64,000 nucleotides of DNA. It comes from Pseudomonadaceae bacterium. GTDB taxonomy: Bacteria; Pseudomonadota; Gammaproteobacteria; Pseudomonadales; Azotimanducaceae. The notes under the pieces were generated by a model. That model did not search any database and was not told where the DNA came from. It saw only the letters and a program-made list of their open reading frames with translations. Of this stretch, positions 1 through 64,000 are shown piece by piece (position 1 is the first letter of the stretch; the number at the start of each line of letters is the position of its first letter). The DNA lies in the NCBI GenBank assembly GCA_024743435.1, contig JANSWO010000003.1:62001-126000 (forward strand). Reading direction: 5' to 3'. A program made the position numbers and the translations under genes.

Positions 1-1518
1 ATCACGGAACTGCTGGAACGCAATCTGGCTGAGCAGGCCTGGCGGGGCATGGCTCAGCTCGATCGTCTGGGTATTTCGGCGGAGCTGCATGGAACATTGG
101 TCGGTGATCTTTCGGGCGGCCAGATCAACCGATTGCTTTTTGCCCTCGCGCTGGCAGAAGACGGCGATCTTCTGCTTCTGGATGAGCCGACAAACCACCT
201 CGATCTCGAGTCTTTGCTGGCGTTCGAAGCCGCGCTCGCCGAGTACCCGGGAGCAGTAGTGGTTGTTTCCCACGATCGAGCGTTTCTCGACAGCGTCGGC
301 CGTTCCACCATTTTTCTGCGCGATGGTCAGGTCAGTCGGTATGAGCTTGGCTACAGCGCCGCACGGCATCAGCTAGCTCTCGATGACGATGCTCGGGCCC
401 ATGCCCGCAGCGTTGAAGACAAGAAGATCGACGGACTGCGTCGCAGCGCCGCTCAACTAACCGCTTGGAGCCGGGCGCATGAGAGCGAAAAGCTGGCGCG
501 ACGTGCCCGCAGTATGCAGAGGCGGGTTGCACGGTTGGAATCACAGCGTACGGAAGTCGCTGGAGAATCGACGCTTGATCTGGACTTGTCGCTGGCTCGA
601 TCAGCTGCGCGCCAGATCCTGCGGGTAACAGATCTCGACGTTAGTTACCCGGGTCACACGCTGTTTCGAATCGATGAGCTGTATATCAGACCGGGCGATC
701 GGATCGCGCTACTGGGGGCGAATGGGGTTGGTAAATCCACGTTCATCAGCCAGCTTGTTGCCGCCTCGATGGCAACGGAAGGCGAGTCGATACGCTATAG
801 CCCTCAGACCCGACTGGGCTATTACGATCAAGAGCTGACCGAAGTGGCTGGTAGCGTAAGCGCGATCGATTTTGTCACTGCGCGCAGTAACCGTGATAGC
901 CAGCAGATTCGCTCGGCGCTGGTGGCTGCAGGATTTGCCTTTGCAATGCATGAGCAGGCGGTCAACACGCTCAGTGGTGGTGAGCGCGCTCGCCTGCTGC
1001 TGCTGTCCTTAGCGCTCAGGCAGGTGAATTTTCTGATTCTCGATGAGCCAACCAACCACATTGATATCGACGGTAAAGAACAGCTGGAAACCCAGCTGAG
1101 TGATGGGGCGCATGCGCTACTCGTGACGTCGCACGATCGCTATTTTATCGACGCGGTTGCCAATCGATTTCTTTGGATTGTTGATGGTGGCTTGCACGAG
1201 ATCAGCGACCCGGAAAAGTATTATCAACGACTCGCCTCCCAAGGCGATGTCGCTCAACGACTCGCCTCCCAGGGCGATGTCGCCCAACGACATATTAGGA
1301 GTGATGCTCCGTCGCGGCTGCCGACGCGGAGCGGCACCGATCAGACCGGGCCGGCCAGCGCCCAGCCGAGTGAGGAGGACCGAGCGTTGGGCCGCATCGT
1401 TGAGTTGGAGAAGCTTCTGGCGGATGACGAGGCGCGCAAACCCAAATTTCAGAAACTACACCGGCAGGAACTGTGGCGACAGGAACTCGCGCAGCTCTAT
1501 GCCTTGCTGGAGAGTTGA
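1..1518 (+). CDS. ABC-F family ATPase, 5'-truncated by window edge
   Basis: The reading frame is open from base 1, so the gene starts upstream; 505 codons are visible. It has two ABC ATPase domains and no membrane segments, the layout of ABC-F proteins (Uup/EttA type), which act on the ribosome E site or in antibiotic resistance. The first domain lacks its Walker A here because of the edge, but shows signature LSGGQ, Walker B LLLLDEPTNHLD and switch SHDRAFLD. A basic linker helix region follows (about nt 400-560). The second domain is complete: Walker A GANGVGKST, signature LSGGERARLL, Walker B LILDEPTNHID, switch SHDRYFID. The C-terminal tail carries a duplicated 10-residue block (nt 1225-1284), then a charged helix rich in Leu/Glu/Lys that probably forms a coiled coil. 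It ends 6 bp from the convergent hisC stop. The subfamily is not settled. Confidence 0.93.
   Translation: MTELLERNLAEQAWRGMAQLDRLGISAELHGTLVGDLSGGQINRLLFALALAEDGDLLLLDEPTNHLDLESLLAFEAALAEYPGAVVVVSHDRAFLDSVGRSTIFLRDGQVSRYELGYSAARHQLALDDDARAHARSVEDKKIDGLRRSAAQLTAWSRAHESEKLARRARSMQRRVARLESQRTEVAGESTLDLDLSLARSAARQILRVTDLDVSYPGHTLFRIDELYIRPGDRIALLGANGVGKSTFISQLVAASMATEGESIRYSPQTRLGYYDQELTEVAGSVSAIDFVTARSNRDSQQIRSALVAAGFAFAMHEQAVNTLSGGERARLLLLSLALRQVNFLILDEPTNHIDIDGKEQLETQLSDGAHALLVTSHDRYFIDAVANRFLWIVDGGLHEISDPEKYYQRLASQGDVAQRLASQGDVAQRHIRSDAPSRLPTRSGTDQTGPASAQPSEEDRALGRIVELEKLLADDEARKPKFQKLHRQELWRQELAQLYALLES
1225..1290 (+). repeat. 30-bp in-frame tandem duplication in the ABC-F tail
   Basis: Two 30-bp copies (1225-1254 and 1255-1284) differ at two positions, and the first 6 bases of a third copy follow (1285-1290). 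Each copy adds ten codons reading QRLASQGDVA. The unit keeps frame and sits between the second ATPase domain and the C-terminal coiled coil, where a length change should be tolerated. Confidence 0.9.
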
Positions 1519-1524
1519 GCCTCG

Positions 1525-2643
1525 CTAGCGGACCAGCACCGACAGTGCGTCCACCAGATCGCGGTTTTCTTCAGGAGTACCGATGGTGATGCGCAGTTTG
1601 TCGTCGAGCCTGTCCTGGGCGAAATAGCGAACCAGGATGCCCTGGCGTTTGAGTTCTTCGTAGATAGATGCCGCGCTGTGTCGGCAGTCCATGGGAACGC
1701 TTGCGAGCAGGAAATTCGCCTGTGATGAGGGTACGTCAAAACCCAGGTCGGTTAGCTCGTCCCGCACCATTCTGCGGTCGTTGCGAACAGCGCTCCACGT
1801 GTCTTCAGCGTAACTGACATCTTCGATCGCCGCGGCACCCAAGGCCTGAGATATGCCGTCGATGTTGTAGCTGTCTCGAGTTTTGCTGACGATGGGGTCG
1901 ATAACGCTTTCCTGGCCCGCGAGGTAACCCAAGCGTAGTCCGGCGAGTGAGTAACCTTTGCTGAAAGTGCGCAGGATCAGCAGGTTGTCGAAGGCGCGCA
2001 CGAGCCTGTGGGCATCGTAGCGAAAACTCGGATCTATGAAATCGGCATACGCTTCATCGAGCAGCAGCACGCCTTTGAACTCGCTGACGAGTTCGGCGAT
2101 CTGATCCTCAGCAAGCAGGATGCCGCTCGGCGCGTGCGGATTAACCAGGCATGCCAGGCGAACATCGCTCGCGTTCAATTGCGCAGCGAAGTCGCGGGGA
2201 AGTGACCAGTCGTCGCGTAGCGGAATCTTGATAACTCTTGCGTCCTGTACGGCAGCCAATACCGGATACAGAGAATAGCTGGGTTCCGCCATGCCGAATG
2301 CATCACCCGGGTCAACGAAGGTCGTCAGAGCCAATCGCAGAGCTTCATCGCCACCGTTAGTGACGACGAATGAGTCTCGGGTCAGGCCGTGTTTGCGGGC
2401 GAGAAGATCGCGCAGATTGTTGGCGAGAGGATCCGGGTAGCGGCGTAACTCGGCAACCGAAAACGATGCGAGCGCCGCCTGGACCTCCGGGCTCGCTGGA
2501 TACGGATTTTCGTTGGTGTTCAGCTTCAGAGTCTCGCCATCCCGGGGTTGCTCGCCCCAGGTGTAGCCGGACATTCGGGCAATGTTTTCGCGCTCGTAAC
2601 CCGGCACCTCAGCTCTCCAGCTGGTTGGCTGGTGCGTCGTCAT
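1525..2643 (-). CDS. hisC: Histidinol-phosphate aminotransferase
   Basis: Fold-type I PLP aminotransferase of the HisC family, 372 aa. It would convert imidazole-acetol phosphate plus glutamate to histidinol phosphate in histidine synthesis. Visible motifs are the N-terminal LNTNENPYPAS, NPHAPSG, LLDEAYADF, the Schiff-base lysine in TFSKGYSLAG (about residue 229), the LRLGYL arginine and RITIGTPEEN near the C-terminus. The ATG at 2643 is preferred over one 45 bp upstream because it gives the usual N-terminus; it overlaps the 3' end of the transporter gene by 35 bp, which suggests translational coupling. No other his gene lies nearby. HisC-like proteins can also act on aromatic amino acids, so the exact substrate is inferred. 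Confidence 0.88.
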   Translation of the reverse strand: MTTHQPTSWRAEVPGYERENIARMSGYTWGEQPRDGETLKLNTNENPYPASPEVQAALASFSVAELRRYPDPLANNLRDLLARKHGLTRDSFVVTNGGDEALRLALTTFVDPGDAFGMAEPSYSLYPVLAAVQDARVIKIPLRDDWSLPRDFAAQLNASDVRLACLVNPHAPSGILLAEDQIAELVSEFKGVLLLDEAYADFIDPSFRYDAHRLVRAFDNLLILRTFSKGYSLAGLRLGYLAGQESVIDPIVSKTRDSYNIDGISQALGAAAIEDVSYAEDTWSAVRNDRRMVRDELTDLGFDVPSSQANFLLASVPMDCRHSAASIYEELKRQGILVRYFAQDRLDDKLRITIGTPEENRDLVDALSVLVR

Positions 2644-3712
2644 CGCCTCGGACTTCTTCATCAGCCTCGGCACCAGCCAGCTGGGCAAAATCCGGCATCG
2701 GTTCGTCTTCGGGCCCCAGCAGATGTGCGATCCACGCCGTGCCTGGGCTTGCCTCCAGTGCGATTTTGGCAGTCATCGTCAGGGGCACCGACAACAGCAT
2801 TCCAACCGGGCCAAGCATCCAGCCCCAGAACACCAGGGACAGAAACACAACCAGCGTCGACAACCCAAGCCCCTTGCCGAGAAAGCGAGGTTCAACGGCG
2901 TTACCCATGATGACGTTGACGGCAACGAAACCGATGATTGTGACCGCGGCCTCGCCGACGCCAAGCTGGATCAGTGCCAACAGAACGGCAGGCACTGCTG
3001 CGATGATGCTGCCGATGGTAGGGATGTAGTTCAGTAGGAACGCAAGCAAACCCCATAGAATCGGAAAGTCGAGCCCGAGAATGGCGAGAAAAATCGTGAT
3101 GATTAAGCCGGTTGCGACGCTCACGGTGGTCTTGATGCCGATGTAGCGATTCACATTCTCGGTAAATCGATCAAAGAACGGGAGGTTGCGCTCCGGGTCT
3201 GCAAGCACATCTTCGAGCTTTTTCGGAAAGCTCGACGCTTCCGCCAGAATGAAGATCACCGTCAGAAGAATGAGAAATCCGTTCGATAGTGCATTGGATA
3301 GGCCGCGTAGCGTGCTGCCAACCATCTCGAATGCCGTGCCCGGATCGAAATAGGAGAGCAATACATCTGATGAGAATTCGAACCCGAGTGGCTCCAGCAA
3401 GAGCAGCAAGTCGGTTGTCAGCAGCTGTATGCGCTCCTGGTAAAAGGGTAGCTTGTCTAAAAAGGCGTTAACCGATTGGGTAACCAGCGCGCCAAGCCCG
3501 AAGAGCACGGCAACGATCATCAGCATCACGGCAGTAATCGATAACGCCAGTGGCAGCCGCTTCGATGTCAGGTAAAAAACGGGTGTCGCGGCGATTGTCG
3601 CGATGAAGACAGCGAGCAGAAACGGGATGACGACGCTCTCGGCCGACTTGATCCCGGCAATGATCACGATGATCGCCGCAAGTACGACAAAAGTCCGAGT
3701 GGTTGGTGTCAT
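2609..3712 (-). CDS. AI-2E family transporter (PerM/YhhT type)
   Basis: Polytopic membrane protein of 367 aa with hydrophobic segments at about residues 7-55, 60-85, 140-165 and 200-320, the usual spread for the AI-2E/PerM family. The conserved C-terminal stretch GPVGMLLSVPLTM is present and is followed by an acidic cytoplasmic tail rich in Asp/Glu. Members export or import small molecules (AI-2 in TqsA, Na+/H+ antiport in others), so the substrate cannot be read from sequence. It is followed on the same strand by hisC with an overlap. Confidence 0.88.
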   Translation of the reverse strand: MTPTTRTFVVLAAIIVIIAGIKSAESVVIPFLLAVFIATIAATPVFYLTSKRLPLALSITAVMLMIVAVLFGLGALVTQSVNAFLDKLPFYQERIQLLTTDLLLLLEPLGFEFSSDVLLSYFDPGTAFEMVGSTLRGLSNALSNGFLILLTVIFILAEASSFPKKLEDVLADPERNLPFFDRFTENVNRYIGIKTTVSVATGLIITIFLAILGLDFPILWGLLAFLLNYIPTIGSIIAAVPAVLLALIQLGVGEAAVTIIGFVAVNVIMGNAVEPRFLGKGLGLSTLVVFLSLVFWGWMLGPVGMLLSVPLTMTAKIALEASPGTAWIAHLLGPEDEPMPDFAQLAGAEADEEVRGDDDAPANQLES

Positions 3713-3853
3713 GGCTGTCTTCGCATCATGCTGTAACGATGACCAACGGCTGCGTCGCGTTGCAGTGAGTCCGGGCCGGGTGTGCGCAGTGTAGCCGAAC
3801 CTCCTCGGCTCGCGAATGCTCTTTAGCGACCGCTCCCTAGCGAGTACGGGGCC

Positions 3854-4678
3854 TCAGGGCCTTTCGTAGGGGCGAGCGTGAATGCTGCTGGGTAGCTGCC
3901 GTCTCACGCTGATGACACGATCACTGTCCAGATCTGCTGTTATCACCCCATCCCCGGCGGGTAACTCGGCGATGACTTCCCCCCAGGGATCGATAATCAG
4001 GCTATGACCAAAGGACACACGCCGACTGTTGTGTGCGCCATGCTGAGCCGGTGCAACGATATAGCTCTGGCACTCGATCGCTCGCGCTCGCAGTAGCGTG
4101 TGCCAGTGTGCAGCGCCGGTGCTTTTGGTGAACGCTGAGGGAACGGTTATAACGCTGCAACCGGCATTCATGAGGTCCTGAAAGAGCGTCGGAAAGCGCA
4201 GGTCGTAGCAGATCGTAAGGCCCAGGAGACCGACTTCGAGTTCGCTGGTCACCATCTGGTTGCCCGCGATAGTGCCCCTCGATTCGTTGAGCTCAGTGCC
4301 ATCGTCCAGCGCGACATCGAACAAGTGAATCTTGCGATAGCTCGCTGCCAGCTCACCGTCGCGTGTGATGTGTAAACACGTGTTGTAGGTCTGATCCGGC
4401 TGGGGGCTTGCTTCGTGGAAGCCTCCGGCGATGACATCGACACAGAGCTCCTCTGCCAATGAGGCAAGCAGCGTGTACGCGGGACCCGTGCCAGGCGCAG
4501 ACTCCGCCATCGCGAGCTTGCCACGGCCAGAGCCAATATAGGAAAACGCCTCTGGTAGAAAAATCGCCGACGCACCATCGTCCGCTGCTCTGCGGATAAG
4601 ATTCTCAAGCACAGAAAGATTGCGACCGACGTCATCGGTTGCACAGAGCTGTACCGCGGCGACGCGCTGGATGGTCAT
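3854..4678 (-). CDS. Carbon-nitrogen hydrolase (Nit1/deaminated glutathione amidase-like)
   Basis: Nitrilase-superfamily protein, 274 aa. The Glu-Lys-Cys triad is visible: E43 in LPEAFSY, K116 in YRKIHLFDV and C157 in LTICYDLRFP. The KIHLFDV...NESR context is the one found in Nit1-type enzymes that hydrolyse deaminated glutathione, a metabolite-repair role. Other omega-amidases share it, so the substrate is inferred. The start overlaps the stop of the upstream histidine-kinase gene by 4 bp (ATGA), so the two are probably co-translated. Confidence 0.87.
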   Translation of the reverse strand: MTIQRVAAVQLCATDDVGRNLSVLENLIRRAADDGASAIFLPEAFSYIGSGRGKLAMAESAPGTGPAYTLLASLAEELCVDVIAGGFHEASPQPDQTYNTCLHITRDGELAASYRKIHLFDVALDDGTELNESRGTIAGNQMVTSELEVGLLGLTICYDLRFPTLFQDLMNAGCSVITVPSAFTKSTGAAHWHTLLRARAIECQSYIVAPAQHGAHNSRRVSFGHSLIIDPWGEVIAELPAGDGVITADLDSDRVISVRRQLPSSIHARPYERP

Positions 4679-7113
4679 GACGAGGTACCGCTCAGTCGCG
4701 GCAGTAGCGCTCGCACTTTTGTGATCAGCCTTTCTCGATCGAGTGGCTTGGCGAAGACTGCTTTTATGCCGCTGCGCACGATATCGGCATCGCTCAGGCC
4801 TTCCGGGTTACCGGTGGCGATGATGATGGGCAGGTCCGGCCGGATCGCCAGCATGTCCTGGGCAAGTTCCAGTCCGGAGCCTACCGCCATCAGCTGATCT
4901 GTGATGACCAGGTCGAATGCGGACGGCTCACGGGCGAAGCGCTCCAGCGCCTCGGTAGCCAGTGCAAGGCTGGTAACCTGAAACTGCTCGGCTGCGAGCA
5001 ATGTGTTGAGGTATCGGCGAACGGACGCATCGTCCTCAATCAGCAGGATGTGCGGTTGCCTGGCCGGGTCGGCGGCGTGTGTGACGTATTCTTCGGAGAC
5101 CGGCAGGAACACACTGACTCTGCCGCCGCCCTGGGCACGATTACTCAGATGGACGTGGCCCCCGTACTCGTGCGTGATGCCGTGGACAACGGACAGGCCA
5201 AGTCCAGAGCCTTCACCGACGGTCTTGGTTGTGAAGAACGGAGTGAACAGCTCGCTCGGGTTGCCGCTGAAGCCAGGCCCCTGATCTTCGATTTGAATCT
5301 TCAACATTGGCCCATGGAAACTCGACAGGCAGGATGAGCACTGTTGTTCGCGCACATCGTAGATATCACAGCTGATTGTGAGCGTGCCTCTGTTTGCCAT
5401 GGCTTCGCAGGCGTTGAGCGCGACGTTGACCAGCAACTGCTGTAGCTGAGCGGCGTTGATGACAATGCTGTGGGGTGATTCCGGGCCGGATACCTCGATG
5501 GTTACCGATGGTGGCAACGTGCCTCGCAGTAGGTTGGCAGCATCGTTGACCGCGGTTTCCACATCGATTTCCGCCACGGTTTCGCGGCCGCCCTGGCTGT
5601 AGAGCGACAGCTGTCGAATCAGATCCGCCCCGCGGCTGCCGGCTCTGTAGACTTCATCGAAATAGCCACGCGCTTTCGTATCACCTGCTTTGTTCGCACG
5701 CTCTCTGCCCAGCTCGCTGAAACCGAGGATGGAGGCGAACACGTTGTTGAAATCGTGCGCCAGTCCCGCGGTCATTTCACCGATGGTTCTGAGCTTCTGA
5801 GACTGCTGCAGCGAGCGTTGGATTTCCTGGTGTTCTGCTGCGAGCTGCTTGGCGGCGCGTAGTTCCTGGACTCGTCTGCCCAGTTGCCGCGCCCGGTGCT
5901 CTAAACGGTTCTGACTACTCACCATCGAGCGCACACGAGTCGCGATCGCTGCGGATAGCAGGATGACCTCGATGATCGAACCGAGTCGCACGGCGTTGCG
6001 GGTAAGCCAGCTGTCGGATGCGAAGCCGAGCACGAGCAGCGACACCGCACAGACACCGAGCAGGAGCGTGCCGTTGGCGATCAGCAGGATGGGTGCATAC
6101 GGGTCGCCGGCTCGCAGCCGATGCAGCCCGATCACAAGAACAAAGATCACGGTGGCCAGCGATAGCGTTGGCTCGAGTAAAGACGGGAGCTGCCAATCGG
6201 TTAAGAGCGCCACCACTGAGTTGGCGAGCACCACCACGATGATTATCCGAATCGGCAACAGGAATATGGGGGCGGCTTGTTTGAGCGACAGGAATTCGCG
6301 CACGAAGGCGAGCAGGAAAGCGGCAGTTCCAGCGATCGAAAGGCTAACCAGGATGTTGTTCGCGGAAGGCCATTCGGGCCAGAGAAACTGCTGGCCGAGG
6401 CCATCACTCGTGAGCAGGAAAATGGTGAGCGAGGAGATGTAGCCGGCGAAATACAGATTCAGCTTTTCGCGAGTGGAGACGTAGATTGCTGTGTTGTACG
6501 CCAGGACCAAGAGCATCAGGCCGATGTAGAAACCTGCAAACAGGTAGTGCCGGCTGGTTGAGCTGTGATACTCGGGCCAGGTCTGGGCTGCGATGGGGTA
6601 GAACTGACCAGTATCCGATACGTCTCGAATAACGACGTGGTTGATGCCGGCGCTTTGGTCAATGGGAAACGACAATAGCGCGTTGTCGAGCGGTCTGGAG
6701 GCGAACGGGAATTCCGCCCCGGTTCTATATTGTGTAACGACTTCCTCACCTGCCAGCAGGTAGATCGTCAAGTCCTTCAACCACATATTGTTTAGCGTTA
6801 CGGCGTCGGTACCGCGTGGTACGTCAAACCTCAGCCATACCGGCTCGGGTATGTAGCCCAGGCTGCGTGACTCGGGCATGGGCTGCCACGCGCGACTGGC
6901 GCGAGCATCGTCGAGGTCAAACGCCTCTGACGGTGCGACCAGGAAATCGATATCTGAAATGGGGTTAGCTTGCGTCGGCAGCGCGATCACTGACAGAGCC
7001 AGCAAAACGAGCAGCTGTGCGAATGCGGCGCTCTGTCGATGCGCCGTCAAGATCGGGTTCCAGGCGGAAGAGGCTTTGCGTTCAGTTTGCCTTTGCGCTG
7101 CCTTGGAGTTCAT
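4675..7113 (-). CDS. 7TMR-DISM hybrid sensor histidine kinase with receiver domain
   Basis: 812 aa. A signal peptide ending near PTQA precedes a periplasmic 7TMR-DISMED2-like domain (about residues 50-170), then roughly seven membrane helices (180-400), a helical linker, a kinase core and a C-terminal receiver. The phosphoacceptor is in GLAHDFNN; the N box is LLVNVALNACEAM, G1 DQGPGFSG and G2 GEGSGLGLSVVHG. The receiver starts at ILLIEDDAS, has its phosphorylated Asp in VITDQLM and its Lys in FAKPL. A CSSC cysteine pair sits inside the ATPase domain. Such kinases sense periplasmic ligands or membrane state; no output regulator is adjacent. The ATG at 7113 lies 2 bp after the helicase stop, so I prefer it to an upstream in-frame start. 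Confidence 0.9.
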   Translation of the reverse strand: MNSKAAQRQTERKASSAWNPILTAHRQSAAFAQLLVLLALSVIALPTQANPISDIDFLVAPSEAFDLDDARASRAWQPMPESRSLGYIPEPVWLRFDVPRGTDAVTLNNMWLKDLTIYLLAGEEVVTQYRTGAEFPFASRPLDNALLSFPIDQSAGINHVVIRDVSDTGQFYPIAAQTWPEYHSSTSRHYLFAGFYIGLMLLVLAYNTAIYVSTREKLNLYFAGYISSLTIFLLTSDGLGQQFLWPEWPSANNILVSLSIAGTAAFLLAFVREFLSLKQAAPIFLLPIRIIIVVVLANSVVALLTDWQLPSLLEPTLSLATVIFVLVIGLHRLRAGDPYAPILLIANGTLLLGVCAVSLLVLGFASDSWLTRNAVRLGSIIEVILLSAAIATRVRSMVSSQNRLEHRARQLGRRVQELRAAKQLAAEHQEIQRSLQQSQKLRTIGEMTAGLAHDFNNVFASILGFSELGRERANKAGDTKARGYFDEVYRAGSRGADLIRQLSLYSQGGRETVAEIDVETAVNDAANLLRGTLPPSVTIEVSGPESPHSIVINAAQLQQLLVNVALNACEAMANRGTLTISCDIYDVREQQCSSCLSSFHGPMLKIQIEDQGPGFSGNPSELFTPFFTTKTVGEGSGLGLSVVHGITHEYGGHVHLSNRAQGGGRVSVFLPVSEEYVTHAADPARQPHILLIEDDASVRRYLNTLLAAEQFQVTSLALATEALERFAREPSAFDLVITDQLMAVGSGLELAQDMLAIRPDLPIIIATGNPEGLSDADIVRSGIKAVFAKPLDRERLITKVRALLPRLSGTSS

Positions 7114-7115
7114 TG

Positions 7116-8522
7116 CTAGTCGACGGAGAAGTCCGGTTGACTGCATTCCACTTTGGTGCCCAGGTACTCCTCGATCGCGGGCAGGCAAAAGCCGTCATCT
7201 TCGGAAACAAAGCTGATGGCGATGCCTTCGGCGCCGGCCCGCCCCGTGCGGCCGATGCGATGTACGTAGTCTTCCGGGTCTTCAGGCAAATCAAAGTTGA
7301 ACACGTGCGAGACGCCGTCGACATGAATGCCTCGGCCAGCAACGTCTGTTGCGACGACTACAGGAACCTCGCCGCTGCGGAACTTCTCCAGCGTGGACAG
7401 CCGCTTGTTCTGTGGCACTTCACCCGAGAGGATCTCGACGCGAACGTTTTTCTTCGCGAGCGCTTCTTTTACCCGACGGGCACTGTCTCGGCGATTGGTA
7501 AATACCAGGGCTCGCTCGACAGCCTCGGTCTCCAACACTTTCGCCAGCACGCGAACTTTGGTTGAGGCCTCAATCATCCAGAATTTCTGCTCAACGTTGT
7601 CCGTCGCCACCTGGTCAGGTTCGATGACGACATGCTCCGGGTTCATGGTCCAGGAGTTGGCCAGACGCATGACTTCGTCGTTGAACGTTGCACTGAAGAA
7701 CAGCGTTTGGCGTACGCGTTTGTGGGGCGTCTGATACACGATGCGCCGAACATCGGGAATGAAACCCATGTCCAGCATTCGGTCAGCTTCGTCGATGACG
7801 AGTACTTCGACCTGTTTGAGATTGACCCACCGACGATTGCAGAAGTCGATCAGCCGTCCCGGTGTCGCCACGAGTATGTCGACAGGACGTTTCTCCAGCC
7901 GCCGCTGCTGCTTATCAAAGTCCATGCCACCCACCAGGCACTGGACGGATATATCCATGTATTTGGCCAGGCTTTCGCCATCGGCTTCGATCTGCAAAGC
8001 CAGCTCTCGCGTTGGCGCGAGGATGAGTGCGCGCGGCTCCCCCCTGGCTTGCAGCCGATCGAGTGGCTGCTCCCACAAGCGCGTCATGATCGTGATCAGA
8101 AACGCGGCTGTCTTGCCGGTGCCAGTTTGGGCTTGGCCGGTAATGTCGTAGTCAGCCAGCGAAATTGGCAGGGATGCGCTTTGAATAGGCGTGCAGTATT
8201 CGAAGCCCAGATCGGCGATTGCGCGCATCATTGGCAGTGGCAGCGAAAAGTCGTGGAAACGCGCGTGTTCGTCGCTCTCGGCAACGTCGAACTTGCTGAT
8301 GTCCCAATCTTTCTCCCAGATCTGCTCAGACGCTTTGCCGGCGTTCGCAGTGTTGCCCGCTTCACTTAGCGTGTTGCCGTTGACGTCATCTTTGTCGTTG
8401 GCGTCATCTTTCTCGTTAGCGTCAGAGGCGTCATCGGGACCCGGTTCTGCCTTATCAGCCACGGCGTCATCAGCCACGGCGTCGTCTTCGATCAGCTTTT
8501 CGGGTTCGGATGGGGAATTCAT
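7116..8522 (-). CDS. rhlB: DEAD-box ATP-dependent RNA helicase, RhlB-like
   Basis: 468 aa. A DEAD-box core follows an acidic, low-complexity N-terminal tail of about 80 residues made of Asp/Ala/Asn/Lys repeats. Motifs in order: Q motif CTPIQ, Walker A AQTGTGKT, PTRELALQ, TPGRLID, DEADRMLD, SAT, ATDVAGRGIH and HRIGRTGRAG. The sequence after motif I and the C-terminal AIEEYLG most resemble RhlB, the degradosome-associated helicase, although other DEAD-box subfamilies are close. The acidic tail replaces the usual short N-terminus and is unusual. The ATG at 8522 overlaps the upstream aminotransferase stop (ATGA). Confidence 0.88.
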   Translation of the reverse strand: MNSPSEPEKLIEDDAVADDAVADKAEPGPDDASDANEKDDANDKDDVNGNTLSEAGNTANAGKASEQIWEKDWDISKFDVAESDEHARFHDFSLPLPMMRAIADLGFEYCTPIQSASLPISLADYDITGQAQTGTGKTAAFLITIMTRLWEQPLDRLQARGEPRALILAPTRELALQIEADGESLAKYMDISVQCLVGGMDFDKQQRRLEKRPVDILVATPGRLIDFCNRRWVNLKQVEVLVIDEADRMLDMGFIPDVRRIVYQTPHKRVRQTLFFSATFNDEVMRLANSWTMNPEHVVIEPDQVATDNVEQKFWMIEASTKVRVLAKVLETEAVERALVFTNRRDSARRVKEALAKKNVRVEILSGEVPQNKRLSTLEKFRSGEVPVVVATDVAGRGIHVDGVSHVFNFDLPEDPEDYVHRIGRTGRAGAEGIAISFVSEDDGFCLPAIEEYLGTKVECSQPDFSVD

Positions 8523-9805
8523 TGCATCTGCTCCAGCAGGGTGCGAGCGCTCGCCAGTCGAACACACAACGTCAGTATGTCGAGGCTGGTGGCTACATCA
8601 GCCAATGGCGCATAGGTGGGTGCTATACGTATGTTTCGATCCCGCGGGTCGTCGCCATAGGGGAACGTTGCGCCGGCGGGCGTCAGCGTAACACCCGCGC
8701 CCGCCGCCATGGCAATTATCTTGCGCGCAAGGCCAGGCATGACATCAAGCGAGACAAAATAGCCGCCGTTGGGTTTGGTCCAACTGGCGATGCCTAGATC
8801 CGCCAGTTCCTGACTCAGCTTCTCCTCCACGCACGCAAATTTGGGCGCAAGGAGCTCAGCATGTTTGGCCATATGTTCACGGAGTCGACCGCCCAGGAAG
8901 CGAGCGTGGCGCAGTTGATTCACCTTGTCTGGCCCGACCGTCATGGTGCTCAGTCGTTTCACGATGGCCGCGTTGCCGTGCTCGCCACTGGCCACGAAGG
9001 CGACGCCGGCGCCGGCGAACGTGATTTTTGAAGTCGAGGCGAACTGGACAATATGATCGCTCGTTCCAGCCGCTGCAGCGGCGCTGTGGATCGACGCGAG
9101 TTCGTCATGCGGTTCCGCAAAGTCATGCACCGCGTAGGCGTTGTCCCAGAGCACCAGGAAATTGTCGGCGGCAGCCGAAGCTGGCAGCTGCGCCATCTGC
9201 TCGACCGTCTCGGCGCTGTAGGTCACGCCGGTGGGATTGGAGTACTTTGGCACGTTCCAGATACCCACGACGTTGGGGTCGGCGACGGCGCGAGCGACTT
9301 GAGCCATGTCCGGCCCTGTCTCGGTCATATCAACGCAGCGCATGGCCAAACCAAGTTCTTCGCATACGGTGAAGTGGCGGTCATAGCCTGGTACCGGACA
9401 CAAAATCGTTGGTGACTCAGCCTCGGCCCAGGGTATTAGATTGCCGAGTCCCTGATGCAGGGCCAGTTCCAGCGTGATGAACATAAGCTGCAGGGATGAA
9501 TTGCCACCGGCGATGATAGCGTCGGCGGGCGTGTCCATCAGCTCCGCGCCGAGTGCGCGAGTCTCGGGCAAACCGAGCAAGCCGCCGTAATTGCGGACGT
9601 CTGTTCCATCGCTGGCCATGTAGTCGCCCGCTAACACGCCGTCCAGTGCATCCGAGAGCGCCAGTTGTTGCGCATCCGGCTTGCCACGAGTGAGGTCCAG
9701 CTTAAGGTTGTTCCCCTGTAGCCGCTCGTAGGCTGTGCTGAGTTCCTCGATCAGTTGCGCAAGCTCAGCGGCGCTCAAGGATTTCATGGTCATGTCGTTG
9801 CACAT
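8519..9805 (-). CDS. Aminotransferase class I/II, MocR-like aspartate aminotransferase family
   Basis: 428-aa fold-type I aminotransferase. It begins with the family signature DLTRGKPDAQQL and has the PLP lysine in FASTSKITFAG. This matches the distinct family (Pfam Aminotran_MocR) that includes actinobacterial type Ic aspartate aminotransferases, which make oxaloacetate and glutamate from aspartate and 2-oxoglutarate. There is no HTH domain, so it is not a MocR regulator. Several ATG codons cluster at the start (9805, 9793, 9787) and no Shine-Dalgarno clearly chooses between them. It is translationally coupled to the helicase gene. Confidence 0.84.
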   Translation of the reverse strand: MCNDMTMKSLSAAELAQLIEELSTAYERLQGNNLKLDLTRGKPDAQQLALSDALDGVLAGDYMASDGTDVRNYGGLLGLPETRALGAELMDTPADAIIAGGNSSLQLMFITLELALHQGLGNLIPWAEAESPTILCPVPGYDRHFTVCEELGLAMRCVDMTETGPDMAQVARAVADPNVVGIWNVPKYSNPTGVTYSAETVEQMAQLPASAAADNFLVLWDNAYAVHDFAEPHDELASIHSAAAAAGTSDHIVQFASTSKITFAGAGVAFVASGEHGNAAIVKRLSTMTVGPDKVNQLRHARFLGGRLREHMAKHAELLAPKFACVEEKLSQELADLGIASWTKPNGGYFVSLDVMPGLARKIIAMAAGAGVTLTPAGATFPYGDDPRDRNIRIAPTYAPLADVATSLDILTLCVRLASARTLLEQMQ

Positions 9806-9866
9806 CGAAAGTGAATGAAAAAGGAAAGCTCAGCTTGTTGGCTTGTTTGCTCAGATGGGGTCATGG

Positions 9867-10823
9867 CTACTGACTTCCCGCAAGGCCCATCGCCTCATCC
9901 AGCCCGAGCATGATATTCAAATTTTGCACAGCGGCGCCGCCCGCGCCTTTACCGAGGTTGTCGTAGCGCGCGGTGACCAGTGTGTTGCGGGCATCGCCGG
10001 AGACCAGAAGATCCATGGCATTGCTGCCGTTGTTGAGCGTGGGGTCCAGGAATGGCTCCTTCTCGGTGTCGAGTCGGTTCACGCGAATGAACGCTTCGTC
10101 GTCATAGCGCGAGCCCAGGCAGTCGAATGCTCTGGCGGCGTCTACGCCAGGCAGCGGAATGTGCACCAACATGCCTTTGTAGTAGCCACAAACCGTCGGC
10201 ACGAATACCGGTGCGTGTTGCAAACCCGAGTACTGCTGCATTTCCGGCACGTGTTTATGGCTCAGGGTCAGCGCGTACGGTTGAGCCGACAGAGAATCAT
10301 CCACACTCGCGTCGCGCGCTTCGTAGCGTTCGATCATCTGCCGGCCGCCGCCGGAATAGCCGGAGATTGCGTGTACGGTGAGGCGGGCGCTTGGCTGGAG
10401 CAGATTGTCGTCCAGCAACGCCCGGACCGTCAGGATGAACCCCTGGGGGTAGCAACCCGGATTGCTGACGTGCCGGTTGCTGGCAATCAACGCGCGCTGC
10501 TCGGGGTTTAACTCCGGCAGGCCGTAGGCGAATTTCGAGTTCGTTCGGTGCGCCGTGCTGGCATCGAGTAGCCGTGTGTCTGATTCTGTCACGAGCTGCG
10601 CGGACTCCCGTGCAGCGTCGTCGGGCAAGCACAATATGGCGATGTCAGCATCGTTCAGAAGGCGAGCGCGAGCTTGCGGGTCCTTGCGCTCAGCCGTCTC
10701 AATCTCGAGCAGGCGAATATCCGTGCGATCCTTGAGCAAGGCGTGAATGTCCAGGCCTGTGGTACCGGCCTGGCCGTCGATGAAGACGGTTGCTATTGGT
10801 GCTTGATCGCTTGCCGCTGACAT
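9867..10823 (-). CDS. argC: N-acetyl-gamma-glutamyl-phosphate reductase, short (type 2) form
   Basis: 318 aa. An NADP-binding Rossmann start (VFIDGQAGTTG) and the catalytic cysteine in NPGCYPQG (about C124) identify ArgC, which reduces N-acetylglutamyl phosphate to the semialdehyde in arginine synthesis. The length and the STAHRTN motif fit the short ArgC type rather than the ~345-aa E. coli form. The ATG at 10823 is chosen because the upstream in-frame extension is basic, repetitive and unlike the family. No other arg gene is in the window. Confidence 0.92.
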   Translation of the reverse strand: MSAASDQAPIATVFIDGQAGTTGLDIHALLKDRTDIRLLEIETAERKDPQARARLLNDADIAILCLPDDAARESAQLVTESDTRLLDASTAHRTNSKFAYGLPELNPEQRALIASNRHVSNPGCYPQGFILTVRALLDDNLLQPSARLTVHAISGYSGGGRQMIERYEARDASVDDSLSAQPYALTLSHKHVPEMQQYSGLQHAPVFVPTVCGYYKGMLVHIPLPGVDAARAFDCLGSRYDDEAFIRVNRLDTEKEPFLDPTLNNGSNAMDLLVSGDARNTLVTARYDNLGKGAGGAAVQNLNIMLGLDEAMGLAGSQ

Positions 10824-11044
10824 CGCTGCTGTCTTCTGTTGGTTGCTGTCTTGGTTAACGTTCCGAAATGCCGCCGCCCGGGTTCGCGTCGATCGCGTCG
10901 GCAAGGCGGAAAATGGCGCGGAAGTATAGCGAAATCCTGCCGGCGCCACCGACGCCGTGTCAGCATGACGTCTGGATTGCTAGACGCCTGTTGGCCTTGT
11001 GGGGCACCCTTGTCGCTCGGTAAGGACTGACAACGAGGGATGCG

Positions 11045-11776
11045 ATGTACGAGTTGCACTACTGGCCGACGCCAAACGGCAAAAAGGTCACGATTCTGCT
11101 CGAGGAGCTTGGCGTGCCGTACGACGTGGTGCCCTGCAACATTGGCCGTGGTGATCAGTTCCAGGACGATTTCCTGGCGTTCTCTCCGAACAACCGCATG
11201 CCGGCTTTGCTGGACACGCAGCCGCTCGATGGCGGTTCGCCCCTTGGCGTCTTCGAATCCGGCGCGATCATGATCTATCTGGCCGACAAAGAGCGCCGGT
11301 TCATTGCGCCGGCCAGTGATGCCCGTGGACGTAACTCGGTGGTGCAATGGGTGATGTGGCAGATGGCCAACCAGGGGCCAAAAACCGGAGAGCGCGGCCA
11401 CTTTCACCGATTGGGCGAGGAGGCTGGTGACCAAAGCTACGCCCGTCGCCGCTTCGATGACGAGGTGAATCGCTGCTATGGCGTGCTGAATTACGCGCTT
11501 TCCCGTTCACAGTACGTCGCCTCGGACGACTACTCGATTGCCGACATGATCTGTTATCCGTGGACCGTCGGGTGGCAGCAGCAAGGCCAGGACATCGACG
11601 AGTTCCCCCATTTCAAACGCTGGTTCGAAGCGCTCAGTGCTCGGGATGCGGTGGTTCGCGGGATGGCGGTGGGCAGTGATATGGGCGAGGACTACAGCAA
11701 GCTGTCAGCCGAGGAAATCGAACGCCGTAAGGCGCTGCTGTACAACCAGCGGGCGCGCCCCGTTCGAGCGAGTTGA
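11045..11776 (+). CDS. Glutathione S-transferase, nu-class (YfcG/YghU-like)
   Basis: 243 aa with an N-terminal thioredoxin-like domain (YELHYWPTPNGKK..., PNNRMPALLD, ESGAIMIYLA) and an all-helical C-terminal domain. The pattern resembles YfcG/YghU and Ure2p-like enzymes, which act as disulfide-bond reductases with glutathione more than as classical conjugating transferases. GAGGG lies 5 bp before the ATG. The stop overlaps a TTG of the next frame, so it is first in an operon with the thioredoxin-fused protein and the selenoprotein; that context supports a thiol/redox role. Confidence 0.9.
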   Translation: MYELHYWPTPNGKKVTILLEELGVPYDVVPCNIGRGDQFQDDFLAFSPNNRMPALLDTQPLDGGSPLGVFESGAIMIYLADKERRFIAPASDARGRNSVVQWVMWQMANQGPKTGERGHFHRLGEEAGDQSYARRRFDDEVNRCYGVLNYALSRSQYVASDDYSIADMICYPWTVGWQQQGQDIDEFPHFKRWFEALSARDAVVRGMAVGSDMGEDYSKLSAEEIERRKALLYNQRARPVRAS

Positions 11777-11781
11777 TTGAC

Positions 11782-13314
11782 ATGCCGAATGCAAAAGCCT
11801 TCAGCATCGGCGATGTGACGTTTGATCCCGCTGGCGATGCGCTCGTGGTGTTCGTCAAGGAAGATTGCCCGACGTGCAATGACGTCATGCCACTGCTGGC
11901 GCACTGGCTCCGCTGCGAGCTCTCTATACCATTGCTGGTTATTGGCCAGACCAGCGACGGCAATGCCGCGTTGCAAGCTCGCTATGACCTCGAGCAACCA
12001 TTGCTGGACGATTCCAGCCTCGCCATCTCCTTTGCCTGGGACATTGAAACGGTGCCGACGCTCGTCCGCACCGGCAGCCAGGCACGCGTGCTCGAGGGGT
12101 TTGTGCGTGATGAGTGGCAGGCGTTAGCAGCCGACGCAGGCTTGCCGGACTACGATTACTCGACACTCCCTGCCTGGCGGCCTGGATGTGGCTCGTTGTC
12201 CGTTGACCCGCAACACTATGATCGATTGCGCGCCGAAGCCGATGGCAGCCCGATTCGCGCCCGGAAAGTCGACATTGGTGCGTCCGACGATGAGATGGAG
12301 TTTCTGTTTGATGCCGGCTTCACCGATGGATTGCCGGTGGTGCCGCCGACACCCGAGCGGGTGCTACGGATGCTCGATGGCATAGACCGGGACCCTCAGG
12401 ACATTGTCGCCTGCGTGCCACCTAATCTGGCGGACGTGACGCTCGAGAAGATCGCGATTAACGCGGTGATGGCGGGCTGCAAACCGGAGTACCTGCCCGT
12501 CGTGGTCGCGGCGGTAGAGGCGGTATGTACGGACGATTTCAACATCCACGGCGTTATGGCGACCACGATGGGCGCAGCGCCTGTGCTCGTGGTCAATGGA
12601 CCGATTCGCCAGCGAATCGGCATGAATATGGGCATGGGAGCGCTCGGGCAAGGCAACCGCGCTAATGCCACCATTGGCCGCGCCGTGCGCCTGGTGGTCA
12701 GAAACATCGGTGGCGCAGTGCCCGGCGGCACGGAGCGATCAACGCTTGGCTCGCCCCTCAAGTTCACGATGTGCTTCGCCGAATGGGAGGAGCGCAGCCC
12801 CTGGGAGCCATTGCACGTGGAACGCGGCTTCGAGCCGGATGACTCGGTGGTCACCGTGTTCGGCATGAGTAGCGGCCCAACCTATATGGTGGATCAGGAC
12901 TCACGCAGCGCCAGTCAGCTGGCTGGCAGCTTCGGGCTTTGCCTTAAAACAGCGTTCCATCCCCGAGCCCACAGCGCGACCGATACGCTGATTGTGGTGT
13001 GTCCAGAGCACGTGGACACGCTGATCCGTGATGGTTACAGCAAGGCTGACATTCGCGCGCGAATCAAAGAGGTCAGTGACGCACGGCTAGGGGACCTCGT
13101 GGAGGATGATCTGTCCGGGGTAGGGCTCAAACGCGACAAGGCGGCCGCGATTCCCGAGGAAAAACTGGATCGGATTGTGCCCAAGTTTGCCGAACCCGAG
13201 CATATCGCTCTTGTGGTGGCTGGCTCGGATGCCGGTAAGTTCTCGGGTGCCTTTCACGGCTGGGTCCGCGGTCCGATGGGCACAATCCCCGTGTCAAAGA
13301 AGATCAACGCCTGA
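11782..13314 (+). CDS. Thioredoxin-like domain fused to a conserved domain of unknown function; partner of UGSC selenoprotein
   Basis: 510 aa. Residues 1-120 look like a thioredoxin fold with an active-site C29-P-T-C32 (KEDCPTCND) and a cis-Pro-like VPT at about residue 93. After a linker with PGCGS, a domain of about 340 residues begins at FDAGFTDGLPVVPPTPERV and contains conserved-looking CVPPN, AGCKPEY, EAVCTDD, a Gly/Met-rich stretch (GMNMGMGALGQG) and a Gly-rich end (SDAGKFSGAFHGW). I do not recognise a function for this second domain. The ATG at 11782 is taken as the start; a TTG nine bases upstream overlapping the GST stop is an alternative. The gene 110 bp downstream encodes a UGSC-family selenoprotein, so the two may exchange electrons; that is inference. 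Confidence 0.8.
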   Translation: MPNAKAFSIGDVTFDPAGDALVVFVKEDCPTCNDVMPLLAHWLRCELSIPLLVIGQTSDGNAALQARYDLEQPLLDDSSLAISFAWDIETVPTLVRTGSQARVLEGFVRDEWQALAADAGLPDYDYSTLPAWRPGCGSLSVDPQHYDRLRAEADGSPIRARKVDIGASDDEMEFLFDAGFTDGLPVVPPTPERVLRMLDGIDRDPQDIVACVPPNLADVTLEKIAINAVMAGCKPEYLPVVVAAVEAVCTDDFNIHGVMATTMGAAPVLVVNGPIRQRIGMNMGMGALGQGNRANATIGRAVRLVVRNIGGAVPGGTERSTLGSPLKFTMCFAEWEERSPWEPLHVERGFEPDDSVVTVFGMSSGPTYMVDQDSRSASQLAGSFGLCLKTAFHPRAHSATDTLIVVCPEHVDTLIRDGYSKADIRARIKEVSDARLGDLVEDDLSGVGLKRDKAAAIPEEKLDRIVPKFAEPEHIALVVAGSDAGKFSGAFHGWVRGPMGTIPVSKKINA

Positions 13315-13423
13315 CGGTTAGCCCGCCGAGCGATCGCTTGGCCGCGAACACGAGTTGAACAACGCCGCATTGCTGGTTAGGTTGAAGCGGCATACAACGA
13401 TTCAATTGTTGAGGATTTGGACC

Positions 13424-13963
13424 ATGACCACCATTTTGGACCCGACGGATGAACGCGTACCCGTCGCGCGGCAGTTGAGCCCGCGCCCTGCGCAACTGGC
13501 CGGCTCAGTGGCCCTGCTCGATATCGCCAAGCCGCGAGGCAACGTGCTGCTTGACCGCTTGTCGGAGCGGCTTGGGCAGCTGGCGCCGAACATCACGATC
13601 AACCGCTATACAAAGCCAACCTTTACCAAGCCGGCGCCGATTGATCTGCGTCAGCAGATTGCTGCGGAAAACCAGTTAGTCGTTGAAGCCTTAGCCGACT
13701 GAGGCTCCTGTACCACGTGCAGTTTGCATGACACGGTATGGTTTGAAGTTCAGGGCATTCCCGCGGTGAGCATTGCTTCCAGCGAGTTTGTCGAAGCCGC
13801 GAGCACGCAAGCCGATTCGCTCGGATTGAGTGACGCGAAGCGAGTGTTTGTCGATCATCCGATTCAGGATGCAACGGATACGGAGATGCGTGAAAAGGCA
13901 GATGCGATTGTCGCTGATGTCATTGCTGCGCTGACGACCTCCGAGCCGCTCGGCGGGAGTTAG
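13424..13963 (+). CDS. UGSC-family selenoprotein; in-frame TGA (13700-13702) read as selenocysteine
   Basis: A single 179-residue protein is proposed across an internal TGA. Codons before it (ATG 13424, with GAGG nine bases upstream) and after it (to TAG at 13961-13963) are in the same frame. The junction reads A-D-U-G-S-C-T-T-C-S, the defining UGSC motif of a small family whose first motif residue is Sec or Cys. The N-terminal half (LDPTDERVPVA..., GSVALLDIAKPRGN, LLDRLSERL) and C-terminal half (HDTVWFEVQGIPAVSIASSEF) both look like one conserved fold. Sec is residue 93, with Cys at 96 and 99. A hairpin at 13708-13741 fits a bacterial SECIS. Standard gene callers would split or truncate this gene. 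The function is unknown; a redox role is inferred from Sec and from the GST and thioredoxin neighbours. SelA/SelB/SelC/SelD are not in the window and must exist elsewhere for the reading to hold. Confidence 0.87.
13708..13741 (+). promoter_or_regulatory. Bacterial SECIS-like hairpin after the Sec TGA
   Basis: A lower stem of 7 pairs (13708-13714 with 13735-13741, three G-U) and an upper stem of 5 pairs (13716-13720 with 13726-13730) enclose a 5-nt apical loop AGTTT (13721-13725). The loop begins 18 nt after the TGA and has a G in its second position. Both features agree with the bacterial SECIS pattern bound by SelB (loop about 16-37 nt from the UGA, G among the first loop bases). The fold was done by hand, without energy calculation. 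Confidence 0.65.
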
Positions 13964-14040
13964 TGCGTAGCGCCCACGGTTTCTTGCTGGGGATGCCCGT
14001 AGATAAATGTTAACGAGCGAGCGACAGCGAGGGGAGGGTG

Positions 14041-14418
14041 ATGGCGACAATTCTTAGGGTTCTGCTGGTGTTGCTCGCCGGTTTCTTCCTGCTTATGGGA
14101 GTCTATTTCGTCAGCGCGCCAATGGCGGCGCAGGAGCTGTTTGCGATTGAGCCGGTCGGATCGCTTGGTCTCAACACCATTCGCGGCGACCTTGGTGGCC
14201 TGTTTCTCGCTTTTGGCGCGTTCGCAGGCCTTGGTTTGCGCAAGCCCTCAGCAGCGTGGTTGCCTGCTCTCGCGGTCATCATGCTCACCATTGCCCTAGG
14301 CCGTGTCACGGGGCTCATAGTGGATGGTTTCAATTCGCAAGCCGTCGTTCTGTTGGCGGTCGAGGTCGCGACCGCAGCACTCGCGCTCGGCGCACATCGG
14401 TTGCTGCCGGATCGCTAA
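14041..14418 (+). CDS. Small membrane protein, DUF4345-like
   Basis: 125 aa with four hydrophobic segments (about residues 5-25, 42-65, 75-95 and 100-120). The RGDLGGLFLAFGAFAGLGLRKP segment and the overall spacing resemble DUF4345-family membrane proteins of unknown role. GGGGAGGG lies just upstream of the ATG. It is 77 bp downstream of the selenoprotein on the same strand and may belong to that operon. Confidence 0.7.
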   Translation: MATILRVLLVLLAGFFLLMGVYFVSAPMAAQELFAIEPVGSLGLNTIRGDLGGLFLAFGAFAGLGLRKPSAAWLPALAVIMLTIALGRVTGLIVDGFNSQAVVLLAVEVATAALALGAHRLLPDR

Positions 14419-14423
14419 CCGGC

Positions 14424-15239
14424 TCAGGGCGCGGCGGGTGGCGGTAGCGCGGCCCATTTGAGATAGCTGCGTAGCGCCAGCCATGCCAACCACAGAGCGC
14501 CCGCCGGCACGAGCAAAGTCTGCACGACAAACAGAACCATCAGATTGACCAGTTCGCCGATCGCGGCTTCCGCCTTGGCCGCGAGACTCTCGATGCTGGC
14601 TTTCAAATTGAACTGATCAGCAAAGCCGCTGAGTCGGTCGAGCATAGAGGTCTCTGCAGGGGGTTCTACGTCGTATTCAGCGACGGCCTCGGAAGTAGCC
14701 TGCAACACGGCGAAGGCCTGCTCCTGACGTTCGTCCAGAAACGCGCTTGAGAAGGCGACGTTTGCCAATAGGACCATGGCGAATAGAAAGCGTGCGAACA
14801 GCACGACGCCGCACAGCCGAATGATCCAACTGGACCCAGGAATCAAACTGGGCCGCCACAGTTCGATGATCGTGAGTGTGGCCGCGATGGTGAGTGCGAT
14901 ATTGACGATTTGACTGGAAAACACTTCCGCGAGCAGCATCTGTGTGCCGATGGAACCTACGGCAACCAGCATCAAGCCGGAAAAGCGCTCGATGAGATCG
15001 TTTAGCGGGTCCAGTGCTTCTCCTGGGGTCAGCGTGACGCCCACACCTGCTGGTTGCAGCGCAACCTCGGTGCCTTGCATCGCGCTAATGCCCGAGTTTA
15101 GGGTTCGCGCAATGGCGAAGGCAGAGAGCGCCTGGGTGAGCAGATTGTCGGATCGCTCAGTCGCAAAACGGTCCAAACCGCCATGCCAGGAGAGCGCCGT
15201 AAAAGCGATGAGAGCGAGGGACAGCAGGGCCTTTGCCAT
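14424..15239 (-). CDS. Membrane protein of unknown function
   Basis: 271 aa. The N-terminal hydrophobic stretch MAKALLSLALIAFTALSW could be a signal peptide or first membrane helix. Further hydrophobic segments lie at about residues 90-115, 120-140, 145-175 and at the C-terminus (LMVLFVVQTLLVPAGALWLAW), just before a short tail with proline repeats. I do not recognise a family. The ATG at 15239 is chosen because it starts the hydrophobic segment; an upstream in-frame start would add nine residues. It lies 84 bp downstream of another unknown gene on the same strand and faces the DUF4345-like gene tail to tail with a 5-bp gap. Confidence 0.65.
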   Translation of the reverse strand: MAKALLSLALIAFTALSWHGGLDRFATERSDNLLTQALSAFAIARTLNSGISAMQGTEVALQPAGVGVTLTPGEALDPLNDLIERFSGLMLVAVGSIGTQMLLAEVFSSQIVNIALTIAATLTIIELWRPSLIPGSSWIIRLCGVVLFARFLFAMVLLANVAFSSAFLDERQEQAFAVLQATSEAVAEYDVEPPAETSMLDRLSGFADQFNLKASIESLAAKAEAAIGELVNLMVLFVVQTLLVPAGALWLAWLALRSYLKWAALPPPAAP

Positions 15240-15323
15240 GGCGAAGCTCCGTGCACAAAGATGCAAGCTTACCTTTTGCGACGCGCGCAGTACGCCAGCG
15301 GCGTTGTGCGAGTGTGAACTCGC

Positions 15324-15920
15324 CTAGCTCGCCAGTGCCTGGCTGTCGCCGCGGGCGAGATCGACGAACAGTGATTCAAGCTTCTCGTGAACCACGGTTG
15401 TAATGCTGTTGCGATCCAGCTCTGACAGGTTGCCGAGCTTCGGTAGCCGCAGGCGGTGCAGGTGCAGCACGGGCCAGGATTGTTCCAGCTCGCGGAGGTC
15501 GCCCTTGATCAGCACGGGCAGAAATGGATCTTCGTCGGAGCGTTTACGCATGATCACGCGCATGCCGGCCTCGAACGGCACAACCTTGGAATTCAGGCTG
15601 CGATCCGCACCCCCGTTTGTGAGGTAGAGGCCCGGCTTGCCGATCAAGCCACCCGGAATGACCAGCAGGCCGGTGCGAGCAACGGCAGACGTATCGACGT
15701 TATTGTAGGTGTCGTGGAAGGCACCGGGGTCCGGCAGAATGACCAGCTTGCGCTGCCACTCCTGGGGAAAATACATGTTGTAGGTGGTGTACAGCTGCCC
15801 AACAGACGGTGAGTAAACACACAGGGTGGTCTCGAACTGCAGAACAAAATCGGTGGCACGGTCGCGCTGGGCGAAGTCGTCTAGGTCCCAGGCCAGGTCG
15901 GGGTTATGTGGTAAGTCCAT
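15324..15920 (-). CDS. Hypothetical protein, soluble
   Basis: 198 aa with no signal peptide or membrane segment. Asp-rich N-terminus (DLAWDLDDFAQRD), central aromatic-rich YTTYNMYFPQEW and hydrophobic strand-like GLLVIPGG. I do not recognise a family. GGAG six bases before the ATG and good codon composition support it as real. It is probably co-transcribed with the downstream membrane-protein gene. Confidence 0.65.
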   Translation of the reverse strand: MDLPHNPDLAWDLDDFAQRDRATDFVLQFETTLCVYSPSVGQLYTTYNMYFPQEWQRKLVILPDPGAFHDTYNNVDTSAVARTGLLVIPGGLIGKPGLYLTNGGADRSLNSKVVPFEAGMRVIMRKRSDEDPFLPVLIKGDLRELEQSWPVLHLHRLRLPKLGNLSELDRNSITTVVHEKLESLFVDLARGDSQALAS

Positions 15921-16085
15921 GTTCGCTCCGAATCAATCTCGGCGCCGCATGTCGATCTGTGCCCTGTATCGACGCACGATGCCTGTCTGAACCCATCCGG
16001 GTTCATTCGCTGTGGAGGCCACGGTAGCCAACCTTGTGCGGATGGGGCGTGATTTGCGTCACAGCGGTGAGATTGAGCCAGCGGC

Positions 16086-16742
16086 TTACGCGCCCAGGCT
16101 ATTGAACCAGTTGGAAATGTCGGCGATCTCCGCGGCGTTTACCTCGTGACCCATCGCGTACTCATGCCATTCGAGCTTGTAGCCAAGCTCGAGGAGCGCC
16201 TCGCGCGCGCCAACGGCCCGAGCGATCGGCAGCACCGGGTCCTGCAGGCCGTGAGCCATGAAAATGGGTACGTCGATCGATGCGAAGCTGATTTCGTTGG
16301 TCAGGTTCTCCACATCGTGCACGTAGGTGGACAGTGCCAGAATGCCGGCGAGTGCGTCGGTGTGGCGCAGGCCGAGATGGCTGGCAATCACCCCACCCTG
16401 GGAAAATCCGGCCACCACGATCTGGCTGGGTTTCATGCCACGGCTTTCTTCTCGCTCAACAACAGACGCCAGTGCCTGGGATGACTCGCGAATATCATCT
16501 GCGCCCACTAGCGGGTTCGACAGATCAATGTCATACCACGCGCGCATTTCCATGCCGCCATTGATCGTGACCGGCCGCATGGGGGCATTTGGAAACACGA
16601 AGCGCGTTGCCCGGTTTAAGGTCAGCATCGGGACGATCGGTGCGAAGTCGTTGGCATCCGCACCCAGGCCATGTAACCAGATGACGCTCATCTGCGGATT
16701 GTCACCGGTTTCGGTTTCCAGACATTCGAGCGTGTCAGCCAT
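16086..16742 (-). CDS. Carboxylesterase/lysophospholipase, alpha/beta hydrolase (EstB/APT1 type)
   Basis: 218 aa, the normal size for the phospholipase/carboxylesterase family. The catalytic triad is visible: Ser in VAGFSQGG, Asp in HGLQDPVLP and His in YAMGHEVNA. An oxyanion-hole HGLGAD sits at residues 25-30. These enzymes hydrolyse short-chain esters or lysophospholipids in the cytoplasm. It is divergent from the ABC exporter gene with about 150 bp between their starts. Confidence 0.92.
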   Translation of the reverse strand: MADTLECLETETGDNPQMSVIWLHGLGADANDFAPIVPMLTLNRATRFVFPNAPMRPVTINGGMEMRAWYDIDLSNPLVGADDIRESSQALASVVEREESRGMKPSQIVVAGFSQGGVIASHLGLRHTDALAGILALSTYVHDVENLTNEISFASIDVPIFMAHGLQDPVLPIARAVGAREALLELGYKLEWHEYAMGHEVNAAEIADISNWFNSLGA

Positions 16743-16892
16743 CGTGCATTGCCTCGCTATGCATTGGTTTTGTCTGTCAGGGATAGTGTGAAGCCCTGAT
16801 CAGCTCAGATCGCGCACAGATGCGCAGAGATTACCGGCCTCGCGTGGGTATTCGCGCGGGCAAATGTCGCTCTGCCTGAGCATAATGGCGCC

Positions 16893-18746
16893 ATGAGCAG
16901 TGAAGAAACAGGCTATGACCGTGACGCCAGCCGAGATGTTACCAAGCTGAAGCCGGCGCTGGCGTTTCTGAAGCCCTACGGCCGACAGATTGTCATCGCT
17001 ACGATCGCACTCATCTTTACCGCGACGGCGACCCTGTCGATCGGCCAGGGCATGCGATTGGTGATCGACCAGGGCCTGTCACAGCAGTCGAGCGAGATTC
17101 TGACCCAGACGCTTATGGTTTTTGCCGGCCTCGTCCTGATCCTGACGGCGGGCACATTTGTTCGGTTTTACTACGTATCCTGGATTGGCGAGCGGGTGAG
17201 CGCAGACCTGCGACAGGCGGTTTTCGACCATCTCATTCGCCTGCACCCGGGCTTTTTCGAGACCAATCAGCCTACTGAGATTCAGTCGCGCATCACGACG
17301 GACACCACCCTTCTGCAAACGGTGATCGGCTCATCGGTATCCATCGCGCTGCGCAATGCGCTGATGTTTGTTGGTGGCCTCGTGTTGCTGTTCATCACCA
17401 ACGTCAAGCTCACGGTTGTGGTGCTTGCCTGCGTGCCGTTGGTGGTGGTGCCGATTATCGTTTTTGGGCGCCGTGTTCGCGCTTTGTCGCGCAGCAGTCA
17501 GGACACGCTTGCTGAGGTCGGCTCATACGCCGGTGAATCTCTTCGGCAGATCAAGGTGGTGCAGGGCTTCACGCATGAAGCTCGGGATAGCGAGGCGTTT
17601 CGCGTGCGCGTTGATGCGGCGTTCTCTGTCGCCAAGAAGCGGATCTTTCAGCGCTCGGTCCTGACCGCCGTTGTGATGCTTCTGGTGTTGGGTGCCATCG
17701 CGACCATGATCTGGATTGGCGGCCAGGATGTTCTTCTTGGCCGAACAAGCCCTGGTGAGCTTGCGGCGTTTATCTTCTACGCCTTCATCGTCGCGGGCTC
17801 TGTAGGTGCTATCAGTGAGGTGTGGGCCGATCTCCAGCGTGCTGCTGGCGCTACCGAACGGCTCATGGAGCTTCTGCACTCGCCGTCAGAGATCAGTGAT
17901 TCACCGGATGCTATCGAGCTTGCAGCGCCGCTGCGGGGCCGGCTCCGGGCCGACAACGTCACCTACGCCTATCCTTCAAGGCCGGATACGTTGGTGCTTG
18001 ATGATGTCTCCTTCGGCGTCGAGCCTGGAGAAATGCTGGCGATCGTTGGCCCGTCCGGGGCTGGCAAGAGCACATTGTTCGATCTGCTCCAACGCTTTTA
18101 CGACCCCCGCATCGGCGCCATCAGCATTGATGGTGTGGACATTCGTCAGTTGTCGCTTGAGTCGTTGCGCGGAGCGATTGCGCTGGTTCCCCAGGATGCT
18201 TCCCTGTTTGGCATCTCCATTCGCGACAATTTGCGCTATGGCCGAACTGAGGCAAGCGATGAGGAACTCGCAGAAGCGCTCAAGTCGGCCAGCGCTGACG
18301 AGTTCGTGCGCGCGTTAGGGCATGCCGAGAAAGCAGGGCTGTCGGATGCCGAGGCACTTAAGCGCGGGCTCGATATCAAGCTGGGCGAAGGCGGCTCCGG
18401 GTTGTCGGGTGGGCAGCGTCAACGCCTGGCGATCGCCAGGGCGCTGGTAACCAAGCCCGGTTTATTGCTGCTGGATGAGGCGACCAGCGCGCTCGATGCC
18501 GAAAGCGAGGCGGCGATTCGAGATACCGTTTCGGCCCTGAAAGGCGTTTGCACCGTACTGGTCATAGCGCATCGTTTGTCGACCGTTGTGGAAGCGGATC
18601 GAATTGCCGTTCTCGAGGCGGGTCGGCTACAGGCGATCGGCAGCCATGAGGAACTGCTGGGTTCCAGCGAGCTGTACGCGCGCTTTGCTCGGATCCAGCT
18701 CAGCGCTGCAAGCGAATCCGAGCAGTGGCGTAATGCAGTTTCCTGA
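16893..18746 (+). CDS. ABC exporter, fused permease and ATPase (MsbA/LmrA-like)
   Basis: 617 aa half-transporter. Six membrane helices span roughly residues 30-320, and one ATPase domain spans about 350-600. The ATPase has Walker A GPSGAGKST, Q-loop PQDASLF, signature LSGGQRQRLAIARAL, Walker B LLLLDEATSALD and H-loop AHRLST. It should homodimerise and export a hydrophobic substrate (lipid or drug); the substrate cannot be told. An insertion of about 20 residues before the signature (SDAEALKRG) is longer than in MsbA. The last ~15 codons are the source of the degenerate repeats that follow the gene. Confidence 0.9.
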   Translation: MSSEETGYDRDASRDVTKLKPALAFLKPYGRQIVIATIALIFTATATLSIGQGMRLVIDQGLSQQSSEILTQTLMVFAGLVLILTAGTFVRFYYVSWIGERVSADLRQAVFDHLIRLHPGFFETNQPTEIQSRITTDTTLLQTVIGSSVSIALRNALMFVGGLVLLFITNVKLTVVVLACVPLVVVPIIVFGRRVRALSRSSQDTLAEVGSYAGESLRQIKVVQGFTHEARDSEAFRVRVDAAFSVAKKRIFQRSVLTAVVMLLVLGAIATMIWIGGQDVLLGRTSPGELAAFIFYAFIVAGSVGAISEVWADLQRAAGATERLMELLHSPSEISDSPDAIELAAPLRGRLRADNVTYAYPSRPDTLVLDDVSFGVEPGEMLAIVGPSGAGKSTLFDLLQRFYDPRIGAISIDGVDIRQLSLESLRGAIALVPQDASLFGISIRDNLRYGRTEASDEELAEALKSASADEFVRALGHAEKAGLSDAEALKRGLDIKLGEGGSGLSGGQRQRLAIARALVTKPGLLLLDEATSALDAESEAAIRDTVSALKGVCTVLVIAHRLSTVVEADRIAVLEAGRLQAIGSHEELLGSSELYARFARIQLSAASESEQWRNAVS

Positions 18747-19028
18747 CAGGTATTCGGTAGTCTGCGGTAATAGGCGCCCGCTTGCAGAGTGCTTAAAATA
18801 AGTTCGAACTGCGGCCTGTTACTGTTTCCTGATCGGTTCTCGGTGTTTCGCATTGACAGGCACCTGCTTGCAGAGTGCTTAAAATGAGTCCGTGCAATGG
18901 CGTAATACTGTTTACTGATCGGTTCTCGGTGATTCGCTTTGACAGGCACCTGCTTGCTTAGCGCTGCAAGTGAGTCCGAGCCGTGGCGTAATGCGGTTTC
19001 GTAGGCAGGTTTTGTATTCGCCGAAACG
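18702..19028 (+). repeat. Four degenerate ~85-bp tandem repeats containing the 3' end of the ABC exporter gene
   Basis: Copy 1 (18702-18785) includes the last 45 bp of the exporter gene. Copies 2 (18786-18871) and 3 (18872-18957) share a near-identical end, GACAGGCACCTGCTTGC, and the middle TGATCGGTTCTCGGTG. Copy 4 (from 18958) returns to a sequence closer to copy 1: AGCGCTGCAAGTGAGTCCGA. The copies carry no open frame of their own. The array ends at the 3' end of dinB. Confidence 0.85.
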
Positions 19029-20096
19029 CTAAGGCACCAGCTCGTCAAAGAGCACGAGTTGCCTGGCAACATCGTCGGTGTTCACGCTGACGCCAAGTCC
19101 AAGCAGCCGTACTGGCCGCTCACCCCGAGCCCATGCCTCCTCCATGAGTTCCCCGAACAGCTTCTGGCTCAGACCGGATCCTTGCCTGGTAACGGTCGTG
19201 GTTTCAAAACCGGCGAAACGCATCTTCACCGTCAGCGCTTTGATCCGACCGCCGCAATTGGCTTTGGCAACCCGCTGACTGAGCTCCTCAAACAGCGACG
19301 GAAGCTGATCCAGACAACTGGCAAGCCCCGGTTTGTCCTCGGCGTAGGTGCGTTCGACACTCACGGACTTGCGAACGCGGTCTGGGCGTACTGGCCGATT
19401 GTCGACGCCTCGGCACAGATCCCACAGCCGAACGCCAAACTTGCCGAAGCGAAGCGATAGCTCCGCGGCGCCCAACGCTTCGAGATCGGCACAGGTGTTC
19501 AAGCCGGATCGAGCCATTTTCCCCGCGGTAACTGAGCCGACGCCAAACAGCTTCGTTACGGGCAACTCGCGAACAAACCCCTGGACATCGTCCGGTGTGA
19601 CCGTGAACTGACCGTCTGGCTTGCGCCAGTCTGAGGCGACCTTCGCGAGGAACTTGTTGGGTGCGATGCCGGCGGAAATGGTTATGCCCAGGTTATCGCG
19701 CACTCTCGTTCGGATCTCTTCGGCCATTAAGGTTGCGCTGCCGCCGCACTGTTCAACGCCGCTGACGTCCAGGAATGCCTCATCAAGAGACAACGGCTCA
19801 ATGAGATCGGTGTAGTCGGAGAAGATCTCGTGTACGTCTTTGGACACGGCTCGATATTTCGCCATGTCGGTGCGAACGACGATGAGATCGGGGCAGCGCC
19901 GTAGCGCTTCGGCCATCGGCATGGCCGAGTGCACGCCAAAACGTCGGGCTTCATAGCTGCAGGTGGCGACCACGCCGCGCCCGGTGGGGCTGCCACCGAC
20001 GGCAATGGGCTTTCCCTTCAGGCTCGGATCGTCGCGCATCTCCACAGAGGCATAGAACGAATCGCAGTCCGCGTGAATTATTTTTCGCTGGCTCAC
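19029..20096 (-). CDS. dinB: DNA polymerase IV (Y-family)
   Basis: 355 aa. Y-family translesion polymerase with DCDSFYASVE at the start (first catalytic Asp), SLDEAFLDV (second acidic pair), a helix-hairpin-helix region around PVTKLFGVGSVTAGKM, and a little-finger domain ending in the clamp-binding motif QLVLF five residues before the C-terminus. It copies past N2-dG adducts and is often SOS-regulated; I see no clear LexA box in the 107 bp between it and the divergent CoA-transferase gene. Confidence 0.95.
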   Translation of the reverse strand: MSQRKIIHADCDSFYASVEMRDDPSLKGKPIAVGGSPTGRGVVATCSYEARRFGVHSAMPMAEALRRCPDLIVVRTDMAKYRAVSKDVHEIFSDYTDLIEPLSLDEAFLDVSGVEQCGGSATLMAEEIRTRVRDNLGITISAGIAPNKFLAKVASDWRKPDGQFTVTPDDVQGFVRELPVTKLFGVGSVTAGKMARSGLNTCADLEALGAAELSLRFGKFGVRLWDLCRGVDNRPVRPDRVRKSVSVERTYAEDKPGLASCLDQLPSLFEELSQRVAKANCGGRIKALTVKMRFAGFETTTVTRQGSGLSQKLFGELMEEAWARGERPVRLLGLGVSVNTDDVARQLVLFDELVP

Positions 20097-20203
20097 GCGG
20101 AGAGTTTACGCCTCGTCAGCCTGCTAAACTGCGGCCTGTCCAAGCCATGGCCGGTCGCGCTGAGCGTTAGGCCCTGGAGTAATCGATAACTGGGGAGATT
20201 CCG

Positions 20204-21334
20204 ATGGGACCACTACACGGGCTGAAAATAATCGAACTGGCAGGCATAGGGCCGGGTCCGTTCTGCGGCATGCTGTTGTCTGATATGGGTGCGGAAGTCA
20301 TTCGCGTTGAGCGGCTTGGACCAGAGCAGCCGGCGCCAAAAGATGTCCATCAACGTGGCCGCAAATCCATCGCACTCGATATGAAGCAACCGTCAGCGGT
20401 TGAGGCGATCCTGAAACTGTGTGAAGGCGCTGATGCGCTGTTCGAAGGCTTCCGTCCGGGCGTTACTGAACGCCTGGGTATCGGCCCGGATGCCTGCATG
20501 GCGCGCAATCCGGCGCTGGTCTACGGACGCATGACGGGTTGGGGCCAGGAAGGCCCGATGGCTCAGGCAGCCGGCCACGATATCAACTACATCTCACTCG
20601 CCGGCGCCTTGCATGCGATCGGACGTAAGGGCGATCGTCCTGTGCCGCCACTCAATCTGGTCGGCGACTTTGGTGGTGGCGGCATGTTCCTGGCGTTTGG
20701 CCTGGTTTGCGCGCTGCTCGAGGCCAAGGCCAGCGGCAAAGGCCAGGTAGTGGATGCGGCGATGGTCGACGGCACGGCGACGCTCATGTCGATGTTTAAC
20801 ACCATGGCCGCAGCAGGACGCTTCAGCGACCAGCGCGGCACCAACCTCCTCGATACTGGCGCGCACTTCTATGAGGTTTATGAAACCAAAGGAGGTGAGT
20901 ACATCTCCTTAGGGTCTATTGAGCCCCAGTTCTATGCGCAGCTGCTTGAGTTGGCGGGGCTCGACAAGGATCGCTTCTGCGCTCAGCACGATGTCTCTCG
21001 ATGGGATGACTACAAGGCTGAGCTCACCGAGGTGTTCAAAACGAAAACCCGCGACGAATGGTGCGCGATAATGGAAGGCACCGACGTTTGCTTTGCGCCG
21101 GTCTTGTCTATCTGGGAGGCTCCAGAGCACGCTCATGCCAAGGCGCGCGATGCTTACCTCGAGATAGACGGCGTGGTACAGCCGGCACCAGCGCCCCGAT
21201 TCTCGCGTTCAGTTCCGAGCGTGCAGGGAGCTCCCCGTGCACCGGGTGAAGATACGGTCTCTGTTCTTTCTGAGGCTGGGCTGTCTGATGCGGACATTGC
21301 CGAACTGAAAGCGACAAACGCCATCCGAGGCTGA
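20204..21334 (+). CDS. CaiB/BaiF CoA-transferase (alpha-methylacyl-CoA racemase-like)
   Basis: 376 aa class III CoA-transferase fold. It starts [32 protein letters not shown] and has [30 protein letters not shown] and [13 protein letters not shown], which is the alpha-methylacyl-CoA racemase (AMACR) arrangement rather than a typical formyl-CoA transferase. AMACR epimerises 2-methylacyl-CoAs of branched fatty acids and sterol side chains. GGGGAG lies six bases before the ATG. It is followed at once by prpE, so it may supply or process branched or propionyl-CoA-yielding substrates. Confidence 0.9.
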
Positions 21335-21337
21335 TTG

Positions 21338-23221
21338 ATGGGGCGTTACCTCGATCACTACCGTCGTGCCCAGAGCGATCCGGAGGGCTTCTGGGCTGAA
21401 CAAGCTGCCGCGATCGAATGGATGGAAGAACCGCAAGCGGTTCTGAGTCAGGACGACAACGGCGCTTGGCGCTGGTTTGCGGGCGGCAAGCTCAATACCT
21501 GCGCGCTGGCGCTGGATCGGCACGTGCAGGCAGGCCGAGGTGACGCGACAGCCTTGATCTACGACTCGCCCGCAACGGGTGTCGTCGAGCACTTCACCTA
21601 CTCACAGTTGCTGGAGCGGGTAGCCCGGGTGGCCGGCGGCCTTGCGGATCTCGGCGTTGAGGCTGGTGATCGGGTGATCATCTATCTGCCGATGGTCCCG
21701 GAAGCTGCCATCGCGATGCTGGCGTGCGCTCGAATCGGCGCGGTGCATTCCGTTGTTTTTGGTGGCTTCGCGGCGCCCGAGCTGGCCGCGCGCATTGATG
21801 ATGCGACCCCGAAGGTGATTCTCAGCGCCTCCTGCGGCATCGAGTTTGCCAATGTCATCGCCTACAAGCCCCTGCTTGATGACGCCATCGCCCAGGCCAG
21901 GCACAAGGTAGCGCACAGCGTCGTGCTGCAGCGCCCGCAGTGCGAGGCGGAAATGTTGGCGTCTCGCGACCTCGATTGGCTTGAATGGGAAGCGGCGTCC
22001 GCACCGGTTGCGGCGTGTCCCGTTGACGCCTGGGATCCGCTGTACATTTTGTACACGTCGGGCACAACCGGAAAACCGAAAGGGGTTGTTCGCGATAACG
22101 GTGGTCACGCGGTTGCCATGGCCTACACCATGAGCGCGATATATGACTGTGGTGCGGGCGATGTCTACTGGGCCGCGTCGGATGTCGGCTGGGTTGTTGG
22201 CCACTCTTACATCGTTTATGGCCCCCTTATCGCAGGCTGCGCAACGGTGCTCTATGAAGGCAAACCTGTGCGCACGCCGGATGCCGGTGCGTTCTGGCGA
22301 GTGATTGCGCAACACGAGGTGAAGACGTTTTTTGTCGCGCCGACGGCGTTCCGCGCCATTCGCAAGGAAGATCCGAACGCTGAGCTCTTAGCTGGTTATG
22401 ACATCAGCTGCCTGCAGAACCTCTTTGTGGCCGGTGAGCGGCTCGACCCACCCACGTTTCACTGGTTATCGAACATCCTCAGCGTTCCGGTGATCGATCA
22501 TTGGTGGCAGACGGAAACGGGCTGGTCGATCTGCGCGAACATGCCGGGGCTGGAGGCGCTGCCGATCAAGGCCGGATCGCCGACACTGCCCGTTCCGGGT
22601 TTTGATCTGCGCATCCTCGATGACGACGGGTGCGAACTCGGCCCGGGCGAAGAAGGTGCGGTTGTGCTGAAGGAGCCGCTACCGCCGGGCACGCTGCCGA
22701 CGGTATGGGGCGATCATGAGCGCTACCGGGATACCTATTTTTCGCGTTATCCCGGTTACTACCTCACTGGTGATGGCGGCTATCGCGATGACGATGGCTA
22801 CGTCTACATCATGGGTCGAATCGACGATGTGATTAACGTCGCCGGCCATCGGCTGTCCACGGGCCAGATGGAAGAGGTGGTGGCCGGGCATGCAGCCATC
22901 GCGGAGTGCGCCGTGATTGGCGTTTCAGACGCCGAGAAGGGACAGGTGCCGTTAGCGTTGCTCGTGCTTAAAGATGGCGTGAACACCGACGAGGATCAGC
23001 TGCGCGGGGAACTGGTGACGCTGGTGCGCACGCAGATCGGCCCGTTCGCTAACTTCAAGCGAGCCTATGTGGTGGCTCGCCTGCCGAAAACCCGCTCCGG
23101 CAAGATTCTGCGAGGCATATTGCGCAAGATGATCGATGGCGAGCCGTATACGGTGCCGTCCACCATCGATGATCCGCTGATCGTTGATGAGATTCGTGAC
23201 GCAATGGCCGCGGGACAGTAG
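21338..23221 (+). CDS. prpE: Propionyl-CoA synthetase (acyl-CoA synthetase, PrpE type)
   Basis: 627 aa ANL-superfamily acyl-CoA synthetase. Shown by the ATP-binding P-loop YTSGTTGKPKG, WWQTETG, YLTGDGGYRD, GRIDDVINVAGHRLSTGQ and the acetylatable lysine in RSGKILR near the C-terminus. The VVRDNGGHAVA segment after the P-loop and the N-terminal domain match PrpE more than Acs. It would activate propionate to propionyl-CoA. The ATG at 21338 lies 3 bp after the CoA-transferase stop; a TTG at 21335 is an alternative. Confidence 0.9.
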   Translation: MGRYLDHYRRAQSDPEGFWAEQAAAIEWMEEPQAVLSQDDNGAWRWFAGGKLNTCALALDRHVQAGRGDATALIYDSPATGVVEHFTYSQLLERVARVAGGLADLGVEAGDRVIIYLPMVPEAAIAMLACARIGAVHSVVFGGFAAPELAARIDDATPKVILSASCGIEFANVIAYKPLLDDAIAQARHKVAHSVVLQRPQCEAEMLASRDLDWLEWEAASAPVAACPVDAWDPLYILYTSGTTGKPKGVVRDNGGHAVAMAYTMSAIYDCGAGDVYWAASDVGWVVGHSYIVYGPLIAGCATVLYEGKPVRTPDAGAFWRVIAQHEVKTFFVAPTAFRAIRKEDPNAELLAGYDISCLQNLFVAGERLDPPTFHWLSNILSVPVIDHWWQTETGWSICANMPGLEALPIKAGSPTLPVPGFDLRILDDDGCELGPGEEGAVVLKEPLPPGTLPTVWGDHERYRDTYFSRYPGYYLTGDGGYRDDDGYVYIMGRIDDVINVAGHRLSTGQMEEVVAGHAAIAECAVIGVSDAEKGQVPLALLVLKDGVNTDEDQLRGELVTLVRTQIGPFANFKRAYVVARLPKTRSGKILRGILRKMIDGEPYTVPSTIDDPLIVDEIRDAMAAGQ

Positions 23222-23235
23222 AGGCGTGCGTTAAC

Positions 23236-23610
23236 ATGTCGACCATGATTATCGTTCAGGGTCTCATCCCTCTATTGCCGGACGCCCGGGAGAAAGCCCT
23301 CGGTCTGGCCAGAGAAGTCTCCCAGGCTTCGTTGTCGGAGCCAGGGTGTCTTTCCTATGACTTCTACGTTGGCCTGCGCGATCCGAATACGCTCATGTTG
23401 CTGCAGGAATGGGAGTCGTTGGAAGCCTTGATGCGGCACTTCAACACGCCACATGTCGAAGCTTTCATGCGCGAGTTGCCACACATTGTCAGCGGCGAGA
23501 TCGTAACCCGTCGCTATGCCGTCCAGGCGGTGGACGACGGCGAAGACGACCTTGAGCCGGTGTCTGATGGTGATGCCTTGGACGAGCCTCCGCCGAACGT
23601 CGTGCACTAG
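23236..23610 (+). CDS. Antibiotic biosynthesis monooxygenase (ABM) domain protein
   Basis: 124 aa. The ferredoxin-like ABM fold is recognised from REVSQASLSEPGCLSYDFYV...LLQEWESLEALMRHF and HVEAFMRELPHIV. Many small ABM proteins are quinol or heme monooxygenases or have no known reaction. An acidic C-terminal tail of about 25 residues (DDGEDDLEP...) is extra to the domain. It follows prpE by 14 bp. Confidence 0.85.
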   Translation: MSTMIIVQGLIPLLPDAREKALGLAREVSQASLSEPGCLSYDFYVGLRDPNTLMLLQEWESLEALMRHFNTPHVEAFMRELPHIVSGEIVTRRYAVQAVDDGEDDLEPVSDGDALDEPPPNVVH

Positions 23611-23641
23611 CGGCGAGCCGGGTGAGCTTCGGAGCACCGGT

Positions 23642-24092
23642 TTGATCGAACTCTCCGCCAGCTCGGACGTAGCGCTACTCCTGTCGTTGATTGACAAGAC
23701 TCCTGAGTTCGAAGCGACCACCGGCGCGCAACTCACCGAACGCCTTGCGCAGGACGATTCGCTCGCCTTGATTGCGAGCGAGGACGGCTGTCCGATGGCT
23801 TACAAGATCGGTTACCGGCGTTGGTCGGATGGCAGCTGGTACAGCTGGCTTGGCGCCGTGCTGCCCAGTCATCGGGGCCAGGGCGTCGCGCAGCAGCTGC
23901 TCGAGGAACAGGAACGCTGGGTCAGCTCCCGGGGCTACAGCTGTATCCGCGTGAAGACCCGCAACCGGTTTGTCGGCATGCGCATCCTGCTCGCGCGCAA
24001 CGGCTATGAGCTGGTCGAACTGAGGCGCGAAGGATTTGCGAGGCCGGACTATCGGCTGCTGCTGGAGAAAAGCCTCGAACGCGCTCCGGCCG

Positions 24093-24103
<11 letters not shown>
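23642..24103 (+). CDS. GNAT family N-acetyltransferase
   Basis: 153 aa from a TTG start preceded by GGAG with 7-base spacing. The acetyl-CoA-binding motif A is visible as LPSHRGQGVAQQLLEEQE, and the C-terminal NGYELVELRRE fits motif B. The frame is open farther upstream but that part overlaps the ABM gene in another frame and is unlike the family. Substrate unknown. Its 3' end overlaps the convergent DUF2069 gene by 11 bp. Confidence 0.85.
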
Positions 24104-25505
<1,402 letters not shown>

Positions 25506-25600
25506 GTGGGCACTCCTATAATCGACGCTTTACAAAAACCCGGAGCAGTACGGCGCCACGCGGGTGGCTAACTGCTCCGGAAAGAGACGAGGTTACCCCG

Positions 25601-26860
25601 GTGGCAACGATGCTGGAAAGGCTGTGGCGTCGGTCGCGTTGGTTTGCGCGGCAGGTTGTGCAGCAGTTTTTCGACAATGACCTGACGGCGAACGCAGCCG
25701 CACTCACTTACACCACGCTGTTCGCGGTTGTCCCCATGATGACCGTTACCTTTGCTTTGTTCTCTTTGCTGCCGGAATTCGAGTCCGTTGGCGCGCGTCT
25801 TCAGAATTGGGTGTTCGAGAATTTTGTGCCCGTTGCGGGAACCGTGGTGCAGGACAAACTGGTCGAGTTCTCCGAGCGTGCGCGCGGCCTCACCTGGATC
25901 GGCTTCGGTGTGTTGATCGTTACCGCATTTCTGATGCTCGTAACCACAGAGAAGGCGCTGAACTCAATCTGGCACGTGGAACGCGCGCGTCGCGGGCTGC
26001 AGCGGTTCCTGCTGTATTGGGGGGTTCTGTCGCTGAGCCCGTTGTTGATTGCTTCGGGGTTTCTGATCAGCGCCTACCTGGTTTCGCTGCCCCTCGTTGC
26101 GGAATTCGATGTGCTCGGTTTCGGCCACTATCTCGTCAGCATGTTGCCGGCTCTGCTCAGTGTGGTCGGATTCACCGTGCTCTACTTTGCCGTGCCGAAC
26201 TGTTACGTACCGGCGAGCCATGCGTTTGTCGGTGGCGTTGTCACCACGTGTTTGCTGGAGGTGGCCAAGAACGGCTTCAGGTTTGCGGTCGAACACATGA
26301 GTATCGAACCGATCTACGGAACGTTTGCAGCCCTGCCATTTTTCCTGATCTGGCTGTATCTGCTGTGGGTGATCGTTCTGATTGGCGGAATCATTGTTCG
26401 CACGATTGGCCTACCGATGGTGCCACGCAGGCCGGATAGCGAGCCCTTGCTACTGAAATGCACTCGTGTGCTGAGGCATTTGTATGCTGCGCACATGCGG
26501 GGCGAAGCGGTGCGGGACGATGAACTGAACCGGCTGGTCGGATTGGATTCCGGCCAGCGCGACCGCGTGTTTGAGGTGTTGCAGCGCATGAACCTGCTGG
26601 TGCAAACCGACGACGAGCGCTGGATGCTGGCGCGCAACCTTCGCTCCGTGACGCTCTGGCAACTATATGAACAACTGCCTCAGGGCATCGCCCCCGATGC
26701 GCTCGCTGGCGTGGGCGGGGAAGATGAGATTACGACGCGGCTGTATCGTTTTGCCGAACATGGCGCCCATGATTTATCGCTCACACTCGATGAGCTATTT
26801 TCCGCCGCCATGACGACTGATTCCAATTCTGGTGCTAAGGCTGGGAGTAACGACACATGA
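25601..26860 (+). CDS. YihY/BrkB family inner membrane protein
   Basis: 419 aa. Six membrane helices occupy about residues 25-275, beginning with the family pattern TANAAALTYTTLFAVVPMMT; FVPVAGTVVQDKL and PNCYVPASHAFVGGVV are also typical. The ~140-residue C-terminal part is soluble and helical, with a winged-helix look (DDELNRLVGL...). These proteins were once annotated as RNase BN by error; the true role is unknown. GTG start with AGG eight bases upstream. Divergent from arsC, as in pseudomonads. Confidence 0.9.
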   Translation: MATMLERLWRRSRWFARQVVQQFFDNDLTANAAALTYTTLFAVVPMMTVTFALFSLLPEFESVGARLQNWVFENFVPVAGTVVQDKLVEFSERARGLTWIGFGVLIVTAFLMLVTTEKALNSIWHVERARRGLQRFLLYWGVLSLSPLLIASGFLISAYLVSLPLVAEFDVLGFGHYLVSMLPALLSVVGFTVLYFAVPNCYVPASHAFVGGVVTTCLLEVAKNGFRFAVEHMSIEPIYGTFAALPFFLIWLYLLWVIVLIGGIIVRTIGLPMVPRRPDSEPLLLKCTRVLRHLYAAHMRGEAVRDDELNRLVGLDSGQRDRVFEVLQRMNLLVQTDDERWMLARNLRSVTLWQLYEQLPQGIAPDALAGVGGEDEITTRLYRFAEHGAHDLSLTLDELFSAAMTTDSNSGAKAGSNDT

Positions 26861-27348
26861 GCAGGCGACGTCGCGCAGGGAGAGGTGTGCTGTGGCTGTT
26901 TGCCGGCCTCGTACTACTTGCAGGGTGTTCCGAGCCATCGGCCATCGAGGAGCGCCTGAAGCTGTCTGATGGTCGGGTTGCACCGGTGGAGCACTGGCAG
27001 GATCGCTATCTCGTCATTAACTATTGGGCGGAGTGGTGTAAGCCCTGTCGTGAGGAGATCAGCGAGCTGAATACGTTGCACGCAGACAGGGTGAGCCACG
27101 ATCTGGTTGTGCTTGGCGTTAACTACGATGGCCTGGTTGGCGCGCCGCTCATCGATGTCATGACGCGCATGGACGTCAAGTTCCCGGTGCTCGCCACGGA
27201 CCCCAGCGAGCGCTGGGGCTTCCCGGTGCCTAAGGTGCTACCCACGACCTACATACTGGATGGGCAACGCAATCTTCTGGCGACGCTTGTGGGGCCACAA
27301 ACGGAAGAAAGCTTGTTGCGTGCCACCCAGGCCAGTACTGACCTGTAG
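26857..27348 (+). CDS. TlpA-like thioredoxin-fold lipoprotein
   Basis: 163 aa. A basic N-terminus and hydrophobic helix end in a lipobox LLAGCS, so the mature protein is probably lipid-anchored in the periplasm. The redox site is WAEWCKPCREE, and the cis-Pro region LPTTYILDG is present. It is a likely thiol-disulfide reductant in the TlpA/ResA line. ATGA overlap with yihY places them in one operon. Confidence 0.9.
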   Translation: MSRRRRAGRGVLWLFAGLVLLAGCSEPSAIEERLKLSDGRVAPVEHWQDRYLVINYWAEWCKPCREEISELNTLHADRVSHDLVVLGVNYDGLVGAPLIDVMTRMDVKFPVLATDPSERWGFPVPKVLPTTYILDGQRNLLATLVGPQTEESLLRATQASTDL

Positions 27349-27535
27349 GCGGTCTGACGAGGGCGACGCGCCAGTTTGGCCTGGGTTACCAGTTTGCGTA
27401 GACTTCCGCGCCGAGGCAGCTTGAGCGCCGCCGCTTTCGCAAGATGAGCCTTCCGATCACGAGTCGTTGGCCCGTCTATTTTGTGTACAACGCAATGCGC
27501 ACGCCACCGGCGAACCCGGTGGCTGGAGGCAATTC

Positions 27536-29671
27536 ATGACGATCCGCTTATCCGGACGAGTGCGTCCGTTTTCAACTAATGCTGCCTTGTTTGTAGTCTT
27601 TGCGGGCTATCTCCTCGGCTTGACCGGCTGTTCAACCCCGGCTGCTCCTGACGCATCTGCTGGTGCTTCTTCTGAGGCTGTTGTGGAAGCTGCGCAGCCC
27701 GAGCTGGGCGCATGGGGAGTCGATCTTGCGCAGATGGATCGCACGATCGACCCTGGCGATGACTTTTTTCGCTACGTGAATGGTCAATGGCTCGAGAGTT
27801 TCGAGATTCCGGCCGATCGCACCCGCTACGGCAGTTTTGACATGCTCGGCGAGCGCACCGAGAAGCAGGTGCGCGCGATCTTAGAAGAGCTGGCGGAACT
27901 GTCCGCTGATTCGGAGAGCGTGCTGTCTGACGACGAGCGGAAGGCCGGTGACTTTTACGCTAGCGCGATGAACGTTGAGGCGGTCAACGCGCTGGGTTTA
28001 GAGCCGATCCGCAGCGAGCTCGCCCGCATCGCGGCAATCGATAACCGTGCAGAGCTGGTTCGTGTTTTAGGCTCGGCCGAGCAACTCGGCACGAGTTCCC
28101 CCGTACGCTTTACGCTGGGCATCGATAGCCTCAACCCCGATGTCTACCTGGCGTACATCTCACTCGGCGGTATGAGCTTGCCGGATCGTGACTTCTACCT
28201 CAGCGATGAAGACAGCATGGCAGCCATTCGAGCTGGCTTCGTTGCTCATGTTGAACGAATGCTGGCACTTGCCGATGTCGCGGATCCCAAGGCCGCAGCT
28301 CAGGCCGTTCTGTCGCTCGAGACCGCGATTGCGGAACATCAATGGACGCGCGCGGATCGTCGCGATCGAGACAAGACCTACAATGTCGTTGCTTTCAGCG
28401 ATCTGAGCGAGCGCTTTCCAGGCTTTGATTGGACGTCCTATTTTGACGCGGTTGGCGCTGAGCCCGAGCGGATCAACTTTTCGCACGATACTGCCATGCC
28501 GCCGGTGTTTGGGTTGGTAAACAGCGTAAGCCTCGACGACTGGCGCAGCTACCTTACCTATGCATTGCTACGCTCTTCAGCGGCGTTTCTGCCGGAGGAG
28601 TTTGCCGAGGAGCGATTCGACTTCTTCGGAAGAACGCTCCGTGGCCAGCCGGAGCAGTCACCGCGTTGGCGGACAGCGCAGTCGCAGGTCGGTGGCCGCG
28701 CTGGATTGGCGGACGCCGTTTCTCGCGCGTATGTTGCTCGTCACTTTCCGGAGTCCTCGAAAGTGCAGATGCTGGACCTCATTGAGGCCGTGCAAGGCGC
28801 GTTTGCCGAACGCATCGAAAAGCTCGACTGGATGGGCGCGCAAACCAAGGCTGAGGCGCGTGCGAAGCTTGCCGGTTTCGGGGTGAAGATTGGCTACCCC
28901 GAGCAGTGGCGAGACTACAGTTCGATCGAGATCCGTCGCGATGACCTGGCTGGTAACGTCAAGCGCGTGCGGGAATATCATCGGCTGGATGATCTGGCGC
29001 GAATTGATCAAGCAACGGACAAAGCCGAGTGGTTCATGCCGGCGCATGTGGTCAATGCGTACTACGCGCCACAGCTCAACGAGATCGTCTTTCCGGCCGC
29101 CATTTTGCAGCCACCATTCTTTGATCCGAACGCGGACAGTGCCGTTAACTTTGGCGGTATCGGCGTCGTGATCGGGCATGAGCTGGGGCATGGCTTTGAT
29201 GATCAGGGCTCCAAGGCGGATGCCCGCGGCATAAAACGTGACTGGTGGACCCCGGCGGATCGGGCTCGCTTTGTCGAACTCTCTGATGTCCTGGTGGAGC
29301 AATACAATGCCTATGAACCCTTGCCGGGCGTGTTTCTAAACGGCCGGGTCGGACTGGGTGAGAACATTGGCGATCTGGGCGGCCTGTCGGTGGCGTATGC
29401 AGGCTTCAAGCGCAGTATGGCGGGTGAGGACGGCATCGAACTCGACGGCTTCACACCCAGCCAGCGGTTCTTCCTGTCCTTTGGTCAGATCTGGCGCTCA
29501 AAGACTCGCGATGAAGCGCTATTGGCTCAGGTGAAGTCTGGTCGGCACTCGCCGGCAGAGTTTCGCGTCAATGGCAGCGTCCGCAACGTCGATGCCTGGT
29601 ATGAGGCGTTCGATGTCGCGCGTGACGATGCGTTGTATCTGCCCAGTGATGAGCGCGTGCGCATCTGGTAA
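27536..29671 (+). CDS. M13 family zinc metallopeptidase, lipoprotein (neprilysin/PepO-like)
   Basis: 711 aa. N-terminal signal with lipobox LTGCST. M13 features in order: PGDDFFRYVNGQWLE near the start of the mature domain, zinc-binding HELGH at nt 29177-29191 (IGHELGHGFDDQG), the third ligand in ENIGDLGG, and the C-terminal WRSKTRDE. It would cleave peptides in the periplasm or at the outer membrane. GGAGG lies six bases before the ATG, itself preceded by a 7-bp hairpin (27504-27510/27516-27522). M13 proteins usually end in CxxW; here the end is DERVRIW without the cysteine. Confidence 0.93.
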   Translation: MTIRLSGRVRPFSTNAALFVVFAGYLLGLTGCSTPAAPDASAGASSEAVVEAAQPELGAWGVDLAQMDRTIDPGDDFFRYVNGQWLESFEIPADRTRYGSFDMLGERTEKQVRAILEELAELSADSESVLSDDERKAGDFYASAMNVEAVNALGLEPIRSELARIAAIDNRAELVRVLGSAEQLGTSSPVRFTLGIDSLNPDVYLAYISLGGMSLPDRDFYLSDEDSMAAIRAGFVAHVERMLALADVADPKAAAQAVLSLETAIAEHQWTRADRRDRDKTYNVVAFSDLSERFPGFDWTSYFDAVGAEPERINFSHDTAMPPVFGLVNSVSLDDWRSYLTYALLRSSAAFLPEEFAEERFDFFGRTLRGQPEQSPRWRTAQSQVGGRAGLADAVSRAYVARHFPESSKVQMLDLIEAVQGAFAERIEKLDWMGAQTKAEARAKLAGFGVKIGYPEQWRDYSSIEIRRDDLAGNVKRVREYHRLDDLARIDQATDKAEWFMPAHVVNAYYAPQLNEIVFPAAILQPPFFDPNADSAVNFGGIGVVIGHELGHGFDDQGSKADARGIKRDWWTPADRARFVELSDVLVEQYNAYEPLPGVFLNGRVGLGENIGDLGGLSVAYAGFKRSMAGEDGIELDGFTPSQRFFLSFGQIWRSKTRDEALLAQVKSGRHSPAEFRVNGSVRNVDAWYEAFDVARDDALYLPSDERVRIW

Positions 29672-29745
29672 AGCAGTGGCCGTACATTCATTGAATGGGG
29701 CTGCTGCACCATTGCGAGAAAAGTCATCGGCATGCTGAGAGCCTG

Positions 29746-30456
29746 TTATCTGCAGGCTTTCAACGAGTAGTTGCGGCAGCTTTCCGCGATGTGCGGCAGC
29801 TCTCCGATGGGGCTGCTGCGCCAGTATTTTCGGTATCTGGAGACCACCAGTTCGGGGTATTTGAGCCGGCCTTTGCTGCCGTTGTAGCGCCCAAGTGCTT
29901 CAACCAGATCGCCGTTTGAGATGTCGATGTAGTGGGCGAGGATCGCGGTGCCATAGCGGATGTTGGTGTCGATACTGGTCAGGTTGTCCTGGGGACGACC
30001 GATCTCCAGCCGCCAGAATGGCATTACCTGCATCAAGCCTTGCGCGCCTACGCGAGAAATCGCATAACGGTCAAAGAAACTCTCTACGTGCATCAGCGCC
30101 AGAATCAGATCCGGATCGAGATCGTGCTGGTGCGCTTTCTGATAGATGTTCTGAAGAATCACCAGCCGTTCTTCTGGATCATCGACGTAGCGCGCCAACC
30201 TCTGATCCGACGTTTGTAGCCAAACCTCCGCCTCGAACCGATCAAACGGGACTTCCTCGGTTGCCAGCGCCTTCGCCAGGCTGTCGATAAGTGCCGGATC
30301 GCTTGCTGCTTTCGCGCCATCTGCGCAGAGCGTCGGGCCGGAGAAGCCGGCCACCACAAGGCAAAGCAAGAGCGAGGTGCTCAGGCGAGCAAAACGGCTG
30401 CCTGCCGCGCCGGTATGCTCGCTAGCTGCGTTGGTTGAGTACGTGTTGAACGACAT
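29746..30456 (-). CDS. Lytic transglycosylase, SLT domain
   Basis: 236 aa. A signal peptide ([20 protein letters not shown]) is followed by a helical segment and a Slt-type transglycosylase domain. The catalytic glutamate is in ALMHVESFF, followed by [23 protein letters not shown] and [17 protein letters not shown]. It cleaves peptidoglycan glycan strands to 1,6-anhydroMurNAc ends. The ATG at 30456 overlaps the 3' end of proS by 35 bp; a TTG 12 bases upstream is the alternative. Confidence 0.92.
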
Positions 30457-32131
30457 CGTTTTGATCAATCAGCTCAGAGTCCGTTTCGCTGCGCTTCCGG
30501 TATTCGACTTTGCCTTCTTTCAGATTTCGGTCACCCACCGTGATGCGATGTGGCAGACCGATAAGGTCAGCTTCGTTGAACTTCACGCCCGGGCGTTCCT
30601 TTCGGTCGTCCAGGAGCACATCCAGCCCAGCATCTTTGCAGGCAGCGTAGAGCGCGTCTGCGCAGTCGCGCACAGCTTCGCTCTTCTCGTAGGCGAGGGC
30701 CAGAATATGAACGGAAAACGGGGCGAGCGGCTCCGGCCAGATGATGCCGGCGTCATCAAAGTTCTGCTCGATGACCGCGGCGACGAAACGTGTGATGCCA
30801 ATGCCATAGCAGCCCATGATCGGTGCGACATCCCGGCCGTTCTCGTCCAGCACCGTTGCGGACATCGCCTCCGAATAGGTCGTTCCGAGTTGAAAGATAT
30901 GGCCAACTTCAATGCCGCGAGCATAGGCCATGACCCCGACGCCGTCGGGCGAAGGATCGCCCGGCATGACATTGCGAAGATCTTTGATCTGATGTTCTTC
31001 GAGTGCGGCATCGCGCTGCCAGTTAACGCCGGTGTAGTGGTAGCCGGTCTCGTTAGCGCCGCACACGAAGTCCGACAGCACGGCGGCGCTGCGATCAACG
31101 AAGCAAGGCAGCTGCAGGCCCACCACGCCAAGCGATCCGGGCTCGGCGCCGATAGCGGCCGTAATCTCCGCGTCGGTGGCCATGCGCAACGGTGAGGCGA
31201 CGCCGTCCAGTTTGCTGGCCTTAACCTCATTGAGCTCGTGATCACCGCGTAGTACGAGTGCGATAGGTGATTCTTCGCCGTGCACGATCAGGGTTTTGAC
31301 CAATGCATCCGCGGGTTTGCCGAGCAGCTCGACAAGATCGGCGATGGTGCGCACAGCCGGTGTTGCGATTTTCTCGAGCTTGGCTGCTGGGGCCGGTGGC
31401 TGGTCGAGCGTTGTCACCGCTTCAGCGCGTTCGAGGTTGGCGGCGTAGCTGCCTCCCTCCGCGTAGGCAATCACGTCTTCGCCTGAGTCCGCGAGCACGT
31501 GAAACTCGTGCGAGTTGGCACCGCCAATGTTGCCGGTATCGGCTTCGACGGCGCGGAAGTTGAGAAGCATGCGGCTGCAGATGCGCGTGTACGCATCAAA
31601 CATGGCCTGATACGTTTCGGCGAACGACGCTGCATCCGCGTGGAAGGAATAGCCGTCTTTCATGATGAACTCACGAGCCCGCATCACGCCGAACCGGGGT
31701 CTGCGCTCATCGCGAAACTTGGTTTGAATCTGGAAGAAATTCACCGGCAGAGATTTGTAGGACTGCACTTCTCGGCGAAACAGGTCCGTGATGATTTCTT
31801 CGTGGGTGGGCCCCAGGCAGAAATCGCGATCGTGCCGATCCTTGATGCGCAGCATCTCCGCGCCCATCTTGTCCCAGCGCCCGCTGTCCTGCCAGAGCTC
31901 GGCCGGCTGCACAACCGGCATCAGCACCTCCTGGGCACCTGCCTGGGTCAGTTCCTCGCGGACAATCTGCTCGACTTTTCTCAGCACTCGCAGGCCCAGC
32001 GGCAGCCAGGTGTACAGGCCGGAAGCGACCTGTCGAATGAGCCCCGCTCGCAACATCAGCCGATGACTGGCGACGTCTGCGTCTGCAGGATCTTCTTTCA
32101 TTGTTGGGATCAGGATTTGGCTCGCGCGCAC
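30422..32131 (-). CDS. proS: Prolyl-tRNA synthetase, bacterial type
   Basis: 569 aa class II synthetase. It has the N-terminal catalytic part ([40 protein letters not shown]), an inserted editing (INS) domain at about residues 230-390 and the anticodon-binding domain ending [11 protein letters not shown]. It charges proline onto tRNA-Pro; the INS domain clears Ala-tRNA-Pro. GTG start at 32131 with AAGAGA about 8 bases upstream. The downstream transglycosylase gene overlaps it. Confidence 0.96.
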
Positions 32132-32448
32132 GATCGATTCTCTTGAGTGTCTGGGCGCTCGCAGGATAGCAACACGCTGCCTGCATGCCAGTGTTTGTTG
32201 GCGCTTGAGAGCGTTGAGGCAACATTGCCGGCATCGCGAGCCAGAGAAAGCTCGACAGCGAATGCGCTGGCGCCGTGCGTGGACCCCAAAATTGCGGGGC
32301 GGGTCGTCAAAACGGGCTCGTCTGGACGGCCGAGTAGAGGGAGGGGAGTGGCCGGGGTGGCTAGAACGGTGGAGTAGAAAGGCGTCGCTAGAAGAGCGAA
32401 GCGAAAAGCAGGCCGCGCCCGATGCGGGCGCGACCGATCCAGGATGGT
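32132..32448. other. Gene-poor spacer between hu and proS
   Basis: 317 bp holding the proS upstream region and, at its right end, a GC-rich hairpin that lies downstream of the HU gene. Purine-rich plus-strand stretch (about 32330-32410). No coding sequence or RNA gene is recognised. Confidence 0.6.
32414..32432 (-). terminator. GC-rich hairpin after the HU-like gene
   Basis: A perfect 8-bp stem (CGCGCCCG, 32414-32421, with 32425-32432) around a 3-nt loop. On the minus strand it lies 16 bases after the HU stop and is followed by GCCTGCTTTT. The T run is short and offset, so it is a moderate terminator candidate. Confidence 0.5.
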
Positions 32449-32925
32449 CTAGCCGACCATTTCCTTCAGCTTCTTGAGTGCGGTTACCCGGACTCGGATA
32501 GAAGCAGGCTTCGGACCGATAACGATCTCTTCGCCCGTCGCTGGGTTGCGACCCATGCGCTTCTTGGTAGCAGGGCGCTTGACTGACTTGATCTTCATCA
32601 GACCAGGCAGCGTGAACTCGCCAACACCGCGCTTCTTGATGTGTCGCTCGATGAGTGTTTCGAGATTGTCGAGAACCGACTCAACCTGCTTGCGAGACAG
32701 TTCCGTGTTACCGGCAATCTCGTTGAGGATCTGGGTCTTGGTCATCTTGTCGCGAATAGCGGGTGCGCTCTTCGCCGGTGCTGCTGCTTTCTTGGCTGGA
32801 GCTTTGCGCTTGGCCGGTGCTTTACGCTTGGCTGGAGCTTTCTTAGCTGCTGCCTTCTTCGCCGGAGCCTTGCGCTTGGCTGGAGCTTTGCGCTTGGCCG
32901 GTGCTTTCTTGGCTGTACGTGCCAT
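32449..32925 (-). CDS. HU/IHF-family DNA-binding protein with histone H1-like N-terminal tail
   Basis: 158 aa. Residues 1-55 are a lysine/alanine/proline tail built from repeats of KRKAPA and KKAPA, as in eukaryotic H1 C-terminal tails. Residues 58-157 form an HU-type domain: [35 protein letters not shown], and the DNA-wrapping arm region [20 protein letters not shown]. It should bind and compact DNA. AAAGG lies upstream of the ATG. Its tail repeats are encoded by near-repeated DNA, so tail length may vary between strains. The domain is more diverged than HupA/B; a nucleoid role is inferred. Confidence 0.92.
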
Positions 32926-33554
32926 TCACTTGTACCTTTTGGGTGATATCGGGGTTCGTATGGGTGCTAAGCGCTGACGTGTTGCCTGCTTTGCTTCTGA
33001 CAAACGACGAATATCGCCGAGCCGGGCTGGGCCCTTGTCGGTGGTATTGGTGTTTTCTGAAGGGGGGCAGGACGTGCCGGTAACCTCGAAAAGTTCCGGT
33101 GCGTCGAAATTGTCGGAGGCAGCTATGCCGTGGCTGGCTGAAAAATCAGTCACAAACTTCGCGGTTTCCTACGCAACGTGTCATCGATATGCGTCCCAGG
33201 AGTCTTGGACAAGACGTCCAATTGGCGCGCTTTATAGCGGATACGCTGTTTCGAAGCAATACGAATTGCCGGAAAACCTGTATTTTTACTGACGCATCGC
33301 TTAACGTGCGCCGGCTTTTGTGCGCTCGCGTGTTGAAAACCAAGGTTTCAGCCCCAAAATGGAGCGCGGTGCGGAGCGCCTTAGTCATCCAGCAATGCTG
33401 GCAAGATGCTGCAACATCTCGTAACCGGCACTGAAACATTTGCCCGATTGCACTGCGATGAACTGAGACTGCGACCGTTTGACCCAACCCATTAACTCGT
33501 TTTGAACTCCGAATTAGTGCAGATGCGTACTGGAGTGGAAACAGAGGGAAAGAC
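32926..33554. other. 629-bp spacer between divergent HU-like gene and fmdB
   Basis: No supported gene. A weak open frame at 33035-33292 (plus) has no family resemblance or clear ribosome site. The stretch holds a candidate minus-strand promoter (33231-33259) and an inverted repeat TTGGAC-N5-GTCCAA (33205-33221) just downstream of that promoter's expected start. The remainder is AT-richer than neighbouring genes and presumably carries the fmdB/aspS promoter, which I cannot place. Confidence 0.55.
33231..33259 (-). promoter_or_regulatory. Candidate sigma70 promoter for the HU-like gene
   Basis: On the minus strand a -35-like TTGCTT (33254-33259), a 17-bp spacer and a -10 TATAAA (33231-33236) followed by a GC-rich discriminator (GCGCGCC). 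It would give a leader of about 300 nt. The -35 matches only three positions, so confidence is low. Confidence 0.3.
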
Positions 33555-33836
33555 ATGCCGATTTACGAGTACCAATGTTCTAACTGCGGCCATCAACTGG
33601 AGGCCCTGCAAAAACTGTCAGATGCTCCACTGACCGATTGCCCGCAGTGCGGTGAGCCATCGCTGAGCAAACAGGTATCTGCAGCGGGGTTCCGGCTCAA
33701 AGGCGGCGGCTGGTATGAAACCGACTTCAAGAGTGGCAAGAAAAAGAACGTCGCAGCCGATGCTGGCGGGTCGACTTCATCGTCATCCTCCAGCGGTGAT
33801 GCGTCTTCGACATCAAAATCTTCCTCGGATAGCTGA
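33555..33836 (+). CDS. FmdB-family zinc ribbon protein
   Basis: 93 aa. It starts MPIYEYQCSNCGHQLEALQK and has a second CPQCG pair, forming the four-cysteine zinc ribbon of the FmdB/CxxC_CxxC_SSSS family. The C-terminal third is a serine-rich tail (STSSSSSSGDASSTSKSSS), typical of the family. GAGGGAAAG lies before the ATG. A position just upstream of aspS is conserved in pseudomonads; suspected regulatory or RNA-binding role. Confidence 0.9.
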   Translation: MPIYEYQCSNCGHQLEALQKLSDAPLTDCPQCGEPSLSKQVSAAGFRLKGGGWYETDFKSGKKKNVAADAGGSTSSSSSSGDASSTSKSSSDS

Positions 33837-33842
33837 GCTTAG

Positions 33843-33902
33843 ACCCGGTTTTCGCTTAGACTGCGCGCCTCACCCGGCCGTCGAACCGGGTATTTTGTTA
33901 TT
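33843..33902 (+). terminator. Hairpin between fmdB and aspS with a competing upstream arm
   Basis: A terminator-like stem ACCCGG (33872-33877) with CCGGGT (33886-33891) is followed by TATTTTGTTATT. A second upstream copy, ACCCGGTT (33843-33850), is perfectly complementary over 8 bases to AACCGGGT (33884-33891), so two mutually exclusive folds are possible. It may be a partial terminator or an attenuator in front of aspS; the stem is short. Confidence 0.5.
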
Positions 33903-33920
33903 ACCAAGACGTTAAAACCT

Positions 33921-35681
33921 ATGCGTACGCACTATTGCGCTGAGCTGTCGAGCCAGTCGGTTGGAGAAGAAATCACCGTTTGTGGCTGGGTACATCGCCG
34001 CCGGGATCATGGCGGGGTGATCTTCCTCGACATTCGAGATCGAAGCGGCATCCTGCAGGTGGTCTACGACCCGGATACGAAGGAAAGCTTCGCAGCCGCG
34101 GATCGCGTGCGAAACGAGTTTGTTTTGCGCTGCCGTGGGCGCGTTCGACCGCGGCCCGAGGGCACCATCAATCCCGGCATGGCAACTGGTGAGATTGAAG
34201 TTCTTGGCCTCGAGCTTGAGGTCTTGAACGAGTCTGAAACACCGGCCTTCCAGCTTGATGAGCATTCCGAAGCAGGCGAAGACGTGCGTTTGCGCTATCG
34301 ATATCTGGATCTGCGCCGGCCTGAGATGCAGGACAAACTGCAGCTGCGTGCAAAAACTGCCAGTTACGTGCGGAAGTATCTCGACGCTGCTGGCTATCTC
34401 GATATCGAGACCCCGACGCTGACTCGCGCGACCCCGGAAGGTGCTCGGGACTATCTTGTGCCCAGTCGCACGCATCCCGGCGAGTTCTTTGCCCTGCCGC
34501 AATCGCCCCAGGTGTTTAAGCAGCTTCTGATGATGTCGGGCTTCGATCGCTACTATCAGGTGGCGCGCTGCTATCGTGACGAAGACCTGCGTGCAGATCG
34601 TCAGCCCGAGTTCACTCAGATCGACATCGAGGCGTCGTTTGTCGAGCCGGACGACATCATGGGTCTCATCGAGACGATGCTGCAGGGTATCTGGCGGGAC
34701 TTGTTGAATGTCGAGCTGGGCCAGTTTCCCCGCTTGACCTATGCGCAAGCGATGCAGCGCTATGGCAGCGACAAGCCTGACCTTCGCAACCCGCTTGAGC
34801 TCGTTGATATTGCTGACCTGCTGAAAGATGTGGAGTTCAAGGTTTTTGCCGGCCCGGCTAACGATGCTAAGGGCAGGGTGGTTGCACTGAGAGCGCCCGG
34901 CGGAGCGAAGCTGTCTCGCAAGATGATTGATGACTACGAGAAGTTCATTTCACGCTACGGCGCCAAAGGGCTTGCCTACATCAAGGTGAATGACCTGGCT
35001 GCAGGCGCTGATGGACTGCAGTCACCGATTCTGAAGTTCCTGCCGGAGGATGCGGTCGCCGCAGTACTCGAGCGGGTCGGCGCTGAAACTGGCGATGTCG
35101 TCTTCTTTGGTGCTGGCAAAGCGAAGGTGGTCAATGACTCGATCGGCGCGTTACGCGTTGAACTGGGACGTGATCTTGGTCTGACGAAGGCAGGCTTTGC
35201 TGCCTGTTGGGTAGTCGACTGGCCCATGTTCGAGGAGGGCAAGGACGGCCGGATGGATGCGCTGCACCATCCCTTTACCAAACCCATCGGCGAGCCGGAT
35301 GAGATCACGCGCGACCCGGGCAACATACTGGCTCAGGCATACGACGTGGTTGTTAACGGCTACGAGCTTGGCGGTGGCAGCCTTCGTATCCATCGCCAGG
35401 AGGTGCAGCGCGCGGTGTTCGACGTGCTGCAGCTCGGCCAGGAAGCCGATGTGAAATTCGGCTTTCTGTTGGATGCATTGAAATATGGTTGCCCACCTCA
35501 CGGCGGAATTGCACTCGGTCTTGATCGCTTGATCATGCTGCTGGCTGGCGCAGATTCCATTCGTGATGTGATAGCGTTTCCGAAAACCCAATCAGCTTCC
35601 TGTCTGTTGACCAATGCACCGTCGCCGGTGGATGAGCAACAGCTTCGGGATCTGAATATTCGCCTACGAGAAAGAGGATAG
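33921..35681 (+). CDS. aspS: Aspartyl-tRNA synthetase, probably non-discriminating (Asp/Asn)
   Basis: 586 aa class IIb synthetase: N-terminal OB anticodon-binding domain ([11 protein letters not shown]), then class II motifs ([17 protein letters not shown]-like [35 protein letters not shown]) with the bacterial GAD insertion at about residues 300-420. His30 and Gly81 occupy the places of the His31 and Gly83 that make Pseudomonas aeruginosa AspRS non-discriminating; the E. coli enzyme has Leu and Lys there. It therefore probably also makes Asp-tRNA-Asn for the GatCAB amidotransferase. It is followed 4 bp later by yebC. Confidence 0.96.
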
Positions 35682-35685
35682 AGCC

Positions 35686-36426
35686 ATCGCTGGTCATTCC
35701 AAATGGGCCAACATCAAGCACCGCAAGGCAGCTGTTGATGCCAAGCGGGGCAAGTTGTGGACCAAGCTGATAAGAGAGATTGTCGTTGCGGCCAAACTCG
35801 GCGGTGGCGACCCTGCTGATAACCCGCGATTGCGAGCAGCGATCGACAAAGGCCTGTCGGCCAATATGCCGAAGGACACCATTGCTCGTGCTGTCGAGCG
35901 CGGCGCTGGCGGCGGCGACGGTAACGACCCGGATGAGCTGGTGTATGAAGGCTACGGGCCGGGTGGCGTCGCGATTCTGGTGGAAGTCATGACCGACAAT
36001 CGCAACCGCACGGTTGCCGAAGTACGGCATGCTTTCAACAAACATGGCGGCAACCTGGGCACTGACGGCTCGGTGGCGTACCTCTTCGCCAAACAGGGCG
36101 TCGTCAGTTTTGCACCTGGTGCGGATGAGGACGCCATTATGGAGTTGGCGTTGGAAGCTGGCGCCGAGGACCTGGACGTCGAGGACGATGGCGCGGTATC
36201 GGTCACGACCAGCGTTGAGGCATTTGGCGCTGTAGTCGATGCGTTGCGCGAAGCTGGGCTGGAGCCGGACAACGCCGAGGTCTCCATGGTGCCTTCAACC
36301 TACGCCGAGCTTGACCTCGACGCCTCTGAATCGGTGCTCAAACTGATTGACGTACTGGAAGAGTTGGATGACGTGCAGAACGTCTACAGCAACGCGGAAT
36401 ATGACGACGCGGCACTGGCGTCCTGA
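35686..36426 (+). CDS. yebC: YebC/PmpR family transcription/translation factor, apparent AUC start
   Basis: 246 aa when read from ATC at 35686, which is exactly the usual YebC length. The conserved N-terminus (M)[22 protein letters not shown] follows that codon, and AAAGAGG lies eight bases upstream. The frame back to the in-frame TGA at 35653 holds no ATG, GTG or TTG, so the protein either starts at AUC or the base is a sequencing error for ATG. The first ordinary in-frame start (TTG 35755) would delete 23 conserved residues. Domains include [12 protein letters not shown]-like [18 protein letters not shown] and C-terminal [18 protein letters not shown]. Homologues help ribosomes at proline stretches or regulate quorum and other genes. 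Confidence 0.93.
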
Positions 36427-36450
36427 CGTGCGCCGCTATCGGTGTGATCC

Positions 36451-36945
36451 TTGATCATTCTGGGCATCGACCCGGGCTCCCGACTCACCGGTTACGGAGT
36501 GCTGGATCTCGGTCAAGGCCCAGCGCGTCCTCGCTACATCGAAAGCGGCTGCATTCGCACCCGAGATGGTGACTTTCATGCCCGTCTCGGCGAGATCTAT
36601 CGCGGCGTAAGCGACATCATCGCAAGACACTCGCCGTCCCAGGTGGCGGTTGAGCAGGTATTCGTCGCGCGTAACCCGGCAACGGCCCTGAAGTTGGGCC
36701 AGGCTCGCGGCGCTGCGATTGCCGCGATCGTCACTCAGGATCTGCCGGTTTTCGAATACGCACCGAGACTGGTGAAGCAATCGATTGTGGGCACCGGCAA
36801 GGCAGACAAGAGCCAGATTCAGCACATGGTTGCGAATATCCTGTCGCTGCAGGGAGTGCCCGGCGAAGACGCAGCGGATGCGCTTGCGATCGCTCTGTGC
36901 CACATCAATACTGCCTGCGGTCCCATGAGCTATCGAGCACGATGA
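36451..36945 (+). CDS. ruvC: Holliday junction resolvase RuvC
   Basis: 164 aa. The RNase H-like catalytic acids are visible in [24 protein letters not shown] and [14 protein letters not shown]. It cuts Holliday junctions with RuvAB. The only start giving the conserved N-terminus is TTG at 36451, as an in-frame stop lies four codons upstream. No strong Shine-Dalgarno is seen, so expression may depend on coupling to yebC 24 bp upstream. Confidence 0.96.
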
Positions 36946-37538
36946 TTGCACGTATCCGAGGCGCTCTCGCGGAGTTCGACGACACCTTCATCGTGGTCGA
37001 TGTCGGCGGCGTTGGCTACGAGCTGGAAGTGTCGTCCAGCACGTTGGCGTCGCTGCCGGCTATTGGTGATGAGCTGGTGCTGTTCGCCCATCATGTGGTT
37101 CGAGAGGACGCATCGTTGCTCTATGGCTTTGCCCGTAAGGCAGAGCGTGATCTGTTCAGAGCGCTGATCAAGATCAATGGCGTGGGTCCGAAACTCGCGA
37201 TCGCCATAATCTCCTCCCTCGAGCTGGGTGAGTTTGCCCGCTGCGTCGCAGACAGCGATGTAACGAGGCTGACGAAAGTGCCAGGCGTCGGCAAGAAAAC
37301 CGCGGAGCGGCTGGTGATCGAACTGCGTGACCGTTTGGATATCATGCCGTCTGCCAGCACCGGCCCACTCGAACCTGGCACAACCGATGCGGTGCGTGAA
37401 GCGGAGGAGGCGCTGGAAGCGCTTGGCTATCGACGCCAGGAAGTCAGCCGGGTCTTCGACGACGTAGCAACCGCTGGACAGTCCACGGCTGAGCTGGTGC
37501 GCCTCGCACTGCGTGCGCTTGGCCGGCAGGCAGGATAA
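36942..37538 (+). CDS. ruvA: Holliday junction DNA helicase subunit RuvA
   Basis: 198 aa. N-terminal OB fold ([12 protein letters not shown]...[12 protein letters not shown]), two helix-hairpin-helix motifs ([12 protein letters not shown] and [18 protein letters not shown]) and the C-terminal RuvB-binding domain ([16 protein letters not shown]). It forms the tetramer that holds the four-way junction. The ATG overlaps the ruvC stop (ATGA); ruvB follows 5 bp later. Confidence 0.97.
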
Positions 37539-37543
37539 GCACT

Positions 37544-38605
37544 ATGAGCGTAGAGCCAGATCGATTGATTGCACCCGACAGCAGTCCGGTAGAGCGCCGC
37601 GCGGACCACGCGCTGCGGCCGTTACGCCTGGCCGACTATGTCGGTCAGAACGCGATGAAAGAGCAGATGGAAATTGCCATCGAAGCGGCTCGTCGTCGTG
37701 GCGATGCGCTCGACCATACGCTGATCTTTGGACCACCCGGGCTCGGCAAGACGACGCTTGCGCACATCATTGCTAACGAGATGGACGTGGCGCTTAAGTC
37801 GACGTCGGGGCCTGTGCTTGAGCGCCCGGGCGATCTCGCGGCGATGCTGACCAATCTGGAAGCGGGCGATGTCTTGTTCGTCGATGAAATCCATCGTCTG
37901 TCGCCGGTTGTCGAAGAGATTCTGTACCCCGCCCTCGAGGATTATCAGCTCGATATTCTGATTGGTGAGGGGCCAGCTGCTCGCTCCCTGAAGCTGGAAC
38001 TGCCTCGCTTTACGTTGGTTGGCGCAACTACCCGGGCTGGGCTGCTCACATCACCGCTGCGAGACCGCTTTGGCATCGTTCAGCGTCTCGAGTTCTACGA
38101 TGTCGAGCAAGTGACGAAAATCGTCATTCGCTCTGCCGCGATGCTCGAGATTGTCATTGAGGCTGATGGTGCGCGTGAGATTGCTTGCCGCTCGCGTGGC
38201 ACGCCGCGGATCGCCAATCGTCTGCTGCGACGGGTTCGCGACTACGCTGAGGTGAAGGGCGACGGCGTTGTTACCCGTGAGGTGGCAGACAAAGCGCTGG
38301 TCATGCTGAATGTCGATCGCGAAGGCTTTGACGCGATGGATCGACGCGTGTTGACAACCATTATCGAGAAATTTGATGGCGGTCCGGTCGGCGCGGACTC
38401 GCTTGCAGCGGCCATCAATGAAGAGCGCGACAACATCGAGGACGTACTCGAGCCATACCTGATTCAGCAGGGGTTCATGATGCGTACGCCAAGAGGGAGG
38501 GTAGTAACCGAGAAAGCTTATCGGCATCTCGGTCTGCCTGCCGCAAAAGGCGCGCAACCGATGCAATCTGAAATTGCGGGTCTGGAGTCACCGGATCCCG
38601 ACTAA
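37544..38605 (+). CDS. ruvB: Holliday junction branch-migration ATPase RuvB
   Basis: 353 aa AAA+ ATPase. N-terminal [12 protein letters not shown], Walker [13 protein letters not shown], Walker B VDEIHRL, sensor 1 GATTRAGLL, sensor 2 [18 protein letters not shown] and a winged-helix C-terminus with the [10 protein letters not shown]-like [17 protein letters not shown]. It drives branch migration with RuvA. Last gene of ruvCAB. Confidence 0.97.
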
Positions 38606-38662
38606 CACTGGTTCGGCGCGCTGCCGGCCCTCGTACAGGACGAACAGGAACAGTCTTTAGTC

Positions 38663-39340
38663 ATGCCTGAACAGTTATCAGTCTTTGAGCTCGTCGCGAA
38701 TGCGTCGATTGTTGTGCAGGCCATCATGGCCTCGCTGTTGCTCGCCTCGGTCGTGTCGTGGGTCATGATTTTCCAGCGCTGGTTCACGTTGCGCCGAGCC
38801 CTGCGCACGGTGACGGAGTTTGAAGAGCATTTCTGGTCCGGTATCGATCTGCGAAAACTGTATTCCGAGTTGAGTTCTGCTGGCGATGCGCAGGGAATCG
38901 AGACGGTGTTCGTTGCCGGCTTCAAAGAATTCACGCGCATGAGCGAGCAGAGCGGTACAGATCGAGAAACGATCATGGCCGGTGTGCAGCGAGCCATGCG
39001 TATCGCAGTCAACCGGGAGGAGGAACGCCTGGAGGCGCACTTGCCGTTTCTCGCCACGGTTGGTTCCACCAGTCCTTATGTGGGCCTGTTCGGCACCGTG
39101 TGGGGAATCATGAATAGCTTTCGCTCGCTGGCAAACATGTCCCAGGCAACGCTGGCATCCGTTGCCCCGGGTATCTCGGAGGCGCTGATCGCGACCGCGA
39201 TTGGCCTGTTTGCCGCGATTCCTGCCGTCATTGGTTACAACCGCTTCTCCGCCAGAGTCGAGACCATAATGAAGCGCTACGAAGCCTTCAGCGATGAACT
39301 GGTGGGCATTCTCGAGCGCGCTGCGCACAGCAAGAAGTAA
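38663..39340 (+). CDS. tolQ: Tol-Pal system proton channel subunit TolQ
   Basis: 225 aa with three membrane helices (about residues 15-40, 130-155 and 165-190) of the MotA/TolQ/ExbB family; GLFGTVWGIMNSF and APGISEALIATAIGLFAAIPAVIGYN are diagnostic. With TolR it converts proton-motive force into TolA movement. The thioesterase ybgC, which often starts this operon, is absent; ruvB lies 57 bp upstream. Confidence 0.96.
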   Translation: MPEQLSVFELVANASIVVQAIMASLLLASVVSWVMIFQRWFTLRRALRTVTEFEEHFWSGIDLRKLYSELSSAGDAQGIETVFVAGFKEFTRMSEQSGTDRETIMAGVQRAMRIAVNREEERLEAHLPFLATVGSTSPYVGLFGTVWGIMNSFRSLANMSQATLASVAPGISEALIATAIGLFAAIPAVIGYNRFSARVETIMKRYEAFSDELVGILERAAHSKK

Positions 39341-39353
39341 CGGAGCTATTCGG

Positions 39354-39791
39354 ATGGCTAATCGCCGAAAACCGATGTCCGAGATCAACGTCGTGCCCTA
39401 CATCGATGTGATGCTGGTGCTGCTCGTGATCTTTATGGCAACTGCGCCGCTGCTCACCCAGGGGGTGACCGTCGACTTGCCGGATGCGCCCTCGGAACCC
39501 ATAACGGATACCGAGGATGATCCGCTGGTCGTATCCATGCGCCTTGATGGCGCCATTTTCGTCAACCTTGGTATCTCTGATAGCGAGGATACGGGCACTC
39601 GCGTCACCGAGTTTTCGCTGGCCGAGCAGGCCGGCAAGATCATGCGCGCGCGGCCGGATGTGCCCGTCTATGTTCGGGCTGACCATGGCCTGGACTATGG
39701 CCGCGTCGTGAAAATCATGACGGTGCTGCAGGCAGCGGGTGCAAAAAGCGTCGGCCTGATCACCGAACCACCGAGCGCGCTGGGCGCTTAG
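39354..39791 (+). CDS. tolR: Tol-Pal system subunit TolR
   Basis: 145 aa ExbD/TolR protein. The single membrane helix VVPYIDVMLVLLVIFMATAP contains the proton-path aspartate, and the periplasmic domain ends VGLITEPP. The ATG at 39354 is chosen over an upstream in-frame one because it gives the family N-terminus (MANRRKPMSEINVVPY). It follows tolQ by 13 bp. Confidence 0.95.
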   Translation: MANRRKPMSEINVVPYIDVMLVLLVIFMATAPLLTQGVTVDLPDAPSEPITDTEDDPLVVSMRLDGAIFVNLGISDSEDTGTRVTEFSLAEQAGKIMRARPDVPVYVRADHGLDYGRVVKIMTVLQAAGAKSVGLITEPPSALGA

Positions 39792-39808
39792 GTCACAGGC
39801 AGTCTGGC

Positions 39809-40537
39809 GTGACCTTCCGCAGCTATATCTTCCCGTTCCTGTTAGCGCTTGCTCTGCACGTGCTGGCTGTCGGCGCGCTGATGATTGGCTTCGAGCCCGA
39901 AGCGAGTGAGCGTAAGCTGATCAAACCGCAGATCGTGACTTCCAAACTCATCGTGCTGGAACCGAAATCGGTTGCGCGACCAGCGCCGCCCGCCGTGACA
40001 CCAAAACCGCAACCGGTGCCTGACAATTCAGCGCAGCAGGCGGCAGCTGCAAAGGCTGCGCAGCAGAAAGCGGCGCGAGAGGCAGCTGAGCGCGCCAGGA
40101 GGCTTGCCGAGCAGGAAGCGGCGGAGAAACAGAAGGTCAATGATGAGATCGCTCGGCAACAACGACTCGCCGAATTGGCGAGTGCAAGTTTTGATGATGC
40201 GCTTGCTGAGGAAGTCAGCAACATCGAAGAGGCCAATGCCGAACAGGTCGCCGCGAGCTTTCGTCAGCTGATTTATCAGCGCATCGTCAGCAATTGGTCC
40301 AGGCCACCCAGTGCGCGCAATGGGATGCAGGCATTGCTGCGCGTGGAGCTGGTGCCTACCGGTGATGTGGTGGGTGTAACTGTGGTTGAGAGCAGCGGCA
40401 ACGCAGCTTTTGATCAATCTGCGGAGGCGGCTGTGCGCAAGGCCCGCAAATTTGACGTGCCGAAGGAATCGGCGGCGTTCGAGAAATTTTTCCGGCGCTT
40501 CACAGTGCTGTTCAAACCAGAGGATTTGTTACGTTGA
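39809..40537 (+). CDS. tolA: Tol-Pal system protein TolA
   Basis: 242 aa, shorter than the ~420-aa E. coli protein. One N-terminal membrane helix (IFPFLLALALHVLAVGALMIG) precedes a proline-rich stretch and an Ala/Lys/Glu/Arg coiled coil of only about 60 residues (69-130), then a C-terminal TonB-like domain (YQRIVSNWSRPPSARNGMQALLRVEL) that contacts TolB/Pal. GTG start. The short coiled coil implies a shorter reach across the periplasm. Confidence 0.93.
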   Translation: MTFRSYIFPFLLALALHVLAVGALMIGFEPEASERKLIKPQIVTSKLIVLEPKSVARPAPPAVTPKPQPVPDNSAQQAAAAKAAQQKAAREAAERARRLAEQEAAEKQKVNDEIARQQRLAELASASFDDALAEEVSNIEEANAEQVAASFRQLIYQRIVSNWSRPPSARNGMQALLRVELVPTGDVVGVTVVESSGNAAFDQSAEAAVRKARKFDVPKESAAFEKFFRRFTVLFKPEDLLR

Positions 40538-41865
40538 ACATCAACGCCCTTCGTCCACTCACCGCGCGCATTGCGATCGCGCTGCTGCTGGCCATGCTGG
40601 CTGGCGCTGGCTCGGCCCAGACATTGGACACCATTGTCATCGACTCGGGTAATGACAACCCGTTGAGCATCGCGGTTGTGCCCTTCGGTCAGAGCGGCAT
40701 TGAGGGAGTCGACAATATCGGCTCCATCATTGGCTTTGACCTTGCGCGCACAGGCCAGTTTGCGCCGGTCGATAGCAACAATATGTTGTCTTATCCCACG
40801 GCTCGTAGTGAGATCTTCTTTCGCGACTGGCGCATTCTCAACGCCGAGTACCTGGTGACTGGTACTGCGGCTGTCGATGCTTCGGGTGTGACGGTTGTCA
40901 GCTATGCGCTGTATGACGTGAATAGCGAGCGTGAGCTACTCGCGCGCAGTTTTACGGGCGGCCGCGATCAGTGGCGGGATTTTGCCCACCGCATTGCCGA
41001 TGAGATTTTTGAGAAGGTAACGGGTTTGCCTGGGGCATTCTCGACGAAAATCGTTTATGTGCTGGCGCAAAACCTGGGCACCGAGTCCGCTCGATATCGC
41101 CTGGAGCTTGCGGACACAGACGGCCGCCGGGCGCGGACCCTGTTCGATTCCTCTGCGCCGCTGCTGTCACCGTCCTGGTCACCCGATGGCAAACGCATCG
41201 CTTATGTCTCGTTCGAGACTGGCCGCAGTTCTGTCGTCATCCAGGATCTCGCCAGTGGCGCGCGCGAACAGGTGTCGAGCATTCCCGGGCTCAATAGCGC
41301 GCCCGCCTTCTCTCCGGATGGTCGCAAGCTCGCCCTAGTGCTGTCGAAAGATGGCAACCCGGAGATTTACGTCATGGACCTTGCGACGCGAGCGTTGCAG
41401 CGCATAACACGCAACTACAACATCGACACCGAGCCGCGCTGGATGGGCGATGGCAAATCCCTGATTTTTACCTCTGATCGTAGTGGCAAGCCCCAGATCT
41501 ACCGGGTTGAGCTGGCGAGCGGGCTCACCGAAAGATTGACCTATGAGGGTGACTACAACGCCAAAGCGAGCTTGCTGCCGGATGAGGAAACCATGGTCTT
41601 TGTGCATCGTCAGAACGGCGTTTTCCACATCGCCTGGCTGGATATGGCGCGCGATGATCTGCGAGTCCTGACGAAGACTTCCCTGGATGAGTCGCCCTCG
41701 TTGGCTCCGAACGGCGCGATGTTGATATATGCGACGCAAAACCGGGGTAGAGGTATACTCGCGGCCGTCTCCACCGACGGATCGGCGCGTTATCGCCTGC
41801 CATCGTCGTTCGGTGACGTGCGTGAGCCAGCCTGGTCGCCATACCTCGATGCGGTTATCGACTAA
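40534..41865 (+). CDS. tolB: Tol-Pal system periplasmic propeller TolB
   Basis: 443 aa. The signal peptide ends near AGAGSAQ, then an N-terminal alpha/beta domain (about 30-165) and a six-bladed propeller with PD40 repeats such as SPSWSPDGKRIAYVSFE and APAFSPDGRKLALVLS. It binds Pal and links it to TolA. The TTG start overlaps the tolA stop (TTGA). Confidence 0.95.
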   Translation: MNINALRPLTARIAIALLLAMLAGAGSAQTLDTIVIDSGNDNPLSIAVVPFGQSGIEGVDNIGSIIGFDLARTGQFAPVDSNNMLSYPTARSEIFFRDWRILNAEYLVTGTAAVDASGVTVVSYALYDVNSERELLARSFTGGRDQWRDFAHRIADEIFEKVTGLPGAFSTKIVYVLAQNLGTESARYRLELADTDGRRARTLFDSSAPLLSPSWSPDGKRIAYVSFETGRSSVVIQDLASGAREQVSSIPGLNSAPAFSPDGRKLALVLSKDGNPEIYVMDLATRALQRITRNYNIDTEPRWMGDGKSLIFTSDRSGKPQIYRVELASGLTERLTYEGDYNAKASLLPDEETMVFVHRQNGVFHIAWLDMARDDLRVLTKTSLDESPSLAPNGAMLIYATQNRGRGILAAVSTDGSARYRLPSSFGDVREPAWSPYLDAVID

Positions 41866-42176
41866 GCTGGTGTAACGCACAGCGATACTGAAATTCACAA
41901 TCGGAAATTCAGGGAAAACAGAGTACCAGGAGTGTTCGCCTCGGCCGCCACTCGGCGCGAAAGCGTCGCGGTGATAGCTGGATCGAATGCTTGAATTCTT
42001 GAACCGCGGGCGCTGACCCCAGGTCCGCAGTTCAAATACGACACCCAGACTGCCCATCAAGGACACGATGTCCCGAGGGTGGTGCAGGGAGCAAACCCAA
42101 GCTGTACTGCGATCAAGGCCTGCCGCGCGCTATAGGCGTGTTGTAAGCCTGAAAATCGCAAGACAAGGAGATATTG
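41866..42176. other. 311-bp spacer between tolB and pal
   Basis: No coding sequence, RNA gene or clear terminator is recognised. The spacer is much longer than elsewhere in this operon, so pal may have its own promoter here, as in other gammaproteobacteria; I cannot place one with confidence. Confidence 0.5.
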
Positions 42177-42713
42177 ATGACTATCCAGTGGATACGCACT
42201 GCGATTTTTGGCCTGACTGCGAGCTTGCTGCTGGCGGCCTGTGGCGGTAACGCCCCGGAGCCCCAAACGCCTGCTACCGAGCCTGAAGTGGCTGACACAA
42301 CGCCGGTCGCACCGCGCGCACCTGAGCCTGAGCCGCCGGCATTCAGCCCGAACGGCGACCCCTATGTCCCGGGAACCACCCGGCTGTTGAACCGTACGTT
42401 CTACTTCGCTTACGACTCCTCAGTGCTTTCGCCTGATGATCTGGCCATGCTCGAAGTGCACGCGACGGTGTTGCGGGAGAACCCAAGCCGTAGCGTTGTC
42501 ATTGAAGGGCACTGTGATGAGCGCGGTACGCGCGAATACAACCTCGCGCTCGGTGAGCGTCGCGGCAACTCTGTGCGCAGCTTCCTGGTGTCAGCCGGCG
42601 TGCCCGCCAGCCGCATCGAGACGGTGAGCTATGGCGAAGAGCGGCCTGAAGATCCGGGTCATTCGGAATCGGCTTATCAGCGAAATCGTCGCGCGATCGT
42701 TCAGTACCGTTAG
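42177..42713 (+). CDS. pal: Peptidoglycan-associated lipoprotein Pal
   Basis: 178 aa. Lipobox LLAACGG, a Pro/Glu-rich linker, then an OmpA-like domain with peptidoglycan-binding residues in YFAYDSSVL, VIEGHCDERGTREYNLALGERR and the closing YQRNRRAIVQYR. It anchors the outer membrane to the wall. AGGAG lies six bases before the ATG. Confidence 0.96.
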   Translation: MTIQWIRTAIFGLTASLLLAACGGNAPEPQTPATEPEVADTTPVAPRAPEPEPPAFSPNGDPYVPGTTRLLNRTFYFAYDSSVLSPDDLAMLEVHATVLRENPSRSVVIEGHCDERGTREYNLALGERRGNSVRSFLVSAGVPASRIETVSYGEERPEDPGHSESAYQRNRRAIVQYR

Positions 42714-42756
42714 TTCGGTTCAGATCTGACGTCAAACGACCAAGCGAGGCTTACGA

Positions 42757-43737
42757 ATGAAAGGCTGCATCAGGCGCAACAGCGCATCAGACACGCATAA
42801 CATCAACGGAGCGTTTGCACGCTGCGGGCGTGTTGCGATGTTTGTGTTTGCAGGTCTGTCGGCCTCGCTTTCACTGGCCGCTGTGCCGGTGGTCGAATCG
42901 CGTTCAAGCGATGAAACCCCCGGCATCGCTGCCGGCAATCCGGTGCCTTCACCGTCCGCTCAGCCGAGTTCGACGGCAGGCGCACCTGTTGGGGCTGACC
43001 AAGGTTCCCGGCTGACCACGCTCTACTACCAGATTCAGCTCATGCAGGAAGAACTGCGTCAGCTGCGAGGGCAGCTGGAAGAGCAGCAATTTGTGATTGA
43101 TCGGCTGCGGCGTGACCAACGAGAGCAGTACCTGGATCTCGATGGCCGAGTTGCCTCTCTCGCGAGTAATGCGGTTAGCACTGCGGCGGTGAATCAAGCG
43201 CCTGCGGCTTCGAATCAAGCGCCTGCGGCGACTTCTCCTAAAGAGTCTGCGGCTGCTAATAACGAACAACCCGGCGCCAGTGAAAGCCAGCCCGCGGCCA
43301 ACCCGATCCAATCAACCACGCGTCCGGTTACGGCTGCACGGCCGGCGTCCAGTTCCGCCTCCGCCGCCGAGCAACAGTCATACAACGCAGCCATTGCACT
43401 GATGCGTGACAAGCGCTTCGATGAATCCGTTGATGCGTTCAATCAGTTGGTGGTTGATCATCCGAACGGCGCACTGACACCGAATGCGTTTTACTGGTTG
43501 GGCGAGTTGTACCTTGCCAAGAATGAGCTGGAGCAATCCAGACAGTCGTTTACCCAGGTCATGAACCTGTATCCGGATCACCGCAAAGTGCCCGATGCGA
43601 TCTACAAGCTGGGCGTGGTGTTCAGCCTGCTAGGTGACAGCCGTCGTTCGCTGGAATTGCTGAAACGAGTGCAGACGGATTATCCAGGTTCGAGTGCTGC
43701 TGGCCTAGCTGACAGTTACGCTGCCGAGCTGCAGTAG
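42757..43737 (+). CDS. cpoB: Cell division coordinator CpoB (YbgF)
   Basis: 326 aa. A signal-like hydrophobic segment (VAMFVFAGLSASLSLAAVP), a trimerising coiled coil (YYQIQLMQEELRQLRGQLEEQ), a low-complexity Ala/Pro/Asn/Gln linker with the repeated NQAPAASNQAPAAT, then TPR repeats (YNAAIALMRDKRFDESVDAF, ALTPNAFYWLGELYLAKNE, DAIYKLGVVFSLLGDS). It coordinates PBP1B with Tol during constriction. Last gene of the tol-pal cluster. Confidence 0.94.
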   Translation: MKGCIRRNSASDTHNINGAFARCGRVAMFVFAGLSASLSLAAVPVVESRSSDETPGIAAGNPVPSPSAQPSSTAGAPVGADQGSRLTTLYYQIQLMQEELRQLRGQLEEQQFVIDRLRRDQREQYLDLDGRVASLASNAVSTAAVNQAPAASNQAPAATSPKESAAANNEQPGASESQPAANPIQSTTRPVTAARPASSSASAAEQQSYNAAIALMRDKRFDESVDAFNQLVVDHPNGALTPNAFYWLGELYLAKNELEQSRQSFTQVMNLYPDHRKVPDAIYKLGVVFSLLGDSRRSLELLKRVQTDYPGSSAAGLADSYAAELQ

Positions 43738-43771
43738 CGCCTCGCGCGACTGTTTGTCCCACGCCTGAGTC

Positions 43772-44422
43772 ATGTCCGAGCCCGCCCTGAGAATCACCGA
43801 GGTTTTCCACTCACTTCAGGGTGAAACCAGCACTGCCGGGCTACCAACCGTATTCGTCCGCCTCACCGGCTGCCCATTGCGCTGCCAGTATTGTGATACC
43901 GCGTATGCCTTCAGTGGCGGAGAGATGCGTAGCATCGACGATCTTCTCACGCAGGTAACCGGCTATGGCGCTCGCCATGTCACGGTGACCGGTGGCGAGC
44001 CACTGGCGCAGCCTGATTGCCACGTGCTTCTGGCCAAGCTCGCCGACGCCGGCTTCGATGTTGGGCTGGAAACCAGCGGCGCTCTTGATGTCACCGGCGT
44101 CGATCACCGGATTCGGCGAATTATCGATCTGAAAACACCGGGCTCCGGCGAGGTTGGTCGCAACCTGTGGTCGAACCTTGCCGACGTTCGCGAGAGTGAT
44201 CAGATCAAGTTCGTAATCTGCTCCCGGCAAGACTACGACTGGGCTCGCTTGAAGAGTGATGAATACGATTTATACGGGCGGGCTGGTGAAGTGCTCTTTT
44301 CGCCAAGTTTTACTGAGCTGGAGCCGTCGACCCTGGCGGCATGGATACTGGAAGATCGCCTGCCGGTAAGATTTCAGCTGCAGTTGCACAAAATTCTCTG
44401 GAATGACGAACCTGGACGTTAG
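43772..44422 (+). CDS. queE: 7-carboxy-7-deazaguanine synthase
   Basis: 216 aa radical SAM enzyme of the queuosine/PreQ0 pathway. The cluster-binding cysteines are in TGCPLRCQYCDTAYAF (CX3CX2C), preceded by FHSLQGE and followed by VTVTGGEPLAQ. It converts 6-carboxytetrahydropterin to CDG. It lies 34 bp after cpoB and 73 bp before queC. Confidence 0.94.
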   Translation: MSEPALRITEVFHSLQGETSTAGLPTVFVRLTGCPLRCQYCDTAYAFSGGEMRSIDDLLTQVTGYGARHVTVTGGEPLAQPDCHVLLAKLADAGFDVGLETSGALDVTGVDHRIRRIIDLKTPGSGEVGRNLWSNLADVRESDQIKFVICSRQDYDWARLKSDEYDLYGRAGEVLFSPSFTELEPSTLAAWILEDRLPVRFQLQLHKILWNDEPGR

Positions 44423-44495
44423 CGTCTGGCGTTCATCGATCAATGAACCAAGCGATACTGGCGGGTAGCCAAAAAACCGCGCCAAGAGAGTGAGC

Positions 44496-45206
44496 GTGAA
44501 CGAGCAAACAGCACCAACAACTCGCGAGGCGATTGTCCTGCTTTCTGGCGGTCTCGATTCTGCGACGGTATTGGCCAAAGCGTGCGCTGACGGTTTCCAG
44601 TGCCGAACCATGGCGTTCAACTATGGTCAGCGCCACTGCGCCGAACTGGACGCGGCTGCACGCATTGCAAATCACGCGAACGTCCTTGAACACCGGGTTG
44701 TCGACATTGACCTCGCGGTTTTTGGTGGCTCGGCGCTAACGGATGACACGCTTTCAGTCCCCCAGGCGCCCAGTGAAGGCATTCCGATTACCTATGTACC
44801 CGCGCGTAACACCATATTTTTGAGCTACGCGCTGGGTCTTGCTGAGGTCACGCGGGCTCGCGATATCTTCATCGGTGTAAATGCCGTGGATTACTCCGGG
44901 TATCCGGATTGTCGCCCGGACTTTGTGGCCGCCTTTGAAACCATGGCGAACCTCGCGACTAAAGCGGGCACCGAAGGCGACTCAATTCGTATCGGCACGC
45001 CGCTGATCAATCTGAGTAAAGGCGAGATCATTTCACTGGGCTTGTCGCTCGGCGTTGACTACAGCCAGACTGTCTCCTGTTACCAGGCGAGCGATGCGGG
45101 TGAAGCTTGCGGCCAGTGTGATGCCTGTCGCCTGCGTCGGGATGGCTTTGCGGCCGCTGGAGTTGCTGATCCCACGCGTTACCGTCAGGATGCGATGTTG
45201 GGATAG
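44496..45206 (+). CDS. queC: 7-cyano-7-deazaguanine synthase
   Basis: 236 aa. PP-loop ATPase motif [22 protein letters not shown], and a zinc-binding C-terminus with four cysteines (SCYQ...[11 protein letters not shown]). It turns CDG into preQ0 using ATP and ammonia. Two GTG codons are possible (44490, 44496); AAGAGAG sits at proper spacing only for the second. QueE and queC adjacent to tol-pal is the pseudomonad arrangement. Confidence 0.95.
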
Positions 45207-45484
45207 GGGAGTCGCAACCGAATAGCGCACCGCCGAGGGTGTGGCTACATCGTCGACCTTCGGTCATAAGATGCCGTGGGCGGGCCATACATCGTCTCTG
45301 TCGTATTCCCTCATCTGACCCGCGCGTGTTGCATATGTCGTGTATGCCGCGGAGCAGTATTGAAGATGCCCGAGCGGTCGCCGAATCGGTAGAATTTAAC
45401 GGCGTTGCGGCCGAGCAACGCAAGGCCTTGTTCGAGCGCTCGATTTGCCAGTCCTATGGCCCACATTTTTAAGGAGCATGAGTC

Positions 45485-46741
45485 GTGAACAGCAGTGAGA
45501 TGGCGCCCCTGGACGGAGTTACGGTTGTTGAGATCGATAACTGGATGGCTGCACCGAGTGCGGGCGCAATTCTTGCCGATCTCGGAGCGACGGTGATCAA
45601 GGTCGAGCCGCTGACGGGTGATCCGATGCGCCAGAAAGGACGGCCGCCCAAGTTTCCCGAGCCGCCTGACAACGTGGATGCCCTCAAGAGCTACGATTGG
45701 CAGTTCGATGTCGACAACCGTGGCAAACAGTCCATCTTGGTAGCGCTCGACAAGCCAGAGGGCCAGGCGTTGGTACACAAGCTTGTCGCGTCTGCCGATA
45801 TCTTCATGTGCAACCTGCTGCGGCGCCGGCAGGAAAAGTTCCGGCTCGATCCAGACAGCCTGTTCGCAGTGCGCAAGAACCTCGTGCACGCCACGCTGAC
45901 TGGCTACGGTACCGACGGACGAGAAGCCCAACGCCCCGGCTATGATGTCACGGCCTTCTTTGGCCGCTCTGGGTTGTACGACGCTATGCGTGACGGTTCC
46001 GATGGTGTTGTCCCTATGGCGCGGCCTGCGCAGGGAGACCACACTGCCGGGCTTGCCCTGGTTGGTGCGATTCTGGCGGCACTCCGCCTTGCGGAAAAAA
46101 CAGGCGACGGCCAGGCCGTAGAGACCTCGCTGTTCGAAACGGCGATCTGGACACAGGCGTCTGACTACGCCACCACAGCGGTGGACGAAGCGCCGGTCAC
46201 GCACCGCTCGCGATTCCAGGCGTTGGGGCCGCAGTTCAATCGCTATCCCTGCGGTGATGGCAAATGGGTGGTATTCAACATGCCCGGGCACGATACGTTC
46301 GCGCCGTTTGCAAAAGCGCTCGGTCGGGAAGATTGGCTCGATGATCCTCGCTTTGCGGATAACTCCATTCGCTACCGCAACATGGAAGCCATGGTGCAAG
46401 AGGTTGATGAGACGCTGGCACAGCGCAGCCGTGACGAGTGGGGTGAGATATTCGATCGCCACGGCGTCATCTGGGGCCCCGTGTTAGGACTGCATGAAGT
46501 GCCAAGTGATCCGCAGGCGGAAGACATTGGCATGTTCCCAACCATCAACAGCCCGGATGTGGGTGACTATCGAACGGTGAATATTCCCATGCGTTTTCAC
46601 AACGCCAGCGTCGCGCCGCGAGGGCCGTCGCCAAAGCCGGGCGCGGACACAGATGGCGTGCTGGCGGGTGCCGGACTTGATCCCAACCAGATTGAAGCGC
46701 TGAAAAGCGCGGGGATTGTCAGAGCCAACGGCGACTCCTGA
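45485..46741 (+). CDS. CaiB/BaiF CoA-transferase
   Basis: 418 aa class III CoA-transferase: APLDGVTVVEIDNWMAAPSAGAILADLGATVIKVEP, DNRGKQSILVALDK, TGYGTDGREAQRPGYDVTAFF with the catalytic Asp, and ARPAQGDHTAGLALVGAILAAL. It would transfer CoA between acids; the substrate is unknown. GTG start with AAGGAG eight bases upstream. It converges on an enoyl-CoA hydratase operon (gap 4 bp), suggesting one acyl-CoA degradation locus. Confidence 0.9.
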   Translation: MNSSEMAPLDGVTVVEIDNWMAAPSAGAILADLGATVIKVEPLTGDPMRQKGRPPKFPEPPDNVDALKSYDWQFDVDNRGKQSILVALDKPEGQALVHKLVASADIFMCNLLRRRQEKFRLDPDSLFAVRKNLVHATLTGYGTDGREAQRPGYDVTAFFGRSGLYDAMRDGSDGVVPMARPAQGDHTAGLALVGAILAALRLAEKTGDGQAVETSLFETAIWTQASDYATTAVDEAPVTHRSRFQALGPQFNRYPCGDGKWVVFNMPGHDTFAPFAKALGREDWLDDPRFADNSIRYRNMEAMVQEVDETLAQRSRDEWGEIFDRHGVIWGPVLGLHEVPSDPQAEDIGMFPTINSPDVGDYRTVNIPMRFHNASVAPRGPSPKPGADTDGVLAGAGLDPNQIEALKSAGIVRANGDS

Positions 46742-46745
46742 CAAA

Positions 46746-47549
46746 CTATGAGCCGTTGTATACGGGCTTTCGCTTTTCCATGATCGCCTTGACGGCTTCT
46801 TTGCCATCCTCGCTGCCGAGGCCGCGTCCCACGTAACTCATTTCATTGCGCAGGTGAGCCTCGGCATCGACGCCCGCAAGGGCTCGAACGACGAGGCGCT
46901 TGGTTTGCCGGGCACCGATTGGTGACTGACTTGCAAGGTGTGCCAACGTGCCGAGGAATCGTTCGTCGAACGCCTCGTCATCAGCAACTTCACCCACGAT
47001 GCCCAGATCCAGCGCCTCGTCCGCGGGAAACATGCGTGGATCGAGCAGAAAGCGCATCGCTTTTTCGTGTCCGATCAACTGCGGCAGCGTCAGGGACAAA
47101 CCGCCATCAGGTGATGTGGCCGCGCGAATGTAGCCTGGATGCAGGCGCGCACTGCGTTTAGCGATCCGCATGTCTGCGCACATCGCCAGGGCCATTCCGG
47201 CGCCCACGGCAATGCCGTTGATGCCGGCGACAATGGGTTTGTCGCATTCCATTCGCATGCCGGTGTAAAAGCGAGATACCCAGTGCAGGTCGTCCAGAAC
47301 TCGATCCTGAGAAGACATACCGGATACGTCACTACTCGGTTCACGCGCCAGGTCGACGCCGGAGCAGAACGCATCACCGGAGCCGGTGATACCGATCACG
47401 CGGACATCGTCATCCTGCGCAGCCTTTTGTACCGCGTTGACGATTGACCAGCCGAGCTCATCGTTGCAGGCGTTTTTTCGTTCAGGACGGTTGAGAGTCA
47501 GTACGGCGACGTGGCCATGGGTTTCTTGCAGTAGAACGTCTTCCGACAC
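46746..47549 (-). CDS. Enoyl-CoA hydratase/isomerase (crotonase) 1
   Basis: 267 aa crotonase fold. Oxyanion-hole segments are GDAFCSGVDLA and NGIAVGAGMALAMCADMRIA. The usual first catalytic Glu region reads AATSPDGGLSLTLPQLIG, with Asp-Gly-Gly in place of the Glu-rich hydratase pattern, so a hydratase, isomerase or hydrolase reaction are all possible. GTG start with GGAG eight bases upstream. Third gene of the crotonase-P450-crotonase operon. Confidence 0.88.
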   Translation of the reverse strand: MSEDVLLQETHGHVAVLTLNRPERKNACNDELGWSIVNAVQKAAQDDDVRVIGITGSGDAFCSGVDLAREPSSDVSGMSSQDRVLDDLHWVSRFYTGMRMECDKPIVAGINGIAVGAGMALAMCADMRIAKRSARLHPGYIRAATSPDGGLSLTLPQLIGHEKAMRFLLDPRMFPADEALDLGIVGEVADDEAFDERFLGTLAHLASQSPIGARQTKRLVVRALAGVDAEAHLRNEMSYVGRGLGSEDGKEAVKAIMEKRKPVYNGS

Positions 47550-47632
47550 AGAGCACTCCGCGAGCAGGTTTTCAGTTGCTGTTTACGTTGCTGGCGATGG
47601 CTTGGCAAACCGAGCGCCGGCGAATCAGATGC

Positions 47633-48892
47633 TTATTTGCGATGCGCAATCACGGGCATAGAGCCATAGCCGCGTATGAACGGAGATCGAATTCGGCTGG
47701 GTGTGCCGACAACCTCAATCCGCTCAAAGCGTGGTAGCAGCTCCTCCCAGAGTATCCGCAGTTGCATCTCAGCCAAGCGATTGCCCATGCAGCGATGGAT
47801 TCCGAAGCCGAACGACAGGTGCTGGCGCGCATTCTGACGGTCGACGAGCAACCGGTTCGCATCCTTGAATACGCTCTCGTCTCGATTGCCTGATAGATAC
47901 CACATGATGACTTTGTCACCCTTGGCGATCGTCTTGCCGCCGAGTTCGACATCGCGTGTCGCCGTGCGGCGCATGAAAGCCAGCGGAGTCTGCCAGCGCA
48001 CGATCTCCGCCACGGCGTTTGGAATCAAACCCGGATCCGCGTGTAGTTTCGCAAGCTCTTCCGGATATCGATTGGTGGCGAGAATGCCGCCCGACATCGA
48101 GTTACGAGTGGTGTCGTTGCCGCCGACAATCAGCAGAATGAGGTTGCCCAGGAACTCCTGTGGCGGCATGTCCTGGGTTGCCGGGTCGTTCGCCAGCATC
48201 GTGACCAGATCGAAGCCTGCACGGCCTTTACGTTCGTGCCTCAACTCGGTGAACACCTCGAGGCATTCGTAAAGCTCAGCCCGGCGCTCGGCGTTGGTGG
48301 CAACGAGACCCGACTCCGGGCCGCTTGTGGCGACGTCCGACCAGCGGGTTAACCGTCGTCGCTCCTCAAACGGGAAGTCGAACAGGGTTGCCAGCATCAT
48401 GGTCGTGAGTTCGATGGAGACGGTATCTACCCAGTCGAAGACTTCTCCGTCCGGCAGACTGTCCAGCACGTTCTGGGTGCGACCTCGAATGGTCGCCTCC
48501 ATTTCGGCCAGATTGCGGGGCGCTACGACGCCTGCGACGCTCTTGCGCTGCACATCGTGCTTGGGCGGGTCCATTGCGATGAACTGCGGGAAGTTGAACT
48601 CCTCGGGCGGATCGTAGAGCGATATGGAGCGATCCGAGGAGAACGTTGCGTGGTCGGTGTCCACGCGTTTGATGTCCTCGTAGCTCGTTATCGACCAGTA
48701 CGGGCCGACAACGCCGCGCTCGTGATAGTGCACGGGGTCGTCGCGTCTGAGGCGTTCCAGGTAAGGCAGTTCTTTGTTGTCTCGATGGATATCCCAGTGA
48801 GCGATATCGATATCTTCGAGTTCGGCGCCAAAGGCTTCCATGTGCGCAACTTCCTGCACCTGGGTGTCATCAAACGGTGCCACTTCAGCCAT
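47633..48892 (-). CDS. Cytochrome P450, CYP153-like alkane/fatty-acid hydroxylase
   Basis: 419 aa. Heme-ligand Cys368 in SFGFGIHRCMGNRLAEMQLR, oxygen-activation I-helix GGNDTT (257-262) and the ExxR pair E296/R299 in EIVRW. The motifs FSSDRSISL, ELTTMMLATLFDFP, GNLILLIVGGNDTTRNSMSGG and LWEELLPRFERIEVVG closely match what I recall of CYP153A, terminal hydroxylases of alkanes and fatty acids. Soluble, it needs a ferredoxin and reductase; neither is adjacent. AGGAG lies seven bases before the ATG. It sits between two crotonase genes on the same strand. Confidence 0.9.
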   Translation of the reverse strand: MAEVAPFDDTQVQEVAHMEAFGAELEDIDIAHWDIHRDNKELPYLERLRRDDPVHYHERGVVGPYWSITSYEDIKRVDTDHATFSSDRSISLYDPPEEFNFPQFIAMDPPKHDVQRKSVAGVVAPRNLAEMEATIRGRTQNVLDSLPDGEVFDWVDTVSIELTTMMLATLFDFPFEERRRLTRWSDVATSGPESGLVATNAERRAELYECLEVFTELRHERKGRAGFDLVTMLANDPATQDMPPQEFLGNLILLIVGGNDTTRNSMSGGILATNRYPEELAKLHADPGLIPNAVAEIVRWQTPLAFMRRTATRDVELGGKTIAKGDKVIMWYLSGNRDESVFKDANRLLVDRQNARQHLSFGFGIHRCMGNRLAEMQLRILWEELLPRFERIEVVGTPSRIRSPFIRGYGSMPVIAHRK

Positions 48893-48928
48893 TGCTCTTC
48901 TCCTGTTAGCCAGCGCGTTCCCGGCTGC

Positions 48929-49693
48929 TTATTTGCCTTGCCAGTTCGGTGCACGCTTTTCGATGAATGCGCGCGGGCCTTCTTTGTAATCTTCGGTGCC
49001 GATGATCGATGCGAATGCTTCGCCACTGGCCTTCCAAAGCGCCTCGTCATCATCCATGAAAGCGCGTACGGCAACGCTCTGGGACGCCTGGACCGCGAGC
49101 GGCGCGTTGGCACTGATGCGCTCGGCAAGTGCTTCCGCGGCGTTCATCACCTCTGCAGGCTCGACGACCTGGTTCACCATACCGAGCTGGTAGGCTCGCT
49201 CGGATGACAGCGGATCTCCTGTCAGGATGACTTCCAGTGCGGGCGCGAGACCGATCGCGCGAGGCAATCGGAACAGGCCGCCGGCGCCGGCGACGAGGGA
49301 ACGCTTAACTTCCGGCAAGCCGAAATTGGTTTCTGTAGAGCAGACGATCATGTCGCAGGAGAGGGCGATCTCGGTACCGCCGGCCAGTGCGCTACCTGCG
49401 ATGGCAGCGATCAAAGGCTTACTGCGCTGCCGACTCACGATACCGGCGAAGCCGCCTTTCTTGGTGCCCAGCTTATGCCCGTTGCCTGCAGCGATCTCTT
49501 TTAGATCTGCGCCTGCGCAGAAGGCTTTGCCGTTAGCGGTGAGAATAGCGACCCACAGGTCGTTGTCTGCTTCGTAGCGGTCGAGAGCGTCTTCAAGGCC
49601 TTGTGCGACATCGCCGTTCACGGCGTTGCGAGCCTCCGGCCGGTTAAGGGTGATGATCGCTATGCGGCCTTTTGTTTCGTACTCAACAACCAT
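48929..49693 (-). CDS. Enoyl-CoA hydratase/isomerase (crotonase) 2
   Basis: 254 aa crotonase. GKAFCAGADLKEIA and AGSALAGGTEIALSCDMIV form the oxyanion hole; the catalytic region reads FGLPEVKRSLVAGAGGLFRLPRAIG, with Glu in LPEVK as in true hydratases. The ATG at 49693 has AGAGG six bases upstream; the in-frame extension before it is unlike the family. First gene of the minus-strand operon with the P450. Confidence 0.9.
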   Translation of the reverse strand: MVVEYETKGRIAIITLNRPEARNAVNGDVAQGLEDALDRYEADNDLWVAILTANGKAFCAGADLKEIAAGNGHKLGTKKGGFAGIVSRQRSKPLIAAIAGSALAGGTEIALSCDMIVCSTETNFGLPEVKRSLVAGAGGLFRLPRAIGLAPALEVILTGDPLSSERAYQLGMVNQVVEPAEVMNAAEALAERISANAPLAVQASQSVAVRAFMDDDEALWKASGEAFASIIGTEDYKEGPRAFIEKRAPNWQGK

Positions 49694-50332
49694 GCGTTTC
49701 CTCTCTGTGTGTCCCACGCGCTGTGGGTTCGTTAGCAATTCAGCCATGAATAATGAGGAAATTTGGTGCGCAGGTCTATTTCCGGCACTGACGGCCAGAT
49801 CGTGAACAGTCGGCGGGAAGAATCTGCTCGAATGCGGCGGAAAAAAGACGCACCACCGGAGGGTGGTGCGTTCTGAATTGGCCATACGAGGGGAGTATCG
49901 TGATCCGGATGGGGCGCCGGTGCTCGTTGCCCCTGCCAGATCTGGCCGAGTAGTGAACTTTCGTGGCGGACTGCTACTTCGCCTCAGTCTTTGCTGCTTG
50001 GTTAATGAAATCCCCAGCGTTTGCAGTACCGCTGGGAAGCCGGTTTAGTAGCCCGCCTGTGACGGCGCTCCTGGGAAAGGGTTGTCGGGCACCCTCAAAA
50101 TTTTTGGGGAGAGGAGAGTGAAGATGCCCGACACAATACCTATAGCAAATGCCGGGCCAATTCTTGAGAGCGCGTGCCTGTTTCTAGTCAGCGTCTCGCC
50201 AGAGCCGCTCTGACGGGCGATTGAGCGCTACCGGATACTCGAATGTCCTGACCGGCGCGGTTCTCGGGCGCACGGTTGCGCGGGTTTCGCCCCAAAGTGA
50301 TGCGTAGAGTATTGCGCAATTGTTGCAGCGCA
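49694..50332. other. 639-bp gene-poor region with minus-strand terminator and hairpins
   Basis: No supported protein gene. It contains a strong minus-strand terminator (49841-49871), a 12-bp palindrome GCCAGATCTGGC near 49940, and long arms TGTCGGGCA (50083-50091) and TGCCCGACA (50125-50133) that enclose an AT-rich imperfect palindrome. The terminator is nearly 500 bp from the nearest minus-strand stop, so an unrecognised small RNA may lie between 49872 and 50332. Overlapping open frames on both strands show no family resemblance. Confidence 0.6.
49841..49871 (-). terminator. Rho-independent terminator on the minus strand
   Basis: A perfect 10-bp GC-rich stem (ACGCACCACC at 49848-49857 with 49862-49871) and 4-nt loop. 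In minus-strand reading it is followed one base later by a run of six T (49841-49846). A textbook intrinsic terminator for a transcript coming from the right. Confidence 0.85.
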
Positions 50333-50653
50333 CTATCTGGGATCGGTGCTCGATGAACCGCTATGGCGGGCTGCGGAATACAGATACGCAGGTAGAGCGC
50401 AGGACAAGCCGATCGAGAGGTTGAGCACGATGAAGAGCCAGGGCTTGGGCCCGTTGCGACGCGAGAACATGTACGTCCAGAAAACGGCCGAAGAGATGAG
50501 TATGTCGGCTGTGAAGCCGCCGGCAGCGCCATTGGCAAACAGAGCGGCGACAAAAAGCTGCACATCAACTCCGGATTCCAGGAAGAAGCTGATGAAGAAG
50601 GCGTAGGGGACGACAGCGCCCAGGATGGCTGCGGCAAGATAGAAATTTCGCAT
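50333..50653 (-). CDS. DUF2834-like small membrane protein
   Basis: 106 aa with three hydrophobic segments (about residues 4-28, 30-60 and 68-92). NGAAGGFTADILISSAVFW and GPKPWLFIVLNLSIGLSCALPAYLY are the conserved features of DUF2834 proteins. GGAG lies seven bases before the ATG at 50653. Function unknown. Divergent from the XRE regulator gene 144 bp away. Confidence 0.78.
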   Translation of the reverse strand: MRNFYLAAAILGAVVPYAFFISFFLESGVDVQLFVAALFANGAAGGFTADILISSAVFWTYMFSRRNGPKPWLFIVLNLSIGLSCALPAYLYSAARHSGSSSTDPR

Positions 50654-50797
50654 CGGCTTACTCCAACAAGAATCTTGGCTACCCTGCCGCTGGCGCGTAA
50701 TGAGCGCAATAACCTCGCAGATCATCGTTTTCCCGTAGGCCAGGGGTAGACTCGATTGATGTGTATTTGAGAGAAGTGTTAGCGGGGGCGCCCAGGC

Positions 50798-51619
50798 ATG
50801 CGGTTTGGATATGTACTCAAAGAATGGCGGCAGCACAGACGCTTGAGCCAGCTGGCGTTGTCGGGCCTGTCCGGGATTTCCCAGCGGCACATCAGTTTCC
50901 TTGAAAACGGCCGAGCGCAGCCGAGTCGACCTACGATTCTCGCCCTGGCCGACTGTATGGATGTACCTCTAAGAGAGCGCAACGGGCTCCTGCAGGCGGC
51001 TGGTTTTGCTGCGGTATATCCAGAATCGCTGGATGATGCGCAAATCAGCGTGTTCAAGCAGGCGTTGGAAGCGCAGCTGAATCACCATGATCCGTTCCCA
51101 GCCATTGTGTTGGACGGTCGTTGGAACATGGTGATGGCGAACGCGGGTGCGCTGCGCTTCTTTGCTGAGTTTGTGGATCCGGTGGCATGGCTCAGTGATA
51201 TCGGTAACCCGGAGTCGTTTCAGGTTGCTCGCTTGGTGCTGCATGACAACGGCCTCGCGCCTTACATCGCGAACTGGACGGAACTGGTTGCGAGCTTTCT
51301 GCAGCGGGCGAGGAGGGACCTGCTGGCAAACCCAGCCAATCAGGAACTGCCGGTCTTGATTGAGGAGATTCTGAGCCACCCGAGAGCGAGCAAACGTTGG
51401 CAGGCGCCGCAGTGGCGAAGCCCGCCAGCGCCGGCGATCACGCTCAAAATGCAGAAGGATGGCTTGACCCTTAGCCTGTTCACGATGCTTGCGCACTTTG
51501 GCGCGCCGCAGAATGTATCGCTCGAAGAGCTTGCTCTGGAGAGCTTCTATCCGGCCGATGCGCAAACCCGGGACTGGTTCGAGGCTGTGAATGCCGGATC
51601 GAGCAACACTGCCCACTAG
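50798..51619 (+). CDS. XRE-family transcriptional regulator with MmyB-like ligand-binding domain
   Basis: 273 aa. The N-terminal helix-turn-helix (LKEWRQHRRLSQLALSGLSGISQRHISFLENGRAQPS) is followed by a PAS-like MmyB domain (FPAIVLDGRWNMVMANAGALRFF) that in relatives binds fatty acids or similar ligands. It could regulate the divergent DUF2834 gene or itself; no operator is identified. Confidence 0.9.
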   Translation: MRFGYVLKEWRQHRRLSQLALSGLSGISQRHISFLENGRAQPSRPTILALADCMDVPLRERNGLLQAAGFAAVYPESLDDAQISVFKQALEAQLNHHDPFPAIVLDGRWNMVMANAGALRFFAEFVDPVAWLSDIGNPESFQVARLVLHDNGLAPYIANWTELVASFLQRARRDLLANPANQELPVLIEEILSHPRASKRWQAPQWRSPPAPAITLKMQKDGLTLSLFTMLAHFGAPQNVSLEELALESFYPADAQTRDWFEAVNAGSSNTAH

Positions 51620-51697
51620 GATTAGTCGCGAAGTGTGGGTTGGTGCGGGCTGGGGCCGGCTCATGCGGATTCGCTGAAAGCGGTTGAATTCGCGTGC

Positions 51698-51726
51698 TTG
51701 CCTGTCCCATCCGGCGCGCATACAAT
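51698..51726 (+). promoter_or_regulatory. Sigma70 promoter of tRNA-Lys
   Basis: A -35 TTGCCT (51698-51703), a 17-bp spacer and a -10 TACAAT (51721-51726). The start point would fall near 51733, about 9 bases before the mature tRNA. The GC-only discriminator GCGCGCCCGC is typical of stringently controlled stable-RNA promoters. Confidence 0.75.
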
Positions 51727-51741
51727 GCGCGCCCGCTCAAG

Positions 51742-51817
51742 GGGTCGTTAGCTCAGTTGGTAGAGCACCGGGCTTTTAACCTGTAGGTCCTGGGTTCGAG
51801 TCCCAGACGACCCACCA
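51742..51817 (+). tRNA. tRNA-Lys (anticodon TTT)
   Basis: 76 nt with encoded CCA. Acceptor stem GGGTCGT/ACGACCC, D arm TAGCTCAGTTGGTAGAGC, anticodon loop CTTTTAA with TTT at 51775-51777, and T arm CTGGGTTCGAGTCCCAG. The anticodon stem has a C-T mismatch at its outer pair (27-43), where E. coli has a G-U pair. Confidence 0.98.
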
Positions 51818-51823
51818 ACTCCT

Positions 51824-51862
51824 CTTTGGATCGGGCGTTGCTGCGCAACGCCCGATCCAAAG
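51824..51862 (+). terminator. Long perfect hairpin downstream of tRNA-Lys
   Basis: An 18-bp perfect stem (51824-51841 with 51845-51862) around a 3-nt loop TGC, starting 6 bases after the tRNA CCA. No T run follows (ACGGAGC), so it may end transcription by another route, protect the 3' end during tRNA processing, or be a palindromic repeat element. Confidence 0.6.
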
Positions 51863-51943
51863 ACGGAGCTGTATCAGACCGAACAAGCCGGCAGCCTTTC
51901 GACATCACGTTGCGTCAGCAACGGGCTTCGAAATGGCGAGAGG

Positions 51944-52320
51944 CGTGCCTCTGACCTTCCTTTGCTGGCTCGTTGTTGTCTATTGTCTGTCAGAGATTGC
52001 CGCGTCGGCGCTTTGCACCTCCTCGCAATGACATAAATCAGGCAGCGTGCCTCTGACCTTCCTTTGCTAGCTCGTTGTTGTCTATTGTCTGTCGAAGATT
52101 GCCGCGTCGGCGCCTTGCGCCTCCTCGCAATGACATAGATCAGGCAGCGCGCCTCCTCGCAATGACATAAATCAGGCAGCGTGCCTCTGACCTTCCTTTG
52201 CTAGTTCGTTGTTGTCTATTGTCTGTCAGAGATTGCCGCGTCGGCGCTTTGCGCCTCCTCGCAACGACGCAGTTCAGGCAGAGCGTCTCCTCGCAACGAC
52301 ACAGTTCAACCACCTCACCT
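51944..52320. repeat. Array of ~100-bp palindrome-bearing repeats
   Basis: Three nearly full units start at 51944, 52046 and 52180 (CGTGCCTCTGACCTTCCTTT...), with partial units at 52148-52179 and about 52283-52308. Each unit contains a palindromic core GATTGCCGCGTCGGCG...CTCGCAATGAC (51995-52032, 52097-52134, 52231-52268) with inner arms GGCGC/GCGCC and outer arms ATTGC/GCAAT. The core resembles the dispersed intergenic repeats of the type GTCATTGCGAGG...GCAATC known from several bacterial groups. No coding potential. Confidence 0.85.
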
Positions 52321-52372
52321 CGTCATCGCGAACCGCTGATTTCGCAGAAATCAGATGGTGCGGCGATCTCCC
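52321..52372. repeat. Diverged single palindromic element next to the repeat array
   Basis: GTCATCGCGAACC...GGTGCGGCGATCTCC has outer arms ATCGC (52325-52329) and GCGAT (52363-52367) and an inner perfect stem CTGATTT/AAATCAG (52336-52342/52348-52354). Its ends resemble the cores of the array to the left but its centre differs. Confidence 0.55.
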
Positions 52373-52439
52373 CCGCGAGGACACTGTAGTTACCTCAACA
52401 CCGAACTGGCACTCTTTGCTCTCTGCTCCTGCTGAGACT

Positions 52440-53906
52440 ATGCCGATGCCTTCAATGTCCGCTCGCCTGCTTGTTCTATGGCTTTCGACCTTCCTGCTTC
52501 TCGCCTGTGCTGGCGATCAAATCCCCGAGCGATCTCTGCTGATCGCCAACGTCACCGTTGTCGATCCGGTCGGTGGCGCGAGCGCTCCGAAGGATGTCTG
52601 GATCGATGGCGAGCAGATCGTCGCGATCACAACTCCTGGCGCGGTGAACGCGTCCGCGAGTGCGAGCCTTGATGGCACGGGCCAGTATCTGATTCCCGGG
52701 CTTTGGGATGCCCACGTGCATCTGAGCTATGCGCCCGATATCGGGCACGACGTCTTCTTTCCACTGTCCCTCGCGCATGGCATCACATCGTTGCGGGATA
52801 CCGGCGGTCAACTGGAATTGCTGGCGCCCGCACTAGCCGCTGTTCAGCCTGGTCAGACGCCGTCGCTCTATGTCTCCGGACCGCTAATCGATGGCGCTCC
52901 GGTTATCTATGATGGTTCGAGCCGGTTCCTGCCTGCGCTGGGTCAGTCAGTTAGCTCGCCCGAGGCTGCGCGGCAGCTTGTGGCGGAGCTTGATGCGGCC
53001 GGTGTTCATATGATCAAAGCCTACGAATTGCTGCGACAAGACGTCTTCGCGGCGGTGGTAGACGAGGCTGCGAGCCGAGGCCTTCCGGTCTCCGCGCACG
53101 TGCCCCTGCGCATGTCAGCAACCGAAGCTGCACGTAGCGGTGTTGCCGACATGATGCATCTTCGCAACCTCTACTTTGACTGCGCAGCGCCCGCTGATGA
53201 TCTGTTGATGCGGCGCCGTGCCATGCTGGATATATCGACGGAACCGCGTGGCTCAAGGCGTCGCTCGGCGTTGCAAAACGCGCTCTCGCCGGAAGCGCTA
53301 GCTACTCAGGATGAAGCGCGCTGTGCGGCGCTGGTTGCGGTGCTGGCTGAGGAGGCAGTGGCGCAAACACCAACGCTTGGCATCAACTCGTTCATGACAG
53401 AACGACTTTTTGAGATGCCGCGATGGCAGCGGGGCTTTTCGGACCTGCCCGTTGCCGTGCGCGAGCGCTGGTTTGCCGATGTGGCGGGCCTTGCGGAGCG
53501 TGTGCCCAGCGAGCGTCAGGCGGCGCTGTCCGCCTGGTCCTTTACCATGGTAGGGCAGCTCGCCCGGGCTGGCGTACCGGTAATGGCAGGCACAGATGCA
53601 CCCATTGCGCTGCTGACACCCGGCATCAGCCTGCACGAGGAGTTAGCGCTTCTCGTGCGTGCGGGACTATCGAACAGGCAGGCGCTGGCAGCGGCGACGA
53701 TACAGCCGGCGCGCTTCTTTGCTATTGATGATGAAGTTGGCAGGGTTGCCGAGGGTTATCGGGCTGATCTGGTTTTGCTGGCTGCTAATCCGCTCGAAGA
53801 CATTCGCAACAGCACGCAGGTGTTGGCCGTCGTCAAAGACGGCGTGCTGCATGACGCCGAGGCACTGACTGCGCTAAAACGGCGCTCCGCTGCCTCCGGA
53901 GGCTAA
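52440..53906 (+). CDS. Amidohydrolase-family lipoprotein
   Basis: 488 aa. Hydrophobic N-terminus with lipobox LLLACAGD, then a metal-dependent amidohydrolase: a small beta domain (ANVTVVDPVGG...), HxH metal site in WDAHVHLSYAPD, a Lys in MIKAYE, His in SAHVPL, and Asp in AGTDAPIALLTPG. It would hydrolyse a cyclic amide, ester or dipeptide in the periplasm; the substrate is unknown. Start choices are ATG 52440, 52446 or 52455; the frame runs further back only into the repeat array. Confidence 0.88.
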   Translation: MPMPSMSARLLVLWLSTFLLLACAGDQIPERSLLIANVTVVDPVGGASAPKDVWIDGEQIVAITTPGAVNASASASLDGTGQYLIPGLWDAHVHLSYAPDIGHDVFFPLSLAHGITSLRDTGGQLELLAPALAAVQPGQTPSLYVSGPLIDGAPVIYDGSSRFLPALGQSVSSPEAARQLVAELDAAGVHMIKAYELLRQDVFAAVVDEAASRGLPVSAHVPLRMSATEAARSGVADMMHLRNLYFDCAAPADDLLMRRRAMLDISTEPRGSRRRSALQNALSPEALATQDEARCAALVAVLAEEAVAQTPTLGINSFMTERLFEMPRWQRGFSDLPVAVRERWFADVAGLAERVPSERQAALSAWSFTMVGQLARAGVPVMAGTDAPIALLTPGISLHEELALLVRAGLSNRQALAAATIQPARFFAIDDEVGRVAEGYRADLVLLAANPLEDIRNSTQVLAVVKDGVLHDAEALTALKRRSAASGG

Positions 53907-53918
53907 TCTGGCTACGTT

Positions 53919-54305
53919 TTAACCCAGCTCGAGCGCGTGCCGGCTCGCGTGCTCGTTCAGAAACTGCCAGATCGCTCGATCGAGAGCGGCATCGTTTTCT
54001 TCTGCCCACCGGTGCACATCGATCAACTGCTCCAGGGCGTCAGCGTGCAGTGCGTTGACGTCATCCAGATGCCAGCTCGCAGGCCGCAGCGGCAACGCCG
54101 AATCGTCTGGCAAGAGCGCTCGAATGGCCTCGATATCGCTCATGCGTGTTTCGACGGCGCGATCGGCTTCCTGGGCCAGAGCGGCCAGCAGCAACGCAAA
54201 GGAGCCAGCGCTCGATGCGTCGTAGCTCGTGTTGGTGGCTGGCGCTATCTCCGCGCCCAGCTTGTAAGCGATGAATCCCAGATTCTTCCCGAGTTCTTTG
54301 ATCAC
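53919..54305 (-). CDS. Small helical protein of unknown function, next to APH-type kinase
   Basis: 128 aa, almost all helical with Ala/Glu/Leu-rich heptads (SFALLLAALAQEADRAVETR, ALEQLIDVHRWAEENDAALDR) and no signal or membrane segment. I do not recognise a family. It lies 28 bp downstream of the phosphotransferase gene on the same strand. In the Pseudomonas levulinate pathway an APH-type kinase (LvaA) works with a small adjacent protein (LvaB) of similar size, so it may be an analogous partner; homology is not shown. Confidence 0.65.
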   Translation of the reverse strand: MIKELGKNLGFIAYKLGAEIAPATNTSYDASSAGSFALLLAALAQEADRAVETRMSDIEAIRALLPDDSALPLRPASWHLDDVNALHADALEQLIDVHRWAEENDAALDRAIWQFLNEHASRHALELG

Positions 54306-54333
54306 GTTGATTCTCCGATCATTCCCGCTGCGC

Positions 54334-55377
54334 TCACAGCAGCGGCTCCGCCCAGTCGCCGCGTGGCGCCGGGCTGATCCGATCCAGAAGGATTCGATTT
54401 TGCCGGTCGGTCATTACCCAGCCTGCGAGCGCAAGGATGGCGTCCTTGCTTGCCCCGTTGTGAAAATCCTCGGCCGAAGACAACCAGATCGCGAGCCCTT
54501 TGAGTGAGGCAAAGACCTGCCACCAGCGAAATTCCTGTGCATCGATGGTGAGGCCGCTGGCGGCGCACCAGATCTCGACCGCCTTCTGTCTTGGCAACAA
54601 ATTACCGGCGATGTGGGCCTCGTTGCCCCACAGCGGATCGAGCGACCAGGCCAGATCCTCGAGCGGGCTGCCGATATGAGCCATCTCCCAATCCAGGATT
54701 CCGTGAATTTCGCCGTCGTCTGCATACAGAAAGTTGCCGCTTCGATAGTCCCCGTGAACGAGAGTGAGGTTGTTCGTGGCCGCGGGTAGGTTGCGCTCGA
54801 GCCAGCGAATGCTTGCCTCGGCAATCGGCTGGGGGTGCAGCGCGTCGGTTCTGATGACGTTGGCCCAGTAGGCGAGCTCGTGAGCCGCCGGGTGCTCAGG
54901 AGTGTCCATGAACTGATCGACGCCCAAATCTTCGGGGCTCCGGCTTGCCAGCCCGCCGAGCAAACTCCAGAACTGGTTGCCGATTTTGTCGGCGTGCTCG
55001 CGGTAGGGTGATTCAGCGAGCATCGCCGGGGCGGATTCGCAATTAGCAATCTCAGCCATGAGTGAGAACGCACCACCGATGATTGTGGCGTCCTCTTCCA
55101 GCAATAACGGTTCCGGCACGGGGATATCGGTGCCGTATACGGCTTGGTATGTCAGGTATTCGTGGCGTCGTTCTGTATCGATGAGACTCGTTGCCGGGTC
55201 ACGTCTAAGGATGACGTTGCGTGCTTCGCCGTCGGCGATGATCGCAATTCGGTAAGTCTGGCGAGATGCGCCGCCGTAGATCTGGCTGACGCTGTCAACG
55301 GCAACCTCGATGCCCCAGACCCGGCTCAAATAGCCGGCAAGCGGTTTGCCGATTGTTTCTTCTAGCTTTGATGTCAT
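54334..55377 (-). CDS. Phosphotransferase family protein (APH/choline-kinase fold, LvaA/ACAD10-like)
   Basis: 347 aa. Kinase-like fold with LTLVHGDYRSGNFLY (HGD-x4-N catalytic loop) and GILDWEMAHIGSPLEDLAW (metal-binding D-W-E). This subfamily is closest to kinases that phosphorylate hydroxyacyl-CoAs (LvaA, ACAD10/11 N-terminus) rather than antibiotic kinases. The ATG at 55377 is preferred to the far upstream in-frame ATG. Divergent from two SDR genes. Confidence 0.88.
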   Translation of the reverse strand: MTSKLEETIGKPLAGYLSRVWGIEVAVDSVSQIYGGASRQTYRIAIIADGEARNVILRRDPATSLIDTERRHEYLTYQAVYGTDIPVPEPLLLEEDATIIGGAFSLMAEIANCESAPAMLAESPYREHADKIGNQFWSLLGGLASRSPEDLGVDQFMDTPEHPAAHELAYWANVIRTDALHPQPIAEASIRWLERNLPAATNNLTLVHGDYRSGNFLYADDGEIHGILDWEMAHIGSPLEDLAWSLDPLWGNEAHIAGNLLPRQKAVEIWCAASGLTIDAQEFRWWQVFASLKGLAIWLSSAEDFHNGASKDAILALAGWVMTDRQNRILLDRISPAPRGDWAEPLL

Positions 55378-55520
55378 GGCTTCGTTGTGATGGCTATGCA
55401 GGTGAAAAGCACTGATTCCGAGCGCCAGTATAGGCTCCGATTGCGTCAGCAACAGGCCCTCGTTATCGTCGTCCGCCGATCCCGATGGTGGGATGCGTTA
55501 ACGACAATAAGGTGGTGGCG

Positions 55521-56357
55521 ATGAATAACTCGAGCGCTCAGCGATTCGCGGGCAAACACGCATTCGTAACTGGCGGTGGCAGTGGCATAGGTCTCGCGTG
55601 TGCTCGAGCGTTTGCCGCGGGTGGTGGCCACGTCAGCATTTTTGGCCGCTCCCAGGACAAGCTGGATGCGGCGATTGCAACGCTTGAGAAGGACTGTGAC
55701 GCGAGCATGCTGGCGAGTTTCTCGGGCGATGTGGGCGTAGAGGACAACATCAGTAGTGCCTTGGAGCAGGCGAACGAGCGAGCGCCGTTGACCATTGTCG
55801 TTGCCAATGCCGGTATTGGTGGCCTGTCGCCGTTAGCCGTGACTTCAGACGAAGAGTGGCAAGGCATTATGCAGACCAACCTAAGCGGTACGTTTTATAC
55901 CTTCAAGCATGGCGCTCGCTTCCTGGCGCGCGCGGGTGGCGGCGCGATGTGTGCCATTTCCTCGATTGCTGGCGTCAGAACTCACCGTTTCATGGCGCCC
56001 TACTGTGTCAGTAAGGCGGGCATCGACATGCTCGTGCGCAACACCGCAGATGAACTCGGCGTGGCCGGTGTGCGCGTGAATTCGGTGTGCCCGGGGCTTG
56101 TCGACACCGAGATCGCTGCAGGCCTGTTCGCAACTGATGCTGTGCATGAGGACTACATGAATTGCATGCCGTTAGGCCGCACTGGCAAGGTTGCGGACAT
56201 CGCGGCGTCGGTGGCCTTTTTGTGCAGCGATGAAGCGAGCTGGGTGACCGGTGTATCGTTGTCCGTGGACGGCGGCCATCATTTGCGCCGGGGTCCGGAC
56301 GTTGAGCCGTTCGCGAGGATGGGCTTTGGGGATGACATAGCGGAGGGAAAACTGTGA
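55521..56357 (+). CDS. SDR family oxidoreductase 1
   Basis: 278 aa Rossmann dehydrogenase. NAD(P) motif TGGGSGIG, NAG in VVANAGIGG, catalytic Ser in ISSIAGV and Y-x3-K in YCVSKAG, then the PGLVDTE substrate-loop start. AAGGTGG lies six bases before the ATG. It overlaps the next SDR gene by 4 bp (GTGA). Substrate unknown; the kinase and second SDR suggest hydroxyacyl or alcohol metabolism. Confidence 0.9.
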   Translation: MNNSSAQRFAGKHAFVTGGGSGIGLACARAFAAGGGHVSIFGRSQDKLDAAIATLEKDCDASMLASFSGDVGVEDNISSALEQANERAPLTIVVANAGIGGLSPLAVTSDEEWQGIMQTNLSGTFYTFKHGARFLARAGGGAMCAISSIAGVRTHRFMAPYCVSKAGIDMLVRNTADELGVAGVRVNSVCPGLVDTEIAAGLFATDAVHEDYMNCMPLGRTGKVADIAASVAFLCSDEASWVTGVSLSVDGGHHLRRGPDVEPFARMGFGDDIAEGKL

Positions 56358-57133
56358 GCGAGCTAACCACACTGTCTCGATCGATCGAAGGCAAAGTCGC
56401 CATTATCACCGGCGCCGCGTCTGGCATGGGCGCTGCAAGTGCCAAGGTTTTTGCGGACGCTGGCGCCCGTGTCGCGTTGATCGACATGAACGCTGAACCG
56501 CTGGCGGAGGTGGTCAATGAGATTGAGGAAGCCGGCGGCACGGCTAATGGATGGCCGCTCGACTTGACTGACAAAGCAGCGACCCGAGAGGCAATCAATG
56601 CGATCGCCGATCACTTCGGTGGCATCGATATTCTGGTCAATAACGCGGGAATATCACGCTTCGCGCCCATCGATAGCGACGATTACGAAGACGCATGGGA
56701 TCTATCTTTGTCCGTGCTGCTGTCCGCGCACACTCGTACGATTCGTGCCGCGCTGCCCTGGTTGCGCAAGGCGGAACATCCTCGAATCGTCAATATCGCA
56801 TCGACCGAAGGCCTCGGCGCGACAGCGTTCGGCTCGCCCTATACCGCGGCAAAGACCGGTGTCATCGGACTGACGCGCTCGCTGGCGGTGGAACTTGGGC
56901 CGGAAGGAATAACCGTGAACTGCATCTGCCCGGGGCCAATTCGCACAGGCATGACCGATGCGATCTCGGAAGAGCACAAAACGATATATGCCAAGAGACG
57001 CGTTGCGCTCAAGCGCTATGCCGAGCCTGAAGAGGTGGCACATATGACGTTGTCGCTGACGCTGCCGGCAGCCGGTTTCACCACCGGTGTTGCGCTTCCC
57101 GTGGACGGCGGGCTCACTATTAAGAACGCCTAA
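56354..57133 (+). CDS. SDR family oxidoreductase 2
   Basis: 259 aa classical SDR: TGAASGMG cofactor motif, NNAGIS, catalytic Ser in IASTEGLG and Y-x3-K in YTAAKTG, PGPIRTGM, and C-terminal GVALPVDGGLTIKNA. The D in LIDMNAEPL at the end of the second strand favours NAD over NADP. GTG start, coupled to the first SDR. Confidence 0.9.
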   Translation: MSELTTLSRSIEGKVAIITGAASGMGAASAKVFADAGARVALIDMNAEPLAEVVNEIEEAGGTANGWPLDLTDKAATREAINAIADHFGGIDILVNNAGISRFAPIDSDDYEDAWDLSLSVLLSAHTRTIRAALPWLRKAEHPRIVNIASTEGLGATAFGSPYTAAKTGVIGLTRSLAVELGPEGITVNCICPGPIRTGMTDAISEEHKTIYAKRRVALKRYAEPEEVAHMTLSLTLPAAGFTTGVALPVDGGLTIKNA

Positions 57134-57189
57134 GTGCGCATGATCGCACGGCTCACTCCAGGCTTGCCTGTCGCTGAGACCGGTTAGTT

Positions 57190-58446
57190 TTGGCCAGCCG
57201 GGATATCTTTCAGGCTCTGCGCCGTCGGGATTTTGCGTTCCTGTGGGTTGGCAGTCTTGGCTCATCGTTTGCGATGAATATGCAGATCATCGCGCGCGGT
57301 TGGCTGGTGTACGAACTCACCGAATCGCCCATGGATCTTGCCTGGGTAACGCTGTCGTTTATGTTGCCGACGGTGATTTTCTCGCTCCTGGGCGGCGTTC
57401 TGGCGGATCGATTGCCCAAGCGTCGGATTATCGCCTTTGGGCAGTTTCTGAATTTTGCCGCCACCGTTGTGCTGGGCGTTATCGTGATAACCGGGCACGT
57501 TACGTTCTGGGATTTCATCTGGTTCGGGTTTTTCAATGGCACCGTCCTCGCGTTGTCGATGCCAGCTCGCCAGGCGTTTGTGCCGGAGCTGATTGCGGAG
57601 CGGTTGATCTTCACGGCAATGGCCCTCAACACAACGGGTTGGAACCTATCGCGCATTGTTGGGCCGGCGTTGGCTGGCTTTCTCATAGCGATCCTTGCCG
57701 CTGGCGACACCAGCTCTACCTGGGCGGTAGGGATCGTGTACTTCGTGATTGCCGGTTTGTACCTCATGTCCGCGATTACGGTACTCGGTGTGTCCCGTCC
57801 GGGGCTGATCAAGGAGCCCGATGGCCGAAGCCCCCTCGGCGATATGGCGGATGCGCTCCGCTATGTTTGGCAGCGGCCGCCTGTCACTGGCCTCATCGCT
57901 CTTTCCATCATGCCGTTTCTGTTTGGCATGCCGCTCAACACGTTGTTGCCTGCCTTCAATCATGATGTGTTGGGGGGCGGCCCGGATGAGCTTGGTCTCC
58001 TGACGTCCGTTACTGGTGTTGGTGCGATCCTCGGATCGCTCATGCTCGCGTCCATGGGCACGATGCGACGCAAGGCCGCTTCTCTGATACTCAGTGCGCT
58101 CCTGTGGGGGCTGTTCATCATGGCGTTGGCGTTAACCGATAACCTGGTGCTGGCGCTGATCGCGCTTGCGATCATCGGCTGGTTGGGAAGCTGGAACATG
58201 TCGCTGAATCGCGGTCTTCTGCAGATGCAGGTGGATGATCATATGCGGGGCCGGGTGCTTTCCATCGACATGATGAGTCACGGCCTCATGCCATTGGGTG
58301 TTCTGCCCATCGCGGCGATTGCCGAATACGGAGGCGTATCTGCGGGCATCATGGCTGGCGGCGCACTGCTCGCGGTAAGCATCGCGGTTCTCTGGCTGCT
58401 GCCAGCGGTCCGACAGGTCGATTTGCGAGACGGCCGGCTGTTGTAG
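57190..58446 (+). CDS. MFS transporter (DHA3/EntS-like)
   Basis: 418 aa with about 11-12 membrane helices. FQALRRRDFAFLWVGSLGSSFAMNMQ at the start and GVLADRLPKRRIIAFGQ (loop 2-3 signature) are typical of the MFS_3 exporter family. TTG start, chosen because the family N-terminus begins there; no clear Shine-Dalgarno. It follows the SDR pair by 56 bp and may export a product or import a substrate of the cluster. Confidence 0.88.
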   Translation: MASRDIFQALRRRDFAFLWVGSLGSSFAMNMQIIARGWLVYELTESPMDLAWVTLSFMLPTVIFSLLGGVLADRLPKRRIIAFGQFLNFAATVVLGVIVITGHVTFWDFIWFGFFNGTVLALSMPARQAFVPELIAERLIFTAMALNTTGWNLSRIVGPALAGFLIAILAAGDTSSTWAVGIVYFVIAGLYLMSAITVLGVSRPGLIKEPDGRSPLGDMADALRYVWQRPPVTGLIALSIMPFLFGMPLNTLLPAFNHDVLGGGPDELGLLTSVTGVGAILGSLMLASMGTMRRKAASLILSALLWGLFIMALALTDNLVLALIALAIIGWLGSWNMSLNRGLLQMQVDDHMRGRVLSIDMMSHGLMPLGVLPIAAIAEYGGVSAGIMAGGALLAVSIAVLWLLPAVRQVDLRDGRLL

Positions 58447-58455
58447 ACTCTGGTG

Positions 58456-59166
58456 ATGAGTTTCACGGCGCACCCATTTCATTTTCTCATAATGCTGCTG
58501 ACAGGGCTGTGCTTCTTGGCCTCGGCAACGCTTTCGTCCGCTCAGGAGTACAAGCCGATATTCAGCGAGGAAGTCCTTGCTCAGGCTGATCCAGAGGCCC
58601 GCAAGCGAATGGCCGCGCTTGAGCAACAGAACAAGGAGCGTTGGTTGTCTCGGCAATCTGGTGCCGCGAAACCAGTGGCGCCGGCTTCTGGAACTGCGCC
58701 GGCTCGTGAGTCATCAGGTGGCGGCGGTGATCAGCTTATGCGTTATGTCGATTCACAAGGCGTAACTCACTTCTCGCGCAACCCGCCCGCTGGAGTCGAC
58801 GCCCTGCCGGTTGATGTGGCCACAGACAATCCGTCGGCGGCGGAGATTGAAGAGCGGAGAGCTATTCTCGCCAGCGAGCAGGCAGCGCTGGAGGACTTTG
58901 CTGAGCGTCGACGGGTGGCTGAACGAAGATCAGCTCAGGTAGAAGCCCAGCTGGTTGCGCGACAGCAACAGCGCACGGCGTGCAGAGATCTGTTTAACGA
59001 CATTCAGGACTATCGTCGTGGTGGCACCGTTTACTACGACCTGAACGAATATGGCGAGCGCGTGTATTGGTCTGAGGCTCGGCTGGCTCAAGAGATCAAC
59101 GAACTCGAGGCGCGCTATTCCGGCAGCTGTGGTTCCCTGGAGAAAGCCAATGACGCTGATCGGTAA
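58456..59166 (+). CDS. DUF4124-like secreted protein 1
   Basis: 236 aa. The signal peptide ends SSAQ. A DUF4124-type strand pair RYVDSQGVTHFSRNPP lies at about residue 95, followed by a long charged helix (about 128-180) and a Cys-bearing C-terminal region (TACRDLFNDI...YSGSCGSL). Proteins of this kind are periplasmic and of unknown role. It overlaps the next gene by 17 bp. Confidence 0.78.
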   Translation: MSFTAHPFHFLIMLLTGLCFLASATLSSAQEYKPIFSEEVLAQADPEARKRMAALEQQNKERWLSRQSGAAKPVAPASGTAPARESSGGGGDQLMRYVDSQGVTHFSRNPPAGVDALPVDVATDNPSAAEIEERRAILASEQAALEDFAERRRVAERRSAQVEAQLVARQQQRTACRDLFNDIQDYRRGGTVYYDLNEYGERVYWSEARLAQEINELEARYSGSCGSLEKANDADR

Positions 59167-59776
59167 CACGGCATCGCATGCAACGGCTGCGATGCAGCCT
59201 CGAACACTGATTCCGATAGTGTCTTTGCTCCTGGTTCTGCTCTCGGGCCTGAACGCCACTGCGCAACCGGCTGCGACTTGCGCCGAGCCGGAGTCTGTTT
59301 TTGTTGGCACCGGAGAGCACGGGGAGCGCGTGTTCTCCGATACGCCGGTCGATACGCCTGGTGGCAAAAGTTCTGCATCGGAAGTGATTCTTGGCTGTTC
59401 GGACACTCCAGAGAAAGCACAGCCTCAATCGTCTGCGCGCGAGATGCTTGAGCTTGCCTTGATTCTGGCGGAAGACAGGCGCGCCGAGTCCGCCCAGCGA
59501 CTTGCCAGGCAACAGGAACTCGCCGAGAAGCGAGCGCTGGCACTCGAGCGAGAACGGCGAGAATCACAAACGACAGTCAGTGTGGTTGAGCAACGCCTGC
59601 CCGGTTCCTATCCGTACCGCGTTGGCGGCCGGCCACATCACTATCCTCACCACGAGGGCTATCGACCTCGCAACCGTTCCCATTCACCGGTTGACGGTGG
59701 GGATCGCGAGCACGCGCGAGAAACCCCTGATACGTCTGAACCCCAGGTCTACAGCAAACGATTTCCAACGAGGTAG
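59150..59776 (+). CDS. DUF4124-like secreted protein 2
   Basis: 208 aa. Signal peptide or anchor PIVSLLLVLLSGLNATAQ, then a short FVGTGEHGERVFSDTPV resembling the DUF4124 strand pair, an Arg/Glu/Ala-rich helix (about 115-150) and a disordered His/Arg/Pro-rich C-terminus (RPHHYPHHEGYRPRNRSHS). GGAG seven bases before the ATG at 59150 supports it over the ATG at 59192. Apparently paralogous in layout to the gene before it. Confidence 0.72.
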   Translation: MTLIGNTASHATAAMQPRTLIPIVSLLLVLLSGLNATAQPAATCAEPESVFVGTGEHGERVFSDTPVDTPGGKSSASEVILGCSDTPEKAQPQSSAREMLELALILAEDRRAESAQRLARQQELAEKRALALERERRESQTTVSVVEQRLPGSYPYRVGGRPHHYPHHEGYRPRNRSHSPVDGGDREHARETPDTSEPQVYSKRFPTR

Positions 59777-59795
59777 CTCGGCTCAATGCGAATGG

Positions 59796-60278
59796 TTAGC
59801 GCAGGACTCGTGGTTTTACCTTGTGACGTTTATGCACAGACCAGGTCAATCGGATGAGCCAGTAGCTACTCAGTAACGTCAGCAACTGCAGCAGTAGGTG
59901 AGCGGCGTTTGGTACTGGCCGATCAAGCCTCTCGGGTAGCAGATGCAGGGTGTCCAGGAAGCCGCCACGAAAATACCAACTGAAGTCGCTGTGCCACGGC
60001 GTCGGTCCGAACAGGTACGGCAACCACCAGATCCAGAGTTGCGCTGCGAATGCGCCGATGAAGATGAGGCTGGATACGACTAAGGCGGGACGAGATCGAA
60101 TCAGCGTTGCGATGAGTGCCAGCACACTGACGGCCATGAGCAATCGCTGTCGGTTCGGGCCGTCAAACAGTTCTCGCTGTTCCGGGAAGTTGTTCAGCGG
60201 CTGTAGATCAAGCAGCGCGAGCCCTGCAGCCAATGACACGGTCGCAAGTACCGACAGCGCTGTGAACCAGCGATTCAC
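59796..60278 (-). CDS. Membrane protein of unknown function
   Basis: 160 aa with four hydrophobic segments (about residues 5-25, 47-60, 65-90 and 122-145) and a basic tail (KRHKVKPRVLR). No family recognised. GTG start overlaps the stop of the upstream nitroreductase-family gene (GTGA), so they are coupled. Confidence 0.65.
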   Translation of the reverse strand: MNRWFTALSVLATVSLAAGLALLDLQPLNNFPEQRELFDGPNRQRLLMAVSVLALIATLIRSRPALVVSSLIFIGAFAAQLWIWWLPYLFGPTPWHSDFSWYFRGGFLDTLHLLPERLDRPVPNAAHLLLQLLTLLSSYWLIRLTWSVHKRHKVKPRVLR

Positions 60279-60751
60279 TCCTGGGTTTTGATCAGCCGGA
60301 AGACCGGGTAGGCGTGTGCGATCGCCGAAAACTCATCGAGGCTTGAATTGGCGTCGATGGGGAAGTGCTGTCCAACGGCAGGTGCAAAGCGTTCAAGATA
60401 CGTCTTCAGCAGGCTCGCCTTCGAGCTGTCCACCACTTCTTCAAGGGTGTAGCTGCGTTCCTGTTTCGCTTGTCGTAACACCACGTCGCCTGCAGCTCGC
60501 GCGTTGATTACCCATTGAACCTCGCCACGTGGCGCCACCAGAAACTGACCGCTATCAACCGAAAGCAAGGTCACCGGAGTTGAACGTACCTTGCCGCTCT
60601 TGCGCCCAACCACGTCGAGTTCGTAAAGCGTCGGCGGCGCCATGCCGAGACGGTTGCGTAGCGTCATGAGCCTATTGAACAGCCGCTCGCCCAGCCCTGG
60701 TTTGCTGGCCGGCGTAGGTCCCTTCTCAGACGTGTTGCTTGCTTTGCTCAT
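60275..60751 (-). CDS. Deazaflavin-dependent nitroreductase family protein 1 (DDN-like split barrel)
   Basis: 158 aa. LYELDVVGRKSGKVRSTPVTLL and FLVAPRGEVQWVINARAAGDVVLRQ match the F420H2-dependent quinone/nitroreductase (DDN) family, where they bind the deazaflavin. F420 is mostly actinobacterial and archaeal, so cofactor use in this host is open. Coupled to the downstream membrane protein. Confidence 0.82.
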   Translation of the reverse strand: MSKASNTSEKGPTPASKPGLGERLFNRLMTLRNRLGMAPPTLYELDVVGRKSGKVRSTPVTLLSVDSGQFLVAPRGEVQWVINARAAGDVVLRQAKQERSYTLEEVVDSSKASLLKTYLERFAPAVGQHFPIDANSSLDEFSAIAHAYPVFRLIKTQE

Positions 60752-60805
60752 GGCGTCATTCTCGGCAGGGTTAGATTCTGTGTGGCGTAAGGGGTTGTTT
60801 GAGGG

Positions 60806-61153
60806 TCAGTCGAGTTCCAGGTTTTCATAGGCCTCAAATCTGAAGCGCGGTGTGCACAGAGCCAGAAATACGATGTCCGAATCGCCGGTATTACGAATGC
60901 GTTGGGATTCGCCTGGAGGAATGATGACGACATCACCGGCGCTGATTTCCGAGCGCACGTCACCAACTTCAACTTCGCCACGCCCGGATTGCATGACGTA
61001 GCGCTCCGTAATGCCATTCAAACGGTGCCGTTTCGTCGTCACGCCTACTGGAACCCGGGCTCTGGCGATCGACAGCTCCGGGTCGTAGTCACTGTTCGAT
61101 AACTCGAGGATGAAACAGCCCTCCTCGAAGTAGTATTCCTGGCTCTCGTCCAA
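60806..61153 (-). CDS. Small cupin-domain protein
   Basis: 115 aa from a TTG at 61153 with GAGGG six bases upstream. Cupin motifs are TKRHRLNGITERYVMQSGRGEVEVG (motif 1 with His and Glu) and GDVVIIPPGESQRI (motif 2, with no clear His). FILELSN and ARARVPVG precede, as in small sugar- or metal-binding cupins. A longer version from ATG 61267 would overlap the Nudix gene by 56 bp and add an unrelated-looking N-terminus; I prefer the shorter form but the start is uncertain. Confidence 0.75.
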   Translation of the reverse strand: MDESQEYYFEEGCFILELSNSDYDPELSIARARVPVGVTTKRHRLNGITERYVMQSGRGEVEVGDVRSEISAGDVVIIPPGESQRIRNTGDSDIVFLALCTPRFRFEAYENLELD

Positions 61154-61211
61154 AATGATCCCTCTGTCGTTGCTGTGGATAGCGTGAGCGGTGTGCAGCC
61201 CAGCGACGTGG

Positions 61212-61766
61212 TCACGCCCGCAGGCGCGAGATGATAGTCGGTAGGTCGGTGACGATAGCGTGTTCAAAACTGGGTGTCAGGAACACATTTCCATCGTCTG
61301 TTCGCGCTACCCGCGCCGTCAGTGTTGCCAGAGACCAGCGGGCCCAGGCCTGTACTTCGAGGCCATCGATTGTGACCGGGCCGTCGTACACGCCGTGAAA
61401 ACCCTGCTGCTCCTCGAAGTCGATGACTTGGCCATCAGGGCTAATCCAGCGCGTTCGAAACGGTGGCGCTAACGCTTGCAGGTTGATCTGTTGAGTGATC
61501 CCGAGTTCTTCCAACAAGCCACGCCTCGCGCCATCGATGAAAGCTTCGCCCGGCAGCAGGTGTTCGCCTACGGTGTAGTCCCAGCAATCGGGATACAAAT
61601 CTTTCTGCGTGCTTCGCTGTTGGACAATCAATTCGCCATCAGAGGTTGTCAGCATCACGTAGCAGGATCGATGCAGCAAGCCGGTCCGATGCACCTCGTC
61701 CCGGGGCACAAGGCCTGTGCTCGTGCCATCTTCGTCCCAGGTTTCAAAGAGCTCGATGTCAGCCAT
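61212..61766 (-). CDS. Nudix hydrolase with variant Nudix box
   Basis: 184 aa. The family start DEVHRTGLLHRSCYVML, LIVQQRSTQKDLYPDCWDYTVGEHLLPGE and RRGLLEELGI place it near the isopentenyl-diphosphate isomerase/YfcD group. The Nudix box deviates: the first Gly is Glu and the R-E pair is R-G, though the metal-binding EE of LLEELG is kept. It may still hydrolyse nucleoside diphosphate derivatives, or have altered metal use. Confidence 0.85.
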   Translation of the reverse strand: MADIELFETWDEDGTSTGLVPRDEVHRTGLLHRSCYVMLTTSDGELIVQQRSTQKDLYPDCWDYTVGEHLLPGEAFIDGARRGLLEELGITQQINLQALAPPFRTRWISPDGQVIDFEEQQGFHGVYDGPVTIDGLEVQAWARWSLATLTARVARTDDGNVFLTPSFEHAIVTDLPTIISRLRA

Positions 61767-61796
61767 CAGTTACTCGGAGGCAACGCTTGAGCAGTC

Positions 61797-62255
61797 TTAT
61801 TGTGCGGGCATGCGGTCAATCATCTTGCGAACAAACGCAGTGTGCGAGCCGACGAACAAATCCGCGAGGACCCGATCTTCGATGATGCCGTTTGCACCTA
61901 CCCAGTAGGTCGCGCGTCGAACACCCATACCGAGAGGACCGTCCACATCGTACGCTTTGATCGCGGTTTTATCGGGATCGGCGAGAATTGGAAAATTCAG
62001 CTCAAACCGATCGCTGAAGCGCGCGTGGGAACTGTGCGCCTGCGGGCTGATCCCCACAATCTGTACGCCGGCATCCTCGATCGACTCTCCCATATCCCGC
62101 ATAGCGCAGGCTTGCGCCGTGCACACCGGTGTGAAATCGGCCGGGTAGAAATAGACGATTAGTGGACCGTTGCTCAGCCACTCTGCGAGCGAGCGTTTGC
62201 TGCCGGTTTGATCGAACAATTCGAAGGCTGGTGCTTGTGCGCCGATTTTCAGCAT
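61797..62255 (-). CDS. Peroxiredoxin, PrxQ/Bcp type
   Basis: 152 aa. Peroxidatic and resolving cysteines are five apart in FTPVCTAQACAMRD, the PrxQ/Bcp pattern, within YFYPADFTPVC. It reduces hydroperoxides with thioredoxin as donor. The residue usually Sec in some selenoprotein homologues is Cys here. Confidence 0.93.
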   Translation of the reverse strand: MLKIGAQAPAFELFDQTGSKRSLAEWLSNGPLIVYFYPADFTPVCTAQACAMRDMGESIEDAGVQIVGISPQAHSSHARFSDRFELNFPILADPDKTAIKAYDVDGPLGMGVRRATYWVGANGIIEDRVLADLFVGSHTAFVRKMIDRMPAQ

Positions 62256-62306
62256 GAGTGTTCAGGATGCCTCTTGGTGATGCTCATGGAGGTGCTCTAC
62301 GGGAAT

Positions 62307-62768
62307 CTAACCGGAGAGCGGGTGGAACTTCACCACAACCATCCAGGCCAGCGCGTCGAGCAGTTCCTGTTGGATAGGCTTGCCATCCTTCAGGCCAACG
62401 TCCATGTAAACGGCGTCGTCAGGATGCTCCGCGAGTATGGCTTGCAGGATAGGCAACACAACCTGATCGTTGCTGTGGATGACCTCGGGACGCACGCGGA
62501 CGCTCTCGCCAGCCAGCAGCAGTTCAGCCGCTTCGGCCTCCTGCAGATTTCGCCACCAGTTCGTGCTCGTCGATGTGGATGCGATGATGGTGTCGCCGTC
62601 GCGTATGTAGCGCACTGGTGTCGCGAGCTCGCGGCCGCTACGGCGTCCCCGGTAGCGCATGACCATCATCGAATCGCTCATCATGGCGTGCAGCGGCGTT
62701 GCGAGCAGGCGCTTCACAATGGCGTTGATGAACGGGAACGCCCATTCCGGAATTTTGATCGCAGGCAT
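62307..62768 (-). CDS. Deazaflavin-dependent nitroreductase family protein 2
   Basis: 153 aa. MVMRYRGRRSGRELATPVRYI and TNWWRNLQEAEAAELLLAGESV fit the DDN-like split-barrel family, but it is clearly diverged from the copy at 60275. The ATG overlaps the upstream membrane-protein stop (ATGA). Cofactor could be F420 or FMN. Confidence 0.78.
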   Translation of the reverse strand: MPAIKIPEWAFPFINAIVKRLLATPLHAMMSDSMMVMRYRGRRSGRELATPVRYIRDGDTIIASTSTSTNWWRNLQEAEAAELLLAGESVRVRPEVIHSNDQVVLPILQAILAEHPDDAVYMDVGLKDGKPIQQELLDALAWMVVVKFHPLSG

Positions 62769-63163
62769 CAACTCGCACTCTCTGGGCTGGCGCTTGTCTG
62801 CCACCACAGTCGGTAGCTGCCGCCGATGATCACGGCGCAAACCGTGAGGATGATGGCGACGTATATCGCGATGTCTCTGGTGGGGTTGGCGAACGCAGAC
62901 AGCTCGAGTGCGTGCGCGATCGTGTAGGTCAATGAGTAGACGATCCCGTATCCGTAGTGCTCGGAGAATCGCTTGCGCAGAATGAGCGTTGAGACAAGCA
63001 CGACGATCGTAACCGCAGGCAGCACGGCGAGGGTGAACGTGTGGGCGGTGATGTCGAGGCTCAAAGGCATCAGGCCGATGCCGATACCCACGAGCAGTTC
63101 CGTTGCGATGACCGACAACAGCGCAACCACCATCACCGCGCCAACGCGGATACATTCTGTCAT
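62768..63163 (-). CDS. Small membrane protein of unknown function
   Basis: 131 aa with four hydrophobic segments (about residues 8-30, 38-60, 72-90 and 97-120). No family recognised. Overlaps both neighbours by 4 bp (ATGA each side), so it belongs to the same operon as the DDN-like and DUF1801 genes. Confidence 0.7.
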   Translation of the reverse strand: MTECIRVGAVMVVALLSVIATELLVGIGIGLMPLSLDITAHTFTLAVLPAVTIVVLVSTLILRKRFSEHYGYGIVYSLTYTIAHALELSAFANPTRDIAIYVAIILTVCAVIIGGSYRLWWQTSASPESAS

Positions 63164-63603
63164 GCGACCACTCCGTGTTTCTTACGCATCAGTTTTACCG
63201 AATTGGTGATCAAGCGCGTGAGAACGTCCTGGTCGACATCTGCCAATTTGTTGATGTACAGGCAGGACTTGCCCCGTTTGTGTTTGCCGAGCTTCGCAAG
63301 CAGTTTCTCGTGCGCCTCGAAACCGCCCATGATGTATATCACTAGCGACTGTTTACGAGGGGAAAGCCCGGTCAGGAAAAACTCGCCTTCACGGCCGGAA
63401 GCGTATTGGTATTCATAGCGACCAAAACCAATGATGCTCTCGCCCCACATCTGTGCACGTTTGCCTGTTGCTGCGCGCATGAGCTTCAGCACCGCGTTGG
63501 TGTCCGCCCGGCGTGTTGGATTCTCCACGCCGCGCACGAAGTCCGCGACCTTGATTTTTGTCGGGACGGTTTTGTTCTGACGCGTTTTTGTCGGCTTGGT
63601 CAT
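63160..63603 (-). CDS. DUF1801 (YdhG-like) domain protein
   Basis: 147 aa. KVADFVRGVENPTRRADTNAVLKLMRAATG, MWGESIIGFGRYEYQYASG and the closing YINKLADVDQDVLTRLI are the DUF1801 pattern; members have a YdhG-like fold and unknown function. Two ATG codons are possible; GAGAGGG is six bases before the one at 63603 and touches the one at 63609, so 63603 is preferred. Confidence 0.86.
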   Translation of the reverse strand: MTKPTKTRQNKTVPTKIKVADFVRGVENPTRRADTNAVLKLMRAATGKRAQMWGESIIGFGRYEYQYASGREGEFFLTGLSPRKQSLVIYIMGGFEAHEKLLAKLGKHKRGKSCLYINKLADVDQDVLTRLITNSVKLMRKKHGVVA

Positions 63604-63651
63604 GCGCATCCCTCTCGAGGCATAGAGGTTGGGTAGAGAAATGAACCTGGC

Positions 63652-64000
63652 TTAGCCGGGCCGATTGACGCCGGGCACGAGGCCACGATACACCTCGTCT
63701 TCGCCATGGGCGATCAACAGGGCCGTGCGCTGAGCTTTTGGCAGCGATCGTGCCACGAGCGCGTAGGAATGATCGATCATCATCGCGATCTCGCTGGATG
63801 GGACGCTGCCATCCAGAATCACCGTGTTCCAGTGCCGTTTGTTCATGTGATAGCCGGGTATGACGCCATCGAACAGTTCCCGCAGCGCCAGCGCCATGTC
63901 CGGATCACACTTCAGATTGCTGCGGCCGACGTTGTCCTCCCAGCCGAGCGTTGCAAACATCTTCTTGTGCACTTTGTAGATGCGCACATCTGGTCCGAAC
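63652..64000 (-). CDS. MmcQ/YjbR-family protein, 5'-truncated by window edge
   Basis: The frame stays open to base 64000, reading FGPDVRIYKVHKKMFA..., which is the interior of the YjbR family rather than its start, so the N-terminus lies beyond the window. NLKCDPDMALALRELFDGVIPGYHMNKRHWNTVILDG and IDHSYALVARSLPK are typical. YjbR has a double-wing DNA-binding-like fold; its role is unknown. It heads the minus-strand series visible here. Confidence 0.88.
   Translation of the reverse strand, partial: FGPDVRIYKVHKKMFATLGWEDNVGRSNLKCDPDMALALRELFDGVIPGYHMNKRHWNTVILDGSVPSSEIAMMIDHSYALVARSLPKAQRTALLIAHGEDEVYRGLVPGVNRPG

Follow-up and report, generated by a model that had tools for sequence, protein, structure and literature searches.

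The window analyzed here, a stretch of 64,000 nucleotides from a Pseudomonadaceae bacterium (contig JANSWO010000003.1), carries on its forward strand a gene of the UGSC family and, next to it, a larger gene, hereafter called the partner (Table 1). From the sequence comparisons presented below, it is well supported that the former is one gene coding for a selenoprotein, in which the TGA corresponds to selenocysteine 93 (Sec93) and is followed by a conserved hairpin.

Table 1. Features of the UGSC locus; positions are counted from the first base of the window.
Feature	Position	Strand	Remarks
Partner gene, 513 aa	11773-13314	+	Listed with a TTG start; first ATG at 11782; directly upstream of the UGSC gene
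Thioredoxin-like domain (TlpA/ResA type) at the N-terminus of the partner	11773-12144	+	Predicted model, pLDDT 93.5
CPTC redox motif of the partner thioredoxin domain	11866-11877	+	Cys32 61/61, Thr34 61/61, Cys35 60/61 (61 aligned partners of the long type)
Partner core domain, uncharacterized family	12259-13311	+	33 columns invariant among 21 diverse members
UGSC-family selenoprotein gene	13424-13963	+	179 codons with TGA as Sec; stop TAG 13961-13963
Selenocysteine codon TGA, Sec93 of UGSCTTC	13700-13702	+	Homologue codons Sec or Cys, one TAG
Whole predicted hairpin	13708-13741	+	Lower stem 13708-13714/13735-13741, without family-wide conservation
Apical hairpin, conserved part of the SECIS-like element	13716-13730	+	Stem 13716-13721/13725-13730, loop GUU

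A single frame connects the ATG at 13424 to the final TAG, and the TGA is its sole interruption; coordinates and translation therefore bear out the two half-genes joined by one TGA that the initial annotation proposed. The translation also contains the D-U-G-S-C-T-T-C-S stretch reported there, at residues 92-100 of the 179-residue reading, with U at position 93. Its assignment to the UGSC family agrees with two curated profiles, both matched above their cut-offs: PF24696 (7e-47, 160.2 bits for a cut-off of 25) covers residues 3-171 and NF041046 (NCBIfam UGSC_fam; 1.3e-46, 158.3 bits for a cut-off of 125) residues 28-171, so the family match spans the TGA, and Sec is present in the (U/C)GSC motif. 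Standard ORF calling splits the gene as anticipated, into a 92-residue product from the ATG (115 residues if TTG 13355 is taken as the start) and a separate 79-aa ORF, 13724-13963. The gene can hence be called hidden under default gene calling, but not as a new family, because UGSC is already curated and named. The family was also said to have no established function: it is known and unassigned (PMC2398784, PMC13188914), and the accessible part of the latter, a 2026 review, counts it among those with largely uncharacterized functions.

Among 97 related genomes, this one included, 54 contain UGSC, with a total of 99 family matches. Exactly one in-frame TGA is found in 93 of these; the six others comprise two copies lacking Sec, a single weak match and three fragments. 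UGSC was present in 6 of 369 genomes sampled more widely from the same class. Homologues align across the TGA and have Sec or Cys at position 93, which was one of the checks suggested at the outset. One alignment is composed of this copy and 72 of 76 homologues less than 90% similar; they were chosen by a script for the UG(S/T/A)C motif, which by construction makes Sec93 and Cys96 invariant there. The identity of the 72 homologues to this copy is 58.4% before the TGA and 57.1% after it. The two copies lacking Sec, in which S replaces U when judged by eye, gave no partner in the stretch around them, which would fit a partner required solely by the Sec or Cys form.

A scan of genome contigs with the partner core only gave at least 528 confirmed loci, of which the best 80 were analyzed, a selection that favors close relatives. 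In 77 of these 80, the U of the UGSC motif is a TGA and in one, from Blastococcus, a TAG; two are contig-edge cases: one contig stops ahead of the motif and the other 177 nt past the partner. The Blastococcus copy is no frame break, as the TAG stands at the Sec position with an identical hairpin sequence behind it. A tRNA-Sec was sought in that stretch and not found; in Geodermatophilaceae, a tRNA-Sec with anticodon CUA has been described together with UGSC-motif selenoproteins (PMC5330540, accessible part). On plasmids (20 of 24 records sampled), a UGSC-like domain was recognized in 18 of the 20 regions. Its Sec position is occupied by Cys in 14 copies, by Sec in three (two of them near-identical, from Paracoccus) and by neither in one, and all 17 copies with Sec or Cys retain the motif's second Cys. 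Natrinema and Arthrobacter are among the sources of Cys homologues. One Paracoccus record has the UGSC gene annotated as two hypothetical proteins.

The absence of selA, selB, selC or selD had been named beforehand as one of two observations that would refute selenocysteine, the other being homologues whose alignment breaks at the TGA, and all four are present in the genome. SelA (TIGR00474, 2.8e-157) adjoins SelB, whose profile match is above cut-off; the tRNA-Sec has the anticodon TCA; and SelD, also above cut-off, is fused to an oxidoreductase, forming the C-terminal portion of a 728-aa protein. Together with homologues continuous through the TGA, this machinery supports the proposed Sec reading at the sequence level. 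The same genome has a second UGSC gene on another contig (C16; L052, 7422-9054), with one TGA, a motif of the UGSCTTG type and another hairpin. It is followed by a 357-aa partner devoid of the thioredoxin domain; two versions of the pair thus occur in this genome.

Downstream of the TGA, the initial annotation described a hairpin with a 5-nt loop at 18 nt, fitting a bacterial SECIS element. Such a loop (AGUUU, 13721-13725) is obtained at that distance if the terminal A-U pair is taken as unpaired; otherwise, the loop is GUU. The fit to a SECIS element holds for the conservation of the apical part, but not for the folding energy of the sequence itself, which is ordinary: its MFE is -11.7 kcal/mol (z -0.28) and is equalled or bettered by 76 of 200 shuffles. 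Across 88 distinct sequences, each of the six apical pairs is retained in 80-88, and the pair 13720-13726 shows compensatory types (C-G in 84, G-C in three and U-A in one). Sliding one side of the stem by 1-3 nt leaves 4-35% pairing; the 70% obtained at -2 is due to the near self-similarity of the stem. Codon choice is fixed among synonyms in 77 sequences, with AGT for Ser +7 (73/73), GTG for Val +8 (40/40) and TGC for Cys +6 (76/77), compared with TGC 45 and TGT 32 at Cys +3 of the same sequences. Relative to synonymous recoding, the mean folding z is -1.27 over 109 genes, duplicates included (88 distinct 45-nt stretches), and -1.23 with a 6-nt shift; ten other gene positions, computed on 60 genes, gave -0.07 to -0.53. 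Taken together, these values argue strongly that the apical hairpin is conserved in the relatives more than the protein requires. The lower stem was rejected as a part conserved across the family. In six sequences of the UGSCTTG group, including the second gene of this genome, two apical pairs are broken and the loop is different. A search of positions 11000-15000 against Rfam returned two matches, at chance level only.

The partner is, judging from gene neighborhoods, a near-constant companion of UGSC across many genomes. It lies beside UGSC in 33 of 37 hand-picked loci (36 out of the 99 family matches, plus this locus), the remaining four being the two Sec-less copies, a broken gene and a locus devoid of UGSC. 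Conversely, UGSC occurs in 79 of the 80 partner-selected loci, at 250 nt or less in 75 of them and 1.7-7.4 kb away in four. In the 97 related genomes, the partner is present in 55 and UGSC in 54, all 54 overlapping. The gene order is variable: the partner can come first or UGSC first, and one pair is convergent. Of the 80 partner-selected loci (again the best 80 of at least 528), 17 also carry selA together with selB, and 16 of those 17 have the tRNA-Sec too. In the cultured carrier Sulfitobacter sp. M05 (L113), selA, selB and the tRNA-Sec are found next to the pair.

Fusions of UGSC with the partner were found in L068-L070, as well as in L177 and L180, both from genome G425 and confirmed by read-through. 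This genome, of the same class, has nine UGSC matches (L170, L174-L181) with one TGA each, in frames of 546-649 aa, and all nine are apparently fused UGSC-partner proteins. On four haloarchaeal plasmids (L222, L223, L228, L229), two partner genes accompany one Cys-form UGSC gene, as if the partner were a heterodimer. On two other plasmids, of Sporomusa (L218) and Vibrio europaeus (L219), the partner is long, possibly through fusion to a diverged UGSC domain, and lies close to genes for aconitase X and DUF126; the Vibrio europaeus domain has lost the Sec/Cys of the motif, and no UGSC domain was detected in the Sporomusa one.

According to its predicted model, the N-terminus of the partner has a thioredoxin fold, in agreement with the CPTC motif. 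It superposes on 1lu4 (VIA Z 13.0, rmsd 2.6 over 119 residues), Foldseek gives 1.3e-4, and a distant peroxiredoxin likeness is visible as well (Z ~10). Short partners of about 350 aa miss this domain. The core belongs to no described family in the searches made: for this copy, there is no Pfam match up to E 1, the best of the 21 members giving a single weak one (0.019), and no match to PDB sequences up to E 10. Fold searches with the whole partner gave match lists filled by its thioredoxin domain.

A thioredoxin connection is also visible in the surroundings. The order is trxB, trxA, partner and UGSC on an Arthrobacter plasmid, and partner, UGSC and trxB on a Roseovarius plasmid, while on a Variovorax plasmid trxB lies three genes ahead of the partner. 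Annotated trxB was thus found in three of the 20 plasmid regions and is missing from the other 17, three of which carry no annotation. The annotated plasmid neighbors are largely catabolic, with CoA transferases, lyases, dehydrogenases, SDRs, RraA and TRAP or tripartite tricarboxylate transporters, and therefore point to a small carboxylate as the substrate, none being named. At the locus itself, a gene at 11045-11776 resembles glutathione-dependent disulfide-bond oxidoreductases, below the curated cut-off, and overlaps the listed partner start by four bases. This GST-like gene was rejected as a fixed part of the locus, since its cluster comprises three loci, this one included.

The predicted model of the UGSC protein is confident (pLDDT 91.9, pTM 0.86) and consists of five alternating beta-alpha units, with Sec93 located between strand 85-91 and helix 94-109. 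In the PDB, it best matches flavodoxin-like proteins and further three-layer folds (Foldseek 2.2e-5, TM 0.48), and VIA gives a Z of up to 11.3, with a designed protein. In this model, such matches would reflect a common arrangement and give no function. The five units do not follow a thioredoxin topology, and hhalign relates the protein to the thioredoxin domain of the partner with a probability of 0.2%. At the sequence level, the UGSC profile has no match to PDB sequences below E 0.48, and in Pfam, up to E 1, the protein matches PF24696 alone, PF07355 (GrdB) being absent.

A likeness to GrdB nevertheless appears in profile comparisons. With the GrdB sequence L182 alone, so labeled for its 448 bits to PF07355 and an adjacent PF09338 gene, the hhalign probability is 94.7% (P 6.2e-8). 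Adding PrdB-like sequences, a label given here, after the GOS paper, to shorter PF07355 proteins, gives 87.3% (P 3.8e-6, score 48.1), or 82.4% (P 1.1e-6, score 35.6) with other settings; the PrdB-like sequences alone give a weak 3.9% (P 0.011), and the signal is carried mostly by L182. Compared with the score of 48.1, 200 column-shuffled UGSC alignments reach 24.5 at most, the reversed one 17.8 and the one with the motif masked 37.3. Sec is aligned to Sec, followed by similar segments (GIPAV/GLPTA and DHPIQD/PHPLGD). The PF07355 match to L182 stops just ahead of the Sec codon, in a 380-aa open frame without stop, so the PF07355 test, negative for the UGSC protein, barely covers the region shared with it, which lies mostly after Sec. 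L182 itself has no relative in the PDB (best E 0.17). UGSC is thus likely, from its sequence, to be distantly related, as a single domain, to the C-terminal region of GrdB that bears Sec. Other relatives (L183-L211) encode short GrdB/PrdB-like proteins whose U-P-V-C or U-P-I-C motif likewise contains a TGA in frame, as read through in 11 loci in addition to L182, and two PF07355 matches occur in the genome studied here.

The partner was also considered as a relative of GrdE, which is not supported: its core and GrdE (L212) are related by hhalign with a probability of 0.4%. As PF09338 is moreover present in one of 38 genomes and absent from this one, pyruvoyl-based activation is not supported either.

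Comparison with known systems places the protein within the UGSC family (PF24696, NF041046; the "UGSC-containing protein" of the GOS metagenome), with a full-length match, the same motif and the same place of Sec; nothing was found to set this copy apart. The family, treated in PMC2398784, PMC9312934, PMC5029168 and PMC13188914, was the fifth most numerous selenoprotein family of an ocean survey, with 255 sequences (Table 2 of PMC2398784). The same 2008 paper describes a fusion of UGSC with a domain "Unknown_1", which may be the partner described here. In the accessible parts of this literature, UGSC was not found linked to GrdB, to a selABC neighborhood or to a partner bearing a thioredoxin, although such a link may still be in print. 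The family being known already, what is added here, also with respect to the initial annotation, is the partner gene with its link to UGSC, the probable kinship with GrdB and the connection to thioredoxin.

With GrdB and the D-proline reductase protein PrdB, UGSC shares the UxxCxxC pattern, the aligned Sec and the similar downstream sequence. A thioredoxin connection is common to both as well: grd clusters contain trxA/trxB (PMC4517662), and glycine reductase uses thioredoxin as the reductant, with a carbon-selenium intermediate (PMC10298544), as far as the accessible parts of both papers go. UGSC differs in being one 179-aa domain without a PF07355 match, and its partner is unrelated to GrdE by hhalign. 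The UGSC-partner pair is, in addition, present in isolates of haloarchaea and Arthrobacter, which we take to be aerobic. GrdB-complex relatives have also been proposed to act on a non-amino-acid carboxylate, fluoroacetate (PMC10838667); that system is an anaerobic rumen operon, and UGSC is not mentioned in the abstract.

UGSC and its partner are therefore likely, as far as sequences indicate, to form a thioredoxin-driven, GrdB-like selenoenzyme. In the proposed mechanism, the partner core would bind and activate the substrate, a small molecule and probably a carboxylate or the corresponding CoA ester. Sec93, as selenolate, would then attack this substrate, with loss of a leaving group, and Cys96 would resolve the selenium adduct as a selenenylsulfide. 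Finally, the latter would be re-reduced by the CPTC thioredoxin domain of the partner or, elsewhere, by a separate thioredoxin/thioredoxin reductase. As a whole, a UGSC selenoprotein that, with its near-constant partner, constitutes a thioredoxin-driven reductase working like glycine or proline reductase is the best explanation, and we consider it probable, though by no means certain.

In other readings, the same genes would have a different role. UGSC could be a generic thiol oxidoreductase of thioredoxin-like fold, as suggested in metagenome papers, with the partner as a redox relay or client only. Such a function would suit the UxxC motif, and UGSC is listed among Trx-fold proteins in the accessible part of PMC13188914. 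The confident model, however, predicts beta-alpha units in an order that is not that of thioredoxin, and most of its top Foldseek matches are flavodoxin-like; the partner, to whose thioredoxin domain UGSC has next to no profile similarity, already provides a thioredoxin. We regard this role as unlikely. Somewhat less likely still is a reductase of peroxide or other reactive species, in which Sec would reduce the oxidant and the thioredoxin domain of the partner would recycle it. Such enzymes usually combine Sec, a resolving Cys and thioredoxin, and the distant peroxiredoxin likeness of the partner domain would be in agreement with this role. This leaves unexplained, however, the large conserved core of the partner and the plasmid neighbors, i.e., the CoA transferases, transporters, lyases and dehydrogenases.

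That the TGA is a true stop, leaving a pseudogene or two small proteins, is extremely improbable, even if default ORF calling splits the gene and the hairpin taken alone is no better than shuffles. A pseudogene or a sequencing error was rejected on the recurrence of the TGA in 93 of the 99 matches and 77 of the 80 loci, the Cys forms and even conservation on both sides, and Cys or TAG stands at the same position elsewhere in a family whose host, here, possesses the full Sec machinery.

Returning to the thioredoxin-driven reductase, a more far-reaching version of it is conceivable, which we advance tentatively, with somewhat less than even confidence. UGSC and its partner may represent an unrecognized branch of the glycine/proline reductases, compact, fed by thioredoxin and also present in isolates taken as aerobic. 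Its selenolate, or thiolate in the Cys forms, would cleave a bond beside a carboxylate, and a substrate-activating subunit of an undescribed family would replace the pyruvoyl protein. In some lineages, the pair travels with selA-selB-selC and may be a main reason for keeping selenocysteine. The near-constant partner, the built-in thioredoxin, the likely relation to GrdB and the named carrier isolates make the function of UGSC directly testable. If the mechanism is true, Sec-based reductive cleavage would extend beyond amino-acid-fermenting anaerobes.
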